Part shown: piece after piece, positions 1 through 64,000 of the stretch
Layout: the number at the start of each line of letters is the position of its first letter
How positions within the stretch are numbered: position 1 is the first letter of the stretch
Assembly: GCF_007754155.1 (NCBI RefSeq)
Contig: NZ_CP037423.1
Coordinates: 248,001 to 312,000 of the forward strand
Origin: Stieleria neptunia
GTDB taxonomy: Bacteria > Planctomycetota > Planctomycetia > Pirellulales > Pirellulaceae
DNA length: 64,000 nt
Direction of reading: 5' to 3'
Notes under the pieces: model-generated
The model's input: only the letters and a program-made list of their open reading frames with translations
Told to the model about the DNA's origin: nothing
The model's database searches: none
Program-made: the position numbers and the translations under genes

Positions 1-1
1 C

Positions 2-448
2 GACCCGAATGTGTTGCAGCCGGGCATCCTGGCCAACGGCACGTTGTCGATGACGCTCACACGGGCTTCGCAACAGAGCCAATTGGCCGAGCTTGCGATC
101 GATGCCGCCTCCGCCGAATCGTTGGTCGAAACGCTGTTCCTGCGTCTGCTGTGCCGTTTGCCGAATTCGGAGGAACGCGAAACATTCACCGCCGCACTGG
201 CCGACGGGTTTAACGAACGTGTGTTGCCCGATTCGGAGATCACGCAATACGAGCCGCCCGAGCCGTTGCCGCTGGTCACTTGGTTCAACCATCTGCGTCC
301 GCGGGCCAACGAGATTCAAGTGGAACTGGAACGCCGCGTCGCGGCCGGCCCACCACCCGACCCGAGGTTGGAAACGTCCTGGCGCGAAGTTTATGAGGAC
401 GTCGTTTGGAGTTTGGTCAACCACCGCGAATTTGTTTGGATCCCGTAA
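2..448 (+). CDS. DUF1553-family protein, C-terminal fragment (5' end outside window)
   Basis: The open frame runs in from the left edge and ends at a TAA at 446-448, so only about 148 C-terminal residues are visible. The opening residues, read as [14 protein letters not shown], and the late segment ending in NHREFVWIP resemble the C-terminus of planctomycete DUF1553 proteins, which usually carry an N-terminal cytochrome-like PSCyt domain and DUF1549. That family is abundant in Pirellulaceae and its function is not established. It lies 7 bp upstream of a DUF1501 gene on the same strand, the usual pairing in this phylum, so the two are probably co-transcribed. The call rests on these end motifs and on the neighbour. 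Confidence 0.8.
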
Positions 449-455
449 TCAAGAC

Positions 456-1763
456 ATGAACATGAAAGCTTTCACTCGACGCGACGTGCTGACGGCGGCT
501 GCTGCGACGGCAGGCGGATTGGGCCTCGCGTCTTTGGGGCGTGCGAATCCGTCCAGGCAGGAAACATCCGGTAATCTGATCCAAGGCAAAACCGAGCACG
601 TGATTTCGATCTGGCTCGGCGGCGGCATGGGCCAGATCGACACCTTTGATCCCAAACGCAAGGGTGATCCGAAAAAGAAGCAGCCGGGTTCCTATTACGA
701 GTCGATCGACACGGCTGTTCCCGGAGTGCAGGTGTGCGAACACCTGTCGAACATCGCGCCGCTGATGGACCGTGTCACGGCGGTCCGTAGTGTGCATCAT
801 GAGATGATCGATGAACACGCCGCGGCCACCAACCGCATGCACACCGGTCGGCCGATCAGCGGAACGGTGACGTACCCGTCGCTGGGATCGATCATCGCAC
901 ACGAACGCGGTGCCGCCGGTGACGGTGCGCCGCCGTACGTCTTGATCGGCTACCCCAACGTGACGCGTGGTCCGGGGTTCCTGGGGGCGCGTGACAGTTA
1001 TCTGTATCTGACCGATACCAGCCGAGGCCCGGCCGGGTTGAGTCGTCCCGATGGGATCACGCCACAGCGGCAATCGCGGCGAGAAAAGTTTCTGGCCACG
1101 CTGCAGCGAAACGGAGATCCGACCGCGGAACAACGACTGATCGATTACGACGCGGCGATCCGCCAGAGTCTGGAGCTGAGCGGTCCGAGTTTCAACCGCG
1201 TGTTCCAACTCGATCGCGAACCGGCCGATTTGCGGACACGTTACGGCGGCGAATTTGGCCAGCGCTGTTTGCTCAGCCGCCGGCTGGTCGAGCGTGGAGT
1301 GCGTTTTATTGAAGTGTCGCACAACCTGAACTTTCTCAACGGTGCCGGCTGGGATGTGCACAATGCCGGCATCGAGCAACAGCACAAGTTGATTCAGGAG
1401 ATGGACACCGCGGTGTCCACGTTGATTCTGGATCTGGAACAGAAGAAGCTGCTCGATAAAACGCTGATCGTGATCACCAGTGAGTTCGGTCGTCCGCCGG
1501 AGTTTGACAGTGGCGGCGGGCGTGGCCATCAAGGGACGGCGTTCAGTTGTATCCTGGCCGGCGGCGGCATGGCCCACCGGGGCGTCTGGGGTGAAACCGA
1601 TGAGCTGTCCAAAAAGATCGTGTCCAACCCTGTCGGCGTGCCTGATTTCTTCGCCACGATCTGTGCCGCTGCGCAAGTCGACTATCGAAAGAATCTGTAC
1701 GCCGGCGACCGCCCGGTCCCGATCACCGACCGCGGCGAGCCGATTAGGGAACTGCTGGTTTGA
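456..1763 (+). CDS. DUF1501 domain-containing protein, Tat-exported
   Basis: A protein of about 435 residues beginning at the ATG at 456; a second in-frame ATG follows two codons later. The frame stays open upstream, but that part overlaps the preceding gene and precedes an obvious signal. The N-terminus has the twin-arginine motif FTRRDVL and then an Ala/Gly-rich hydrophobic stretch, so export by the Tat pathway is likely. The body ([17 protein letters not shown] near the start, [10 protein letters not shown] and [10 protein letters not shown] later) fits the sulfatase-like alkaline-phosphatase fold of DUF1501. The role is unknown; the gene is typically paired with DUF1553 proteins, as here with 7 bp between stop and start. 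Confidence 0.88.
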
Positions 1764-1779
1764 TCGTGCGTTGTTTAGG

Positions 1780-1894
1780 ACGATCGTTTTTTGCGCGTAC
1801 GATGGCCCTTCCGGGCCGTCGTTCGTTGCACTCTGTGCGACGACGTAGAAAGGACGTCGTACAACGATCCGCGGACCGCGTGTGACCCAATCGA
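1780..1894. repeat. Intergenic repeat family B, copy 1
   Basis: This block of about 115 bp fills much of the 1764-2072 gap. It closely resembles 12539-12656: both contain TACGATGGCCCTTCCGG, then AAAGGACGTCGTACAACGAT and a GCGGACC/GCTGACC tail. The ends GTACGA and GTCGTAC are inverted relative to each other. There is no coding potential. The rest of the gap (1895-2072) shows nothing beyond the ribosome-binding site of the next gene. Confidence 0.75.
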
Positions 1895-2072
1895 CTTGAA
1901 GAGGTCACAACTTCCTGCCGGGACGGTGGTTTGGGGAACTGCACGACGTCCTGGCCACGGGTGGGAGACGTGTCTGCGGGGTTTTAACGCGGTTTTTACT
2001 GGATTGGTGGTCAAGAACTTGCCAGAATAGTCGGGTCATGATCACAGCATCGGTGCCAAGTGGAGAAGAACA

Positions 2073-2702
2073 GTGAGCCTGCGGACATTTACATTCCTCG
2101 CGAGTGTTGCCTTTTTTCTTCAGCCAAACGTCGCGTCGATCGCGGATGACAAACTTCCGGAGGTTCAGTCATCCGAGAATCTTGTTGCCGCCGAGCTGGA
2201 CCAACATGCAACCGATATCCGATCGATCGACAGGCGCTTTCTGGACGCCCGTGATCGCTTGGAACAATCGTACATTCAAGAACGAAAATCGCTCCGTGAA
2301 ACGCTGGTGCGGCGGTTGAACAAGCAAAAGAAGGCCCATACCGAGAAGGGCGAGCTCGACATCGCCGTTGCCATCCGCGATCACATGGAACGAATCGAAG
2401 CAACCGAGATTGTTCCGCCGAACCAGCCGTCAACGAAAGAGATCAGTTCGGGGCCAGCTGGATCCCCGGACATCTTGGGGACCTGGCGTTGGAACAACGG
2501 TGTGGATATCAAGAATCTTGTCAGTGGACAAACCAATGGGGCGGGGACTTGGCGATTGGTCGATCCGCAGACGCGAACCTACGAATTCCGGTGGAAACGG
2601 ATTCCCCCGGATCGGGTCACGCTTTCGCCAAACGGACGCGTTCTGGAAGGAACGAAGGCTCACGATCCAAGCTTTCGGGTGTGGGCAGTCCGTATCGATT
2701 GA
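2073..2702 (+). CDS. Secreted hypothetical protein with coiled-coil segment
   Basis: A 209-residue protein starting with GTG at 2073, supported by GGAGAAG eight bases upstream. Residues 1-25 are a Sec-type signal (hydrophobic TFLASVAFFLQ, cleavage probably after VASIADD). Residues about 40-120 are charged and rich in E, R and K (LEQSYIQERKSLRETLVRRL), suggesting a coiled coil, and the segment includes KKAHTEKGELDIAVAIRDHME. The C-terminal part (ILGTWRWNNG, GAGTWRL) looks like a small beta domain of the kind found after coiled coils in planctomycete secreted proteins. I do not recognise a named family and propose no function. Confidence 0.7.
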   Translation: MSLRTFTFLASVAFFLQPNVASIADDKLPEVQSSENLVAAELDQHATDIRSIDRRFLDARDRLEQSYIQERKSLRETLVRRLNKQKKAHTEKGELDIAVAIRDHMERIEATEIVPPNQPSTKEISSGPAGSPDILGTWRWNNGVDIKNLVSGQTNGAGTWRLVDPQTRTYEFRWKRIPPDRVTLSPNGRVLEGTKAHDPSFRVWAVRID

Positions 2703-2855
2703 GCGCTATTGAGACGGAGCTGCTTGAGCGTGACATTTCGTGCAATCGAGTACGTTAGGAAATAACATCTAATCAATCGGCTGGCGAGGCATACGTTTCT
2801 CTGCCGCGGCATTCTGCGATTCACTACTTTGGAGCAAAAGCCGGCGATACGCCAC

Positions 2856-3140
2856 TTAAAGAAACGGGTACTCCAGATCTCCGCGTAGAATGCGAACAAT
2901 TTCCAATGTGTCATCGTTCTCACGGAAAAAGATGATGTAGCTTCCCACATAGGTGGAACGAATGCGCTCGCCAAGATCGCTGCGATCATCACCGATGTCC
3001 GGATGCTTTGCAGCCAATCGACACCTCTGGCGGAGCTTCGCTACCCATTTCCGTGCGGCGTCTGGCTTGTCTTTAGCGATGAATCGTGCGATCTCTGTAA
3101 GGTCTTCTTTCGATGCTGCGGAATAACGAAGTCTAGGCAT
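2856..3140 (-). CDS. parE: RelE/ParE-type toxin
   Basis: A 94-residue protein; the start MPRLRYS at 3140 is preferred over an upstream extension because it follows the antitoxin stop by 4 bp. The sequence matches the ParE pattern: an N-terminal beta strand (LRYSAASKEDLTEIARFIA), a helical pair (AARKWVAKLRQRCRLAAKHPDIG), and the C-terminal strands GSYIIFFRENDDTLEIVRIL. Members of this superfamily inhibit gyrase (ParE) or cleave mRNA (RelE); which applies cannot be read here. It is coupled to the antitoxin at 3145-3393, so the pair forms a type II toxin-antitoxin module. Confidence 0.88.
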   Translation of the reverse strand: MPRLRYSAASKEDLTEIARFIAKDKPDAARKWVAKLRQRCRLAAKHPDIGDDRSDLGERIRSTYVGSYIIFFRENDDTLEIVRILRGDLEYPFL

Positions 3141-3144
3141 CAAC

Positions 3145-3393
3145 CTATCCTTGATTGCCCGACGACTCTGCACGGCGAATTTCTTCTTCGACGTCGGCGA
3201 ACACGGTCAGTTCATCAAATGACTCGCTATGATCAAGCTGGCTCACGCCAACCGCGATTTTCGCTCGAAGTTCTTCACGTCCCTTCAATAATCGAATGCC
3301 CTCGATAACTGCTTCTTCTTCCGATTGGTACCTACCCTGTGCGACAAGGCTTTTAACATAATCGTTAGCTTCGACCGGTAAGTTGAAGTTCAT
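3145..3393 (-). CDS. parD: ParD-type antitoxin
   Basis: An 82-residue protein starting MNFNLPVEANDYVKSLV. The ATG at 3393 is chosen because it matches the family N-terminus and has GGCGGAG 7-13 bases upstream; a longer frame to 3468 adds a basic tail atypical of the family. The N-terminal ribbon-helix-helix region (NDYVKSLVAQGRYQSEEEAV, then IEGIRLLKG) would bind operator DNA, and the acidic C-terminus (FADVEEEIRRAES) would bind the toxin. It sits first in a two-gene operon, 4 bp before the toxin start, and probably autoregulates it. Confidence 0.88.
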   Translation of the reverse strand: MNFNLPVEANDYVKSLVAQGRYQSEEEAVIEGIRLLKGREELRAKIAVGVSQLDHSESFDELTVFADVEEEIRRAESSGNQG

Positions 3394-3640
3394 TGTTTGT
3401 CTCCGCCGCAATTGGGGCACACGACGTCGTTCCGACGCACGGTCTAAATTAGATTTCTTCTTCGTCATTTTACTTCCTACGCTTTGGGCGTGTCCACTGG
3501 GAACGCAAACTCGCTGACGTCACACTGGACTGGTTACACTTATTCGGACGCCTCCCCTTGCTTCGCTCGACCCCTGCCAGGAGAGTGACTTCGAAATGTG
3601 ACCCGTTCGATTTTCGTTGACCTTCCTTCCGCTTTCCACG

Positions 3641-5392
3641 ATGAATCTTCAACTCTTCCATCTGGTGACGGCCATCGCGTCTTGCGTTTTGCTCGGTTCC
3701 ACTGTTCGCGGTGAATCCCCCGCGGCTAACGCCCTCGACGAAGCGATTTCGCAATATCCCATCGCAGGCGTCGTTCGGTCGGCGATCGGAGTCACCCGCG
3801 CGGACACGCCGATCCCTTGTTTGCTTTCCCCCGAAAGCCTGGATGCCGACTCGAAGAAGTTTCACATTCTGCTGATCGGTGGACTTGATGGGCAGCTCGC
3901 ATCGGTTCGACTGGCGCTCGAGGCGATGGTCGCCTTTCAAAAGGAATCGAAACTTTCGCAGCGTTACACCGTTTCCTGCGTCCCTTGCGCGCGTCCCGAC
4001 GCGTTGGATCGCGAAACGATCCATGCGCAGTCGTTTCCTCCGCGTGGAAACGCTTACAACCAACCGGACAACGACGTCGCCCACTATCTTTGGCGGTGGA
4101 TCGGCATGCACGCGCCGGATCTGGTAATCGATCTTCGGGCCGTCGGCAACGACGAATGGGTTTACCCCAACCAGCCGGCAAAACTGTTGAAAGAATTGCA
4201 GTCCCATGGGTTGGACATCAGTGATCGGACGGCCCCGCCGGACTCGCTGGTCGCCGCGTTAAACCAGCACCAGGCATCGGGGGTGGGATCGATTCCAGCG
4301 TTGCAAACCGGCAGTCGCCACGCGATTCCATGGATCACCGCTGCCTTGGATCGTTTGTCGATGGCTCGGCCGCATTCGGAGGCCCGCAACGAGATCAAGC
4401 GTCGGCTGTCGCGATCGCCGCTTGAAATAGCTCGGGAACTGTCGGTCGTCTATGGGCATCAACTCGATAGCGTCCAGTACATTCCCGCGTTGGCCGTCAT
4501 CGGCCGGATGCGGCTGGGCGAATTGACGAACGATCCCCAACTGTTGCGCGATGCAATCAAGCTGGGCGATCCGTATCTGAGCGGCGAACGGGAATCCATG
4601 CCGCCCAAATCGAACGGCAGCACGTTGTCGGGACATCTCGTTTTTTCGCAACTCGCCCGACGCAGCGGTGATAGCCGCTGGACGGCGTTGGCGAAGAAGG
4701 CAGCCGATGACGGTTTCGACGCCAACGGTCAGCCGAAAGAGTCGATGCCGTTTCACAATGAAATGAGCGATTCGGTGTTTATGGGCTGCGCGATTCTGGC
4801 CGAGGTCGGTGCACTGACCGAAGAATCAAAGTATTTTGATCAATGCGTGCGGCACTTGCAGTTCATGCAGACGCTCTGCCTCCGCGATGACGGCCTGTAC
4901 CGTCACTCGCCGCTCAATGAAGCCGCCTGGGGACGCGGCAACGGTTTTCCGGCGTTGGGAATGGCGTTGTCGTTGAGCGCACTTCCCGCGGACACGCAGG
5001 CTCATCGGGTGTGCTTGAATTCGTATCGAGACCATTTACAGGCTTTGAAAGAACATCAGGACCCGACGGGGGCTTGGCATCAAGTGATCGATCGTGAAGA
5101 GAGTTACCGAGAGTTCACCAGCACCTGTATGATCACGTTCGCCATCGTTCGCGGTCTGCGACAGGGTTGGATTGACGCACGGGAATGGACGCCCGTGGTG
5201 GAGAAATCTTGGCGGGCGATCAAGTCACGGATCGGCTCGAGCGGACAACTCGTCGATGTCTGCACCGGGACAGGAAAACAGAAAACGGTTCGAGACTATC
5301 ATGACCGCACGGCGATTCTCGGTCGTGATGACCGCGGGGGCGCCATGGCATTGCTGGTTGCAACCGAGATCGCATATTGGGAGAAGCAATGA
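3641..5392 (+). CDS. GH105-like unsaturated glycuronyl hydrolase with N-terminal M14-like domain
   Basis: A secreted protein of about 583 residues. The ATG at 3641 is followed by a Sec signal (LVTAIASCVLLGSTVRG); an in-frame TTG at 3617 would only lengthen it. Roughly residues 40-240 (HILLIGGLDGQLASVR, then PDLVIDLRAVGNDEWV) resemble a degenerate zinc-carboxypeptidase (M14) fold. The C-terminal ~300 residues carry GH105 hallmarks: a presumed catalytic Asp in MSDSVFMGCAIL, WGRGNGFPALGMALS, HQDPTGAWHQVID and FTSTCMITFAIVRG. GH105 enzymes remove the unsaturated uronic acid left by pectin or rhamnogalacturonan lyases. Its stop overlaps the next gene's start (ATGA), so the two are translationally coupled. 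The domain assignments are by eye; GH105 is firmer than M14. Confidence 0.78.
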   Translation: MNLQLFHLVTAIASCVLLGSTVRGESPAANALDEAISQYPIAGVVRSAIGVTRADTPIPCLLSPESLDADSKKFHILLIGGLDGQLASVRLALEAMVAFQKESKLSQRYTVSCVPCARPDALDRETIHAQSFPPRGNAYNQPDNDVAHYLWRWIGMHAPDLVIDLRAVGNDEWVYPNQPAKLLKELQSHGLDISDRTAPPDSLVAALNQHQASGVGSIPALQTGSRHAIPWITAALDRLSMARPHSEARNEIKRRLSRSPLEIARELSVVYGHQLDSVQYIPALAVIGRMRLGELTNDPQLLRDAIKLGDPYLSGERESMPPKSNGSTLSGHLVFSQLARRSGDSRWTALAKKAADDGFDANGQPKESMPFHNEMSDSVFMGCAILAEVGALTEESKYFDQCVRHLQFMQTLCLRDDGLYRHSPLNEAAWGRGNGFPALGMALSLSALPADTQAHRVCLNSYRDHLQALKEHQDPTGAWHQVIDREESYREFTSTCMITFAIVRGLRQGWIDAREWTPVVEKSWRAIKSRIGSSGQLVDVCTGTGKQKTVRDYHDRTAILGRDDRGGAMALLVATEIAYWEKQ

Positions 5393-8079
5393 TGGGTTTG
5401 ACGTGTCGCTGCGTTTTGTTGGTGCTCGGGTTGCTGCTCGCAACTCCCACGATGGCCGACGATTCGGGCGTCCATATTTATGTTTCCCCGACGGGGCTGG
5501 ATTCGCAAACGGGGACATCGGAGCAACCGTTTGCTTCGATCTCGCGAGCCCAGCAGGCGGTTCGTGATGTTCGTGCCGCCGGTGGCGATCAAGCTGTGAC
5601 CGTTCATCTGCGGGCCGGTCATTATCGACTGAGTCAAACGATCAGGTTTACCGCAGCCGATTCGGGGGCGTCGTCGGAACATCCGGTGCGTTATCGCGGG
5701 GAGTCCGGCGAAGTGGTCTTGTCCGGCGGACGTCGAATCGATGGCTGGCAACGTGATCCCGAACATCCAGGGCTGTGGAAGACACGTGTTGCGGTGCCGC
5801 GATCCGGCGAGGGTGACGCCTGGCGATTTGAACAATTGTGGGTCAACGGGCGCCGGGCCACGCGAGCGAGGACGCCGAACGATGGTGAGTTTTTCACCTT
5901 GTTGGGCGTCGGTGAAACGCCCGTCGAAGCGTCGTCGCCGAGATTGAAGCATACCTTCGCCACGCGGGCAAGCGACTTGGATTCGCTGCAAGACACGGAT
6001 TCGGATGCGCTCCACGATGTTCAAGTCGTCGTGTATCACAAATGGGACACGACGCGTGAATGGTTGCAATCGTGCTCGCCCGGTGACGGCTTGTTCACGA
6101 CCCATGGCTCACCGATGAAGTCTCACAATCCGATGAAACGTGATTGTTTGTACTTTCTGGAAAACGATTTCGGTGCACTCGATGCCGCCGGGGAATGGTT
6201 TTTGGATCGACAGGGATGGTTGTTTTATCGTCCGCGCGAGGGCGAGACGATCGAGACGGTCAACGCGGTCGCTGCCGCGCTGCCGCGGTTGTTCGAATTC
6301 CAGGGTGACGAGGATGATCCCCAGCGGCGCGTTCTGCACATTCATTTCGAAGGGCTGGCCCTGCGGCACGCCGAGTATCGCATTCCCGATGAAGGCATTC
6401 GCCCGAATCAGGCGGCGATGAACGTCGACGCCACCGCGGTCCAGCTTGATGGCGCCCGCGGGATTCGCTTCATCGATTGCGCGGTCGAACACATCGGCGG
6501 CAGCGGGTTTTGGTTTCGTCGGGCGTGTCGCGATTGTCGCGTCGAACGAACGCGAGTCTTTGATGTCGGCGTCAGCGCCGTGCGAATCGGCGAGACACGG
6601 TTGGTTCCCGAACCGGTACGCACGTCGGGAATCGCGGTCGACAACTGCATCCTGCACCGCGGCGGACGAATCTTGCCGTGCGCCGTCGGTGTCTGGATCG
6701 GACACAGCAGCGACAACGCGATCACCCACTGCGATATCGCCGACTTTTATTACACCGCCGTTTCGGTCGGCTGGCGTTGGGGGTATGCCGATAGCGGAGC
6801 GAAACGCAACCGCATCGAGTCCAACCATTTGCATCACATCGGGTACCGCATTCTCAGCGACATGGGAGGCGTGTACACGTTGGGGCCATCGGAGGGCACG
6901 AGCGTCAGCGGCAACGTGATCCATGACGTCTACGCGACCCGTTACGGCGGTTGGGGGCTGTATCCCGACGAGGGCAGTTCCCACATCGTGTTTGAAAACA
7001 ACCTGGTGTACGACGTTCGCGACGGAGGATTTCATCAGCACTACGGTCGCGAAAATATCGTCCGCAATAACATTCTGGCGTTCAGCGAGGAAGGCCAGGT
7101 TGCGGTGACGCGGGCAGAGCCGCATCTCTCGTTTACATTCGAGCGCAATTTGGTTTACTTTGACGATGGTCGGTTGCTCGGGTATTCGGGTTGGAACAAC
7201 GGTGCCAACGTTTCGATGAACCACAACCTGTACTGGCGCACCGGTGGCCAGCCCTTTGACTTTGCCGGCAAGACGTGGCAGCAATGGCGCGACGCCGGCC
7301 ATGATCAGAATTCGATCATCACCGATCCGATGTTTGTCGATGTTGACCGGCGCGATTTCAGATTGCGGCCCGGATCGCCCGCATCCTCGATCGGCTTTGT
7401 CCCCTTCGACACCACGTTGGCCGGCGTTCAAGGTGACCAGGCTTGGAAGGATCTGGCCGCGGCGACAACCTATCCCGAACCTTATCAGGTTCCACCGCCG
7501 GCTGCGGTCGACGTTCGCGATGACTTTGAAACCGAACATCCGCTGTCGCTGGTGAGTCTGGCGACGTTGTCCGACGAAGGCCGAAAGTCACTGTTTTCGG
7601 TGGTGCCAACGCCCGGCGGCAACGGGCATTGTTTCAAGGTCCAAGACGCGGCGGATATGCGGGCCGCGTTCAATCCGCATTTCTATTGGGATCCCCATTA
7701 CACGCAGGGGAAATCGCGACTGAGTTTCCGCATCCGTCTGGAACCGGGCGTCGCGGTGGCCTGCGAATGGCGCAGCAAGACCCAACCCTATCAAACGGGG
7801 CCGAGTTTGCAGTTCAGCGGAACGGCGGTGCACAGCCGCGGCCAAAAACTGTTCGACATCGAAGCGGGGACGTGGTTGCACGTCACGATGGAGGCAATTC
7901 AAGGACAGCCCAACGGTGGTTGGCAGGCGACGTTTGAATTGCCCGATGGGCGGCGGCACGAAGTCGGCGATCTAACGTGTGATCCCGATTGGACCGAGAC
8001 GCGTTGGGTCGGTTTCATCGCGTCGGCACGCAGCGACGGCGCGTTCTACTTGGATGACGTCGAGATGCAGAACGAGTGA
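5389..8079 (+). CDS. Right-handed beta-helix protein, GH141-like
   Basis: An exported protein of about 896 residues. The ATG at 5389 overlaps the upstream stop by 4 bp, which decides the start, and is followed by the signal CVLLVLGLLLATPTMAD. After it come YVSPTGLDSQTGTSEQPF and RFTAADSGASSEHPVRYRG, the typical opening of GH141 and related beta-helix enzymes. The central part has short N-rich coils (VSGNVIHDV, HIVFENNLVYDVRDGGFHQH, ENIVRNNILAF), as in pectin-active beta-helix folds. Residues about 700-896 form a separate beta-sandwich-like tail (YLDDVEMQNE at the end), perhaps a carbohydrate-binding or concanavalin-like domain. Characterised GH141 members act on plant cell-wall polysaccharides; the coupled GH105 gene supports a pectin or fucose-rich substrate. 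The exact activity is unknown. Confidence 0.75.
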   Translation: MMGLTCRCVLLVLGLLLATPTMADDSGVHIYVSPTGLDSQTGTSEQPFASISRAQQAVRDVRAAGGDQAVTVHLRAGHYRLSQTIRFTAADSGASSEHPVRYRGESGEVVLSGGRRIDGWQRDPEHPGLWKTRVAVPRSGEGDAWRFEQLWVNGRRATRARTPNDGEFFTLLGVGETPVEASSPRLKHTFATRASDLDSLQDTDSDALHDVQVVVYHKWDTTREWLQSCSPGDGLFTTHGSPMKSHNPMKRDCLYFLENDFGALDAAGEWFLDRQGWLFYRPREGETIETVNAVAAALPRLFEFQGDEDDPQRRVLHIHFEGLALRHAEYRIPDEGIRPNQAAMNVDATAVQLDGARGIRFIDCAVEHIGGSGFWFRRACRDCRVERTRVFDVGVSAVRIGETRLVPEPVRTSGIAVDNCILHRGGRILPCAVGVWIGHSSDNAITHCDIADFYYTAVSVGWRWGYADSGAKRNRIESNHLHHIGYRILSDMGGVYTLGPSEGTSVSGNVIHDVYATRYGGWGLYPDEGSSHIVFENNLVYDVRDGGFHQHYGRENIVRNNILAFSEEGQVAVTRAEPHLSFTFERNLVYFDDGRLLGYSGWNNGANVSMNHNLYWRTGGQPFDFAGKTWQQWRDAGHDQNSIITDPMFVDVDRRDFRLRPGSPASSIGFVPFDTTLAGVQGDQAWKDLAAATTYPEPYQVPPPAAVDVRDDFETEHPLSLVSLATLSDEGRKSLFSVVPTPGGNGHCFKVQDAADMRAAFNPHFYWDPHYTQGKSRLSFRIRLEPGVAVACEWRSKTQPYQTGPSLQFSGTAVHSRGQKLFDIEAGTWLHVTMEAIQGQPNGGWQATFELPDGRRHEVGDLTCDPDWTETRWVGFIASARSDGAFYLDDVEMQNE

Positions 8080-8175
8080 GACTGTTTGACGAGCAGCCGT
8101 GACGACCCACGTGGAAAGAGATGCCGGCCGTTCATCATTGAAGTGGAGTCACACTCCCTTTGGGACGTCGATTCT

Positions 8176-8245
8176 CTCCCTCTGGGAGAGACGGCGTTTG
8201 CGCAGCAAGCAAACGCCAGAGAGGGCCGGCGCTGCAAAAGTCTTG
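8176..8245. repeat. Intergenic repeat family C, copy 1 (hairpin)
   Basis: The core at 8195-8219 is the perfect hairpin GGCGTTTG-loop-CAAACGCC. About 70 bp around it (CTCTGGGA to AAAGTCT) recur in the same orientation at 61878-61950. It lies in the 8080-8453 gap, which has no gene and also holds a CCCTGCCAGGGAGGG palindrome near 8310-8330 and two family D units at its right end. Confidence 0.75.
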
Positions 8246-8399
8246 GCGCCTTGCGCTACGATCACTCCGTCACAACCAATCGACCCTCCCCTCGCTGCGC
8301 TCGACCCTCCCTGCCAGGGAGGGTTTCTTCAGTTGTGGTGATACCAGGGACTGCCACGAGGGTGGCGCACGAAAACTGCACGACCTCTGTGCGGGGGCT

Positions 8400-8448
8400 G
8401 ACAGGCTGGAAGCCTATCCCACGTTGACAGGCTGGAAGCCTATCCCAC
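8400..8448. repeat. Family D repeat (GACAGGCTGGAAGCC), two direct copies
   Basis: Two 23-bp units at 8400-8422 and 8426-8448, each reading GACAGGCTGGAAGCC followed by TATCCCAC. They sit 5 bp past the 3' end of the convergent sulfatase gene. The same unit occurs at 13.8, 17.3, 38.4, 41.1 and 54.4 kb, nearly always within a few bases of a gene end. Confidence 0.9.
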
Positions 8449-8453
8449 GTTGG

Positions 8454-9938
8454 TTACTTCGTTGACTCTGGCTTCAGAAAGTCATACTCCGGCGAAACAC
8501 ATCTGCCTGCGGACGATTTGAACACCAACCGCAACGACTCGCGGCTTTCGGGATAGCGTCCCTTGTCGTCGGTCGCGTCCTGCCACCGTTGCAGTTGCCG
8601 GCGATGTTCTTTCAGCACGGAATCGTATTCGGTTTTCATCGCCAGGTTGATCGTCTGGTGGGGATCCGTTCTCAGATCGTACAGCTCTTCTTCGGGGCGA
8701 TGTTCCGCGTCGTAATAGGACGCCTGCAACGGGCTGAGTTTCCCGGCGGCGAGCAGCTTGCGAAGTGTGGTGAACGTGGCATAGTTTTCGCGGTACTGTG
8801 GCTGGTACAGGGCGCGATCGGTTTTGTAGTTTCGGATGTAGCGAAAGTTGCCCGAACGCACGGTACGGATGCGGTCGATTGCGTTGCCCATCCGGTCGCG
8901 GGCTGAGATCACGTACCGACGTGGTTGAAAGTCGTCGGCGAACAGATCGCGTCCCTCCATGAACGCGGGGATGTCGATTCCCGCCAGCCCGAGAGACGTT
9001 GTGGTGATGTCGATTCCGCTGACCAGGTCCGACCGTGTTTGACCACGCCGGGCGATCCGATCGGTGCCGCTCGGCCAGTGGACCACCAGGGGAACCTTGG
9101 TGCCGTCCTCGTACAAGAACTGTTTGGCTCGCGGCAGCGGGCTGCCGTGGTCGGTGAAGAAGAACACGGCGGTGTTGTCCCACAGGCCGTACTGCTTCAA
9201 CGCCGACAGGATGGCTCCGACTTGTGCGTCGGTTTCGGCGATCTGTTCGTAGTGCCGTGCGATGGCGTTTCGGAACACGGGGTGATCGGGATACTGCGGC
9301 GGCACAGTCACCTGGTCTTCGGTGACCCGGCTGGGCGCCGGGTATTTGGATCCCGTTTCGCCTTCGATCTTGCCGCCCTTGAGTTGAATTTGGCCGAAGA
9401 ACGGTTTGCCTTGCAATTGTTTCAACCAGGACACGTCGCGGCCGATCATGTGGCTGTTGACTTGTTTGCGCGACGGGCGATTGAAATCCGGCGAGTACAG
9501 GATGTCGCGATCGCGGGCGAAGTTGTAGTCGTCTTTTGCTTCGTTGAACGTCAGGTAACCGGCATCTCGAAACAGTTCCGGGACGGTCACCACCCCGTCG
9601 GGCAACGGTTTTTTGATCATCGTGCGATGTTGATGCAGACCGTGGGTCGTCTGCATCGTACCGGTGATCAAAGCCGATCGGGTGGTCGAACACACCGGCG
9701 CCGGCATGTAGGCACGGGTGAACATCACGCCGCCGTCGGCCAGGCTGTCGATGTGGGGCGTTTCGGCAACCGTGTCGCCGTAGCAACCCATCCAGTCGCT
9801 CATGTCGTCGACATAGATCCATAAGATATTGGGACGATCCGCCCGGGCCTGGCAGGCACAGCATGCCAAAAGCACTGTGGTGATCAGCGTCGCGATCTGG
9901 GGCAAGCGATCAGGTTGCCGAAAGAGCAATTTTGTCAT
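8454..9938 (-). CDS. Sulfatase (arylsulfatase A type, S1 family), secreted
   Basis: A 494-residue protein with an N-terminal signal (LITTVLLACCACQARA). The sulfatase fold opens with RPNILWIYVDDMSDWMGCYG, whose Asp pair binds the metal. The formylglycine-site motif is CSTTRSALITGT; the third position, usually P, A or S, is Thr, and the Cys and Arg are kept. Further hallmarks are FFFTDHGSPLPRAK (metal-binding Asp-His) and a C-terminal DLRTDPHQTINLA segment. Such enzymes remove sulfate esters from polysaccharides after Cys-to-formylglycine maturation; no maturase gene is in the window. It converges on the GH141-like gene, which fits sulfated or pectic polysaccharide use. Confidence 0.93.
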   Translation of the reverse strand: MTKLLFRQPDRLPQIATLITTVLLACCACQARADRPNILWIYVDDMSDWMGCYGDTVAETPHIDSLADGGVMFTRAYMPAPVCSTTRSALITGTMQTTHGLHQHRTMIKKPLPDGVVTVPELFRDAGYLTFNEAKDDYNFARDRDILYSPDFNRPSRKQVNSHMIGRDVSWLKQLQGKPFFGQIQLKGGKIEGETGSKYPAPSRVTEDQVTVPPQYPDHPVFRNAIARHYEQIAETDAQVGAILSALKQYGLWDNTAVFFFTDHGSPLPRAKQFLYEDGTKVPLVVHWPSGTDRIARRGQTRSDLVSGIDITTTSLGLAGIDIPAFMEGRDLFADDFQPRRYVISARDRMGNAIDRIRTVRSGNFRYIRNYKTDRALYQPQYRENYATFTTLRKLLAAGKLSPLQASYYDAEHRPEEELYDLRTDPHQTINLAMKTEYDSVLKEHRRQLQRWQDATDDKGRYPESRESLRLVFKSSAGRCVSPEYDFLKPESTK

Positions 9939-10136
9939 GTGATGAGAACCGAAAGGGTCAACGAGTGGTGGACGTCTATCGTAGCTACGCTCGCTGAGGC
10001 ATGGTAGATCCGCCGATCGGATCAGTCTTGCCAGCCGACGAAGATTTGCGTTGAAAAGTTTGTCGCCGCGTCGTTTCTTTCAGTAGCGGAACTCGTCAAC
10101 GGCCCGTTGATTTAGTCCGGATCTGTTGCGTCCACG

Positions 10137-10205
10137 GTGAGCCGCCGGCCGTAAGGCCTCGGGCGGGCGCCAGAACGCCCGGCCGCTGACGCGCCCGCGG
10201 CTCAC
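10137..10205. repeat. Family A palindromic core (GTGAGCCGC...GCGGCTCAC)
   Basis: A 69-bp imperfect palindrome with ends GTGAGCCGC and GCGGCTCAC and inner arms GGCCGTAAGGCCTCGGGC and GCCCGGCCGC. It lies 16 bp past the 3' end of the minus-strand methyltransferase. The rest of the 9939-10221 gap shows only the associated GATTTAGTCCGGATCTG flank seen beside other copies. Confidence 0.85.
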
Positions 10206-10221
10206 TCAATCAATAGGCCGT

Positions 10222-10929
10222 TCACCCCTCTGCGGCGTCCGATTGATCGTTTTCGATCTTGGTCCAGACAAACGACTGAAGTGGCGGCAGGTTCACCGGG
10301 ATGATTTCTGTCTTGGGGGGACCGAACAACGGGCGGGCGTAGTCTTTCACATCGGACGCCAATTGATAGGCGATGAACACGCCGCCGGGGCGAAGGACTT
10401 CGTGGACCGATTGGGTGATCTGCTTGGCGACCATCGGCGGCAAGTGGCTGAAAGGGATCCCCGAGATCGCCACGTCGGCCTTGCCGAAATCGTGCCGTGT
10501 CACGATCTCGATCAGATCGCACGCGTCGGCGATTTCAACGGTCAGCCGCGGGTCGTTGATGGCACCGAGCGATTCGGCGAAGGCATCCGTTTTCTCGATC
10601 GCCAGCAACCGGGCGTCGTCGCGCATCGACGCCAACAGGGCTTGCGTCGTTCCACCGTCTCCCGGTCCAAGCTCGATGACGCGACTTGCCTGGCGGACAC
10701 AATCGCGATCGGCCAGGTGTTCCCTCAAGAACGGCGAACTGGGGCAAAGCGTGGCGACCTCCGTCGGGTTCCGCACCCACGCTTTCAACACGCACCAAAC
10801 CCGCTCGGCGAACGAAGGCGGGGCCGAGTCAGACGGTGCCGAGTCAGGCGGTGCCGAGTCAGGCGGGGCCAAAGCGGGAACGGAGGGGGACGATCCGGAT
10901 CGACCGGCGGGGGAAATGGCGGTGGGCAT
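10222..10929 (-). CDS. SAM-dependent methyltransferase, phospholipid N-methyltransferase-like
   Basis: A 235-residue protein. Residues 1-40 are a disordered Pro/Ser/Ala segment built from a 15-bp tandem repeat (PPDSAPPDSAPSDSAPPS). The class I methyltransferase domain follows: motif I is VIELGPGDGGTTQALL, a second acidic strand is DARLLAIEKTDAFAESL, and a post-motif segment is FGKADVAISGIPFSHLPP. The segment RNPTEVATLCPSSPFLREHL ahead of motif I is typical of the PmtA-like group, which methylates phosphatidylethanolamine. The real start could lie after the repeat, but I see no better start codon there. The substrate is inferred from family resemblance only. Confidence 0.75.
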   Translation of the reverse strand: MPTAISPAGRSGSSPSVPALAPPDSAPPDSAPSDSAPPSFAERVWCVLKAWVRNPTEVATLCPSSPFLREHLADRDCVRQASRVIELGPGDGGTTQALLASMRDDARLLAIEKTDAFAESLGAINDPRLTVEIADACDLIEIVTRHDFGKADVAISGIPFSHLPPMVAKQITQSVHEVLRPGGVFIAYQLASDVKDYARPLFGPPKTEIIPVNLPPLQSFVWTKIENDQSDAAEG

Positions 10930-10958
10930 GGGGAGTCCGTTTGCAGGGAGAAAGGAGA

Positions 10959-11408
10959 CTACTTGGAATGGTTGTCGACATAGTTTTTGACGAACTGTCG
11001 AAGCTCTTCCTGTTCACACTCGAATCCCATCTGCTCGGCCTTTTGAAGTGTCTGTTCGCCGCTCATTCCCTGTTCGGCGGCCAGGTGCATCATCACCATC
11101 GCCCCGGCCCGCTTGCCGCTCTTGCAGTGGGCGAACACGGGTTTGGGCAGCGAGACGTACTTGTCGCGAAACTGATCGACCAGCTTGTTTTCCATCGAGC
11201 CCATCGCGACGGGGACGTGCAGGTAGTTCATGCCTTGGGCTGTCACCTTCGCTCCTTCGGCGTCTGGTGAAAGGGGCTGATCGTCTTCACCTTCGCCGCG
11301 GAAGTTGATCACCGATTTGTAACCCTGTTGATCGAGTTGGCGGAGTTCGTCTTCGCTCGGTTGGGCGCCGACGGTGACGTTGTCGTTGATTTTCATCTTG
11401 TCTTGCAT
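10959..11408 (-). CDS. DUF442-type (beta-lactamase hydrolase-like) phosphatase
   Basis: A protein of about 149 residues; the ATG at 11408 (MQDKMKINDNVTVGAQPS) is preferred because GGAG lies 7-10 bases upstream and the family normally starts here. The cysteine-phosphatase loop is HCKSGKRAGA, matching HCxxGxR. The N-terminal VGAQPSEDELRQLDQQGYKSVINFRGEGE is typical of DUF442 proteins. Relatives occur alone or fused to rhodanese or persulfide dioxygenase domains in sulfide oxidation, and others act as tyrosine phosphatases; nothing nearby decides between these. It lies 29 bp upstream of the methyltransferase on the same strand, so co-transcription is possible. Confidence 0.8.
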   Translation of the reverse strand: MQDKMKINDNVTVGAQPSEDELRQLDQQGYKSVINFRGEGEDDQPLSPDAEGAKVTAQGMNYLHVPVAMGSMENKLVDQFRDKYVSLPKPVFAHCKSGKRAGAMVMMHLAAEQGMSGEQTLQKAEQMGFECEQEELRQFVKNYVDNHSK

Positions 11409-11579
11409 AAGGGGCTCCTTTGAATGAATCTCATGCCACGGCGTCGATTCGCGCGGTGGCGGTTCAATCCGTGCAAGGAGCAACTGACGTACCGACGGCC
11501 GATTGCGGCGATTGCGGCCGGAAATCGTCGGCACGCTTGGTCTCTGGGCAATCAGGGTGGTTGCCGAGGGTGCAGCGGG

Positions 11580-12449
11580 CTAACCGGCCCAGAAAATCAA
11601 CGCCATCAAGTAGGCGAACAGGCCAACCGGGTAGACGAATCCCACATTGGCCATGTTGGAACCGGTCAGGTTGTCGAGGGCTTCTTGGGTGTCGTTCAGC
11701 TCACCGAGTTGTCCATCCCGTTTGGAGGCCGCGTAGACGGCAAAGAAGCTGACCATTTCTGGGATGCTGGTGACGACGCCGAGAATCCAACCGGCGATGG
11801 CCGGGTGCACTTTCAGCTCATCGACGACCGTTGCGGTCGCATCGCCTAAAAACATCCCGGCAACCGCAATGGCGATCAACGTGGTCACCCCCAACGTGAT
11901 TCCGAGGTGCAGATTGCCGACCGCCTCCAGCGACTCCTCTTTTTCTTTGGCGGGGCGATTGACTCGCCTGTCCACCAATTGATAGACGACAAAGAAACCC
12001 AGCAGGACGGGAACCAGGTACCACTGGCTGTCCATGCCCAATTTCATCAGCACGATCGGGACGGCGACCGCCAAGCCGGCAAACACAATTTCGTCGAGAA
12101 ATCGGATGTTGAACAGCTTGCCGAATTGCCGGTAAAAGGTGACCGCCAACAGCATCAGGACGACGTTGATGATGTTGGAACTGGCGATGTTCCACAGCCC
12201 CGCTTCCCAGACGCCGGCCAGCCCCGCGGCGACCAGGCAGACCAATTCGGGCACGGAGGTCGCGTATCCGGTCAATTGGCCCCGCGCCTTGGCGCTCCAA
12301 TTCATCGCCCCGGCGATGTGGTCGATGCCGCGCAGCAACCCGTACTTGACGAGCAAGATGATCGCCGCGGCGGAGACGATCATGGTCAGCGCAGGCATTG
12401 CGTCAATCACTAGGGCCAGGGGGGAAGGCGATGGGAAACGGGTATGCAT
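11580..12449 (-). CDS. CaCA-superfamily cation (Na+/Ca2+-type) exchanger
   Basis: A hydrophobic protein of about 289 residues with roughly ten membrane segments. The two alpha repeats that define the family are visible: YATSVPELVCL with ASSNIINVVLM in the first half, and GVVTSIPEMVSFF with LTGSNMANVGF in the second, where the Glu and Asn residues form the ion pathway. A loop rich in K and E (RPAKEKEESLE) separates the halves, the expected topology. The ATG at 12449 is used; a second ATG at 12398 is also possible. Substrate (Ca2+, other divalent or K+) cannot be read from the sequence. Confidence 0.85.
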   Translation of the reverse strand: MHTRFPSPSPLALVIDAMPALTMIVSAAAIILLVKYGLLRGIDHIAGAMNWSAKARGQLTGYATSVPELVCLVAAGLAGVWEAGLWNIASSNIINVVLMLLAVTFYRQFGKLFNIRFLDEIVFAGLAVAVPIVLMKLGMDSQWYLVPVLLGFFVVYQLVDRRVNRPAKEKEESLEAVGNLHLGITLGVTTLIAIAVAGMFLGDATATVVDELKVHPAIAGWILGVVTSIPEMVSFFAVYAASKRDGQLGELNDTQEALDNLTGSNMANVGFVYPVGLFAYLMALIFWAG

Positions 12450-12538
12450 CAATATAGGCTGAATCGCAAATGGTGCCAGATGCGATCGGCGGGGCTCAGC
12501 AATGGTTGGTGTCCAGCCTTGAGGGGCTGTCCCGCTGA

Positions 12539-12656
12539 CGACGACTGCTTTTCGCAGGTACGATGGCCCTTCCGGACCGTCGTCCGGAGGGCTCGCCCCG
12601 ACGACCTTGAAAGGACGTCGTACAACGATCCGCTGACCGCATCACACTCCATCGAC
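12539..12656. repeat. Intergenic repeat family B, copy 2
   Basis: A block of about 118 bp related to 1780-1894, sharing TACGATGGCCCTTCCGG and AAAGGACGTCGTACAACGAT in the same orientation and spacing. It ends 10 bp before the start codon of the next gene, so any transcript leader of that gene probably includes it. Confidence 0.75.
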
Positions 12657-12666
12657 GAGAACGACC

Positions 12667-13815
12667 ATGAATTCCTCCGCTTCGGCGCCCGACAAGCCGC
12701 GGTCGCTGGGTCGCTTGATTCGCTTTGCCATCATTTCAATCGCGATCGTGGCTTTCTGTGTTTGGATGATCTTTCCGCCCCTGGAGACGCTGCGGTTTCA
12801 GAAATACACGGTCGCGGCGACTCAGCCCTTGTCGCTTCCGTTGGTCTCGCTGCCCGATGTCGGGTCACGACCGATCCTGGCGTTTTCGGCCGATGGGCAA
12901 TGGGCTGCCTATTTGTCAAAACGGGCCAGTGGCGTCGATGAAGAGCTTGAATCACAGATCACCGTCATCGACGTGCAAACGGGAACGCCCACGGCGGGGC
13001 CGCTGGCGGTGGTGGGTTCCCGCACGCCGCCGCACTTGGACTTCAGCCGCGACGGACACTTTTTGGCCGCCGCCGGTGCGACGGACGTCCGCGTCTGGGA
13101 CCTTCGCGATTCGCGGTTGGTCACGACCATCACGCTGCCCGATGTTCGTCTGCAATCTCGCCGTTTTGTCGCGATCAGCAGTGACGGAGCGCGGGTCGCG
13201 ACGTCGCTTCAACCGCCCGATGGAGATCCCGGGCTGTGGATCTTTGACTGTGAAACGGGAACGCCGTTGATCGAATTGGAGCGAACCGCGGGCACGGCCA
13301 ACGACGATCGATTCGTTTTCCACCCCACGAAAAATCAGTTGATCGGGGCTGCCGATTCCGACACCGCGAACTCCCATTTGTGCGTCTGGGATGCGGAGTC
13401 CGGGAAGGTGGTGCAAGAGGTCGTGGCCAGGGAGGATTGTCAAACGCTCGCGTTTGCATTGAGCCCGGGCGGCGATCGGGTGGCCGTGGCGATGTATCAC
13501 GGGACGCGCGAATACTATCCCTACGCAACGACGATCTTTGACGTGGAAACCTGGACGCCCGTCACGAAAATCGACAACGGAAACTACGTGTTCTGGTTGG
13601 CGATCAGCCCCGATGGCAACCACGTTTCGCTCGTCGATGGCAGCGGCGTGGCCTCGCTGTGGTCCACCGCGACCGGCATTCGATTGCAAAACTTTCAACT
13701 GGGGCTGCCCAGTGCGACCGCGTTCAGCGGAGAGGATGGCGCGTTGTTATTGGTCACCCATTCCGACGACCAGCCCGAGTCGGCGGAGATCGTGACCTTA
13801 CGAGCGAGCGAGTGA
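12667..13815 (+). CDS. Membrane-anchored WD40-like beta-propeller protein
   Basis: A 382-residue protein beginning with ATG at 12667. One membrane segment lies near residues 20-40 (LIRFAIISIAIVAFCVWMIF), so the rest is probably outside the cytoplasm, anchored by its N-terminus. The remainder contains recurring blades ending in a Trp-Asp-like pattern (LDFSRDGHFLAAAG then VRVWDL; HLCVWDAESG; LAISPDGNHVSLVDGSGVASLW), about six or seven in number, typical of WD40 or YVTN-like propellers. No catalytic motif is visible. Planctomycetes have many such proteins; a scaffolding role is likely but not shown. Confidence 0.75.
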   Translation: MNSSASAPDKPRSLGRLIRFAIISIAIVAFCVWMIFPPLETLRFQKYTVAATQPLSLPLVSLPDVGSRPILAFSADGQWAAYLSKRASGVDEELESQITVIDVQTGTPTAGPLAVVGSRTPPHLDFSRDGHFLAAAGATDVRVWDLRDSRLVTTITLPDVRLQSRRFVAISSDGARVATSLQPPDGDPGLWIFDCETGTPLIELERTAGTANDDRFVFHPTKNQLIGAADSDTANSHLCVWDAESGKVVQEVVAREDCQTLAFALSPGGDRVAVAMYHGTREYYPYATTIFDVETWTPVTKIDNGNYVFWLAISPDGNHVSLVDGSGVASLWSTATGIRLQNFQLGLPSATAFSGEDGALLLVTHSDDQPESAEIVTLRASE

Positions 13816-13826
13816 ACGGGGGGCAA

Positions 13827-13912
13827 GTGGGAGAGGCTTCCAGCCTGTCGTTGCAGCATTGACAGGCTGGAAGCCTATCCCACTGGATTGACAGGCTGGA
13901 AGCCTATCCCAC
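13827..13912. repeat. Family D repeat, three units (one inverted, two direct)
   Basis: An inverted unit at 13827-13849 and direct units at 13861-13883 and 13890-13912. The first two can fold into a stem-loop between the convergent WD40-like and protease genes. The last overlaps the 3' end of the protease gene, and its TATCCC, read on the minus strand, supplies that gene's TAG stop codon. Confidence 0.9.
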
Positions 13913-14842
13913 TGGATTGCCAGTCGATCTCATGTTGCGTCGCCGGCGTCCAAGTCCCACCGGTGCCCAGACGGCCAACAGGAAACCGCAGGCGGTCGGT
14001 TCGGGGACTGCGGTGATCGAGAGAGTCCCAAGCGAATAACCTTGCGCAGAGACGAGACTGGAGAGTTCGTCTTCATAAGCCCCGACAAGCGTCGAAAAAC
14101 TGTCGTATCGATCGCCCGCACCGGCATTTGCCCCTGCAGGCACATCGATCCCCATGTGTGTGCCGATCAGCCCGATCTGTCCGTCGATCTCGATCAGGGC
14201 GGCGCTGCCAGAGTCGCCGCTGAGCAATCCGATCTCGTCGCGTCCCAGACCGCCTGTCCCTCCGTTGGTGTCGGTGTCGTACGAAAACTGAACGGTCCAT
14301 GAATCGCGGCTGCCGTCCTCAAACTCCACGACACCAATCGCGTCGATCACGTTGCGACCGGCCCGCATTTGGGCATCCATGGCAAACAACGTTCGGCCGA
14401 TCAACGCGTCCAAAGCTCCCACCACGATCGGAACGGGGACGACGCTCGGGGCGACATCGGACGCCAACGTGTGAAGACGGATATCGCTGAATGCCGATGG
14501 CTGCCCGGGAATCACCGTCGTCAAGTCTTGGGAACTCGCCGATTGGTACGTTCGCTCGATCCCGTCGGTACCGCGGAAGGTCACTTCGGTCGGACTGGCA
14601 TGGGCGGCTGTCACATAGTGACGGGGTGTGATCAAGACGGCACCATGCAGTGCAACGCCGGAGAGCAGTGACTCGTCGACCAGGAAAGACGGATTGGGCT
14701 CCCCGTCACTCAGAAATCTGTCGTGACGCTCCGGGTCCAATCCGTCAATGATCGCGGCCGACACGCGCGAGTGGATACTCAGCAGGGCGATCCCAAGCAG
14801 AAGAAGCCGGATGATGGACGTCACGACGGGGGTCTCGGGCAA
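13904..14842 (-). CDS. Trypsin-like serine protease with PEP-CTERM anchor
   Basis: About 312 residues. The start is uncertain: TTG at 14842 or GTG at 14824, both just before the signal SIIRLLLLGIALLSIHSRVSA. The chymotrypsin-fold triad is visible as His81 in YVTAAHAS, Asp120 in FSDIRLH and Ser211 in LSGDSGSAALI. The C-terminus has a PEP-CTERM sorting signal: VPEP, a hydrophobic stretch (CGFLLAVWAPVGLG) and an arginine cluster RRRRN. PEP-CTERM proteins are processed by an exosortase, usually in exopolysaccharide producers; none is encoded here. The final residues and stop codon lie inside a family D repeat unit. Confidence 0.85.
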   Translation of the reverse strand: MPETPVVTSIIRLLLLGIALLSIHSRVSAAIIDGLDPERHDRFLSDGEPNPSFLVDESLLSGVALHGAVLITPRHYVTAAHASPTEVTFRGTDGIERTYQSASSQDLTTVIPGQPSAFSDIRLHTLASDVAPSVVPVPIVVGALDALIGRTLFAMDAQMRAGRNVIDAIGVVEFEDGSRDSWTVQFSYDTDTNGGTGGLGRDEIGLLSGDSGSAALIEIDGQIGLIGTHMGIDVPAGANAGAGDRYDSFSTLVGAYEDELSSLVSAQGYSLGTLSITAVPEPTACGFLLAVWAPVGLGRRRRNMRSTGNPVG

Positions 14843-14918
14843 TCAAGGGACGGGGGCGGGGGGCGGGGTGATCGTTACAGTAGTCGATCGATGTTGAGGG
14901 GGCAAATTGGATGGAGAG

Positions 14919-15022
14919 GAGACACGGAGACACGGAGACACGGAGACAAGGAGACAAGGAGACAAGGAGACAAGGAGACAAGGAGACAAGGAGACAAGGA
15001 GACAAGGAGACAAGGAGACAGG
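14919..15022. repeat. 8-bp tandem repeat (GAGACACG/GAGACAAG), about 13 units
   Basis: Three GAGACACG units (14919-14942), nine GAGACAAG units (14943-15014) and one GAGACAGG unit (15015-15022), then two GGGGGCA units. The array is uninterrupted and without spacers. It lies between the 5' end of the protease gene and the 3' end of the photolyase-like gene, both on the minus strand. Open frames across it encode only low-complexity peptide. Confidence 0.95.
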
Positions 15023-15049
15023 GGGCAGGGGGCAGGGTTCTGCGTTGTC

Positions 15050-15077
15050 ATCATTCTGCCACGGATCATTCTGCCAC
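15050..15077. repeat. Two copies of the ATCATTCTGCCAC motif
   Basis: Copies at 15050-15062 and 15065-15077. The same motif, read on the other strand as GTGGCAGAATGAT, is the unit of the right end of the tandem array at 27708-27770, linking the two loci. Confidence 0.8.
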
Positions 15078-15094
15078 CTCTTTCCCGCGATCCT

Positions 15095-16600
15095 CTACTC
15101 CAGGCCGTCCAAAAAACGTTCCGCGTTCTCCAGGTGTTGCTCGCGTTTGTCGGCGTCCATCTTTTTCGCCATGCTGCACATCATCGCCCAGCGGGGATTC
15201 TTGCCCAGTTCCTGGTGGTGGTTCCAAATCCATCGCCAGTACAGTCCGTCCCAGACGTCGCACCAGGGCGCGGATTTGTAATGGCTCATCTTGCGAATGT
15301 ACGACGAACCCGAGAAGTAGGGTTTGGTGGTGATCAGCCCGCCGTCTGCATTTTGACTCATCGCATAGGCGTTGGGGACCATCACCCAGTCATAGCTGTC
15401 GATGAACAGTTCCATGAACCAGCGATAGATGTCATCGGGGTCGATTTCGCACAGGAACATAAAACCGCCCAGCACCATCAATCGTTCGATATGGTGACAG
15501 TAGCCGGTTTGCAAGACGCGTCGGATGGTTTCATCGATCGGGTCGATGCCCGTTGTCGCGTCGTAGAAACAGTTCGGCATCGGTCGATGGTGTCGCCAAT
15601 GATTGGTCGTCCGCATCTTGACGCCCAAGTCTTGGTAGGTGGCGCGAATGAACTCGCGCCAACCGATGATTTGTCGCACAAATCCTTCCAATGAATTCAG
15701 CGGCACGTCATGGTCTTCGGCGTAGTTCAACGTCTTTCGGAGCACTTCGTCCGGCGTCAGCAAGCCGATGTTCAGCGACGGCGTCAACACACTGTGCCAC
15801 AGCCACGACTCGCCCTCCACGATGGCGTCTTCATAGTCGCCAAACTTAGTCAGTCGCTTGTCCAAGAATTGTTTCAACCAGTACCGCGCCGAGGCGCCGG
15901 ACGTGGGGTAATACAGCGTGTCGAGCGTGCCCGGATGATCGTCGAATCGCTCTTGAACGTAGCTCACTGCTTCTTCGTCAAACCGGTCGCGTTTGGGTTC
16001 TGGAACCGCCGGGATCGAGGAGAGTTCTCGCTTGGGGACCTTGTTGCGATTGTCCTCGTCAAAACTCCACTGATCGCCGACCGGTTCGTCACCGTCCATC
16101 AACACGTCCAGACGCTTTCGTTGCCATTTGTAAAAGTCGGCCATGAACCAACGGTTTTTCTCGGACCGATACTCGCTGTTCTGCTCGGGCGTGTTCAGGA
16201 ATCCGGGGTTGGAAAGAAACTTCAATTCCATCTCCAGTTCGTCACAAGCCTCTCGCACACGTTTTTCAAAGATGAAATCGGTCGGATGGGCGATCGCAAA
16301 CGTTTGGCCCTTGCGCTCTTTCGCCGGAATCGCTTGCTTAATTTGATCCGTTAGCTTGGGGGTCTCTCTGTCGTAGTCGACGTAGCGAGTGCGGAAACCC
16401 TTGTCGATCAAATCGGCTTCATAGCGTTTCATCGTCGCACGATGCAGCCATAGTTTTTGCTTGTGAAACTTTGCCGGGTATCGCCAGTCACCAAAGAACA
16501 ACGAGTCCTCCAGCAACAGCACCTGCGACGGTTTCTGACGCAGTCCTGGATGATTGGAAAACAGTTGATTGGGAAGGATGGCCAGGATCAACGTTGTCAC
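15095..16600 (-). CDS. Photolyase/cryptochrome of the FeS-BCP (PhrB, 6-4 type) family lacking the cluster cysteines
   Basis: About 501 residues from the GTG at 16600 (VTTLILAILPNQLF); a TTG at 16660 would add a tail unlike the family. The N-terminal Rossmann-like domain reads QVLLLEDSLFFGDW with FHKQKLWLHRATMKRY. The FAD-binding region has FVRQIIGWREFIR, GYCHHIERLMVLGGFMFL, DSYDWVMVPNAYAMSQNADGG and SSYIRKMSHY, as in bacterial (6-4) photolyases such as Agrobacterium PhrB. In that family four cysteines hold a [4Fe-4S] cluster. From memory of the family pattern, the equivalent positions here are P (in GIDPIDE), K and P (in SHYKSAPW) and D next to a shifted Cys (in PWCDVWDGLYW). Light-driven DNA repair is likely; the cluster is probably absent. 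Confidence 0.85.
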   Translation of the reverse strand: MTTLILAILPNQLFSNHPGLRQKPSQVLLLEDSLFFGDWRYPAKFHKQKLWLHRATMKRYEADLIDKGFRTRYVDYDRETPKLTDQIKQAIPAKERKGQTFAIAHPTDFIFEKRVREACDELEMELKFLSNPGFLNTPEQNSEYRSEKNRWFMADFYKWQRKRLDVLMDGDEPVGDQWSFDEDNRNKVPKRELSSIPAVPEPKRDRFDEEAVSYVQERFDDHPGTLDTLYYPTSGASARYWLKQFLDKRLTKFGDYEDAIVEGESWLWHSVLTPSLNIGLLTPDEVLRKTLNYAEDHDVPLNSLEGFVRQIIGWREFIRATYQDLGVKMRTTNHWRHHRPMPNCFYDATTGIDPIDETIRRVLQTGYCHHIERLMVLGGFMFLCEIDPDDIYRWFMELFIDSYDWVMVPNAYAMSQNADGGLITTKPYFSGSSYIRKMSHYKSAPWCDVWDGLYWRWIWNHHQELGKNPRWAMMCSMAKKMDADKREQHLENAERFLDGLE

Positions 16601-16762
16601 CTCGGGGCGGGCGGGCTGTGATTCGGGACAGCGTGATCCCGAGATTGCACTGTAGCCCAACGGAAATTCTCAGTCATCCGTCGTGTGCGAATCTGCACGT
16701 CGCTTGTCACGCCCATAGAGTTTCGCCGGGCAAACAAACCACTTCTACACACGGAGATTGAC

Positions 16763-16978
16763 ATGGCTGAAGCACAAAACACGAAGAACTGGCCCGAATT
16801 GGCGATCGGACTGTACGACAAGTTGACCGGCCGCAATGCCGAGATCAGCTACTCGTTTGACGAATTTGAACTAAATGTTCCCAGTTCCACCGCACCGAAT
16901 GCGCCGAGCGCCCATTGGAAGATGAACGGAACGATCCGGATCTCGACCCGCGATGCTGCCGCCGGCCAAGCGAGCTGA
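16763..16978 (+). CDS. Small hypothetical protein
   Basis: A 71-residue cytosolic protein starting MAEAQNTKNWPEL at 16763 with CGGAG about ten bases upstream. It contains ELAIGLYDKLTGRNAEISY and DEFELNVPSS and has no signal or membrane segment. I do not recognise the family. Its stop codon overlaps the start of the next gene (TGATG), so the two are translated together and probably act together. It is transcribed divergently from the photolyase-family gene, with about 160 bp between the starts. Confidence 0.65.
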   Translation: MAEAQNTKNWPELAIGLYDKLTGRNAEISYSFDEFELNVPSSTAPNAPSAHWKMNGTIRISTRDAAAGQAS

Positions 16979-17322
16979 TGGTGGACAATCGTGATGCGTT
17001 GACGCTGGAGGGCTTGTTGGAATTTGAAGTCCAGGGACGTTGCTTTACGATCACCGCGAAACCGGAATTGATCGTCGTCGATTTCCCGGACGTGCAGTCA
17101 CTTCTCACGGCGACGCGGAACACAGGCCCCGGCATCTCCCTTCGCTCCCAGGTCAATCGGGTCGGCGAATGGTTGGTGCGGACGGAAAATGAACTGGACT
17201 TGCGGATCGATGGTGAGACGGTTGGCTCGCTCGGATTTGGGGTGCCGTCGGGTCTGTGTTCGCTGGTCGGCGTTGGGCATTTCCGAATCGCCTTTCTGTC
17301 GTTAGTTCGGTCAATGTTTTAG
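16978..17322 (+). CDS. Hypothetical protein coupled to the upstream small gene
   Basis: A 114-residue protein whose ATG at 16978 shares a base with the upstream TGA, which fixes the start. The sequence alternates hydrophobic and polar residues (FEVQGRCFTITAKPELIVVDF, ENELDLRIDGETVGSLGFG), suggesting a small all-beta protein with a hydrophobic C-terminus (FRIAFLSLVRSMF). No family is recognised. A family D repeat pair starts 4 bp after its stop codon. Confidence 0.65.
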   Translation: MVDNRDALTLEGLLEFEVQGRCFTITAKPELIVVDFPDVQSLLTATRNTGPGISLRSQVNRVGEWLVRTENELDLRIDGETVGSLGFGVPSGLCSLVGVGHFRIAFLSLVRSMF

Positions 17323-17325
17323 ACA

Positions 17326-17378
17326 GTGGGATAGGCTTCCAGCCTGTCATCTCGGTTCCGACAGGCTGGAAGCCTTTC
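17326..17378. repeat. Family D repeat, inverted pair (stem-loop)
   Basis: An inverted unit at 17326-17348 faces a direct unit at 17360-17378. Together they form a long stem with an 11-bp loop just past the stop codon at 17322, a position suited to an mRNA 3' end or transcription terminator. Confidence 0.9.
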
Positions 17379-17415
17379 TCGCGAAGGGGCAATCCGCCGG
17401 ACGCTGCTCCGGCGA

Positions 17416-17618
17416 TTATTCGGTGGCGGCACGGTAGAGCATCTCGTGGTGTTCGGCGGATGCAAGCAGATCGACGATCGGGGTGGGATAGTCGACACCG
17501 ATCACACAATTCGATTGCTGCTGTTGTTCGCGTGACATTTCCCACGGACGATGGACGTGTGAGTTCGGGACATTGGCAAGCTCCGGCAGCCAGTGCCGGA
17601 CGAAGTCCCCGTTGTCTT
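17416..17618 (-). pseudogene. C-terminal remnant of a DNA photolyase (classical type)
   Basis: Reading from about 17618 down to the stop at 17416, the frame gives NGDFVRHWLPELANVP, SHVHRPWEM and CVIGVDYPTPIVDLLA. This is the recognisable end of the FAD-binding domain of classical photolyases (compare E. coli PhrB: FIRQWLPEL, VHEPW, DYPQPIV). Everything N-terminal to NGDFV is missing: upstream codons run antisense through a DNA-ligase fragment and bear no resemblance to photolyase. About 65 of an expected 450-500 residues remain, so it cannot be functional. The break lies at about 17611-17618. Confidence 0.8.
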
Positions 17619-18423
17619 TCATGCCTTTGACGTGATGGAGCACCATGGCGAGGATGTTCGAGCGCTTCGTTTCGTCGAACGTCGGGCCCGCTTGGACGAG
17701 TTGCTGGGGTCGATCGACCATCCCCATCTCGAAGCGACGGAATTGATCGACGGTGAGAGCTGGGAGGCGTGGGCCGACATTCGAACGACCAGTCGCCAGT
17801 GGAATGCCGAAGGATTGATGTTAAAGAGAAAGGACACGGCCGTAGACATGCTGTTGGTCGCCGACACGCATTTGGGGAAAGACGCCACGTTTCGTCGTCA
17901 CGGGATTCCGGTTCCGGTCGGCAGCACGAAAGGAACGCTGTCAACGATCGCGGGTGTGTTGCGGCAAACGTGTGCGACCCGATTGTGCATCCTCGGAGAT
18001 CTCTTTCACGCGCGATCATCATTGTCCACCGAGATTCGTCATCAGGTTGATGCCTTTTTTGACGAATTCGCACACCTGAAGTTTTCATTGATCTGGGGAA
18101 ACCATGACGCGCAGGTCGGTCGACTTCCGGCGGCTTGGCCGATCACGGTTCATGAGCCCGGTTGGTGCATCGGTTCGCTCGCGTTAGGCCTTCATCCGAT
18201 GGCACCACCCGAGGGTGCCGACTTGTCTGTGTGCGGGCATTTGCATCCTGCGATACGCTATCGCGTTGGTCGCGAGTCCACGGGAAAACTGTCTTGTTTT
18301 TGGTATTCCGGCGGGTGCCTGGTCTTGCCCGCGATCGGAGAATTCACCGGGACGCATCTGATTCGCCCGCGACAAAATGACTCGACTTGGTTCATCGCGG
18401 GCAACGAGGTTTACTCGTTGTAG
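17593..18423 (+). CDS. pdeM: In-frame chimera: DNA-ligase internal fragment joined to endonuclease PdeM
   Basis: An open frame of 276 codons. Residues about 5-83 match the middle of an ATP-dependent DNA ligase. Residues 86-276 are a metallophosphoesterase of the ligase-associated DNA-damage-response endonuclease PdeM type: LLVADTHLGKDATFR, CILGDLFHARS, LIWGNHDAQ and VCGHLHPAIRYR carry the metal-binding D, H, D, N and H residues. Normal PdeM has about 20 more N-terminal residues before the first motif; these are replaced by ligase sequence. Possible starts are the GTG at 17593 or an ATG at 17848, immediately before LLVADTHL. Whether the product is active is uncertain: the catalytic residues are complete but the N-terminal strand is foreign. 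Confidence 0.8.
   Translation: MPDEVPVVFHAFDVMEHHGEDVRALRFVERRARLDELLGSIDHPHLEATELIDGESWEAWADIRTTSRQWNAEGLMLKRKDTAVDMLLVADTHLGKDATFRRHGIPVPVGSTKGTLSTIAGVLRQTCATRLCILGDLFHARSSLSTEIRHQVDAFFDEFAHLKFSLIWGNHDAQVGRLPAAWPITVHEPGWCIGSLALGLHPMAPPEGADLSVCGHLHPAIRYRVGRESTGKLSCFWYSGGCLVLPAIGEFTGTHLIRPRQNDSTWFIAGNEVYSL
17608..17844 (+). pseudogene. Internal remnant of ATP-dependent DNA ligase (LigB-like, repair-associated)
   Basis: In frame with the PdeM part, the sequence reads VVFHAFDVMEHHGEDVRAL, FVERRARLDELLGS, GESWEAWADIRTTSR and AEGLMLKRKD. This corresponds to the stretch of ATP-dependent DNA ligases leading to nucleotidyltransferase motif IV (EGLMLKR). The catalytic lysine motif (KxDG) upstream and the motif V and OB-fold region downstream are absent. 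In the usual bacterial cluster the order is exonuclease, ligase, Lhr-like helicase, PdeM. A single in-frame deletion from inside the ligase through the helicase into pdeM would yield this structure. Confidence 0.75.
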
Positions 18424-18571
18424 TCGTGCGATTGAGTGCCGATCCGATCGCGGGTGACAATCGGAGCGAAAAATGGCGATTTCGTGAGGGTGAAGAATTG
18501 CGGTTCGTCCGATACCGCTATGATGCGTCTCCCGGTTCCCGCTTTTCAACGACGACCACCACGAACGGGCC

Positions 18572-18913
18572 ATGCTTGCGACAACAGTGTTTTCGGCGAC
18601 AGTCCTGTCGGTTTTCGGCAACCTCTTAGCGCTTGACGAGATAGCCGTTCGCGGCCTTTCCATTGCCGTGGCAGGCATGCTGATCGTGATGTTTGCGCTC
18701 ACCTTCATCAGCCTTTTCATCGCCGCATCACCCCGCATTCTCGCCGCGGTCGCCAAGGTCTATCCGGAGCCTGTCGAGCGGCATCGCAAGCGACCGGATC
18801 CGAAGGGGCTGAATGGTGACGACGAAGCCGTTCTGGCGGCAATCGGATTTGTGCTGCACACCGAGTTTCAGCGTCAGTGCGCGGCCGAGAACGCGGCGAA
18901 GAAGAACGGATGA
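18572..18913 (+). CDS. oadG: Oxaloacetate decarboxylase Na+ pump, gamma subunit
   Basis: A 113-residue protein from the ATG at 18572. The first ~55 residues contain the family's membrane anchor (RGLSIAVAGMLIVMFALTFISLFIAA), followed by a basic cytosolic segment (RHRKRPDPKG) and a short helix (DDEAVLAAIGFVLHTEFQRQ), the overall plan of OadG. The gamma subunit holds the alpha and beta subunits together at the membrane. Small OadG proteins are poorly conserved, so the call leans on its position directly before oadB and oadA. Confidence 0.75.
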   Translation: MLATTVFSATVLSVFGNLLALDEIAVRGLSIAVAGMLIVMFALTFISLFIAASPRILAAVAKVYPEPVERHRKRPDPKGLNGDDEAVLAAIGFVLHTEFQRQCAAENAAKKNG

Positions 18914-18966
18914 CGGCGAGAGGAATGTGGGGCAGTTGTTGGCACCGTGGATTGTGAAGGTAATCG

Positions 18967-20133
18967 ATGGATATCCTCCAAGAGTTTATAAAAACAACCG
19001 GCTTCTGGTCGCTCGGACCCGGCAACGTGGTCATGATCGTGATCGGGATTGTGTTCATCGCGTTGGCGATCACAAAAGATTACGAGCCGTTGCTATTGGT
19101 CCCGATCGGGATGGGCGCGATCGTCGGCAACATCCCGTTGATCGAAGGCATGTCGCTGAGTGTCTACGACATGCACCGGTGGGTGATCGAAGACGGGCAA
19201 GTCAATTATCAGCCGGGCAGTGTGCTGAGCTATTTGTATTTTGGGGTCAGCTGGGGCATCTACCCGCCGTTGGTCTTTTTGGGCATCGGCGCGATGACGG
19301 ATTTTTCCACGATGCTTTCCAATCCGAAGCTCGTCCTGCTGGGGGCGGCGGCGCAAGTCGGCGTCTTTTTGACATTCCTCGGCGCGATCTGGCTGGGGTT
19401 TGATTTGAAGCAGGCCGGTGCGATCGGGATCATCGGCGGCGCCGACGGGCCGACCGCGATCTTTCTCTCGTCCAAACTCGCCCCCGAATTGTTGGGCGCG
19501 ATCGCGATCGCCGCCTATTCCTACATGGCGTTGGTTCCCGTGATCCAGCCGCCGATCATGCGTTTGCTGACCACCCATGACGAGCGACTGATCCGCATGA
19601 AGCCGCCGCGGAAGGTCTCCCGTCGTGAGAAAATGATCTTTCCCGTCGCGGCGTTTCTGATTTGCACCCTGGTCGCACCCGGTGCGATGGTGCTGTTGGG
19701 GATGTTGTTCTTCGGCAACCTGTTGAAAGAGAGCATGGTGACCGAGCGGTTGGCCAACACGGCGCGGACGGCGATGATCGATATCGTCACGGTCTTGTTG
19801 GGTTTTTCCGTTGGCGCCAGCACCGAGGCGAGCACCTTTTTGACGCGGCAGTCACTGTTGATTTTCGGACTCGGTGCGTTGGCGTTCGCGATCGCCACCG
19901 CCGGCGGCGTCTTATTCGCCAAGTTCATGAACCTGTTCTTGAAAGAAAAAATCAACCCGTTGATCGGAGCCGCCGGGGTTTCCGCGGTTCCCGATTCGGC
20001 GCGCGTGGTGCAAATGGTGGGTCAACAGGAAGACCCGCACAATTTTTTGTTGATGCATGCGATGGCACCCAACGTGGCCGGTGTGATCGGTTCGGCGATT
20101 GCCGCGGGTGTGTTGTGGGCTGTGCTGACCTAG
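18967..20133 (+). CDS. oadB: Na+-translocating decarboxylase, beta subunit
   Basis: A 388-residue polytopic protein from the ATG at 18967. The signature IGIIGGADGPTAIFLSSKLAP carries the Asp implicated in Na+ transport, and VLLGFSVGASTEASTFL, INPLIGAAGVSAVPDSARV and NFLLMHAMAPNVAGVIGSA are conserved in OadB/GcdB/MmdB proteins. This subunit decarboxylates carboxybiotin and exports Na+. It follows oadG by 53 bp and precedes oadA by 59 bp. The length fits the family. Confidence 0.95.
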   Translation: MDILQEFIKTTGFWSLGPGNVVMIVIGIVFIALAITKDYEPLLLVPIGMGAIVGNIPLIEGMSLSVYDMHRWVIEDGQVNYQPGSVLSYLYFGVSWGIYPPLVFLGIGAMTDFSTMLSNPKLVLLGAAAQVGVFLTFLGAIWLGFDLKQAGAIGIIGGADGPTAIFLSSKLAPELLGAIAIAAYSYMALVPVIQPPIMRLLTTHDERLIRMKPPRKVSRREKMIFPVAAFLICTLVAPGAMVLLGMLFFGNLLKESMVTERLANTARTAMIDIVTVLLGFSVGASTEASTFLTRQSLLIFGLGALAFAIATAGGVLFAKFMNLFLKEKINPLIGAAGVSAVPDSARVVQMVGQQEDPHNFLLMHAMAPNVAGVIGSAIAAGVLWAVLT

Positions 20134-20192
20134 CGGGGCCAGTGCTGACCTAGCCGTTTGTAAGAGCGTGTTTTGATAACGAGGAAAACGAC

Positions 20193-22028
20193 GTGTCGAA
20201 AAAGAAAGTCAATTTCATGTGCACCGCATTCCGTGACGGATTTCAATCCGTGTTCGGCGCCCGCGTGTTCACCAACGATTTTCTGCCGGCCGTGGAAGCG
20301 GCACGCGATGCGGGGATCACCTGGTTCGAAGCCGGGGGCGGGGCGCGGTTCCAGTCGCTGTATTTCTATTGCAATGAGAACGCGTTCGACATGATGGACG
20401 CGTTCCGCCAAACCGCCGGGCCGGATGCGAATTTGCAGACGCTGGCCCGGGGCGTCAACGTCGTCGGGCTGGATTCGCAATCCAGCGACATCGTCAAACT
20501 TCATGCCCAGATGTTCAAAAAGCACGGCATGACCACGATTCGCAACTTCGACGCGCTCAACGATGTCAACAACCTGATCTACAGCGGCCAGTGCATCGTC
20601 GATGCGGGACTGAAACACCAGGTCTGTGTGACGCTGATGGAGTTGCCGCCGGGGTGCGTCGGTGCCCACGACGCCGCTTTCTACGCCCGCACCTTGCAGC
20701 AGATCCTCGACGCCGAGATTCCGTTTGATGCCGTCTGCTTCAAAGACGCGTCGGGGACGGCCGTGCCCTCGAAGGTCTACGAGACGATCAAAGAGGCGCG
20801 GCGGATGCTGCCCGCGGGTACCTTCATCCATTTTCACACGCACGAGACCGCCGGTGTTAGCGTGTTGGCCAACAAGGCCGCACTCGACGCGGGCGCCGAT
20901 GCGATCGACTTGTCCATGGCACCGTGTTCGGGAGGAACCTGTCAGCCGGACATCCTGGTGATGTGGCACGCGCTCCGCGGCAGCGACTACGAACTAGATG
21001 TCGACGTCGAAAAGGTCCGCGAGGCCGAAGAGGTCTTCAAGGACTGCATGAGCGATTATTTTCTGCCGCCCGAAGCGACCGCCGTCGAACCGCTGATTCC
21101 CTGGAGCCCGATGCCCGGCGGTGCGTTGACCGCCAACACCCAGATGCTGCGTGACAACGGGATCATGGAAAAGTATCCCGAGATCATCGTGGCGATGAGT
21201 GATGTCGTCCGCAAAGGCGGCTACGGCACCTCGGTGACGCCCGTGTCGCAGTTTTATTTTCAACAGGCGTTCAACAACGTGATGTTCGGCCCCTGGAAAA
21301 AGATTGCCGAACCGTACGGAAAAATGGTGCTCGGTTATTTCGGCAAAACGCCCGTCGAGCCCGATCCGGATGTCGTTCGATTGGCCGCCGAACAGCTCAA
21401 GTTGGAACCGACGACGCGGCCGGTTTTGGAGATCAACGATGCCGACCCCACCAAGGGCATCGCCGCGGCGACGGCGGTGTTGGAACAAGCGGGGTTGCCG
21501 GTGACCGATGAGAACATTTTCATCGCCTCGACGTGCAAAGAGAAAGGTATCAAGTTTCTCAAGGGCGAAGCCGAAGTGGGGGTGCGGAAAATCGACAAGG
21601 CGGCCGAGGCTGCCAAGTCCGCCGAAGTCGCTCAGCCGACCGGCAAGCCACAGACGGGACCCGCCGAATACACCGTCACCGTCAACGGCGAGGACATCAT
21701 GATGGCGTTCGAGGGTGACGTGGTGACCGTCGGCGGCCGAGTTTATCGGGTGGCGATTCGCCCCGAAGGTTCTCAGACGCCGAAATCGCAAGTCAGTGAA
21801 AGCCCCGGTGCGTCCACCGAGATCAAATCGCAAATGCCCGGCGCCGTGTTCAAGCAACTGGTCCAACCGGGCGATCACGTCCACTCCGGTGAACCGATTC
21901 TGATCTTGGAAGCGATGAAGATGGAGATGGAAATCAACTCCACTGTCGATGGCACGGTCGACGAAGTCCGCGTCGCGGTCGGCGACCACGTCACGACCGG
22001 GCAAGTCCTGGCCACGATCAAAGCCTGA
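20193..22028 (+). CDS. oadA: Oxaloacetate decarboxylase alpha subunit (carboxyltransferase-biotin carrier)
   Basis: A 611-residue protein starting with GTG at 20193, with GAGG ten bases upstream. Residues 1-280 are the HMGL-like carboxyltransferase barrel (FRDGFQSVFGARVF, FKDASGTAVPSKVYE, HFHTHETAGVSVLANKAALD with metal-binding histidines). Then comes the PYC/OADA region (PGGALTANTQMLRDNG) and, after a linker near 500-540, a biotinyl domain with the attachment lysine in LEAMKMEMEI. It transfers CO2 from oxaloacetate to biotin for decarboxylation at OadB. Close relatives act on methylmalonyl-CoA or glutaconyl-CoA, but a single-chain barrel plus biotin carrier fits OadA best. Confidence 0.92.
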   Translation: MSKKKVNFMCTAFRDGFQSVFGARVFTNDFLPAVEAARDAGITWFEAGGGARFQSLYFYCNENAFDMMDAFRQTAGPDANLQTLARGVNVVGLDSQSSDIVKLHAQMFKKHGMTTIRNFDALNDVNNLIYSGQCIVDAGLKHQVCVTLMELPPGCVGAHDAAFYARTLQQILDAEIPFDAVCFKDASGTAVPSKVYETIKEARRMLPAGTFIHFHTHETAGVSVLANKAALDAGADAIDLSMAPCSGGTCQPDILVMWHALRGSDYELDVDVEKVREAEEVFKDCMSDYFLPPEATAVEPLIPWSPMPGGALTANTQMLRDNGIMEKYPEIIVAMSDVVRKGGYGTSVTPVSQFYFQQAFNNVMFGPWKKIAEPYGKMVLGYFGKTPVEPDPDVVRLAAEQLKLEPTTRPVLEINDADPTKGIAAATAVLEQAGLPVTDENIFIASTCKEKGIKFLKGEAEVGVRKIDKAAEAAKSAEVAQPTGKPQTGPAEYTVTVNGEDIMMAFEGDVVTVGGRVYRVAIRPEGSQTPKSQVSESPGASTEIKSQMPGAVFKQLVQPGDHVHSGEPILILEAMKMEMEINSTVDGTVDEVRVAVGDHVTTGQVLATIKA

Positions 22029-22114
22029 TTCGTCTAAAATGCAGAGGGCGTTGAAGACGAGTTCTGGACGCCGGTGGCAATGATATCTAGCGGTGGAGAG
22101 TTGGTGCTGGGTCA

Positions 22115-24040
22115 ATGAGTCGAAAACATGTGGGGATCTTGATCGCGGTGACCGTCTTGGCGGCGACCGGCTGCGGCCTTCGTTCGACCGATCCTGCGAC
22201 AACGGAAATCGACAACGCCGACCCGCCGACGGTGCCCGCGGCGGATGAGCGATTGCCGCACCAGCAGACCACTTTGATCGCCGCCCGTCCCGCGGTCGAC
22301 CGCAGTGGTGGGTATATCGGGGCCGAGTCCTGCCAGCAATGTCATCAGGAATACCATCAATCGTGGCACGAATCCTATCACCGCACGATGACCCAGCCGG
22401 TCACGTCGGAAGCCGCGCCGGCCGCGATCATCGATCGCAGCGTGGTGGTCGAGGGGCGGACGTACCGGTTCCAGCGTCGCCATGACCAGTTCTTCGTCGA
22501 GCTGGAGGATCCGATCGCAAACGGCAAACGTATGACGCGCCGTTTGGTGTTGATGACCGGATCACACCACATGCACATCTTTTGGTACGAATCCGGGTTC
22601 GACCAAACCCCCGCCCAGTTGCCGATCTTGTTCCTGACCGATCAGCAGCGATGGATCCCCAGACGGAGTGCGTTCCTGCGACCACCCAACATGGAAAAGG
22701 ATCATGAAATGGGACGCTGGAACGAAACCTGTTGCCAATGTCATTCGACCCATCCCCGCACCCGTCCCGATCCCGACGATCCCACCTGGGACACGCGGGT
22801 TAGTGATTTTGGGATCACGTGTGAAGCCTGTCATGGGCCGGGCGAATCACACGCCGCGTTCCATCAAGTCGATTCCGGCGATGCAAAACCGGCGGCCGAT
22901 CCGATCGTCAACCCGTTGGAATTGCCCCCCGACACTCGATCGGACATGTGCGGCCAATGTCACGGCATCATGATGGTCAACATCGATAATGCCGCCGATC
23001 AAGAAGAGTTCTTTCAATTCGGGCGTCGATTCCGCCCCGGAGAGGATCTGGACGAGGCGTATTTCTTGAAGGTCGTCCGTGGGAGCAAGGAGCATTGGGA
23101 CAGCGAGACATTCGGCAAGTTCAACGCGATGCCGGGGAAATTTCATGGGCACTTTTGGCCCGACGGTGAGGTACGGGTGTCCGGACGCGATTACACCGGC
23201 ATGATCGAGTCGAAGTGCTTCCAACAAGGCGAACTCTCGTGCCTGTCGTGCCACACGATGCACCAACAGGATGTCACGCTGCAGACCGAATGGAAAAACG
23301 ACCAGCTGAAACCGGAGATGCGTGGCGACGCCGCGTGCCTGCAATGTCATCCGAGCTACAAAGATCTGGGGACGCAGCACACGCATCACCCCATCGATTC
23401 CGCAGGCAGTCGTTGCATGAATTGCCACATGCCGCACACCGTCTACGGGATTCTTAAAACCATTCGTTCGCACACCATCTCCAGCCCCTCGGTCGCCACG
23501 ACCATCGACACCGGTCGCCCCAACGCATGCAACCTTTGTCACCTGGATCAGACGCTTGGAGAAACCGCGACGCATCTGGCCGCGTGGTATGGACATGACA
23601 AACCGGAATTGGCGCCGATCGAACAGAACACGGCCGCGTCGCTGTTGTATTTTCTCGGCGGCGATGCCGCGCAACGGGTGTTGCAAGTCAACGCGTTCCA
23701 ATGGCAACCCGCTCGGGAAGCATCGGGGACCGATTGGATGCGATTTTATCTGCTGATGGGGATGGAAGATCCCTACGACGCCATTCGGCTGATCTCCGAA
23801 CGCGCGTACCGGTCGCTTCCCGGTGAACGAGGTTCCGATGGATCAACGCTGGACTATGACTTTCTGGACCCGCCGCAAGTACGTGGGGAGAAGCTTCGAC
23901 GTGAGTATCAAAAAGTCCTTGCGACGCCGCTGAAACCCAACGAGGCACTCCTGGTCAATCCGCAAGGGTTCCTGGACCGGTCGCGGTTTGGCTACTTGAC
24001 CAAGCAACGCAACGGCCGACCCGTCTACTTGCAGGAATGA
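22115..24040 (+). CDS. Octahaem c-type cytochrome, exported lipoprotein-like
   Basis: A 641-residue protein from the ATG at 22115. The signal (ILIAVTVLAATGC) resembles a lipobox with Cys20. Eight haem-binding CxxCH motifs occur in order: CQQCH, CCQCH, CEACH, CGQCH, CLSCH, CLQCH, CMNCH and CNLCH. The spacing and extra His residues (HHMHIF, HTHHPIDS) suit bis-His ligation as in cytochrome c-554/NrfB-like proteins. The C-terminal ~120 residues lack haem motifs (YFLGGDAAQRVL, GFLDRSRFGYLT). No CxxCK or other atypical catalytic haem is present, so nitrite or hydroxylamine chemistry is not indicated; electron transfer is the safest role. It may be co-transcribed with the oad operon, whose last stop is 86 bp upstream. 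Confidence 0.85.
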   Translation: MSRKHVGILIAVTVLAATGCGLRSTDPATTEIDNADPPTVPAADERLPHQQTTLIAARPAVDRSGGYIGAESCQQCHQEYHQSWHESYHRTMTQPVTSEAAPAAIIDRSVVVEGRTYRFQRRHDQFFVELEDPIANGKRMTRRLVLMTGSHHMHIFWYESGFDQTPAQLPILFLTDQQRWIPRRSAFLRPPNMEKDHEMGRWNETCCQCHSTHPRTRPDPDDPTWDTRVSDFGITCEACHGPGESHAAFHQVDSGDAKPAADPIVNPLELPPDTRSDMCGQCHGIMMVNIDNAADQEEFFQFGRRFRPGEDLDEAYFLKVVRGSKEHWDSETFGKFNAMPGKFHGHFWPDGEVRVSGRDYTGMIESKCFQQGELSCLSCHTMHQQDVTLQTEWKNDQLKPEMRGDAACLQCHPSYKDLGTQHTHHPIDSAGSRCMNCHMPHTVYGILKTIRSHTISSPSVATTIDTGRPNACNLCHLDQTLGETATHLAAWYGHDKPELAPIEQNTAASLLYFLGGDAAQRVLQVNAFQWQPAREASGTDWMRFYLLMGMEDPYDAIRLISERAYRSLPGERGSDGSTLDYDFLDPPQVRGEKLRREYQKVLATPLKPNEALLVNPQGFLDRSRFGYLTKQRNGRPVYLQE

Positions 24041-24080
24041 ATCGGTTGCTCCGGCCTTGCCCCCAGTTCAGTTTGCCAGT

Positions 24081-25304
24081 TCAGTTTGCCAGTTTCGCGG
24101 GTGACGCACGACCCGCCAGACATCCGGCGGCACCGATCAGCACCAGGAGCGGACCAACGGAGAAAGCTGTCGGTAGAGGTGAAATCACGGTGTGCAGCAA
24201 CAGCACCGCCAGCGAGACCACGCAGCCCGCGATGAAAACGGACGCGGCGATCTTGGCGAGGTTTTTCCGTTCACCTGCTCCTCTCGTCTCCCGCGATAGG
24301 AAAATCGACAGCATGCCCAGCACGATGCAATAGCTGTGTGCCAACCGTGTCAGACGTCGCGGCAGGGCGTTGTAGTCGCCCATGAAACCGGGCGTCGGAA
24401 ACGGGCCCTCGAACGCGTACAGCCCGATCAACATGCCGACCGATGTCGAGGCGGCGATTAGGAACCAACCCCATCGTTCTAGCATGCCGCCAGCTTTCAG
24501 GGCAATCACCAAGCCGATGATGACTCCGGTCACGACCGCCGTGGCCGGCAAGGGCAGCAGGTACTTCACCTGCAGCGTGGTGAAGCAGGCTGCGGCCAAG
24601 ATCAACGGCATCCCGACAGCCCCCAGTGCCAAGCTGGTTCCGCCCAAGCGCATTCTGGCGCGATCCGCTGTGCCATGCCGCGCGATTCCGTAGAACAGCA
24701 ACGTCAGCACCGACAACGCGATCGCAGCCACGCGGGCCAGACGCAACATCCGCAGACGGACTCCGTCGTCGGAGCCCAGGTAGTCGAGCACCCAGGGTGC
24801 GGGCAAAACGGGAAGCAGCCCGGCCACGAAATCCAACAGCATCCCGAAGCACGCGACCGGCAGAATCATTTTGATCTGCGGTGCGTAGACGCCCGACGGT
24901 CCGGTCCGCCACAGCAAGGCGAACCCGCTGAAATTGACCAGGCTGCCGACCAGCACCAACCATTGAGCCGCCGGCCACCCCAACGCCACGACGTAGCCGG
25001 CGATGTAGCTGCCGGCACCGATCGTCGTCAAAAACGCCGCGATTTGCCGCTCGCGGCGATGAAAGGCAGGCGTCGCCAATAGGTGCGCCATCGCCAATTG
25101 CAGAAACGCCATCGCGATCACGACGCCATGGGCGTGCCGGACGGCAAGCCGAACGCCGTTGTCAGAATCGGCCGCAGGTGTCGCATCCAACAGCCAGGGA
25201 TCCAATGCGGCGGACAACGCCAATCCGATCAACAGCGTCGTCCAACCGACCAGCCGATTCAGATGGCCCGACGAGACAAAGCCGTCGTCGTTCGGTTGCG
25301 TCAT
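24081..25304 (-). CDS. Polytopic membrane protein of unknown function
   Basis: A 407-residue protein from the ATG at 25304 with about twelve hydrophobic segments (for example LVGWTTLLIGLALSAALDP, VIAMAFLQLAMAHLLATP, VLTLLFYGIARHG). Several His residues lie in or near membrane segments (RHAHGVVIAM, AMAHLLATP, RLAHSYCIVLGM), as in haem-binding membrane proteins such as NnrS or oxidase-like subunits, but no definite motif is seen. It converges on the octahaem cytochrome, the stops being about 40 bp apart, so it belongs to a separate transcript. Confidence 0.6.
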   Translation of the reverse strand: MTQPNDDGFVSSGHLNRLVGWTTLLIGLALSAALDPWLLDATPAADSDNGVRLAVRHAHGVVIAMAFLQLAMAHLLATPAFHRRERQIAAFLTTIGAGSYIAGYVVALGWPAAQWLVLVGSLVNFSGFALLWRTGPSGVYAPQIKMILPVACFGMLLDFVAGLLPVLPAPWVLDYLGSDDGVRLRMLRLARVAAIALSVLTLLFYGIARHGTADRARMRLGGTSLALGAVGMPLILAAACFTTLQVKYLLPLPATAVVTGVIIGLVIALKAGGMLERWGWFLIAASTSVGMLIGLYAFEGPFPTPGFMGDYNALPRRLTRLAHSYCIVLGMLSIFLSRETRGAGERKNLAKIAASVFIAGCVVSLAVLLLHTVISPLPTAFSVGPLLVLIGAAGCLAGRASPAKLAN

Positions 25305-25332
25305 CGGTTCAATGCCTCGCTACGGTGTTAGC

Positions 25333-25572
25333 GGCAGCCCGCGAGCGGGCTGTCGATTGAGTCGGGATCTGCTGAGTCAATGGTGAGCCGCTGGCCGTGA
25401 GGCCTCGGGCAGCGTCGCAGTGCCCGGCCGCTTACGCGTCGCGGCTCACAAAAAAGGCAGCCCGCGAGCGGGCTGTCGATTGAGTCGGGATCTGCTGAGT
25501 CAATGGTGAGCCGCTGGCCGTGAGGCCTCGGGCAGCGTCGCAGTGCCCGGCCGCTTACGCGTCGCGGCTCAC
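25333..25572. repeat. Family A repeat, two tandem 123-bp units
   Basis: Two nearly identical units begin at 25333 and 25456 with GGCAGCCCGCGAG. Each contains the palindrome GTGAGCCGC...GCGGCTCAC (25383-25449 and 25506-25572) and ends in a run of A. A third unit starts at about 25579 but breaks off into GCCCTCCGGTCGG. The array lies between the start of the membrane protein and the end of the radical SAM gene, both on the minus strand. Confidence 0.92.
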
Positions 25573-25635
25573 AAAAACGGCAGCCCGCGAGCCCTCCGGT
25601 CGGAGCAACCTGTGCCCTTCATGGTTGATGAACCG

Positions 25636-26979
25636 CTAGGAAACAGGCAGTGGGTCGTCCCGCTTGTGGCGGCGTGAATACAGGTAGTGCTTTGCGAATT
25701 GCTTTCGTCGCCATTGGGTGAAGTCCTCGCAGTAGAGTCGTTCGGCAAGCTCGTGAAAGCCTTGCTGCAGTTCGTCGGCCGACATCGGCGTGGGTTGATA
25801 GTTTAGATCGAACAGCGTGCATCGTTCCCACGCGCCGGGATACAGCAAGCGATTGTCCTTCTCCAAACGCGCGTACAGCGGTGTGCCGGGAAACGGCGTC
25901 TGGTAGGTGATCTGAACGTCATACAGTTTGGCCTGCTCGGCAAAGTCGTACACGGCGTCAAAGATGTCGGTTCCCTGACCATCCAGGCCCAAGATAAAGC
26001 AACCGTTGACGCGGATGCCGTTGCCCTGGATCCGCTCCACCGCCTCGATGTAGTGCGGCCATTGTCGGCGCTTCCAATCGTTCTTCAGTTCAATGCCTTT
26101 CAATCCCGGCAAGATCGGGCTTTCCAATCCGATCAGCACTTCGGCGCATCCACTGTCGCGCATCATTCGCAACAGTCCCTCGTCTTCGTGTACCGACAGA
26201 TCCGTTTCGGCGAACCACTTCACCCGCCGCTGTTTCAACTGGGGCAACAACTCTTTCCAGTACGCGCGATGAATGAACGAATTGTCGTCGGCAAACTCGA
26301 TGAAGGGACGCGGCCAGAGTTCGCAGATGCGATCGAGTTCGGCGAGGACTTTTGGGATGGGTTTTTGTTTGTAGCGCCGTGTCAGCAAGATGCTGGACGC
26401 ACAAAATTCGCAACGCCTCGGACAGCCGCGACTGGTTTGCACCGTCAGCCGGTTGTACTTGGTGATGTCCAGCAATTCATACGCCGGCATCGGCGCGTCG
26501 GCGAGATCGAATTCGGCGACGTCAAAGGAACTGTAGCGGCGCCGCAGTTTGCCGGCGCGGGCGTCGTCAAGCAGGTCGCGCCAGACCACTTCGCCTTCGC
26601 CGATCACCACCGCGTCACCGTGCCGAAGCGCTTCGTCGGGCAGTGAAGTGACATGCAGTCCACCGAGTACGACGGGGATGCCGCGTGCGCGGAATTGATC
26701 GGCCAGCGTGTAGGCCTCGGGGATTTGGGCACTAAAGCTGGAGATGGCCACCAGGTCCAGATTCTCGGGCAGCGGGTCGAGTTGCTTCAGGTCTTGCACC
26801 TCGAAGTATTCGACCGAATCCTGGTCGGGGATCATGCCGGCCAGGGTCAACAGTCCCAGGCTGGGCAGCGACGCGATGGTTTCGCTGCGTTCGACAAAGC
26901 CGGGCAGCGTCAACCCTTTGCGCAGCAACTCCTCGTCGCAGCAGCGAATGCCGCTCATTGCAATCAAGCCGATTTTCAT
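25636..26979 (-). CDS. B12-binding domain radical SAM protein
   Basis: A 447-residue protein from the ATG at 26979. The N-terminal third is a cobalamin-binding-like Rossmann domain (LGLLTLAGMIP, DLVAISSFSAQIPEAY, VVLGGLHVTSLPDEAL, VIGEGEVVWRDLL). The radical SAM motif CPRRCEFC follows in TVQTSRGCPRRCEFCASS and would hold the [4Fe-4S] cluster; the barrel continues with FIEFADDNSFIHRAYW and VLIGLESPI. The C-terminal part (YQTPFPGTPLYARLE) is typical of the same large class (COG1032), which modifies lipids, tetrapyrroles or natural products. Neighbours do not reveal the substrate. It follows the SRPBCC gene by 4 bp and is probably co-transcribed with it. Confidence 0.9.
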   Translation of the reverse strand: MKIGLIAMSGIRCCDEELLRKGLTLPGFVERSETIASLPSLGLLTLAGMIPDQDSVEYFEVQDLKQLDPLPENLDLVAISSFSAQIPEAYTLADQFRARGIPVVLGGLHVTSLPDEALRHGDAVVIGEGEVVWRDLLDDARAGKLRRRYSSFDVAEFDLADAPMPAYELLDITKYNRLTVQTSRGCPRRCEFCASSILLTRRYKQKPIPKVLAELDRICELWPRPFIEFADDNSFIHRAYWKELLPQLKQRRVKWFAETDLSVHEDEGLLRMMRDSGCAEVLIGLESPILPGLKGIELKNDWKRRQWPHYIEAVERIQGNGIRVNGCFILGLDGQGTDIFDAVYDFAEQAKLYDVQITYQTPFPGTPLYARLEKDNRLLYPGAWERCTLFDLNYQPTPMSADELQQGFHELAERLYCEDFTQWRRKQFAKHYLYSRRHKRDDPLPVS

Positions 26980-26983
26980 GTTG

Positions 26984-27424
26984 TTATTGTTCCAACAGCG
27001 ACTTCAGCTTCTGCATCGATTGTTGTCCACGCTCCGCGGCGCCGGCCAACAATTCGTCCAGACCTTCGACCCCCGCCAGCGCCGCCGGGATTTCGGCTTC
27101 GACGGTCACGGTCAACTTGGTGCCCGCTGCTTCGGGTTCGGCGCGATAGGTGAATTGACTTTCGATGCCGCCCTCGGTGACAAATGAGTAGCAACGTCCG
27201 GGCTCGTGCTGGACCGTCTTGGCGCTGCCCTGGAATTCTTGGCCGAGCAGATCCCACTTCCAATCCCAGCTCTTGGTGACCTCGCCCGGTTCACCTTGGA
27301 GATTGGAGGCGCCCTTGAGCGACTGAAGGTATTTCATGCGATTGCGAAGATCGCTAATGAAACCGATCACGGTCTCTGGATCGCGATCAATGGAAACAGA
27401 GACCTGAAGCGTTTTTTTGGACAT
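26984..27424 (-). CDS. SRPBCC (START-like) domain protein
   Basis: A 146-residue protein from the ATG at 27424, with GGAG about nine bases upstream; a GTG three codons earlier is also possible. The pattern VSVSIDRDPETVIGFISDLRNRMKY at the N-terminus, then SWDWKWDLLGQEFQGSAKTVQHEPG and a C-terminal helix (LLAGAAERGQQSMQKLKSLLE), is the usual SRPBCC helix-grip fold that holds hydrophobic ligands. It is the first gene of a pair with the radical SAM protein, with 4 bp between. A cooperating role with a hydrophobic substrate is conceivable but is inference only. Confidence 0.85.
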   Translation of the reverse strand: MSKKTLQVSVSIDRDPETVIGFISDLRNRMKYLQSLKGASNLQGEPGEVTKSWDWKWDLLGQEFQGSAKTVQHEPGRCYSFVTEGGIESQFTYRAEPEAAGTKLTVTVEAEIPAALAGVEGLDELLAGAAERGQQSMQKLKSLLEQ

Positions 27425-27567
27425 GTCCGGCACTCCACAAAAGTGATATCCAGCCGAGGGTCAGTTGCACCATCGAAGAACGACGGTGAATTCATTCTAA
27501 CGTGCCCCGAGGACAGGGAGCCCGCCAACGGATCGGCGCTGCGCCGCGATCAGGCAAGTTTGCCGAG

Positions 27568-27765
27568 CGATGGGGGCAGAACGATGGTGGCAAGACGATG
27601 GTGGCAAGACGATGGTGGCAAGACGATGGTGGCAAGACGATGGTGGCAAGACGATGGGGGCAGAACGATGGGGGCAGAACGATGGGGGCAGAACGATGGG
27701 GGCAGAATGATGGTGGCAGAATGATGGTGGCAGAATGATGGTGGCAGAATGATGGGGTAGCAGAA
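27568..27765. repeat. 14-bp tandem repeat array, about 14 units in three variants
   Basis: Contiguous units: CGATGGGGGCAGAA at 27568, five CGATGGTGGCAAGA (27582-27651), four CGATGGGGGCAGAA (27652-27707), three TGATGGTGGCAGAA (27708-27749) and a 16-bp variant to 27765. Variants are grouped, as expected for expansion by slippage or unequal exchange. There are no spacers, so it is not a CRISPR. It lies in the 27425-27894 gap, which otherwise contains no gene. Confidence 0.95.
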
Positions 27766-27894
27766 TGATCGCCGGCTGAAATTGTTTTGCCCCCATTGTT
27801 TTGCCACTCGCTCTTCAAGCAGTCGACGGCATGGGAGGGAAATTGACGAGCAAAAAAGAGGCACGCGTCACGATGTTGTCTGTTCTGAAGCGAC

Positions 27895-29301
27895 TCAGTC
27901 GTTGGAGCGTTTCTTGTGCCCCGGTTTCCGCTCGCTGCTGACTTGGTCGTGGCGGATGGCTTGCCCCTTCGTCGGGTACGCATCCAGGGCACGTTGCAAG
28001 TGGTCGCGGGCGGCTTGCTGTTCGGTGTTCGCGTTGTCGATCAGCAGGGGCGCCATCTCCATCACGTCGGCGATCGTGTCGTACAAGTCGCCGTTGTCGT
28101 ACAGCTTGTATCTTTTGTCGCGGGCGTAGCGGACTTCGTAATGGCTGTACTTGTTGTCCAGCTTGGCGGCGTAGGGACGCGGAAAGTAGTACCCATAGAT
28201 CCACTGACGCTGGTGGCCGGGCCGGCCGAGACATTGGGGCCAGAAGCTCCTGCCATCGCCATCTTTGATTGCTTTCGGCGGCAGTCCCGCCGCCTGAACG
28301 ATCGTCGGGAAGAAATCGGAGAACGCGATCAGGTCTTCGTTGACTTGCCCCGGCGGGATGTGACCGGGCAGATTGGCCACCAGCGGCACGTGCGTGCCAT
28401 AGTCATGGGTGTAACCCTTGCCGCCCTTGATCGTCTTTCTATCAAGCTGGGAGGAGAGTACCGCGTTGGTGCCGTTGTCGCCGGTAAAGATCACGAGGGT
28501 GTTGTCGCGTTGCCCGCTGGCCTGCAGGGCATCGACCAGCCGACCCACGCACTGGTCCATGTAGGCGACCATGTCGACGTAGTTCTGTTTCTGCTGCTTG
28601 ACCGTCCGCTTTGCATTGTCGACTCGCTTGCCGCCTTCGCTATCCGGGGTGGGCACGAATGGATTGTGCACCAGGATCATCGGGTAGTAGGCGAGAAACG
28701 GTTTGTCGCTGTCGTCGGTGATGAAGTCGATTAGGAAATCGGTCATCACGTCGGGGCCGAACGAGTCGGGCGGCAGATCCAACAGTCTGCCGTTTTGGAC
28801 GAACGAGGGTTTCCAGTAACGTTCTCGCGCGCCGCCGGGAATGTTCCACAGACACCAAGTTTCGAAACCCGCCTCGTTGGGTGTGATGCCTTTTCCGGGT
28901 TGCTTGCCTTGCAATTGCCACTTGCCGGCCACCGCCGTGCGGTAGCCATGGGTTTGGAAGTGGTTGGCAAACGTCGGTTCGCCGTTGGGGTAAATGCCAA
29001 AGTCCTGGTAGTTGAACACGTTGCTTTTGCCCGACATCAGATTGACCCGAGTCGGCGTGCACAGCGGAGTCGAGTGGGCGTTGGTAAATCGGATGCCTTG
29101 TTTTGCGAGCGCATCGATCCGCGGCGTGTCGTACTCCTTGCTGCCGTAGCTGCTGAAGCATTCAAAGCCGATGTCGTCCGCCATGATCAGCAGAACGTTC
29201 AGCGGGCGGTCCTGTGCAGCGACAGACTCGTCAGCCTGGGAAGATGTCGCCGTGGTTGCGAACCAGCAAACGGCCACTGACAAGATAATTCGAGAATGCA
29301 T
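27895..29301 (-). CDS. Sulfatase (S1 family), secreted
   Basis: A 468-residue protein with the signal IILSVAVCWFATTATSSQA. The fold starts with LNVLLIMADDIGFECFSSYG, and the formylglycine motif is LCTPTRVNLMSGK, a standard C-x-P-x-R. FTGDNGTNAVL supplies the later metal-binding Asp-Asn, and RKTIKGGKGYTHDYGTHVPL is the family's substrate-side segment. It is exported and, after maturation, would hydrolyse a sulfate ester; the carbohydrate cannot be predicted. Together with the sulfatase at 8454-9938 it fits a marine-type polysaccharide lifestyle. Confidence 0.93.
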   Translation of the reverse strand: MHSRIILSVAVCWFATTATSSQADESVAAQDRPLNVLLIMADDIGFECFSSYGSKEYDTPRIDALAKQGIRFTNAHSTPLCTPTRVNLMSGKSNVFNYQDFGIYPNGEPTFANHFQTHGYRTAVAGKWQLQGKQPGKGITPNEAGFETWCLWNIPGGARERYWKPSFVQNGRLLDLPPDSFGPDVMTDFLIDFITDDSDKPFLAYYPMILVHNPFVPTPDSEGGKRVDNAKRTVKQQKQNYVDMVAYMDQCVGRLVDALQASGQRDNTLVIFTGDNGTNAVLSSQLDRKTIKGGKGYTHDYGTHVPLVANLPGHIPPGQVNEDLIAFSDFFPTIVQAAGLPPKAIKDGDGRSFWPQCLGRPGHQRQWIYGYYFPRPYAAKLDNKYSHYEVRYARDKRYKLYDNGDLYDTIADVMEMAPLLIDNANTEQQAARDHLQRALDAYPTKGQAIRHDQVSSERKPGHKKRSND

Positions 29302-29462
29302 AGTTTGGTGCCACGGAAAAGCGGTCAGGTACGCATGGCACAGGCATAAGTGTTGGTGTGCAGACTTTAGCCGTCCACTGTCGCTGCGTCGCAGCGACCG
29401 GGAATCGCCTGAAGGCTAAGCACCAACGGTTGCTGAATCCCTTTTTACCTACGCCCGTGCCA

Positions 29463-31349
29463 TTAGTCCTTTTGTGCCTCGCTGATGTAGCGGCGTTGGT
29501 GGTCGATCAACTCGTTGAGTTCGTCCATCGTTTCGCAGGTGCATTGGAACGTGCACAGCAGCATTTCGTCGGTCGAGTTGTCGCCCCAGCGGACGGTCGC
29601 CGGGGGTGAGTTGGGGTTGAGTGGATTGTCGGACGAATTGTCAAACCAGGCGTCGACGATGATCTGTGTCCCTTGTGGTAGGATCACGGGTTTGGCAAAC
29701 GAATACTGTCCCTGCCAATTGAAGTCCCAGTCTTTGATCCATAACAGCGGCTTGCTGCGGCCGTCGGGTGATTTGGCCCAGACCTTCACTTCGCTGCCGA
29801 GCATGTGCATGTGCGGGACCAGATCCAACAGCATCGTCCGGGCCGGTAGCGTGTAGCTGGCTCGTTCGTGATGGTGTGACTCGCCGGCGGGAATCTCGAT
29901 GTCCTTGTTGCCCACCTGGACTTCGACGACCAGTTGTCGGGCCGAACGGTGCGCGAAATAGAGCCCGATCTTGGAACGGTCACGTTCGGTTTTTCCCGTC
30001 GTCACGTAGTGAATTTCGGCGACGATGTCACTGCCCTTGGCCACCAACCGGCCCATCCCGCGGGGCAGCTTGCGGGGCGTCATCCCGGGGAACCAACTGG
30101 TCAGTGTGCCTTGGGATTCAAATTGGGGACCGCCAAAGCCGCTGTACCCCGGTGCCGGGTCAGCTTCATCCAAACGTCGTCCGGCACGCCGGGTGTCGAG
30201 ATAGAAGCTTGCATGATGAACCGCTTGTGGCGTGTCGGGATGGAAGTCGATGGCGGTGATCAGCCGGTCGTCGGTCAGTCGTGACGGGATCACAAAGTAT
30301 TGTCGGATGTCGGGGCCGCTGGCGGGAACAGTGAACGCTTCTTGCATCTCGAGGATCAAGTCCGGCTCGCCGAGTTTCCATCCCTTGACATGTCGGATCG
30401 GGGCCGGCAAATCGGCCGGGTCGCCTTCGGGTTTGCCCGATTCGACCCAGACGTCGATCAGGTCGATTTGATGATCGGAGAGCCGCATCTCGTCGCGCAG
30501 TCGCGTGAATCCCGGGGCGGGTTTCCACGGCGGCATGTAACGGTCGCGGGTGACTTCGGCGATTTGGTTGGCATGGCTGCTGACATCGTCGTAGGTCAAC
30601 AACGGGAACGGCGCCGACTGATTTTCACGGTGACAGGAGGAACAATGCGCCTGGATGATCGGCGCAATGTCTCGCGTGTACGTCACGCTACCCTCGCGGG
30701 TCTTGTTGGGCGGTTCCTCCATCTGGCAGCCGATCGGTTTGGTCGACGCAACAGCGATCGGTGTGCCATGGACGACGGATTTGACCGCGTCTTCCAGCCA
30801 CGACGTCTCGGCGGCTTCTTTTTTACGCCCCAGTTGCACATAGCGGTCATCGATCGCACCGGTGTAAAGGACCCGGCCGCGGTGGTCGAGTACAAAGACC
30901 TGTGGCGTGTGCGTGGGCGCGAGCGCCAGACGCAATTCGCCGGAACCGTCAAACAGAACGGGAAAGCGAACCTTGTACGTCGCGCGATGGCTGATTGCAT
31001 CGGCGCGGGTCACCGACGGATCGGAAATCACGCCATAGAATTCCACGCCGCTGCGCCGATACTTCGACGACAGCTCATTCAACTGTGGCACGTAGCTGTT
31101 GCTGATTGGGCATTGCGTCGACATGAACGTGACGACCACGGCTTTCGAGTCGCCGCGTTCGCCGAGTCGACAGAGTCGGCCGTCCAAGTCGATGCCTTTG
31201 AGCCGGCCCGTCGAGCGCGCGTCTCCGGCGGCAATGAATCTGCAATGGGGGCTGCCGAGCAGACAGCCGATCGCGAGCGTCGCGACGACTGCCGCTGGAA
31301 AACGAGCAAAACCGACGGACCCTTTCGTTGTGTGGACGATGGCTGGCAT
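29463..31349 (-). CDS. Redoxin / c-type haem / Cu-monooxygenase-like three-domain secreted protein
   Basis: A 628-residue protein. After the signal (residues ~12-35) a thioredoxin-like redoxin domain (~48-195) has TFMSTQCPISNSYVPQL, with one Cys rather than CxxC. A single c-type haem site, CSSCH at 236-240, follows, then AEVTRDRYMPPWKP with the likely Met ligand. The C-terminal half (~330-600) resembles the peptidylglycine/dopamine monooxygenase fold: AVHHASFYLD and LVPHMHMLGSEVKVW carry His/Met residues suited to copper. This architecture is common in planctomycetes; its reaction is unknown. A paralogue begins at 63024. The three parts suggest an electron path from haem or thiol to copper, but that is inference. 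Confidence 0.8.
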   Translation of the reverse strand: MPAIVHTTKGSVGFARFPAAVVATLAIGCLLGSPHCRFIAAGDARSTGRLKGIDLDGRLCRLGERGDSKAVVVTFMSTQCPISNSYVPQLNELSSKYRRSGVEFYGVISDPSVTRADAISHRATYKVRFPVLFDGSGELRLALAPTHTPQVFVLDHRGRVLYTGAIDDRYVQLGRKKEAAETSWLEDAVKSVVHGTPIAVASTKPIGCQMEEPPNKTREGSVTYTRDIAPIIQAHCSSCHRENQSAPFPLLTYDDVSSHANQIAEVTRDRYMPPWKPAPGFTRLRDEMRLSDHQIDLIDVWVESGKPEGDPADLPAPIRHVKGWKLGEPDLILEMQEAFTVPASGPDIRQYFVIPSRLTDDRLITAIDFHPDTPQAVHHASFYLDTRRAGRRLDEADPAPGYSGFGGPQFESQGTLTSWFPGMTPRKLPRGMGRLVAKGSDIVAEIHYVTTGKTERDRSKIGLYFAHRSARQLVVEVQVGNKDIEIPAGESHHHERASYTLPARTMLLDLVPHMHMLGSEVKVWAKSPDGRSKPLLWIKDWDFNWQGQYSFAKPVILPQGTQIIVDAWFDNSSDNPLNPNSPPATVRWGDNSTDEMLLCTFQCTCETMDELNELIDHQRRYISEAQKD

Positions 31350-31471
31350 TCCGTTTGAAAAGTGTCCCGGCGAGACATTTCGACGCGCCGGGTAAGAAGA
31401 GGGGTACCCGCACTATACGCTTTTCCCGGTGGCACTCGCAACAATTTTGTACTCCGGGGGGTAGGCACGTC

Positions 31472-31756
31472 GTGAACGATTGTTTGATGAGGTTTTAGCG
31501 GCAGGGCGCGAGCCCTCCGGTCTTTCACGGTGTTCTTGAACCGCAACCGGACGGCTCGCCGGCTGTCGATTTTGTGAGCCGCGACGCGTAAGCGGCCGGG
31601 CACTCCGAGGCTGCCCGAGGCCTTACGGCCAGCGGCTCACCAATGGCTCTGCTGATCCCGACTAAATCGACAGCCCGCTCGCGCCGTTCCGCTAACACCT
31701 TGAGAGCCAAACTAGATGGCATTGGGCTCTCGCCCTGCCGCTAAGAAATCGTTCAC
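31472..31756. repeat. Family A full-length element with nested terminal inverted repeats (MITE-like)
   Basis: The ends are GTGAACGATT (31472) and AATCGTTCAC (to 31756). Inside them lie inverted AGCGGCAGGGCGCGAGCCC and GGGCTCTCGCCCTGCCGCT, then GGCTGTCGATTTT and AAATCGACAGCC, then the core palindrome GTGAGCCGC...GCGGCTCAC (31574-31640). The nested symmetry over 285 bp and recurrence in shorter forms suggest a non-autonomous mobile element. It fills most of the 31350-31765 gap; 31350-31471 shows nothing else. Confidence 0.85.
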
Positions 31757-31765
31757 GGCGTGGCC

Positions 31766-34894
<3,129 letters not shown>

Positions 34895-34977
34895 CAGGGG
34901 CTATCCGAATCTCGGGGGCATTGTCTGGTTGGTCAGGCTGGGTCTGGCATCCGTTGGTCGTCGACCCTCGTACTCTC

Positions 34978-35178
34978 GTTCCGAGGCTCCGCCTTGGAAC
35001 GCGGTTTCGCTGTGGCTCCGCCACCGTCTGTGCGGTGTCTGGAGGCGGAGCCTCCGAGTCAATGTGTCCCCAGGCGGGAGCCTGGGAACAAGATCAGTGT
35101 GGCTCCCGCCACACGCCGTTGGCAGCCAGGAGGCGGGAGCCTCCATGACAGGGTGTTCCCAGGCGGAGCCTGGGAACA
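34978..35178. repeat. Cluster of about seven short palindromes between adaptor and pump genes (family E)
   Basis: Consecutive palindromes share the core GGCGG(G)AGCC or its complement: GTTCCGAGGC...GCCTTGGAAC (34978), GTGGCTCCGCCAC, GGAGGCGGAGCCTCC (35041), CCCAGGCGGGAGCCTGGG, GTGTGGCTCCCGCCACAC (35097), GGAGGCGGGAGCCTCC and TTCCCAGGCGGAGCCTGGGA. They fill the 296-bp space between two genes expected to be co-transcribed, a typical place for REP-like elements. Confidence 0.85.
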
Positions 35179-35190
35179 AGTTTGAGCGCG

Positions 35191-36534
35191 TCAATTGGCC
35201 AGGACCGTGACCTTTTGGCCGTCGGTGAAACGCTTCAGGTGCGCGTCGATGACGCGTTGGCCGGGCAACAACCCCGAGCGGACTTGGATCGCTTTGCCGT
35301 TGTCCAGGCCGGTTTCGATTGCCGCGACGGTGACGGTTTCGTCTTGGCCGACGACATAGACGTACGCCTTGCCGTCTTCGCTGAACCGGATCGCGCGTGA
35401 TGGCAGCATGTTGGCTGCGACTTTGGTGGACAGGTTGATGGATGCTTGGCCGAACATTCCGGGCAGCAACTTTCCGTCGGTGTTCTCCAATTCGACTTCG
35501 ACGATCATGGTGCGTGTGCTCGGATCCAGGCTTCCCGATCGCCGGGTGACGGGGGCCTTGATCGGGGGCTCGCCGGAGAAGGACGGGAACGTCAACGTGA
35601 CTTCATCGCCCGGATTGACGCGGGCGGCGTCGGTTTCGGGGACGGGAATGCGGACACGTAGCTTGTCGACTTGGCTGATCACGAACAGCGGTCGAGTGGA
35701 CGCTTGGTCGCTGGCCTTGCCGACCAGGTCGCCCGGTTCGACGTTGCGCTCCGAGACGATGCCTGCGATCGGTGCCCGTACGGTTGCGTAGTCGATCATC
35801 ACGTCTAGTTCTTCCAGCTCGCGCTCGGCGATCATGGTTTCGGCGCGGGCGGCTTCCAGGTTGGCTTGGGCGGCAACCTTTTGTGCTTCGGTCACGGCGA
35901 CGTCGGCCTTGGCCGAATCGATCGCCGAGGCCACGGCCTGTTTGGTGGCCCGCTCGCTGTCGCGTTTCTTTCGCACTTCGTCCAGCATCCGGTCCTGCAG
36001 GGATCCGCGCTCGACCAGATCGCTGGTGCGTTGGAATTCCGACTCGGCGGCGGCGAGGGAAGCGTCCGCGCGATTCATCTCGCTCTCCGCCTCGACCAGG
36101 CCGGCCTGTGACGAACGGACTTGGGCGTCGGCGAGGTTGACGCCGGCGGCGGCGCGTTTTTCTTCCGCTTTGAGTCGTGCGATGCGGGCCTGGATGACTT
36201 CGCGCTGTTTGGACATTTCCGGAACGTCGATTTGAAGCAGCGTCTGGCCGGCCTGGACGACGTCGCCGATGTCGACGTTGAGTTGGCTGACAAATCCCGA
36301 AGCCTTGGGGCGAATTTCCGAGCGGTAGAACGCATGCACCGTCGCGGGCTGCAACGTCGTCGGCTGGACCTCCGATTCGGTGACGGCGACCGTTCGCACC
36401 GCCACGACGCGGTCGGCGTCCGATTTTTTAGCGACGGGCGGTGCCGGTAGACATCCGGCCAGCAGCAGGGGGGCTGCCGCCAAGGAGAGCCGAATGGGGT
36501 TGCCGCGGCGGAGGATCATCGATGAATTGTCCAT
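35191..36534 (-). CDS. RND efflux periplasmic adaptor (membrane fusion protein), lipoprotein
   Basis: A 447-residue protein from the ATG at 36534, with a lipobox AAPLLLAGC and Cys28. The order of parts fits the HlyD/AcrA family: a biotinyl-lipoyl-like half (EIRPKASGFVSQLNVDIGDVVQAGQTLLQID), a long alpha hairpin rich in A, E, R and K (~95-240), the second half-motif (TVRAPIAGIVSERNVEPGDLV), and beta-barrel and membrane-proximal domains (VNPGDEVTLTF, LLPGQRVIDAHL). It links the pump downstream on the same strand to the channel encoded divergently at 36793. Confidence 0.93.
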   Translation of the reverse strand: MDNSSMILRRGNPIRLSLAAAPLLLAGCLPAPPVAKKSDADRVVAVRTVAVTESEVQPTTLQPATVHAFYRSEIRPKASGFVSQLNVDIGDVVQAGQTLLQIDVPEMSKQREVIQARIARLKAEEKRAAAGVNLADAQVRSSQAGLVEAESEMNRADASLAAAESEFQRTSDLVERGSLQDRMLDEVRKKRDSERATKQAVASAIDSAKADVAVTEAQKVAAQANLEAARAETMIAERELEELDVMIDYATVRAPIAGIVSERNVEPGDLVGKASDQASTRPLFVISQVDKLRVRIPVPETDAARVNPGDEVTLTFPSFSGEPPIKAPVTRRSGSLDPSTRTMIVEVELENTDGKLLPGMFGQASINLSTKVAANMLPSRAIRFSEDGKAYVYVVGQDETVTVAAIETGLDNGKAIQVRSGLLPGQRVIDAHLKRFTDGQKVTVLAN

Positions 36535-36792
36535 GGTTCAAAGGGTGGGAAATGCCGGGATGACCGGTGCAACCGTCACAGTTGTTGCCAGCGAATCAGT
36601 TTCGCCGATGCGTCCGTGCATCATAGTTATCACAACAAGAAATTTCGCTCGGTGATCACGCGGTTTTCGATAAACCAGTTGTTCCAGTCGTTATTGTCGG
36701 AGCCGTCGTTTGCCGAAGCACCATCGACAGGACCGCTGCGTTCGACGCGACGGTGACAACGGGATCGATGGACAATACCGATAGGCGGCAGG

Positions 36793-38394
36793 ATGCCAAA
36801 GCGACTTCTGACTCTAGGATTGATCGGCTGCGTGGGTTGTGCAACCGGTCCCGCGATGGTCGGGCACATCCCCGAGGCGCCGAGGGTCCCCCCCGCGGTC
36901 GAACTGCCGACGGAGCCGACGACGACCAACATCGATGTTGCCGGGCCGCCCGAAGACACGTTGTCACTGGTCGACTACATCGCCAACGAACCGTTCGTGG
37001 CCGAGCCGGAGGACGCGACCGAATCGGCAGGGATTTCGGCGCCCGTCCGTCAGGTCGCGGCCGTACAGGGAGCAGCAGATTCGGATGACGTTGAGTGGGG
37101 CGAACCCGCTGTCGATTTGAACTTGCCCTCGGCGCTGGCGATGGTCGGAGGCCAACATCCGGCGGTCGGACTGGCGCGGTGGCGGGTCCAAGAAGCCTAC
37201 GCCCGACTGGCCCAAGCCGAAGCGATGTGGCTGCCGTCGATTCAAGCCGGTTTTGGTTTTCATCGTCACGACGGCAATTACCAAGCGAGCGATGGTTCTA
37301 TCGTCGACGTCAACCGCAACTCCTTTCAATACGGCCTGGGAACGGGGGCGACCGGGGCGGGCACGACGCCCGGCCCGGGGCTGGTGGCGCAATTCCACCT
37401 GGCCGACGCGATCTTTCAGCCGCGGGTGGCCGAGGCGACCGCGTGGGCCAGCGGACACGCCGCCAACGCGACCCAGAACGCGCAGATGTTGTCCGCCGCG
37501 CTGGCCTACATCGATTTGGTCAGCGCCCACCAGGACGTCAGCATCTTGCAAGCCTCCAAGACGCGGACGGCGGAACTGGCCAAGCTGACCGGTGATTTCG
37601 CCGAAGCCGGCCAGGGGCTCAAGGCCGACGCCGATCGCATGCAAACCGAGTTGGCGTTGATGGAGAATCGTTTGATCGCCGCACAGGAACAAACCGCCGT
37701 CGCCTCCGCCCGGTTGGCTCAAGCGATCAGTCTGAGCGGCCAGCCGCGAATCAACCCGATGGACGTCACGGTGGTCCCGCTGGAGCTGGTGTCACTGGAA
37801 GTGGACAAAGCCTCGCTGATCGGGACGGGGCTCGCGATGCGACCCGAGTTGAAGGAGTCGCAGGCGCTCGTCGCGGCCGCCTGCCAGGCGTACAACCGCG
37901 AAAAGTACGCGCCGTTTGTGCCCAGCGTGCTGTTGGGATTCAGCACCGGCGGTTTCGGCGGTGGACTGGGCAATGAACTGGACGATGTCAGCGGGCGCTA
38001 CGACATCGACGCCGTGATGTCATGGCAGGTCCGCAACCTGGGTCTGGGCGAAAAAGCGGCGCGGCGTCAGCAGTCGGCGCGCGTCCAGCAAGCCAAGTAC
38101 GAGCGGATCCGCGTGATGGACCAGGTCGCCCGAGAGATCAGCGAAGGCTACGCCCGGGTGCAGTCGCGTCATCGCCAAATCGCCGCGACCGAGCGGGCGA
38201 TTGAGTTCGCTCTCGATTCCTACGATCGCAATCTGAAACGGATTCGCGACGGCGAAGGATTGCCGCTGGAAGTGCTGCAGTCGCTGCAGGCGTTGGAAAC
38301 CGCCAGCCGCGCCTACCTGCGTGCGGTCGTCGACCACAACCGGGCTCAGTTCGAATTGCAATGGGCGCAGGGCTGGCCGGTGCAGGGGCAGTAG
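36793..38394 (+). CDS. TolC-family outer-membrane efflux protein, lipoprotein
   Basis: A 533-residue protein with the lipoprotein-like signal LTLGLIGCVGC. Residues ~25-110 are Pro/Glu-rich and probably unstructured. The TolC body shows the duplicated helical hairpins: LPSALAMVGGQHPAVGLARWRVQEAYARLAQAEAMWLPS in the first half and DRMQTELALMENRLIAAQEQTAVASARLAQA in the middle, with AREISEGYARVQSRHRQIAATERAIEFALDSYDRN in the second half. It diverges from the adaptor gene over a 258-bp intergenic space that probably holds both promoters; I see no clear operator there. Confidence 0.88.
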   Translation: MPKRLLTLGLIGCVGCATGPAMVGHIPEAPRVPPAVELPTEPTTTNIDVAGPPEDTLSLVDYIANEPFVAEPEDATESAGISAPVRQVAAVQGAADSDDVEWGEPAVDLNLPSALAMVGGQHPAVGLARWRVQEAYARLAQAEAMWLPSIQAGFGFHRHDGNYQASDGSIVDVNRNSFQYGLGTGATGAGTTPGPGLVAQFHLADAIFQPRVAEATAWASGHAANATQNAQMLSAALAYIDLVSAHQDVSILQASKTRTAELAKLTGDFAEAGQGLKADADRMQTELALMENRLIAAQEQTAVASARLAQAISLSGQPRINPMDVTVVPLELVSLEVDKASLIGTGLAMRPELKESQALVAAACQAYNREKYAPFVPSVLLGFSTGGFGGGLGNELDDVSGRYDIDAVMSWQVRNLGLGEKAARRQQSARVQQAKYERIRVMDQVAREISEGYARVQSRHRQIAATERAIEFALDSYDRNLKRIRDGEGLPLEVLQSLQALETASRAYLRAVVDHNRAQFELQWAQGWPVQGQ

Positions 38395-38424
38395 ACAAGA
38401 AAATGGGTGACACGAAAATATCGG

Positions 38425-38447
38425 GTCAGGCTGGAAGCCTATTCCAC
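38425..38447. repeat. Family D repeat, single unit
   Basis: GTCAGGCTGGAAGCC followed by TATTCCAC, with two changes from the consensus. It lies between the convergent ends of the TolC-like gene (38394) and the DUF4432 gene (38452). Confidence 0.8.
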
Positions 38448-38451
38448 GGTG

Positions 38452-39627
38452 TCACGCCCCGGGGGACCAACCGGGTCGGGGGCCGGGGTGGATCAGCGGC
38501 GGTTGGTCACCGGCAAGTTTCTTGATCCGCTCGGCCATCTCGGCGACCGATTCGGGATCCGACAAGGGATCGATGGTGACTCGGAAGCAGACGGTTTGTT
38601 CGGGTTGAATTTCGACGACCCGATCATGTGAGGCTTCGAAGGACCGTTGGTTGGGGAAGTTGGTTGCCGGTTCCAGTCCGGTGACGTAGCCGTCGGCGGG
38701 ATCGGCGGTGTTTTTCCAGAGGACAAACCGCGGCAAGGTCTTGGTGCCGTAGGTGACCGCCAGGGCTTGGGAGGCATCGGCGTTTTGCAGCATCACCGAG
38801 GTCAAATTGGTTTCGTCGCAGCGGAGTTTGGCGAAGTAGACTCGTTCGGCGTAACCGACTTGGGGCTCACCGTACTCGTTGAAGGTTTCGATTTCGCCGG
38901 CCGACAGTTTGTCTTTGGGGGCCAGTTCATCGATCGGCAGGATCAATTGGGAGCCGTTTTCCAGGACGGGTTGGCCGACGTTGATGTGATACAACAGTTG
39001 CACGGTTGCCGGCGTCGAACGTTCGTTGGTGACGTCGTCAAAGATTTGGACCGATGCACTTCCGGCGTGGACGCGGATGCGGCTGTTGAGGCGAAGATTG
39101 GTGAAAAACAGCCGGCTCTCGCGAAGGTCGCCGATCAATTCCAAGCGTCCGGAGACCTCGTCGTATTCGATCTGCAACCCGTCGGCGGGCAGATTGGCGA
39201 TGCGTCCGTGCAGCGGGTAGGCCAGTTTCCCGCTCTCGTCATGCTCGGGGGCTCCGTTGCTTTCCAAACCGCAGCGGACGACCAGCTCGTCGAACCCTTC
39301 CAGCCAGCCGAGTCCGCTGGGGTCGTGGATCGGGACCAGCGACGGGTGGACGGGGCCATCGACGGGGGAGTGCCAGCCGAAGCGGCCCGCGTCGGATTCG
39401 ATGCTCCAGATCGCCATCCCGCGAGTGGGGAGCACGTTCACGACGACGGCGCCGGTGTCGATCCGAACGATTTCGACTCCGTCGGCACGTCCGCCGACGA
39501 ACCGCCCGTGCCGGGTTTGGATTTTTCCTTTGGGCGTTTCAATGGCGACCGAAAGCGGCGATTGATCGTCCCAAACCACACTCTTGAGCCGATCATCGAT
39601 CGATCGAGCCGTCTTCGTTTTTACCAT
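38452..39627 (-). CDS. DUF4432 / aldose-1-epimerase-like protein
   Basis: A 391-residue cytosolic protein from the ATG at 39627. The galactose-mutarotase-like fold is suggested by LPTRGMAIWSIESDAGRFGWHSPVDGPVHP, GLGWLEGFDELVVRCGLESNGAPEHD, PLHGRIANLPA and VQLLYHINVGQPVL, with the conserved HGR and HxN-like residues of DUF4432. Family members act on sugars or cyclitols; no exact substrate is known to me. It is transcribed divergently from the TIM-barrel gene at 40054 and could work in the same sugar pathway. Confidence 0.82.
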   Translation of the reverse strand: MVKTKTARSIDDRLKSVVWDDQSPLSVAIETPKGKIQTRHGRFVGGRADGVEIVRIDTGAVVVNVLPTRGMAIWSIESDAGRFGWHSPVDGPVHPSLVPIHDPSGLGWLEGFDELVVRCGLESNGAPEHDESGKLAYPLHGRIANLPADGLQIEYDEVSGRLELIGDLRESRLFFTNLRLNSRIRVHAGSASVQIFDDVTNERSTPATVQLLYHINVGQPVLENGSQLILPIDELAPKDKLSAGEIETFNEYGEPQVGYAERVYFAKLRCDETNLTSVMLQNADASQALAVTYGTKTLPRFVLWKNTADPADGYVTGLEPATNFPNQRSFEASHDRVVEIQPEQTVCFRVTIDPLSDPESVAEMAERIKKLAGDQPPLIHPGPRPGWSPGA

Positions 39628-40053
39628 CAGAATTCCTTATATCTGTCGTCCGCGGACGAATTGCCGCAGCCTGATCGCCCTCCGGCTGCACCCGCTCGGC
39701 GATTCGTTTGAGCCGATAGAATGACACGAACCGCATGGCGGTTTCTGCTCGGATTCGGGCCTGTCTGCATTCTTGTCGCACAGTGCTCCAGTCAATACAA
39801 CATGCGGGCAGACTTTCCGCCACAATAGCTCCAAAAATCTCCACCCCGTCCAACCATAAATGCATCCGTGACGAATGTGAAGCTCGACGACGGACTGATC
39901 CGAGCCGACTCGGTTACTTTCGTGCTGCTCTGAACCGTTCACGCATCGACGCGTGATCGCCCCCTCGATCCATTGGGATCGAATAAAATCGACACTCCCG
40001 CGACCGCGGCGAACCCCTGAATCGACCCTCATCCCCTGAATTCGAAAGACACG
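39628..40053. other. Divergent intergenic region without recognisable features
   Basis: These 426 bp separate two divergent sugar-related genes and should contain both promoters. I find no repeat-family unit, tRNA or convincing small gene. A weakly open frame at 39735-39956 has an atypical composition and no ribosome-binding site. Confidence 0.5.
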
Positions 40054-41064
40054 ATGAAACTGCACAACGCGATGTGGCCCGGACTGGTTGGCAAAGGCGA
40101 TGGCCCCGACCAAGAACCGCCGATCAGCTTGGAACACATGCTTGACCTGACGGCCGCGGCCGAAGTGAACGGGCGAAAGTTTGACGGCATCGATTACTTT
40201 TTGTTCCTGCCGCACACCGATCCGGAAGCCAGCGACGATGACTTGCGGAAGATCGCCGATCTGATCCAGTCCAAGGGGTTCAGCGTCGGATCACTGGTCG
40301 CACCGGTCTGGCCGGGCACGATCGGTGATTCCGCCATGGGCGACAAGGAGCAGACCGACAAGTTCCTCTCGGCCGTCAAAATGGCCTGCCGTGTCGCCGG
40401 GATTTTTAACGAGCACGGCGTGCGACAGTACGGCGTGATCCGGATCGACAGCGCGGAATTCGGCGTCGAAAAGTGGCGAGAAGATCCGCAAGCCAACACC
40501 AGCAAGATCGCCAACACGTTCCGCGAGGCCGCTAAAATCGCCGCCGATCACGGCGAACGCTTGGCCGCCGAGGGCGAAATCTGTTGGGCCGGCATGCACA
40601 GCTGGAAAGACATGCTGGACCTGCTGGAAGCCGTCGGGATGCCCGAATCGCTCGGTTTTCAAGCCGACTTGGCCCACACCTATTTGTACCTGATGGGCTA
40701 CAACGCCCCCGAGCACGCGCTACTGCACGATGGCTACAGCGACGAAGAGTTCTACGCCGCGTACGAGAAGATGACCGACAAGCTGCGGCCCTGGACGATC
40801 GATTTCCACGTCGCCCAAAACGACGGCGAAGTCCACGGTGCCGGCGACCACGACAAGACCGGCAAGCACTGCCGAGCCGATGACCCCAACGGCAAATTGG
40901 ACATCGTCAAGTGCGCCGGATACTGGCTCAAAGACGCCGAGCAGCGTGGCATCAAACACATCTGCTGGGACGGCTGCATGTTCCCCAATGAAACGCTGGA
41001 ACAGTCCGGGACGTGGAACACCATCCTGGACACGATGATCAAAGTCGACGAGTCGCTGAAGTAA
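40054..41064 (+). CDS. TIM-barrel sugar phosphate isomerase/epimerase-like protein
   Basis: A 336-residue cytosolic protein from the ATG at 40054. Strand ends carry acidic and His residues typical of the AP-endonuclease-2 (xylose isomerase-like) fold: [71 protein letters not shown] and [12 protein letters not shown]. Members isomerise, epimerise or dehydrate sugars or cyclitols with a divalent metal. It is followed on the same strand by a Gfo/Idh/MocA dehydrogenase, a very common pairing in carbohydrate catabolism; the substrate is not predictable. Confidence 0.85.
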
Positions 41065-41089
41065 CGCAGTGACTCGGTTCGAAACGAAA

Positions 41090-41178
41090 GTGGGATAGGC
41101 TTCCAGCCTGTCGATTGCAGCATCGGCGAGCCTTGAAGTTGATCCACTTTCGTCTGACAGTCTGGAAGCCTATCCCAC
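41090..41178. repeat. Family D repeat, inverted pair
   Basis: An inverted unit at 41090-41112 and a direct unit at 41156-41178 (one mismatch in GACAGTCTGGAAGCC) lie 26 bp after the TIM-barrel gene and end 36 bp before the dehydrogenase gene. They can pair over 23 bp with a 43-nt loop, so they may terminate or attenuate the transcript between these two genes. Confidence 0.9.
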
Positions 41179-41214
41179 TTTGCTATCCCATTCCCTAATA
41201 TCACACAAACAACT

Positions 41215-42345
41215 ATGAAACCTCTTAACATCGGCATGGTCGGCTACGGATTCATGGGCCGCACCCACAGCAACGGGTACTGCCAAGCCAACCACTTCTT
41301 TGATCTCGAGTACAAGCCTGTCTTGAAAGCGGTCTGCGCCCGAAACAAGGACAAGGCGCAAGCCTTTGCCGACCAATGGGGTTATGAGTCGATCGAGACG
41401 GACTGGCGTGAGATGCTCAAACGTGACGATATCGATGCGATCGATGTCTGCACGCCGAATAATTTGCACAAAGAAATCTCGATCGCCGCGGCCGAAGCCG
41501 GCAAGATGGTGTTGTGTGAAAAACCGATCGCGATGAACGTCGCCGAAGGCGAAGAGATGTGCGATGCGGTTGAAAAGGCCGGTGTCGCCAACATGGTCTG
41601 GTACAACTATCGACGCGTCCCCGCGGTGTCGCTTGCCAAGCAATTGATCGATGAAGGTCGCTTGGGACGGATCTTTCACTACCGTGCGAACTTCCTGCAA
41701 GACTGGACGATCAACGCCGACGTTCCCCAAGGCGGTGCGGCCACGTGGCGACTGGATGCCGAGGCCGCCGGCAGCGGCGTGACCGGCGACTTGCTGGCCC
41801 ACTGCATCGACACCGCCCTCTGGCTCAACGGCGGCATCACCGACGTTTCGGCCGTCGCCGAAACGTTCATCAAAGAACGAACGCACGCCGAGACGGGCGC
41901 CAAGCAAGCCGTCAAGATCGACGACGCGTGCACGTTCCACTGCCACTTCAACAACGGATCGTTGGGGCTGTTCGAATCGACCCGTTACGCACGCGGCCAC
42001 AAGGCGCTGTACACCTTGGAAATCAACGGCGAACACGCGTCGATCCGCTGGGACCTGCACGATCTGCATCGCTTGGAGTATTTTGATCACAGCGACGACT
42101 CGATCGTCCGCGGTTGGAGAAGCGTTCACGTCAGCGACGGCGATCAACCCTACATGGGCAACTGGTGGGTGCCGGGATTGAACATCGGCTACGAACACAC
42201 CTTCATTCACCAAGTCGCCGACTTCCTCAAGTCGCTCGAAACCGGTGAGCCGATCGAGCCGAGCTTCCGCACGGCACTGGAGACCCAAAAGGTTTGCGAT
42301 GCGGTCCTGGCCAGCGCCCACGAGCGGGCCTGGAAAACGATTTAG
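41215..42345 (+). CDS. Gfo/Idh/MocA-family NAD(P)-dependent oxidoreductase
   Basis: A 376-residue cytosolic protein from the ATG at 41215. The Rossmann motif is [18 protein letters not shown], followed by [18 protein letters not shown] and the family marker [16 protein letters not shown], whose Lys is catalytic. The C-terminal beta sheet includes [33 protein letters not shown], with the catalytic His. Members oxidise a sugar or cyclitol hydroxyl, often generating 3-keto intermediates. With the TIM-barrel gene upstream it makes a plausible two-step sugar-processing unit. Confidence 0.93.
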
Positions 42346-42394
42346 TCGTTGCGTAGGGCTTGCTGTGCATGCCGATCGTCACGCACCGCGTGAC

Positions 42395-42652
42395 CTACTT
42401 ACGGTGTCCACCGCGAACCCAACCGACCGTCGCCAGCGCGAGTGTGCCGAGGGCGACGCCGAGGTATCCGAGGGTCCAGCCGACCGATCGCGATTCCGCC
42501 CAGGCGTACCAGGCACCCAGTGTGGCCATGGCGATGATGGAAACCGCCACGATCAACAGCACCGGCGACCTGGATCCCGTCAACGCCGACCGCAGCAGGT
42601 AGCTGATCGAGATGACGACGACGACAAGCAAGACTGCGAGGGTGGAACCCAT
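42395..42652 (-). CDS. Small membrane protein, three predicted helices
   Basis: An 85-residue protein; the ATG at 42652 begins MGSTLAVLLVVVVISISYLL, while the upstream extension is repeat-derived. Three hydrophobic segments are visible (residues ~4-22, ~30-50, ~58-78: VLLIVAVSIIAMATLGAWYA, GWTLGYLGVALGTLALATVGW), and it ends RGGHRK. No family is recognised. It stands alone, its end meeting the oxidoreductase gene convergently. Confidence 0.6.
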   Translation of the reverse strand: MGSTLAVLLVVVVISISYLLRSALTGSRSPVLLIVAVSIIAMATLGAWYAWAESRSVGWTLGYLGVALGTLALATVGWVRGGHRK

Positions 42653-42697
42653 GGTGGAACTCGTTCGGGAGGATTTGCCCCACCCCGGTAGGCAACG

Positions 42698-42820
42698 CTG
42701 TGAAGCATTTTTCTCATGTGTTTGTTGAGGTTTTAGCGGCAGGACGCCAGCCCTCCGGTTCTTCATCTCTGCCACAACACCGGAGGGCTCGCGCCCTGCC
42801 GCTAAAAAATGCTTCACAGT
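42698..42820. repeat. Family A short element: long palindrome with terminal inverted repeats
   Basis: The ends are CTGTGAAGCATTTTT (42698) and AAAAATGCTTCACAG (to 42820). The inner arms TTTTAGCGGCAGG...AGCCCTCCGG and CCGGAGGGCT...CCTGCCGCTAAAA pair over almost 30 bp. It matches the outer part of the 285-bp element at 31472 but lacks the GTGAGCCGC core, so it looks like an internally deleted version. Confidence 0.88.
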
Positions 42821-42865
42821 TTGGTAGGGCATGCTGTGCATGCCCTGCGTCACGCCCAGCGTGAC

Positions 42866-44107
42866 CTACGTCAGTCCCGCCAGTTCGCTGGCCCGTCGGA
42901 CGCGGGTGATGCCGATCATGTAGGCCGCCGTGCGGAGTGAAAGGTCTCGCTCGTGTGCGTTTTGCCAAACGTGTTCAAAAGCTTCTGAGAGCGTGCGATC
43001 CAGTTCTTGGCGGACGCGGTCCAGGGTCCAGCGATAGTGCTGTCGGTTCTGGACCCATTCAAAATAGCTGACGGTCACGCCGCCGGCGTTGGCCAGGATG
43101 TCGGGCAAGATGGTGACGCCGTGGTCATGCAGAATCCTGTCAGCGTCGGGATCGACGGGGCCGTTGGCGGCTTCAATGATCGCCTTGGCAGAGATCTGTT
43201 TGGCATTCTTTTCGGTGATCACGCCGCCGAGCGCCGCGGGAATCAGGATGTCGACGTTTGGCAGGGTCAGCAGCGCATCGGTCGGCAAGACCTCGCATTC
43301 GGTGAATCCTTCCAGCAGCCCGTAGGGATGTTGCAGTTTGTGATGGAGTGCGGCGGCGATATCCAAACCTTCTTTGCGGTAGTACGTTCCGGTGATGTCG
43401 CTGATCGCGATGACGGGGAATTGTGCTTCGGACAAGAACTTTGCCGCATGGGATCCGACGTTTCCGAACCCTTGGATGGCGATGCTGGTCGCTTCGGGTT
43501 TCATGCCCAGCCGCTTGGTCAGCTTGACCGTCAACGTGCCGACGCCGCGGCCGGTCGCTTCTTCGCGGCCCTTGGCGCCGTATTCTTCGACCGGTTTACC
43601 GGTGATCACGGCGGGGTTGAACCCGTGATACTTTTCCCATTGGTTGCGAAACCAGGCCATCACGCGATGATCGGTGCCCATGTCGGGTGCGGGGATATCG
43701 GTGTCGGGGCCGACGATGTCATGGATTTGATCGACAAACACCCGCGTCAGCCGTTCCATCTCACGCTGCGACAACGATCGGGGGTCCACGCCGATCCCGC
43801 CCTTGGCGCCGCCGTAGGGAAGATTGACGACGGCGGTTTTCCACGTCATCAGGCTCGCCAGCGACCGCGTCTCGTCCAAATTGACTTCGGGGTGATACCG
43901 CAAGCCGCCTTTCATCGGACCCCGGCTGTTGTCGTGCTGGACGCGGAACCCGACAAACGTCGCCAGGGAGCCGTCATCGCGTTCAATGGAAACTTGGACC
44001 CGGACTTCCCGTGACGCCATCAGCATCGCTTCGCGCGCTTGGGCGTTCAGATCAAGATGCTCGGCTGCGGTGTGAAAAAATCGGCGGGTGGCCTCGAAAG
44101 CTCTCAT
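42866..44107 (-). CDS. Glu/Leu/Phe/Val dehydrogenase
   Basis: A 413-residue cytosolic protein; the ATG at 44107 (MRAFEATRRFF) is the family-typical start. Catalytic features include GPMKGGLRYHPEVN, TAVVNLPYGGAKGGIGVDP with the active-site Lys, and PAPDMGTDHRVMAW with the Asp. The NAD(P) domain shows IQGFGNVGSHAAKFL. It interconverts glutamate (or a branched amino acid) and the 2-oxo acid with release or capture of ammonia. Length and motifs match bacterial NAD-type glutamate dehydrogenases. The MITE-like palindrome at 42698-42820 lies just past its stop codon. Confidence 0.95.
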   Translation of the reverse strand: MRAFEATRRFFHTAAEHLDLNAQAREAMLMASREVRVQVSIERDDGSLATFVGFRVQHDNSRGPMKGGLRYHPEVNLDETRSLASLMTWKTAVVNLPYGGAKGGIGVDPRSLSQREMERLTRVFVDQIHDIVGPDTDIPAPDMGTDHRVMAWFRNQWEKYHGFNPAVITGKPVEEYGAKGREEATGRGVGTLTVKLTKRLGMKPEATSIAIQGFGNVGSHAAKFLSEAQFPVIAISDITGTYYRKEGLDIAAALHHKLQHPYGLLEGFTECEVLPTDALLTLPNVDILIPAALGGVITEKNAKQISAKAIIEAANGPVDPDADRILHDHGVTILPDILANAGGVTVSYFEWVQNRQHYRWTLDRVRQELDRTLSEAFEHVWQNAHERDLSLRTAAYMIGITRVRRASELAGLT

Positions 44108-44178
44108 CGTGATCGCCCGGATGGTGTGATGAAGGGGATGCGCATCAAGTGTAGCTTGGGTTGGAGCGTGTTGCCGAG

Positions 44179-45135
44179 TCAGGCCGCGGCACGGCGGGCC
44201 TGCTTGCGACGTTTTTCGTCTTGGCGGATCGCGATCACACGCCGCTTGATGTCGACTTCGGCGGGAAGCCACTGGGAAAGGCTTCCGGTCTTAAAATACT
44301 CTTCGGCCAGCGCCCGGACCGACCGCGACTGCACGTGCCGCCTGACCCGTTTTTTCCAAACCGCGATCGGGGCTCGGAGCGTCGCGCCGATCAGTGCCCA
44401 CCCGCAGCGGCATTCCGGGATCGGGTATCCGGTGTACGATTCGGCCTCCTCGGCCGCCCGATCCAGGACCAGGCTGACCGCGGTGATCGCCAAACAGAAG
44501 AGTTCCGCCAGAGACGTGACGGTGTGTTCGTCGAGCCCCTGGCAGGGGTCTCGCACGCCGTCGTGAAAACGATAGTGCCGGATCAGCCGATCGGAATGCC
44601 CGTTGGCATGATGCGCCAGATGCATCATCAGCGAACCCAGCCAACCGGGGCCGTCGGCGAGTTGAATCACGGCGTTGATCTGGTCGTCATGCCATTTTTG
44701 TCGGATGCGATCATAGGACTGATCAACACTCCATTCCAACGGCCGGTGGATCAACGCCTCCCGTTCGTTGCTGGTCGTGTGCAGGGGCTGGGCCATGTCG
44801 GTGATGTAGTGTGACAGCACCCCGGCCGCATGAGCCGCATCGCGGAAGCGTTCCGCCCGGAGGTATTTTTGCAAGCGGTTGTACCACTGATGGGCAACCC
44901 GTGGGGCGCCGCCCCAATCGCCGTCGCGAACATGCAGAATGTGATTCTGGTAGTCGCGAAAGCGGATGTCGGGATCGATCGCGCCACGCAGGAACGATCG
45001 GTGGTAGTACAGCAGCCAAGCGGTGAACCGTTTGCCGGCCTCGGAGCGGATCATCGGTAGCGCATCGATCGCGAATCGATGATGCGTGCCCAGGCAGTGC
45101 GTGCGGCGAATGATCGCGTGCAATCGATTGGTCAT
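44179..45135 (-). CDS. Zinc-dependent phospholipase C / S1-P1-like protein
   Basis: A 318-residue protein; the ATG at 45135 (MTNRLHAIIRRTHCL) is taken, and a frame extension to 45204 falls inside the hairpin repeat. His/Asp-rich helices fit a trinuclear zinc site: THHRFAIDAL, DPDIRFRDYQNHILH, HAAGVLSHYITDMAQPLHT, and MMHLAHHANGHSD. AGVLSHYITDMAQPLH is close to the signature of zinc-dependent phospholipase C. No signal peptide is evident, unlike secreted members. The C-terminus is basic (RQDEKRRKQARRAAA). Activity is inferred from the motif. Confidence 0.7.
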   Translation of the reverse strand: MTNRLHAIIRRTHCLGTHHRFAIDALPMIRSEAGKRFTAWLLYYHRSFLRGAIDPDIRFRDYQNHILHVRDGDWGGAPRVAHQWYNRLQKYLRAERFRDAAHAAGVLSHYITDMAQPLHTTSNEREALIHRPLEWSVDQSYDRIRQKWHDDQINAVIQLADGPGWLGSLMMHLAHHANGHSDRLIRHYRFHDGVRDPCQGLDEHTVTSLAELFCLAITAVSLVLDRAAEEAESYTGYPIPECRCGWALIGATLRAPIAVWKKRVRRHVQSRSVRALAEEYFKTGSLSQWLPAEVDIKRRVIAIRQDEKRRKQARRAAA

Positions 45136-45155
45136 GGCGTTGGCACCGCGAGCGG

Positions 45156-45225
45156 AAAAGGGGTCAGGTACCAAAAACCAAATGGCCCGCAGGGTGCTTC
45201 GCATTTTTGGTACCTGACCCTTTTT
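45156..45225. repeat. Long perfect hairpin (GGGTCAGGTACC), possible bidirectional terminator
   Basis: The arms GGGTCAGGTACCAAAAA (45161-45177) and TTTTTGGTACCTGACCC (45204-45220) pair perfectly over 17 bp with a 26-nt loop; AAAA before and TTTTT after extend the symmetry. On either strand the stem is followed by a T run, so it could terminate transcription both ways. It lies 33 bp past the end of the MscS gene and just upstream of the phospholipase-like gene. Confidence 0.85.
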
Positions 45226-45258
45226 CGCGGCACCCTAAGTTTAAAAGTTGACGAAGGG

Positions 45259-46269
45259 CTAAGACGCGTAGGGCAGGCTGCCGTCACGACGTGCCGGTCG
45301 CATCCGCGGACGCGTGGGAACATGTCGGTCGGTCTCTTGCGTGTCGGCCGCGTCGATGCGGTTGAGGTGAATGTCCATCTGTGGATAGGGAATCCCGATG
45401 CCGACCGCGTCGAGTTGCCGTTTGATTTCCGCCGTCAAGGATTCGGTCAGTTTCCAATAGTCGGCCGACTTGACCCACATGCGGACTTTCCACTCCACGG
45501 CGCTGTCGCCGAGGTTGCCGAGGATGACAGCGGTGCCGCGGCCTTCGCCATGAATCGTCTCGTGCTGATACACGTCGGCGGCGGCTTGCAAGGCGTGTCG
45601 GGTTGCATCGATGTTCGCGTCATAGTCGACTCCGACGACCACCTCGACGCGGCGATGGGCGTGGAAGCTGATGTTTTCGATCGTGGCGCCGCTGATCGAG
45701 CTGTTGGGGATGATCAGTCGTCGATTGTCGGGGGTGTCCAGCGTGGTGGTGAACAGGTCGATTTCGTTGACCTTGCCCGACACGCCGGCGATGTTGACGA
45801 CGTCGCCGACTTTGAAGGGACGAAAGACAATCATCAAGACGCCGGCGGCAAAGTTGCTGAGCGTGCCTTGAAACGCTAAGCCGATCGCGAAGCCGGCGGC
45901 CGCCAAAATGGCTGCCATCCCGCCCAGCGGTGCACCTAGTTTGCTGGCCACCGCGGCGATCAGACTGAGCATCACGCTGTAGAAAATAGCGGTGCCCACG
46001 AACCGGCCGAACGTCTCGTCGATCCGCTCGCGGATCGGCCGACTGATGATTCGCGACAAGTACTTGGCGACGAAGTAGCCGCAGAAAATGACGGCCAATC
46101 CGAAGCAAGCTGGAACCAGATTGGGAATCACGGTCAATCGGAGGTACTCGCTCAGGCCCTGGAATTCACCGTTGAGCATTTGGCTGAGCACACCGTCCAG
46201 CGACGATTCGTTCGTCGTGTCGCCCGATGGTGTTTCTGTCGTCGGAATGATTGCTTCTGCCAGCAACAT
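45259..46269 (-). CDS. Small-conductance mechanosensitive channel (MscS family)
   Basis: A 336-residue inner-membrane protein from the ATG at 46269. Three membrane helices lie at ~45-145; the pore helix and beta-domain junction read LAAAGFAIGLAFQGTLSNFAAGVLMIVFRPFKVGDVV, the diagnostic MscS stretch, followed by TLDTPDNRRLIIPNSSISG. The C-terminal cytosolic alpha-beta domain includes GIGIPYPQMDIHLNRID. It releases solutes during osmotic down-shock. The last ~30 residues are basic (RPRMRPARRDG) and beyond the normal end of the fold. Confidence 0.95.
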   Translation of the reverse strand: MLLAEAIIPTTETPSGDTTNESSLDGVLSQMLNGEFQGLSEYLRLTVIPNLVPACFGLAVIFCGYFVAKYLSRIISRPIRERIDETFGRFVGTAIFYSVMLSLIAAVASKLGAPLGGMAAILAAAGFAIGLAFQGTLSNFAAGVLMIVFRPFKVGDVVNIAGVSGKVNEIDLFTTTLDTPDNRRLIIPNSSISGATIENISFHAHRRVEVVVGVDYDANIDATRHALQAAADVYQHETIHGEGRGTAVILGNLGDSAVEWKVRMWVKSADYWKLTESLTAEIKRQLDAVGIGIPYPQMDIHLNRIDAADTQETDRHVPTRPRMRPARRDGSLPYAS

Positions 46270-46353
46270 CGCGATTCATCCTTGAATGGCGAGAGAAAGT
46301 CCTGTTCGAGCCGGCTATACGAAATTTGCGCGGCCCGCGTAAAGTGCCGTTTT

Positions 46354-47226
46354 TCAATGACCGTTTTTCAAGTGCCGATCGGCGAAGTCCAGGTATTGCT
46401 GCCAGTCGTAGTCGGTCACGGCGTGTTTGCCGGATCGCAAGTGATAACCGATCGCGCCGCTGGCAATCGGTTGTTCGGCGGCGGGCATCTTGGCCGGCGG
46501 TGCGTCACCGCCCATGCCGTCGGTGCCCAGCAGACGGTAGACCGGATCGGCCGCCGCGGCCGCCAGGAATTCGCCCTTGGGATCGGCCCATTGATCCTCG
46601 GTCGCACTGGCCACGTAAACCGGACGCGGCGCGATCAAGGCGATCAACTGATGCTGGTCGACCGGACAGGCGGCTTCGTTTTCGTTGTACCGGGTGAACT
46701 GGTCACAGAACCAATGCGGGAACGACGTGTTGATGCGTCCCACCGTTTCACCGATCGCACGTCGCGACAGCGCGGCGCCGCCGCAGCCGGAATTGTTGCT
46801 GATGACCATCGCAAAACGCGGGTCCGAAGCGCCGGCCCACAACGCGGTTTTCCCCAGACGTGAATGACCGAGCACGGCGACCCTGCTGGCATCGATGCCC
46901 AGATCGGTCTCGGCTTCCAGACAATCGAGTCCGCGACTGAGCCCAAAGGCCCAGGCCGCGATGCTGCCCCAACGCGATTCCGGCGCGACGTGGGCGACTT
47001 GATCACCGAGCGTGCCATGGATGCCGTTTTGGAACCCGTCGTCGAAGTCCGGATCGATGTCACCGTAATAGATGGTCGCCAACGGATCCGGTAGCGTGTA
47101 ATCCGGAATTTTTGACTCGTCATAATTGGGTTCAAACCCGCTCACCGACCTGGCGGACGGACCGCAGGGCAAGATGAACATCCAACAACAAGCGATCAAG
47201 AAATGTGGGACGGTGAACCTATACAT
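46354..47226 (-). CDS. CE15 glucuronoyl-esterase-like protein with apparent internal deletion
   Basis: A 290-residue secreted protein; the ATG at 47226 has a perfect GGAGG nine bases upstream. The signal ([14 protein letters not shown]) leads into [16 protein letters not shown] and then, without the expected ~130-150 residues, straight into [16 protein letters not shown]. The rest is intact: nucleophile motif [34 protein letters not shown], and a C-terminal His in [18 protein letters not shown]15 enzymes split lignin-glucuronoxylan esters or act as acetyl esterases. With the N-terminal part of the alpha/beta-hydrolase core gone, activity is doubtful although the frame is open. Confidence 0.75.
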
Positions 47227-47346
47227 TTCAATCAGCCTCCAAAAAAGTGCGTGCTTCAATCGCCCATGGTGAATCTCGGCCCGAGATTGTAGAACGTCTC
47301 GTCGGCGTCATGGACGGTTTCTATCCCCAAAACATGAAGATCCCCA

Positions 47347-47880
47347 ATGAACCAAGCAAACCATCTGATCGGGAACGTGATTTCAGCTTCGGCACGACTC
47401 GGACTCGGTTATGCCGAACGAATGCTGACCGATGTCAGCGCCGACCAATTCGCGAGATTTGCGACCGCGGATGGCCGCGTGATCGAGTCCAATCACCCCT
47501 GCTTCATCCTCGGTCACCTCAGTTTGTACCCCTCGCGAGTCGTCAGCGAACTGGGCGGGGATGCGTCGGCGATCCAGCCGACGGAGACCTTTCAGAAGGT
47601 GTTTAGCAAGGATGCCAAGTGCGTCGATGATCCCGACGGGACGCTGTACCCGAGCATGGACGAAGTCGTCGCGGCGTTTCGCAGCGGTTACGAAAAAGCG
47701 ATCGATGCCGTCGAGCAAGCCACCGACGATCAGTTCGTCGGCGAGAACCCCAACGAAGCGATGCGGGGCAAGTTTCCGACCATCGGCGCGGCGCACGCCT
47801 TTTATTTAGGCGGTCATGTCACCTTGCACATGGGCCAGTTCAGTGCCTGGCGACGGATGATGGGCTTGGGGCCGGCGTAG
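47347..47880 (+). CDS. DinB-like (DUF664) helical bundle protein
   Basis: A 177-residue protein from the ATG at 47347. Helices with conserved metal-ligand-type His residues are visible: HPCFILGHLSLYPSRVVSEL in the first half, and GAAHAFYLGGHVTLHMGQFSAWRRMMG near the end, the usual HxxxH-like C-terminal pattern of DinB-like proteins. These four-helix bundles often act as metal- or thiol-dependent transferases, though many have no known role. It is transcribed divergently from the CE15-like gene. Confidence 0.8.
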   Translation: MNQANHLIGNVISASARLGLGYAERMLTDVSADQFARFATADGRVIESNHPCFILGHLSLYPSRVVSELGGDASAIQPTETFQKVFSKDAKCVDDPDGTLYPSMDEVVAAFRSGYEKAIDAVEQATDDQFVGENPNEAMRGKFPTIGAAHAFYLGGHVTLHMGQFSAWRRMMGLGPA

Positions 47881-47901
47881 GGTCGCACGTCCGCACGACT
47901 T

Positions 47902-48111
47902 GCCAGCGGAACGGAGCGAGCGGGCTGTCGGTTTTGTGAGCCGCGACGCGTAAGCGGCCGGGCACTGCGACGAAAGCCCGAGGCCTTACGGCCAGCGGCT
48001 CACCATTCACTCAGCAGAACCCGACTAAATCGACAGCCCGCGAGCCATCCGGTGTGGTGAGGAACCGGAGGGCTCGCGCCCTGCCGCTAAAACCTCGCCA
48101 AACATGTGAAC
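47902..48111. repeat. Family A element, reverse orientation
   Basis: It contains the core palindrome GTGAGCCGC...GCGGCTCAC (47936-48003), flanked by GGCTGTCGGTTTT and AAATCGACAGCC. At its right end it has the outer arm CCGGAGGGCTCGCGCCCTGCC followed by GCTAAAACCTCGCCAAAC and GTGAAC. The left outer arm is truncated. It fills the space between two convergent genes. Confidence 0.85.
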
Positions 48112-48163
48112 GAAACGCGTCACCGCGATACCAACCGGACACGCCGACGAGGGCGTGATGAGC

Positions 48164-49555
48164 TTACTTTCCGATGCAAAATCGGCTGAAGACACGGTCC
48201 AAGATGTCATCGGTGTAAACCGCTCCGGTCACTTCACCTAACGCGGAGGCCGCCAGACGGAGTTCGGACGAAACGTATTCATGGCCGTCTCCGCCGCCGA
48301 CGTAGCCGATGGCCGATGCAATCGCCGTCTCGGCCGCGCGCAGGCTGCCCGTGCAGCGGGCCGCGGTTCCCAGGATCGAAACACCCTCGGAGGTATCCAG
48401 GGATTCGATCGCAGCGGTGATTTGCTGCCGTAGCGATTCAATCCCGGCGCCGGTCAACGCGCTGGTGCGGATCCATGGATCCGGCAGATCTTGTTCACCC
48501 GAGCAATCGCATTTCGTGGCCACCCACAGATCGATCGCCGGGCGTCGTTTTTCGTCGGCGAGCTGTCGCATCGCGCGGCACGTCGCCTGCCAATCGGACG
48601 ATGTGTGATCGACACACCACAGCCGGATGTCGGCGTCGCGGCCGGCGCGGTGCGCTTGCAGTTGAGCCTGATGCGAAATCTGTTCCAGGGACGAATCGCC
48701 GTCGGCGGTTTCGATCCCGGCGGTGTCGACCAGCACCACGTTGTGGTCGTCCCACTGCATCGGCACGGAAACCACGTCGCGCGTGGTGCCGGCTTGATCG
48801 GCGACGATCGCGGCGTCATGACCGGCCAGGACGTTCAGCAGTCGACTTTTGCCCGCGTTGGGTAACCCGCGCAAGGCGATGATCCATTGCGACTTGTCCC
48901 GTGTTCGCTGTGTCAATTGTTCCCGCGTCGTGGCCAGCGTGGATCGGATCGAATCCAGCCGTGCGACCAGGTCGTCATCGCTGATGAATTGAATGTCTTC
49001 GTCGACGAAATCCAGTCCGGCTTCGACGTCGGCCAACAGGTCCAACAATTGGCTCCGCATGAATTCCATCGGTCGCGAAAGGTTGCCGGCCAGCTGGCGT
49101 AGTGCATGATCGAGCGACCCTCGTCCTTCGGCTTCGATCACTCCCAAGACCGCTTCGGCTTGCGTCAAATCGAGCCGGCCTGCCAGGAAGGCGCGCAAGG
49201 TGAACTCACCCGGCCGCGCCGCACGAGCACCCAATTCGATGGCACGCCAGACGATCGCGCCCAGAATCGGCATCGAACCGAAGGTGTGGATTTCCAGCGA
49301 CGGTTGACCGGTGTAGCTCCGCGCCGTCGGCCAGACCAACGCGCGGACGGGGATCTCGCCGAGCGGATGGTCCAAGGCGATCGTGCCGTCGACGCAATGT
49401 GCGGATCGATCGCTCGTCGGCTCGATGCCCAGTTGTCGCGCGATCTCCATCGCCTGCACGCCCGAGAACCGAACGGCGCCGCGGGGGGCCGGTGTGGTGG
49501 AGGATCCGATCGCGACAATCGTGTCCTCGGTCTCGATAGCGCCGGTGAATCCCAT
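48164..49555 (-). CDS. mnmE: tRNA uridine-5-carboxymethylaminomethyl modification GTPase MnmE
   Basis: A 463-residue cytosolic protein from the ATG at 49555. The N-terminal folate-binding domain has DTIVAIGSS, GAVRFSG and a RPGEFTLRAFLAGRLDLTQAEAVLGVI segment. The G domain carries P-loop LRGLPNAGKSRLLN, GTTRDVVS, DTAGIE and a base-recognition VATKCD (T in place of the usual N). The C-terminus ends FCIGK, the essential C-[IL]-G-K. With MnmG it modifies the wobble uridine of several tRNAs. It follows the DsbD-like gene by 10 bp on the same strand; the pairing appears to be only positional. Confidence 0.97.
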   Translation of the reverse strand: MGFTGAIETEDTIVAIGSSTTPAPRGAVRFSGVQAMEIARQLGIEPTSDRSAHCVDGTIALDHPLGEIPVRALVWPTARSYTGQPSLEIHTFGSMPILGAIVWRAIELGARAARPGEFTLRAFLAGRLDLTQAEAVLGVIEAEGRGSLDHALRQLAGNLSRPMEFMRSQLLDLLADVEAGLDFVDEDIQFISDDDLVARLDSIRSTLATTREQLTQRTRDKSQWIIALRGLPNAGKSRLLNVLAGHDAAIVADQAGTTRDVVSVPMQWDDHNVVLVDTAGIETADGDSSLEQISHQAQLQAHRAGRDADIRLWCVDHTSSDWQATCRAMRQLADEKRRPAIDLWVATKCDCSGEQDLPDPWIRTSALTGAGIESLRQQITAAIESLDTSEGVSILGTAARCTGSLRAAETAIASAIGYVGGGDGHEYVSSELRLAASALGEVTGAVYTDDILDRVFSRFCIGK

Positions 49556-49565
49556 TGCCAGGCGA

Positions 49566-52358
49566 TCAGTGACTGGAAGTGACCGCGGGATCCGGCTTGG
49601 ATGTCAAGCGCGCGGCTTGGCCCGACGAACGCGACGCCATCGATGCCCCCATGCTGGGGCCGGCCTGCTTCAACGCATCGAGAACCATCGATTGTGTCAC
49701 GATATCACGCAGCACGATCGGCTTTTCCGGCGCGGTTCCCGGATAGATCGCCAACAACGGGATCGATTTGCTGCCGAATTCCTTTTCCAGCTTTTCGACG
49801 ATGTCTTCGGGCAGATCGGTCATGTCGGCCAGCATCGGAACCGCATCCAGCTCGTCGAGCAACTCGCTCGTCGGCTGGGTGTCCAGTGCGATCTGGGTGT
49901 TCAAAATACAGTTGGGGCACCAGGCCGCGGTGAAGTCGAGCATCACGGTGCGGCCGGCCGCCTGGTGTTCCTGAAGCCGTTCTTCGTCGAACTTTTCCCA
50001 GCGGACGTGGTCGTCGGCGACGTACTGGACTTCACCGGGGCCGATCGTCGGAGCCGGGTTGCGTTCCAGGTACGCGAACCCGAACCAGCCGATCGCAACG
50101 GCGCTGGCGATGCCGAGGGTCCAGCCTTGCAATCGTTTTTCAATCGTTTGCCACGGCGGGACTTTTCCGATCACCCAGCAGCCGAACCAGACGCCGATCA
50201 GTGTCACAAAGACCGCCAATTTTTGCTCATCGCTGAATTGGTTGAAGAAGTAGGCGACGGTTCCCAAGAACAGGAACGCCAAGAACTCTTTCAGCGTCAC
50301 CATCCAGTTCCCCGGCTTGGGCAGAAAACCGACCAGCGACGGAAACAATCCCAGCAGGATGTAGGGCAGCGACATGCCCAGGCCGACCGTCATGATGACG
50401 AGCGCCGATTCGACGGAATTGAGATAGATCGTGTATCCCAGCGCGACGCCGAGGAACGGGCCACTGCACGGCGTCGCCAAGATCGTGGCGAAGGTTCCGG
50501 TGAAGAACGCGCCGCTCAACCCTTCTTTGCTCTGCAGGTTTTCTGACGATTTACCGGTCGCCAGCCCCGGTGTCGGCAATTCCCAAACACCCAGGTACGA
50601 CAGCGCCAGGGCGAAGATCATCACCGTCAATCCCATTCGCACCGGGAAGTAAGCGAACTGTTGGCCCCAGCCGAACGAAAAGACCACCGCCAGCACGGCC
50701 AGGCCGGCGAACACGGTCATGATGCCCGCGACATAAGCGAAGTTCAACAGCGCGACGCGGCGGCGGTCTTCGCCGGCCTGTTGAACGAAGCTCAACACCT
50801 TGATCCCGATGACCGGCAAGACGCAGGGCATGAAGTTCAAGATGAACCCGCCACAGAGTGCCAACAGCAAAATGAAGGGGAGCGATGCTTTCGGGATGTC
50901 GCCGGCCGTTGCGACCGCATTCGGATCGGCATTTTCGGTCGGTTGGGTTTGGGCGACCGGATCGGCCGGCTGCGTCGCGGGTGCGTCGGGGATCGCGTTG
51001 TCGGGTGCCGTGATGTTGACGCCGGGTTGCCCAGCCGTCGGTTCCTCCGCGACTTTGTCCAAGTCGTCGACCCACTTCGTTTCCGCCGCCTGATCGATTG
51101 CGGTGACAAACTTGGCGGACTTGATCTCCAACGGACCGAGCGTCGCGTCGGCTTCGGCGGCAACCTTCACGACCGCGCTAAATTCGAACGCCATCGGTCG
51201 CAGACAACTTTTGTCGGTGCATGCTTGATAGCAGACATAGCCTTGGATCGGATAGTCGCCCGGCGCCGTCCCCGCGGGGACTTTGATCGGCAGCGACCAA
51301 GTCACTTGGCCCTTGTAGTACTTGACCGGTGGCGTGTCGGGCACGCCCGGGATGGAGGGGAACAGCGACTTGGAAATGATCGGCTGGTTGGCTTTGGGGG
51401 AACCGACCAACAAGCCGCTCTTTTCGGTGACGACAAAGTTGGTCGACGATTCGGAATCATCGACGACGCCCTGGTAGACATGGAAGTCGGCTTCGGGGGT
51501 GGCGCGAAAGACCAACTGGCCACGCTCGCCTGCGACGACCGACGAGGACACGCCGGCGGTCCAAGTGACGTCGTAGTCTCCGTCACGAAACGTGGTCGGC
51601 TTGGCGTCCGGGGCGGCCAGCAACTTGGCAGCCGTTTCCGCCGCAACGGGGTTCGCCACAAATGATTTTGCCGCGTCGCCGCCTGGTTCGACGGACGTCT
51701 TGTCCGGTCCGGCGAAGGTGGCGGTCAGGGTTTCGTTGGCCGGTAAACACGACCCGCTGGTCTGACACACCAACGCGTTGACGTCGACCTTGATCGGGTC
51801 TTGGAACCCGGCGGGGATCTTGATCGGAGCCGACCAGCGGACGACGCCTTCGTGTTCTTCGATCGTCACACCCGGGTACACATCCGAGACGCTTTTCGTC
51901 GGCGGTTCATCGGGTTTGAACTTGCCGGCAATCGATACCGTCTGGGGAGACGCGATCGAAAACTTGGTCGCCAACGGACCGCCGGGCGGTTGGGTGGTTG
52001 AATAGATGTGCCACGCACGACCCACCGTCGCTTCGATGTCCAGTCGTCCCCGCTGACCGTCGGTGACATAGCTGGCCGTCCAACTGACCGGGTCTTGCTG
52101 GGCATCGGTCAGCCCGCCAAAACTGATGCCGCCGAAGACGTCACCGGACTGGTCCAGCGCCGATGCATCAAAGGTGCCTTGGGCGAACGCACTCGGTTGA
52201 CCCGCCGGGACGAGACCGAGCAGTGCCGCACCCAAGACGGCGACACCAAGCACCGCCGCACGAAGCGCAGCCACACCCGACGCAGCGGTGGTGAGCGAAG
52301 CCGCCCGGGAGGCTCTGTCCAAAGACGTCGTGGTCATATAGGGATGATTTCTTTTCAT
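49566..52358 (-). CDS. DsbD-like thiol:disulfide interchange protein
   Basis: A 930-residue protein. A signal (to ~60, AFAQ) precedes two DsbD-alpha-like domains (~85-220 with VCQTSGSC, ~260-400 with YVCYQACTDKSCLRP), a low-complexity T/P/A linker (~430-490), the eight-helix membrane unit (~490-740) with its cysteine pair in NFMPCVLPVIGIKVLSF and LATPCSGPFLGVAL, and a C-terminal thioredoxin-like domain with FTAAWCPNCILN. It moves reducing power from the cytoplasm to the periplasm, for cytochrome c maturation and similar tasks. The duplicated N-terminal domain makes it longer than E. coli DsbD (about 570 residues). Confidence 0.92.
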   Translation of the reverse strand: MKRNHPYMTTTSLDRASRAASLTTAASGVAALRAAVLGVAVLGAALLGLVPAGQPSAFAQGTFDASALDQSGDVFGGISFGGLTDAQQDPVSWTASYVTDGQRGRLDIEATVGRAWHIYSTTQPPGGPLATKFSIASPQTVSIAGKFKPDEPPTKSVSDVYPGVTIEEHEGVVRWSAPIKIPAGFQDPIKVDVNALVCQTSGSCLPANETLTATFAGPDKTSVEPGGDAAKSFVANPVAAETAAKLLAAPDAKPTTFRDGDYDVTWTAGVSSSVVAGERGQLVFRATPEADFHVYQGVVDDSESSTNFVVTEKSGLLVGSPKANQPIISKSLFPSIPGVPDTPPVKYYKGQVTWSLPIKVPAGTAPGDYPIQGYVCYQACTDKSCLRPMAFEFSAVVKVAAEADATLGPLEIKSAKFVTAIDQAAETKWVDDLDKVAEEPTAGQPGVNITAPDNAIPDAPATQPADPVAQTQPTENADPNAVATAGDIPKASLPFILLLALCGGFILNFMPCVLPVIGIKVLSFVQQAGEDRRRVALLNFAYVAGIMTVFAGLAVLAVVFSFGWGQQFAYFPVRMGLTVMIFALALSYLGVWELPTPGLATGKSSENLQSKEGLSGAFFTGTFATILATPCSGPFLGVALGYTIYLNSVESALVIMTVGLGMSLPYILLGLFPSLVGFLPKPGNWMVTLKEFLAFLFLGTVAYFFNQFSDEQKLAVFVTLIGVWFGCWVIGKVPPWQTIEKRLQGWTLGIASAVAIGWFGFAYLERNPAPTIGPGEVQYVADDHVRWEKFDEERLQEHQAAGRTVMLDFTAAWCPNCILNTQIALDTQPTSELLDELDAVPMLADMTDLPEDIVEKLEKEFGSKSIPLLAIYPGTAPEKPIVLRDIVTQSMVLDALKQAGPSMGASMASRSSGQAARLTSKPDPAVTSSH

Positions 52359-52417
52359 AGTGATCGTATCGTCACGGTGATCGCCCCCACGAGTTTACTT
52401 GTGGCGGCTAAAAAACG

Positions 52418-53545
52418 TCAACGTTTCGTTGGTCCATCAACTGATTCGATTAATCGGTCCAGCCGCCGAGACACAAGCTGCAAATCAGGGAATTGTCTCG
52501 ACTCGCCGACGAGCCAGACGACCCAATTTGCCAAGCTGATCCAGAGTGAGGTCTCGGCGAGCGTCAGTACCAGTGTACGAAACTCTGGAGCATCAAGCTC
52601 TGGGATGCCTGACTTTGGGAGACCTGACCCTGGGATGCCGGACGTCGGGTCCGCAGCCGATGCGGCGTCGAACTGGCGGGAGGCCGACTGCCTGAACAAT
52701 GGCGTTGTGGGCCGGTAATCCGCCAAGATTCGATCGATGGTCTGCGCCGGGGCAATGCGAAACTGTGAAAAACTCGTCGCCCAGCGGGCCAGGTCGACCG
52801 CAACGGTGTCGACCCGCAGGGCGTCGAAATCAATGATTCCGACGACTTTTTCCGCTGAAAACAGCATGTGCTCGCGGTGAATGTCCCTGAGAACGTACTG
52901 CAGGGGAAACTCCTGGTCGGCCAGCGGCGTCAGGGCGCGGGTCAATCGTGGGGCCGTCGTCGGCCAGCGTTGTTGCAGCAACCGACAGGCCCGGACCAGG
53001 GCGGCGGCCACGCTGGGGTGAACCCGGCCATCCAGATCCGTCGCCAGGCAACCGGGCAGATGCTGGTTCAGCCAGGCGAGACGCTGCAGCCGCTCGGCGA
53101 TCGCGGGGGCGGGTTGATGCCAGCGGCCCAATCGCCCCAACGCATCATGCAAATGGGCAATCGCCACGGCACCCTCGCCGATCGACCGCAGCGGTGCGTC
53201 ATCCTCAAGCGGCTGTCCGGGCATCCATGTCGCCAGTTCCCAGATTCGTCCCGCGGCGTCGATCGCCAGTGACGCATTTGCTAGCGACGCATTGGCCAAC
53301 GACGAGCCGTGGGGATCGATCGGTTTGTATTGAGGTAGCAACTCGAGCGTGGATGCGACTGCCGAGACGACCGAGTGGATTTCGTGGACGCGTTCCACGG
53401 CGGTGCCATCGGGCCAGCAGCGCAGCACCAGCGTTTCGGATCCGCTGCAACGAAACACCCGCGCGCCGCTGAAGCCGGGCGGCAGCGGCGTGATCGATGT
53501 CACACCCTGTCGTTGCAAACCGCTTCGAATCTCTGCAGGGATCAT
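52418..53545 (-). CDS. Phosphotransferase-fold (APH-like) protein
   Basis: A 375-residue cytosolic protein from the ATG at 53545. The kinase-like fold is suggested by GFSGARVFRC (nucleotide loop), LVLRCWP, ELATWMPGQPL, YVLRDIHREHMLF (catalytic loop, H-R-E-H replacing the usual H-x-D) and VVGIIDFDALRVDTVAVDLARW (metal-binding Asp). It contains two 15-bp tandem repeats in frame: SLANASLANASLA near residue 80 and GIPGSGLPKSGIPELDAP near residue 300, both in likely loops. The substrate is unknown; aminoglycosides, homoserine or choline are possible for the family. Confidence 0.75.
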   Translation of the reverse strand: MIPAEIRSGLQRQGVTSITPLPPGFSGARVFRCSGSETLVLRCWPDGTAVERVHEIHSVVSAVASTLELLPQYKPIDPHGSSLANASLANASLAIDAAGRIWELATWMPGQPLEDDAPLRSIGEGAVAIAHLHDALGRLGRWHQPAPAIAERLQRLAWLNQHLPGCLATDLDGRVHPSVAAALVRACRLLQQRWPTTAPRLTRALTPLADQEFPLQYVLRDIHREHMLFSAEKVVGIIDFDALRVDTVAVDLARWATSFSQFRIAPAQTIDRILADYRPTTPLFRQSASRQFDAASAADPTSGIPGSGLPKSGIPELDAPEFRTLVLTLAETSLWISLANWVVWLVGESRQFPDLQLVSRRLDRLIESVDGPTKR

Positions 53546-53615
53546 CGTCGAATGGGTTGGAGGGTGCGGCGACCGGAGGGCTCGCGCCCAACGCCATCTC
53601 GTTTGACGTCAAGCG

Positions 53616-53829
53616 GTGTGTTGATTGTTAGCGGTAGGGCGCGAGCCCTCCGGTCTTTCACGATGTTTTTGAAGCCCGACCGGACGGCTCGCGGGCTGTC
53701 CATTTTGTGAGCCGCGACGCGTAAGCGGCCGGGCACTGCGACGCTGCCCGAGGCCTTACGGCCAGCGGCTCACCATTGACTCAGCAGATCCCGACTAAAT
53801 CGACAGCCCGCTCGCGCCGTTCCGCTAAC
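53616..53829. repeat. Family A element, nearly full length
   Basis: From left to right: TTAGCGGTAGGGCGCGAGCCC, CTCCGGTCTTTCACG, GGCTCGCGGGCTGTC, core palindrome GTGAGCCGC...GCGGCTCAC (53707-53773), AAATCGACAGCCCGC and CGTTCCGCTAA. The orientation is the same as at 31472, but the outermost GTGAAC ends are not recognisable. It lies between the tsaE end and the phosphotransferase start, both on the minus strand; the rest of the 53546-53881 gap has only an extra GAGGGCTCGCGCCC. Confidence 0.88.
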
Positions 53830-53881
53830 TCCTTCAATGCCAAAGTCGATGGCATAGAAGCATAGAACTCGCGGCTTGCTA

Positions 53882-54391
53882 CTACCGCGACATCGCATCG
53901 GCGAGTGCATCGAGCGGGCGTTCGAGTTCCGTGTTTTGGGTGGTCAGCGTGATCAATCGGTGCGGCGCGGCGTCGGCGTCCGAGGGGGCGACATCGATGT
54001 GGATCCAAAGTGTTTCCGGCGGCAGCACGGCTTCGACGCGATCGGCCCACTCGATCAGAACCCAGCTGTCTTTGAAATCGAACAATTCTTCCACGCCCAA
54101 TTCCAAAAACTCGTCTTCGTCGCTCAGCCGATACGCGTCGAGGTGATGCAGCCGAATCGGTCCGGCGGCAAGTTTTGCCTGGTAGCTGCATAGCAGCGTG
54201 AACGTGGGACTGGTGACGTCTTCGGGATCGACGCCCATCGCCCCGGCAAGGGCTTGGGTCAACGTCGTCTTTCCCGCCCCGAGCGTGCCGACCAACCCGA
54301 TGACCAGCTGGGCGGGAAAATGTCGCGTCAGCTGGCCGGCCAATTGGTGGAGCCGTTGAAGGTCGATGTTGTGGAGCGTTCGGGTTGGCAT
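53882..54391 (-). CDS. tsaE: tRNA threonylcarbamoyladenosine biosynthesis ATPase TsaE
   Basis: A 169-residue cytosolic protein from the ATG at 54391. Walker A is GTLGAGKTTLTQALA, followed by VTSPTFTLLCSYQ, HLDAYRLSDEDEFLELGVEE and VLIEWADRVEAVLP, all typical of TsaE. It assists TsaB-TsaD in making t6A on ANN-decoding tRNAs; the partners are not in the window. Length and motifs are normal. Confidence 0.97.
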   Translation of the reverse strand: MPTRTLHNIDLQRLHQLAGQLTRHFPAQLVIGLVGTLGAGKTTLTQALAGAMGVDPEDVTSPTFTLLCSYQAKLAAGPIRLHHLDAYRLSDEDEFLELGVEELFDFKDSWVLIEWADRVEAVLPPETLWIHIDVAPSDADAAPHRLITLTTQNTELERPLDALADAMSR

Positions 54392-54400
54392 GTTTAAATT

Positions 54401-54423
54401 GACAGGCTGGAAGCCTCTCCCAC
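54401..54423. repeat. Family D repeat, single unit
   Basis: GACAGGCTGGAAGCC followed by TCTCCCAC, between the SHD1-like gene's end (54444) and the tsaE start. It is 20 bp past the upstream gene's stop codon, the usual position for this family. Confidence 0.88.
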
Positions 54424-54443
54424 TTTGTCGGAAACGATTGGGA

Positions 54444-56333
54444 TCAGGGGATCAACCAGAACGCCCCGGTCATCGCGGCGCCTTGGACCAACGCACCGCG
54501 TGCACTGATCGGTACCGGTGGGACGATCCACGGTGCGCAGTTGCCCGGTCGATAATAGCCCAACGCATATTGGCATTCGTTCGGCGGATGGATTCCCATC
54601 TTATACGGCAGCACGGCGATGTTGGCGAAGAAGTGGGCCGAGGAGACGACCGGCTGCAACAAGGGGCCGGCGGTGTGTCCGTATCGTTCCAAATTGACCT
54701 GTTCAAAGTAACGTGGCTTGCTGCACAGATTCGATGCTTTCCAAGTCATCGTCAGCGGTGACCACGCACGCGGCGTGTAAGCGACTTGCTCGATCAAACA
54801 TTCTTTGGGCAGTCCCCAGTTTTCCGACAGGTAACCGAGGTCACCTTCGCTGAGTCGCTCGACCGGCAGTTCTTGTTTGCCGCCGTTTTCAGTTTCGATG
54901 ATCACCTTTTCGTAGGCCAGTTCGACGAACCGTCCGGTGGCGATCACACGTCCTTCAATACTGCTCCACGGGCGAACGGATTGGCGGCTTTCGAATTTCT
55001 CACGTTGCCGCTGGTAGTCTTCCGGATCAAACAGATCGGGGCGAAACGGCGGGCTGGGATCCAGTGAGATCTTGTCAATGGTTTCCCGCGCGATGCGGGC
55101 CCGAAAGTCTTCGCAGGAGAGCTGGTTGGCTTTCAGCATCGAGGTGTCGCCGGGCTGTCTGGCCTGGGGCGCCAGACCCTCGCGATCGTTTTGTTCGCGT
55201 TCGGCTCGGTTCTGGTCGAACGGATTCTCGGTGATGCCAGGTTCTGCGCCACCCCTGTCCGACGGGGAATCGGTTTGTCGGTCCGATGGAGTCTCGATCG
55301 CATCCTGGGGCGGGGGGGCGATGGAGGGTGCGGGGATGGCCGGTTCGTCAGCGTCCCCGATTTGTTCATTGGGATCGCTCAGCAGGTCTCGCATCGACGA
55401 ATCTTGGCCCGGCGACTGTGGGTTGGGAGCGGGTAGGCTGGGCGCGGGTAGGGTCTGTGCGTCGGCCTCCGATCCACGCAGCGCGTTGGGCGGCAGTTGC
55501 TCGATCGCCGGCGGTGTCAGTCCGCCCGCGGGCGGTTCGGCCGCCGGCAGATCGGGGAGGCTGAACCCGGGCGCCGGGCCGTCGCCGGTCGCTTGGGTTG
55601 CCGGTGCGAGCGCCAGCCGGGCTGTCGCCGCCGAGCGGCGCTGTGGGGCGGCGGCCCGTCGGGGCGTCGATGCTGATTGGGCGGGCGCGTTGAGACCTTC
55701 CGCGAAGGGGTTGTTGAAAAAATCGTTGGCCTGTGCGAGCCGCTCCGGTGCGGCCGACGATCCGGTCGGGGGGCGACGGTAGTTTCCGACCGGGGCAGAA
55801 CCATTGAGCGGGGCAGAACCACTGATCGAGGCAGCGTTGTTCGGCGCCGTGTATTGGGCTTGCCGGATCGACCGCGCGGCGGCGGCGTGTGCAAAGGCGT
55901 TGGGTTGGTCCGCCCGCATCGGATTGGCATTCGGCTGGTGGTGGGCGACCTGGGCGACTCGGCCGGCAGCGGTCGCTTGGACCGGGGCCGAGGAGGGGCT
56001 GGGTGCGAGATGGCCGGCGGGGGCGACCGCATGATGCGGCCGTGGCGGCATTGCGAACACGTCCTGTTGGGCGGCGTGCTGTGACGCGGCGGGTGCCGGC
56101 GGGGGAGTGAGTTTTGAACTCTTGCGCCACCGCAGGTTCCAACCCGGGGTGGTGGTCGAGGCCGGTGATTGGGCCGGTTGTTGGGCCTGGACGTCGGCCG
56201 GGCCCCAGGCTGCGACCGACAGGCAAGTCACGGCCGCGACCAGGGTATGCCGGGTCAGGCTTCGCCTAATTCTGGTCCGTCGAGTGGACGTCAGGGCTGT
56301 AGTTGGGCGCTTCTTGAGTGATCGCAATGTCAT
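54444..56333 (-). CDS. Proline/alanine-rich secreted protein with SHD1-like domain
   Basis: About 629 residues. The ATG at 56333 has GGGAG about ten bases upstream but lies inside guaB, so the genes overlap by 68 bp. A basic leader ([12 protein letters not shown]) precedes the signal [20 protein letters not shown]. Residues ~60-410 are a long disordered region rich in P, A, Q and S. Residues ~450-530 ([47 protein letters not shown]) resemble SHD1 (SLA1 homology 1) domains, common in planctomycete secreted proteins. The end ([23 protein letters not shown]) is Cys- and Tyr-rich and conserved-looking. Function unknown. Confidence 0.72.
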
Positions 56334-57750
56334 GCGGGTGGTTCTCCCTAACCGTCGCTGCGGAAACGCGAATGAATCGTCCATCGCGTTTCAATTCGTC
56401 GATCGTCCTGGTTCCTAAATATCCCATGCCCGATCGCAACCCGCCGACCAGTTGGTAGACGTAATCGCTGAGCGGACCTTTGTAGGGCACACGGCCTTCG
56501 ACGCCTTCGGGGACCAGTTTTCCGGCCTGGACTCCGCTCTGGCGATATCGATCGCTGCTGCCCTTGACCATCGCTCCCATCGATCCCATGCCACGGTACG
56601 TTTTGAAGGTACGACCTTGGTACAGGATGACTTTCCCGGGGCTTTCGCTCAGTCCGGCAAACAAGCTGCCGATCATCACGGTGTTGGCCCCGGCAACGAT
56701 TGCCTTGGTAATGTCACCGCTGAAGCGAACGCCGCCGTCGGCGATGACAGGTATGTTTTTCTGCTTGGCGACCGCGGTCGCCCTCAAAATCGCGGAGACT
56801 TGGGGCACGCCGACGCCGCTGATCACACGCGTGGTGCAGATCGACCCGGGGCCGATTCCGACCTTGATCGCGTCCGCACCGGCATCAATCAGTGCCTGGG
56901 CCCCCTCTGCGGTCGCGACGTTCCCCGCGATCACATCGATGTCCCAGCCGGTCTGTGCCTTAATCTCTTTGACCGTCTCGACCACGTTTTTACTGTGGCC
57001 GTGAGCCGAATCGACGACCAACAAGTCTACGCCTTGTCGGATCAGTTCCTCGGCACGCTCCAAATCACCCACCCCGATTGCCGCTCCGACCCGCAATCTG
57101 CCTTGCGGATCCTTACAGGCACGGGGAAAACGCTTCATCATGTCGATGTCGCGGATGGTGATCAGGCCCGTTAGTTTTCTATCTTCGTCAATCAGCAAAA
57201 GTTTCTCGACTCTTTTTGCCGTTAAAATTCGCTCAGCTTCCTCAAGCGTTACATTCCCCGTCCCCGTCACCAGATTCTCACGGGTCATGACTTCGGAAAT
57301 CGGGAGATCTGGGTCTTCTAGGAAGCGTAGGTCGCGGCGGGTCAGGATTCCGGCCAGCTTGCGGTCCTGGTCCACGATGGGAATGCCCGAGACGTTGGCC
57401 TGGTCCATCAGCTCGGCGGCCCGGCTGACCTTTTCACCCGGTTGGAGGGTGACGGGGTCGACGATGATGCCGTTGGCCGATCGCTTGACCTTCAAGACTT
57501 CTTTGGTCTGCGCTTCGGTGGAGAGGTTTTTGTGAATGATGCCCAACCCGCCTTCTTTGGCCAGTCCGATCGCCATTTCGGCTTCGGTGACGGTGTCCAT
57601 CGGGGACGACAGCAGCGGGATTTGCAGACGAATCCGCTGCGTCAGTTGGCTGCTGACGTCGACTTCGCTGGGCACGACGTCGCTGTAACGGGGTTCCAGC
57701 AGGACGTCATCGAAGGTGACTCCGGAGTAGCTGATTTTGTCTTCAAACAT
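56266..57750 (-). CDS. guaB: Inosine-5'-monophosphate dehydrogenase
   Basis: A 494-residue protein; the ATG at 57750 ([24 protein letters not shown]) is the standard start. The barrel carries [28 protein letters not shown], the active-site loop [21 protein letters not shown] with the catalytic Cys, and the flap [18 protein letters not shown]. Two CBS domains (residues ~95-215) are inserted as usual. It makes XMP from IMP, the committed step of GMP synthesis. Its last 68 bp overlap the 5' end of the downstream gene in another frame; the extra tail ([15 protein letters not shown]) is longer than in most GuaB proteins. Confidence 0.98.
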
Positions 57751-57835
57751 GCCAAACGTCCTGACCGAGCGAAGCTGGGAAACGGGAAAAGCTTGGCAGT
57801 ATGACGAAGACGCATCAGTTGCGGAAGTCGCCAAA

Positions 57836-59470
57836 CTAGAGCGGAAATTCTTCTTCCGCAGCGGCTTCGGCGTACAGCGGCATGTGCCGGTAGTAGACTT
57901 CCAGGATCATCGTGGCGAACGAGGTCAGGCACAATCGGCCGGCTTCGCTCATGTGGGGGGCCCCGTTGAAATACCAGCTCCCCTTGGCGCCCTTGGATTG
58001 ATCCTGGGTTTCGACCAGCCAATCCCGCAGCTCGGCGTTGAACTTGTCCCACTCCTTTCCGCCGTGGTGGCGGAGCACCTGAGCGGCGTAGTAGTTGTAA
58101 TACAGGTCGGGTTTTCTGACGCCGATTTTGGTCAGATGCTTGACGCCCTTCTTGATCCCGGGATGGTTCTTGTCCCAACCGGTGTACATGCGACACAGCA
58201 GTCCGACGGCGGTGGTCGCCGGTCGCGGCGAGGCTGAGGGTTTGTTGTAGCCGTAGATCGAGCCGCCGTCACTGGAGACGCGATCGAGGAACAGCGTCGA
58301 GCCCTGGATCACGTTGGGCGCGATCATCAGGTGTCCCATGTGCCCGCTCTTGAGCGCCATCACTTGCCAGCCGACGACCGAGGTGTCACCGCCGCTGGAG
58401 TCTCGTTTTCCGTAGCGCCAGCCGCCGTCACGGCACTGCGCCAGGGCGATGAAGTTGAGCGCCGCTTGTGCCGGGCCGGCCAGGTCGGGGTCGCCGGTCA
58501 TCGCGTAGGCTTCGCACAACGTGATCGCGGCCAATCCGTGGTCGTACATGTTGCCGCCGCCGGTGTAATCGATATACGGCAGACCATTCTCTTTGCCGGG
58601 TTTGCCGTTTTGAATCAGAAACTTCAATCCGCCCATCACGACGTTCTTGAATTCGCCTTGCAGGTGCGTCTGGCCGGCTCCCATGAAGGGCAGCAGTGCG
58701 AGCGAGGTGGCGGCGTTGAGTTGTTTGGCGCGGCTGGGCTTGGTGCAGCCATTGCCGCAGGCGCCGCGACAGACCAGTTCGTGTTGGAAGGTCCAGGCCC
58801 CCGCGGTCGGGCCGCTTTTGATCTGGTGTCGTGAGAACCACTTGAGCGCTTCGGTCACGGCCGCTTCACTGCTGTCGGTGCCGCCATACTTGCGGAGCAG
58901 TTTCTCTTTCATCTCGGAGCTTCGGCTGCCCATCGGCTTCATGCTCATCGATGTCATCGACTGCAGCGTCGCCGCGGCCGGCGCCATGTCGGCGGCAAAA
59001 TCGCTCATGTCCAACGGCACCGCGGCGATGTCCATCATGGGCACTTCCATCGCGACCGGTTCGACCATCTCCACCGGGTCGGTGATTTCCACTTCCTCGG
59101 TTTCTTCTTCGGCCTCTTCGATCTCGCCGGGATCGAATTCCTCGATCGACAGTTCTTCGATCTCCGGCCCGTCGTCACCGCCGCTGGAGGCCGTCAACAC
59201 GTTGACGATCTGGATCGGATCGGCGATCGAGACCAAGCCCAGGATCAACAGGATCAACGCGTGGACCAACGTGCTCACGGCCCAGGCGGGCATCGCTTGG
59301 AAAAACAAGAACCGGTGCTGGGTTCCGGCCGCTTCCTCCTCGTCCTCGGCTTCCTCCGCGTCGACCAGATCCGCATTCAACACCGCATCGGTGATCGCGC
59401 TCTCGTCCGTTTTCGGGTTCTGCGCGTCGGCGTCGCCTAATGCCTTATCGGGATTGGCTGCAGTGCTCAC
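57836..59470 (-). CDS. Membrane-anchored prenyltransferase/squalene-oxidase-repeat protein
   Basis: A 544-residue protein starting with GTG at 59470. An acidic cytosolic N-terminus (to ~52) precedes one membrane helix ([25 protein letters not shown]), an acidic segment ([28 protein letters not shown]) and a Met-rich linker. Residues ~185-520 have alpha-barrel repeats of the squalene-cyclase type: [65 protein letters not shown]. Planctomycetes encode many such proteins. The motifs are repeat units, not the catalytic DXDD, so a cyclase role is not claimed. Confidence 0.8.
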
Positions 59471-59693
59471 GAAAGCATTTCCTGAAGTCGTACGGGAGAA
59501 GAACTCGGGATCACAGCGGCCAGAGATAGCCGGCTGTCTGCCCTAAAGTATAAGCGAAAGAGGGATAATCCAGCACAGTGGAAATCCACATTCTGCAAAC
59601 GCAAACCCTGCGACATTGTACCCACGGTCGGTTCGTGCCCGATGCATCGCCTGAACGGGTTGGGCCAGCGAATTGGTCCGCTCGATGGGGGGG

Positions 59694-60302
59694 CTATTCG
59701 TCGCCGGAGCGTTCTTTTTCTCGCATCTCCACCCGCAGCGGCTCGAAGTCGGCGATCCGTTTCAGAAAGGCCGGCAGCGCATTGCGAAAGCGTTCGGCGA
59801 GCTGAACTTGCTGGGTTCCGTCTTGTTTTCCGATCCAGCCCTGGTCCAAATCGATGACGACCTTGGCATCGGGAAACCGTTTCGCCTCGGGGTCGGAGAA
59901 CCACAGCGTCATGCACGTCGACTGGGTCAGACGCGATCGGATCGGTTCGTCCCGCACGGATTCCCAGATGTAGCTGCGGTCATCGAGCAGCAGGTGTCGG
60001 AGGTGGCCGAGCCCCGGCATGCCGGTCAAACGCACCGGTTGGATTTCCGATGGCGGTTGCTCCGGCTGGGAAATCAGATGGATTTCCGCCGCCAGTTGAA
60101 AGGCTTCGATCACCTCGGGCCCCCAAAATTGCGGGCTCTGCTCCAGCCGTGTCCGCCGTGCCCAGATGCTCAGTGCGGCCCCGGCGATCCCGAACAGCAC
60201 GACGCCGACGCCGAGCAGGATCCCCCGCCGCGTGTACTCGACGCGGGGGTCGTTGAACTTGTCGGCGTGTGGGTCGCTGTGGTCGTCGGTTGCAGAGGTC
60301 AT
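59694..60302 (-). CDS. Hypothetical single-pass membrane protein
   Basis: A 202-residue protein from the ATG at 60302. A single membrane helix lies near residues 25-48 (RRGILLGVGVVLFGIAGAALSIWA), then a cytosolic or periplasmic domain with FWGPEVIEAFQLAAEIHLI, LGHLRHLLLDDRSYIWESV and a final charged helix (RIADFEPLRVEMREKERSGDE). I do not recognise the family. It is divergent from aroB, the starts being 74 bp apart. Confidence 0.65.
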   Translation of the reverse strand: MTSATDDHSDPHADKFNDPRVEYTRRGILLGVGVVLFGIAGAALSIWARRTRLEQSPQFWGPEVIEAFQLAAEIHLISQPEQPPSEIQPVRLTGMPGLGHLRHLLLDDRSYIWESVRDEPIRSRLTQSTCMTLWFSDPEAKRFPDAKVVIDLDQGWIGKQDGTQQVQLAERFRNALPAFLKRIADFEPLRVEMREKERSGDE

Positions 60303-60376
60303 CGGTTAAACTGCCGGGAAATGAGAGGGGAGATCGAAATCGAATCGCTCACCGAGTCCACTTGGATGACAACACC

Positions 60377-61492
60377 ATGAAACCAGACCTTGCCACCGAT
60401 CGGGATGAAAGCACCGTTTTAGTCGACTTGGGTGATCGTAGTTATCCAATTCACATTTCCACAGGGGCAACCGGGCGGATTGCCGCTGCGCTGGAAAAAA
60501 CACTCGGTCAGACCAGTCACGCGCTGCTGATCCATGACGCCGCCGTCGAGCCCTGGGCGGAGGCCGTGGCCGCCCAAATCCGCAGCGACACCCTGCGTGT
60601 GGACATCGCGTCGGTGCCTTCGGGCGAGCCCAGTAAGTCGATCGCCCAGTACCAGGAACTGCTCGATTGGATGCTTGAGCGGGGCGCGGACCGACGCAGC
60701 GTGGTGATCGCCGTCGGCGGCGGAGTGATCGGAGATCTGGCGGGATTCGTCGCCGCTTCCTTCGCCCGCGGCATCCGTTTCGTGCAAGTCCCCACGACCT
60801 TGTTGGCGATGGTCGACAGCAGCGTGGGCGGCAAGACGGGGATCAACCTGTCGGGCGCAAAGAACATGGTCGGCGCGTTCTGGCAACCCGAACTGGTTTG
60901 GATCGACACGCTGGCGATGAAGACCTTGCCCGACCGCAGTTACCTGAGCGGACTGGCCGAAGTCATCAAGTATGGCGTGATCGATGACGCCGCATTCTTC
61001 GACGATCTGGAATCCAACGCGGCCGCGCTGGTCGAACGAGATCCCGAGGTGTTGCGGTACGCGATCCGGCAAAGTTGTCTGTCCAAGGCACGCGTGGTCG
61101 GTGAAGACGAACGCGAAACCAGCGGCCGACGGGCGATCTTGAATTACGGACACACCTTCGCCCACGCCATCGAGGCCACAGCCGGTTATGGAACCTTGCT
61201 GCACGGAGAAGCCGTCTCGATCGGAATGCAAATGGCCGCGTCGCTTGCGATCCAATTGGACCTTTGCGACCCCGGCGTGCTGGAACGTCAAACACAGTTG
61301 TTGCAAGCTTGTCGGTTGCCGATCACGTTCCCCGCCGCCGACGCCGCAGCCATGCTGCCGGTGATGATGCGCGACAAAAAGGTGGCCCACGGCAAGTTGC
61401 GGTTCATTCTGCCGACCAAGATCGGACACGTCGAACTGGTCGGCGACGTCGATCCCGCCGAAGTCGAAACGGCGATCCGGGCACATCGCTAA
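60377..61492 (+). CDS. aroB: 3-dehydroquinate synthase
   Basis: A 371-residue protein from the ATG at 60377 (MKPDLATDRDEST). NAD-binding and catalytic motifs are clear: VVIAVGGGVIGDLAGFVAASFARGI, VPTTLLAMVDSSVGGKTGINL, GAKNMVGAFWQPELV, LAEVIKYGVIDDAAFF, RAILNYGHTFAHAIEA and LLHGEAVSIGM, with the metal-binding Glu and His residues. It converts DAHP to 3-dehydroquinate in the shikimate pathway. Other shikimate genes are not in the window. Confidence 0.97.
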   Translation: MKPDLATDRDESTVLVDLGDRSYPIHISTGATGRIAAALEKTLGQTSHALLIHDAAVEPWAEAVAAQIRSDTLRVDIASVPSGEPSKSIAQYQELLDWMLERGADRRSVVIAVGGGVIGDLAGFVAASFARGIRFVQVPTTLLAMVDSSVGGKTGINLSGAKNMVGAFWQPELVWIDTLAMKTLPDRSYLSGLAEVIKYGVIDDAAFFDDLESNAAALVERDPEVLRYAIRQSCLSKARVVGEDERETSGRRAILNYGHTFAHAIEATAGYGTLLHGEAVSIGMQMAASLAIQLDLCDPGVLERQTQLLQACRLPITFPAADAAAMLPVMMRDKKVAHGKLRFILPTKIGHVELVGDVDPAEVETAIRAHR

Positions 61493-61554
61493 ACGAGTTG
61501 CAGGGACGTCGATTTTTTTACTGCAGGATTTGGCAACCGATTCAGTTTCTCTCC

Positions 61555-61886
61555 CTCTGGGGGTTCTTCGCGGATTTTAGTGGCTGCTCTCGGATACTCG
61601 GGGAAGGTTTTTTGAGGGATGACTGCGATGTCCGATGGTTCTGTTCGGTCTGATGGCGAAGCCAGCTGTAGCGGAGACGGGCTCTGCGGAGGAGCAACCC
61701 GCCTCGGAATCACCTGGTCTGCGATGCGGCGAAGGTGCTTGTTGCCCTCCACCGGCCCGCGTCGCCGGAGGGGCGTTTGAACCGAGCGGTTGTCGTCCAA
61801 CACCCATTCGGACATCGCAGCAATGCCTCAAAAAACCTGGGTCCTGAGTGATTAGCCATTAAAATCCACGAAGAACCCCCTCTGGG
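61555..61886. repeat. 332-bp element with ~85-bp imperfect terminal inverted repeats (MITE-like)
   Basis: The left arm (61555-61640) reads GGGGGTTCTTCGCGGATTTT, then GGTTTTTTGAGG, then TGCGATGTCCGA. The right arm (61803-61886) is its inverse: TCGGACATCGCA, CCTCAAAAAACC and AAAATCCACGAAGAACCCCC. The ~160-bp middle (61641-61802) is unrelated and shows no gene beyond a shadow-like open frame. It fills most of the 61493-61989 gap after aroB. Confidence 0.85.
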
Positions 61887-61950
61887 AAAGACGGCGTTTG
61901 CGCAGCAAGCAAACGCCGGAGAGGGCCGGCGGCTCGCGAAAGTCTCGACG
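61878..61950. repeat. Intergenic repeat family C, copy 2
   Basis: The hairpin GGCGTTTG...CAAACGCC lies at 61893-61917, with flanks CTCTGGGAAAGAC and GAGAGGGCCGGC as at 8176-8245. It abuts the right end of the 332-bp inverted-repeat element. Confidence 0.85.
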
Positions 61951-61989
61951 GCCTGCACACCAACACTCCTGCCCGTGCCATTGGGACCG

Positions 61990-62916
61990 TTACCTTAAAA
62001 CCTCTCTCGCCGTCTGCCGGCAGGCATTCGCATAAGACGACCCGAATAGATTCAAATGGTTCAGCTGGTGGTACAGCAGGTAGATCGCCACCCGCCGCCG
62101 CCAACCGTCCGCCATCGGCCACTCGTCTTCGTACGCCTGCTCGAATTCGCCAGGGCAGTTGCCAAACCATTTGATCATGCCCCATTCGGCCTCGCGGCAT
62201 CCGCGGTACACCGCCGGGTCGATCAACACCGGTTGCCCCGCATCTTCAAACAGGTAGTTCCCGCTCCACAAGTCACCGTGCAGCAGCGAGCATTCGTCGC
62301 CGCGCCCGGCCAACAGGTCGTCCATCCGGGCGATGATTCGATCGCAGTCGGATTTCAAACGCGCATCGGCAAGCCCCTGGTCGGTGGCCCAGCGGATCTG
62401 AAAACCGATCCGCCGCGTCGCCACAAATTCGGCCCACGAATCACAGGCCCCGTTGGGCTGCTTCGCCGACCCGAGATAATTGTCTTCGGGCCATCCGAAA
62501 CGTTCGCCCGCGGTGGCTCGATGCAGTCTGGCCAGCTGCCGCCCAAAATCGGAAAATCGTTCCGGCGACGGTCCCGATGGATCGGTGGGGATGAATTCCA
62601 TCGCCAAAAATGCTTGATCGCCGACGACATCGACGGCGAACACTTGCGGCACGCGGATCACGTTGGCGTCGGCTAATGCCTGCAATCCGCGGGATTCACA
62701 GCGAAAATTCGAAACCATATCCGCCGAGTTGCGTTTGATCACAAGCCGGGTCGGCGGTTCGGGCGGCCCGTGATCGGAAAATTTTTCCCAAGCTTTCACG
62801 TCGTCACAACGAATCGTCACGACCGACGCCTCGCTGATGCAACCGCCACCGAGCGGCCGTTGATCGACCACCTCCAGCGGCACGTCCAGCAATTGGGGGA
62901 GGGAGTTTGAAAGCAT
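61990..62916 (-). CDS. Fructosamine kinase family protein
   Basis: A 308-residue cytosolic protein; the ATG at 62916 (MLSNSLPQLLDVPLEVV) fits the family start, while the frame upstream is not gene-like. Motifs: PLGGGCISEASVV at the nucleotide loop, FLAMEFIPTDP, LARLHRATAGERFGWPEDNYLGSAKQPNG, catalytic LLHGDLWSGNYLFE, and metal-binding VLIDPAVYRGCREAEWGMIKWFG, all typical of FN3K/YniA proteins. These phosphorylate sugars on glycated proteins to remove them. It is divergent from the gene at 63024. Confidence 0.92.
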   Translation of the reverse strand: MLSNSLPQLLDVPLEVVDQRPLGGGCISEASVVTIRCDDVKAWEKFSDHGPPEPPTRLVIKRNSADMVSNFRCESRGLQALADANVIRVPQVFAVDVVGDQAFLAMEFIPTDPSGPSPERFSDFGRQLARLHRATAGERFGWPEDNYLGSAKQPNGACDSWAEFVATRRIGFQIRWATDQGLADARLKSDCDRIIARMDDLLAGRGDECSLLHGDLWSGNYLFEDAGQPVLIDPAVYRGCREAEWGMIKWFGNCPGEFEQAYEDEWPMADGWRRRVAIYLLYHQLNHLNLFGSSYANACRQTAREVLR

Positions 62917-63023
62917 GGTGCGAGCTGGAGGTTTCCAAAAAAAGAATGAAACCTGACGGTGTCCTGATCGGTATTCTAACAAGGACGCCAGAACCGCCCC
63001 TGAAACGCCATTCCCGAATAAAG

Positions 63024-64000
63024 ATGCAGCGACCTCAACTGAATGTAAACCTGATCGTGTCGGCCGCCTCGTGTATCGGCCTGTTCGTCGGATCGTGGAT
63101 CGCACCCGCGGCGGCGGCCGAGCCCGTGGCCGTTTCCGCGTTCGGCACCCAGTTGACGCGCATCGATCTGGATGACTACCGCGGCCGGCGGTGGCAGCTG
63201 CAGGATTTTGAATCCGATTCAATCCTGGTCGTCGCCTTTCTGGGCACCGAATGTCCGTTGGCCAAGCTCTACGCCGTGCGTTTGCAATCGATGCACGACG
63301 AGCTTTCCGAGGCCGGTGTTCGGATCCTCGGCGTGATGAGCAACCGGCACGATTCACTGTTGGAGATCGGCTCGTTCGCCCAGCGACAGAACCTGACGTT
63401 TCCGATCGTCAGAGACGCCGGCGGGCGATTGGCCGACCAGCTGGCCGCCAAACGGACGCCGGAAGTGTACGTGTTTGATGCCAAGCGGCGGCTTCAGTAT
63501 CGCGGCCGTGTCGACGATCAATATGGCATCGGCTACGTCCGCGACGAACCGCGTCGCCATGATCTCCGCACCGCGCTGGATGAGTTGATCGACGGGAAAC
63601 CGGTTTCGGTTCCCACGACCGAGGCGGTGGGCTGCATCATCGGCCGGAAAAAGACGGTTCACAGTGATGCGTCGGTGACCTATGGCGGTCAGGTGGCGGC
63701 GATCCTGAATCGCCACTGTGTCGAGTGCCATCGCGAGGGCGAGATCGCTCCGTTTGCGTTGACCGACTATGAAGAGGTCGCCGGATGGGCGGACATGATC
63801 GCCGAAGTCGTGCGCGATCAACGGATGCCGCCCTGGCACGCGGACCCCGACCACGGTCACTTTGCCAACGCCAGGCAGATGAGCGACGAAGAAAAACAAC
63901 GGCTCTATGATTGGGCCGAGGCCGGCGCACCGGCCGGTGACTTGAGCGATCTGCCGGTGCCGCCGGCGAAGGTGGCTCTCTGGCAATTGCCGCGCGAACC
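63024..64000 (+). CDS. Redoxin / c-type haem secreted protein, 3' end outside window
   Basis: Read directly from the ATG at 63024, the frame stays open to the right edge (about 325 codons). After a signal (VNLIVSAASCIGLFVGSWIAPAAAAE) a redoxin-like domain has VAFLGTECPLAKLYAVRL with one Cys, then RTPEVYVFDAKRRLQYRGRVDDQYG. A c-type haem motif CVECH (232-236) follows, with EVVRDQRMPPWHADP as the likely Met-ligand region. Order and motifs match the protein at 29463-31349, so a monooxygenase-like C-terminal half is expected beyond the window. Confidence 0.85.
   Translation, partial: MQRPQLNVNLIVSAASCIGLFVGSWIAPAAAAEPVAVSAFGTQLTRIDLDDYRGRRWQLQDFESDSILVVAFLGTECPLAKLYAVRLQSMHDELSEAGVRILGVMSNRHDSLLEIGSFAQRQNLTFPIVRDAGGRLADQLAAKRTPEVYVFDAKRRLQYRGRVDDQYGIGYVRDEPRRHDLRTALDELIDGKPVSVPTTEAVGCIIGRKKTVHSDASVTYGGQVAAILNRHCVECHREGEIAPFALTDYEEVAGWADMIAEVVRDQRMPPWHADPDHGHFANARQMSDEEKQRLYDWAEAGAPAGDLSDLPVPPAKVALWQLPRE

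Follow-up and report, generated by a model that had tools for sequence, protein, structure and literature searches.

Does a long open frame that joins part of an ATP-dependent DNA ligase to most of the metallophosphoesterase PdeM mark a new fusion protein, or the debris of a lost operon? The question is raised by a locus of the marine bacterium Stieleria neptunia, which we analysed within a window of 64,000 bases (G000:C1:248001-312000; positions given below are those of the window) from a single-contig genome of 10,975,817 bases. We conclude, at a probability of roughly 0.87, that a ligase-associated DNA-repair operon has been lost here and that the locus is its scar, with a chimeric pseudogene left behind.

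Composition of the chimeric frame

The chimeric open reading frame (17593-18423, + strand) encodes 276 amino acids from a GTG at 17593 or 262 amino acids from an ATG at 17635, the latter being the start (MEHHGED) used in the protein database entry for the window's own protein (P0002, 262 amino acids). Two profile matches divide the frame between them: residues 4-83 correspond to ATP-dependent ligase (TIGR04120, profile positions 304-383 of 526, E 8.5e-18), and residues 84-274 to PdeM (TIGR04123, profile positions 21-206 of 207, E 5.6e-50; 169.6 bits against a cut-off of 150). Together with the DNA alignment to relatives described below, these E-values indicate a chimera of ligase and PdeM parts beyond chance. 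The earlier note had likewise described one frame joining a ligase piece to PdeM, and had correctly placed that piece inside the ligase with its end at motif IV, where the second junction falls. The range of 17416-18423 that it assigned to this frame proved to be composite, as reading from 17416 meets two stops, the true final one included, and the range comprises the stump of a neighbouring gene plus the open reading frame.

At the DNA level, the ligase island (17601-17834, + strand, delimited by profile and DNA alignment) is 234 bases long and ends at EGLMLKRK. The next two bases, CA, are foreign to both parents (17835-17836; junction 2, located by alignment to relatives), and after them PdeM runs from inside codon 25 to its stop (17837-18423, + strand, TIGR04123). 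Base 17837 aligns with base 2 of codon 25 in the 219-residue PdeM of Rhodopirellula sp. SM50; what PdeM lacks is accordingly its first 24 codons and a piece of codon 25, rather than the approximately 20 residues proposed before. Since the island and PdeM both remain in their native frames, their in-frame joint would be a one-in-three event.

The remainder of the range, 17416-17612 on the - strand (the upper coordinate is approximate), holds the C-terminal 64 codons and stop of a DASH-type cryptochrome/photolyase gene (PF03441, E 7.8e-18), and meets the ligase island at junction 1 (17600-17613, located by alignment to relatives).

Intact counterparts and the two junctions

Three genomes of the same genus, Rhodopirellula sp. 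SM50 (G005), Planctomycetes bacterium TBK1r (G012) and Stieleria sedimenti ICT_E10.1 (G002), match the window colinearly to either side of the locus by DNA alignment. Each has four frames at the locus, the order and size of which are those of exonuclease, ligase, helicase and PdeM. Family profiles run on the frames of S. sedimenti and SM50 gave 462.0 and 451.8 bits for the TIGR04122 exonuclease (cut-off 325), 635.1 and 632.8 for the TIGR04120 ligase (cut-off 400), 1076.1 and 1075.4 for the TIGR04121 Lhr-type helicase (cut-off 850), and 200.5 and 199.6 for TIGR04123 PdeM (cut-off 150); the frames of TBK1r were judged by order and size. The comparison with close relatives suggested by the earlier note thus finds the intact cluster at this place in all three genomes and an intact cryptochrome in S. 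sedimenti, and it adds a loss that the note had not mentioned, that of the exonuclease gene. The S. neptunia remnants align well with their counterparts: the 234 ligase bases, without gaps, are 94.4% identical to SM50, 93.6% to TBK1r and 88.0% to S. sedimenti, and the DNA from PdeM onwards (about 4.2 kb) is 93.0%, 92.1% and 92.5% identical, respectively. In contrast to the ligase-associated repair cluster (TIGR04122, TIGR04120, TIGR04121 and TIGR04123/MPE), whose place and order are common to the three relatives, S. neptunia keeps just these 234 ligase bases and approximately the last 194 codons of PdeM, with neither exonuclease nor helicase. Directly after PdeM, both in the window (18572-22028) and in the near relatives, lie genes resembling the gamma, beta and alpha subunits of a sodium-pumping decarboxylase.

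Relocation of the missing genes within the genome was considered and rejected, as no TIGR04120, TIGR04121 or TIGR04122 match rises above its cut-off. The sole genomic match to the ligase profile is the island itself (64.3-64.6 bits, cut-off 400), which also maps downstream of the KWDG segment present in the intact relatives, and hence has no catalytic core with motif I, which we take the KWDG segment of intact ligases to be. The helicase profile has 13 matches in the S. neptunia genome, none above cut-off (best 236 bits against 850), and the exonuclease profile two, again none above cut-off (best 31.7 against 325). Judged by these profiles, S. neptunia appears to possess other helicases and distant relatives, without the cluster's own helicase and exonuclease.

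Elsewhere in the genus, 11 of the 13 other genomes carry ligase and PdeM as separate frames and two have no match, so that the fused form was found in 0 of 13. The pairs lie less than 5 kb apart in seven of the 11 by coordinates; in the other four they are distant (more than 100 kb in two, on different contigs in two), and PdeM is therefore not always beside the ligase in this genus. The two genomes without a match to either part are G004 and G008, the latter 85% complete, and more than one loss of the repair cluster may have occurred in the genus. A common or old fusion was also rejected: among the matches listed (120 of 273, from candidate proteins up to 1.75 times the query length, longer ones being left out), no other homologue carries the fused form. 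Nearly all of these alignments cover about 66-70% of the fusion, the widest 84%, and ten homologues picked for wide cover or length contain metallophosphoesterase domains only.

The intact relatives allow both breakpoints to be placed. At junction 2 (17834/17837), where ligase motif IV runs into PdeM codon 25, 3,439 bases are missing relative to SM50, 3,299 relative to TBK1r and 3,293 relative to S. sedimenti; the lost sequence comprises the ligase end, the helicase, and the PdeM start with its upstream gap, as in the single deletion that the earlier note had envisaged. The second rearrangement it had postulated, at the photolyase-type stump, corresponds to junction 1 (17600/17601), where comparison with S. 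sedimenti reveals the absence of 3,471 bases containing the rest of the cryptochrome, the exonuclease and the N-terminal part of the ligase. Over the next 12 bases the S. sedimenti cryptochrome agrees with the TBK1r and S. sedimenti ligases at nine positions, and at the remaining three the window has the ligase base; by this alignment, junction 1 carries an apparent imperfect microhomology of about 12 bases. Ku-dependent end joining was rejected after a search for Ku, which had no match in the S. neptunia genome (the control search gave a match in one of 14 genomes).

The identity of the stump rests on the same comparison. The DNA at 15100-17613 matches the S. sedimenti locus L023 contiguously at 87.3%, and the amino acid sequence of the stump is 79% identical to that of the intact S. 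sedimenti protein over its residues 427-493; the intact protein is a 493-residue DASH cryptochrome (TIGR02765, 540.9 bits against a cut-off of 317.05) encoded just upstream of the cluster on the opposite strand. The last 64 codons are common to both species, in corresponding positions and on the same strand, and S. neptunia, unlike S. sedimenti, is without the approximately 430 N-terminal residues. Since S. neptunia retains this segment, a cryptochrome once occupied the site and was later cut. The description of the stump as the tail of a classical photolyase on the opposite strand consequently stands with respect to the tail and needs revising with respect to the type, which is DASH by virtue of the S. 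sedimenti orthologue. The stump itself has no TIGR02765 match at E 0.01, because it begins about where the profile ends (the intact protein was matched over 5-438). When the S. sedimenti protein was searched against 14 genus genomes, a full orthologue occurred in S. sedimenti only. Apart from the S. neptunia segment, there were a distant relative in G003 (32%) and marginal matches in five genomes (E 2e-5 to 9e-4); the other six gave none. The gene was perhaps gained in common by S. sedimenti and S. neptunia.

In S. sedimenti the cryptochrome gene (L023:5068-6549) lies between a photolyase-related gene and the exonuclease. The photolyase-related gene (PF04244) adjoins the stump in the window at 15095-16660, is conserved in the relatives and has no relaxed rate; this frame and two remote frames (845 and 489 amino acids, one of them below cut-off) are the other PF03441 matches in S. 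neptunia. The window also holds a hairpin-forming intergenic repeat with the core GACAGGCTGGAAGCC, present at 17325-17378 as two inverted copies separated by 11 bases and again at 8400-8440, 13835-13904, 41098-41112 and 54401-54415. The core has 539 exact copies genome-wide, against 0 for the reversed control, and a 24-base form has 280 copies on both strands; among the matches listed (the first 100 of 280 places), the distribution of this palindromic repeat did not support the idea that it follows the chromosome arm. A tandem array of the 8-base unit AGGAGACA (14917-15020, 13 copies at 97%) lies a short way upstream of the - strand frame 13904-14842.

Metal site and constraint on the PdeM remnant

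The case for a functional PdeM depended largely on the claim that every metal-binding residue had been kept. Residue 200 of the fusion (fusion numbering) is Leu, and the aligned position is His in 119 of 119 PdeM homologues (the listed proteins among the best 120 of 273 matches, the window's own left out). The metal motif published for this enzyme class reads D(X)H(X)nGD(X)nGNHD(X)nH(X)nGH(X)H (PMC4320098), and residue 200 falls in the column of the single His placed after GNHD and before GHxH. The complete motif (DxH, GD, GNHD, H and GHxH) is consequently absent from the fusion, and its remaining residues are kept. Among the matches listed, 46 of the 47 near-invariant PdeM columns (at least 95% conserved) are retained, residue 200 being the sole departure. 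With the claim about the metal site mistaken, most of the case for function goes. The only solved relatives found for the intact PdeM of TBK1r are entries of the nuclease MPE (PDB 6nvo and 6nvp; E 6e-34 and 7e-34), presumably that of Pseudomonas putida. Compared with MPE, the window copy is without the N-terminus and has Leu in place of the His of ALQHEP, with which residue 200 aligns in 6nvp.

Substitution rates were compared with a codon model of our own on six genomes, with the more distant G026 and G003 left out. For the PdeM part, omega on the S. neptunia branch was 0.487 versus 0.167 elsewhere (p 0.032), a rise that held over five tree topologies (p 0.029-0.040). This own-branch value does not differ from an omega of 1 (p 0.147), which the branches of SM50, TBK1r and S. 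sedimenti each reject (p 0.004, 0.0003 and 0.001, respectively). A simple count shows how modest the signal is: PdeM changes unique to S. neptunia number 8N:4S, versus 10N:21S in the three relatives together (Fisher p 0.08). No rate rise appears under the model for OAD beta, OAD alpha or the photolyase-related gene, which are neighbours of the locus. The comparison of dN/dS between the two parts that had been suggested earlier is thereby answered unevenly: the PdeM part is raised on its own branch, and the ligase island alone (77 codons) has an omega of 0.23 with no rise (p 0.043 against 1), a value that we count as uninformative. When the two are joined, the own-branch omega comes to 0.395, with p 0.058 for a difference from the background and p 0.024 for one from 1. 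Since this value lies below 1, constraint would have acted over part of the S. neptunia branch, which is what a deletion later than the split would predict. Taken together, the rates suggest constraint earlier and relaxation later, a modest signal drawn with limited power from several uncorrected tests.

The openness of the frame adds little to this picture. Under simulated drift (substitutions only, no indels) it stayed open in 68-70% of cases at 10 changes and in 47-49% at 20, and because it so often survives, openness is no evidence of function.

Competing explanations and significance

A different history for the same scar would be one complex break-repair event, in which the cryptochrome tail was joined to PdeM and the 234-base ligase piece was copied or captured as filler. 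Such an event would suit the way in which the two junctions border a single short piece of the deleted sequence, as well as the two bases foreign to both parents at junction 2, which end joining can leave. However, the island has kept its order, its orientation and its former neighbours on either side, as two plain deletions predict without extra assumptions, and the genome has no Ku match; we regard this history as unlikely. The possibility that the frame encodes a retained or repurposed protein, whether a catalytically changed PdeM with a ligase N-terminus or a product restarted at the ATG at 17848, appears very improbable. Its 276 open codons, its 46 retained columns (among the matches listed) and the joined omega below 1 would all fit, but the motif His, the first 24 codons and the upstream region are gone, the own-branch dN/dS is raised, and the partner genes above cut-off are absent from the genome. 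The ATG at 17848, offered earlier as a start, is an internal PdeM codon that is GTG in TBK1r, and the earlier hint that PdeM is retained and possibly expressed is not supported. No sigma-70-like site on the + strand emerged from a consensus scan of 17200-18600, weak evidence that we counted as uninformative. A more specific version, in which the chimeric frame would be expressed and retained as a PdeM-derived DNA-binding protein, either non-catalytic or metal-altered, whose N-terminal extension comes from the ligase, is a long shot; if true, it would be a new protein born from a ruined repair operon.

That the junctions were seen in one assembly of one strain also raises the prospect of an assembly error at one or both of them, which we find barely credible: the genome is described as closed (PMC7378531), the remnants have their own substitutions relative to all three relatives, and the missing genes occur above cut-off nowhere else in 10.98 Mb.

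The explanation that we favor remains the relic of a lost operon. Two junctions have removed most of the cryptochrome and of the ligase, all of the exonuclease and helicase, and PdeM codons 1-24, leaving the 234-base ligase island between them. End joining with little or no homology, and without Ku, probably produced the deletions, and the in-frame joint, with its one-in-three chance, would have yielded a long open frame for free. The leftover frame would make no working nuclease, ligase or cryptochrome, and is probably a drifting pseudogene that arose after the nearest relative had split off. Chimeric open reading frames created when an in-frame deletion joins two truncated genes are known among bacterial pseudogenes, and we found nothing that sets the S. 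neptunia case apart from these in general.

Read in this manner, the locus would show the loss of a whole repair operon in which chance left a long in-frame open reading frame, with intact close relatives available for comparison. It also calls for caution, as such frames, or a PdeM match above cut-off, do not amount to a functional fusion or to retained repair. For the biology of the genus, S. neptunia would represent a natural absence of the repair cluster alongside relatives that have it.
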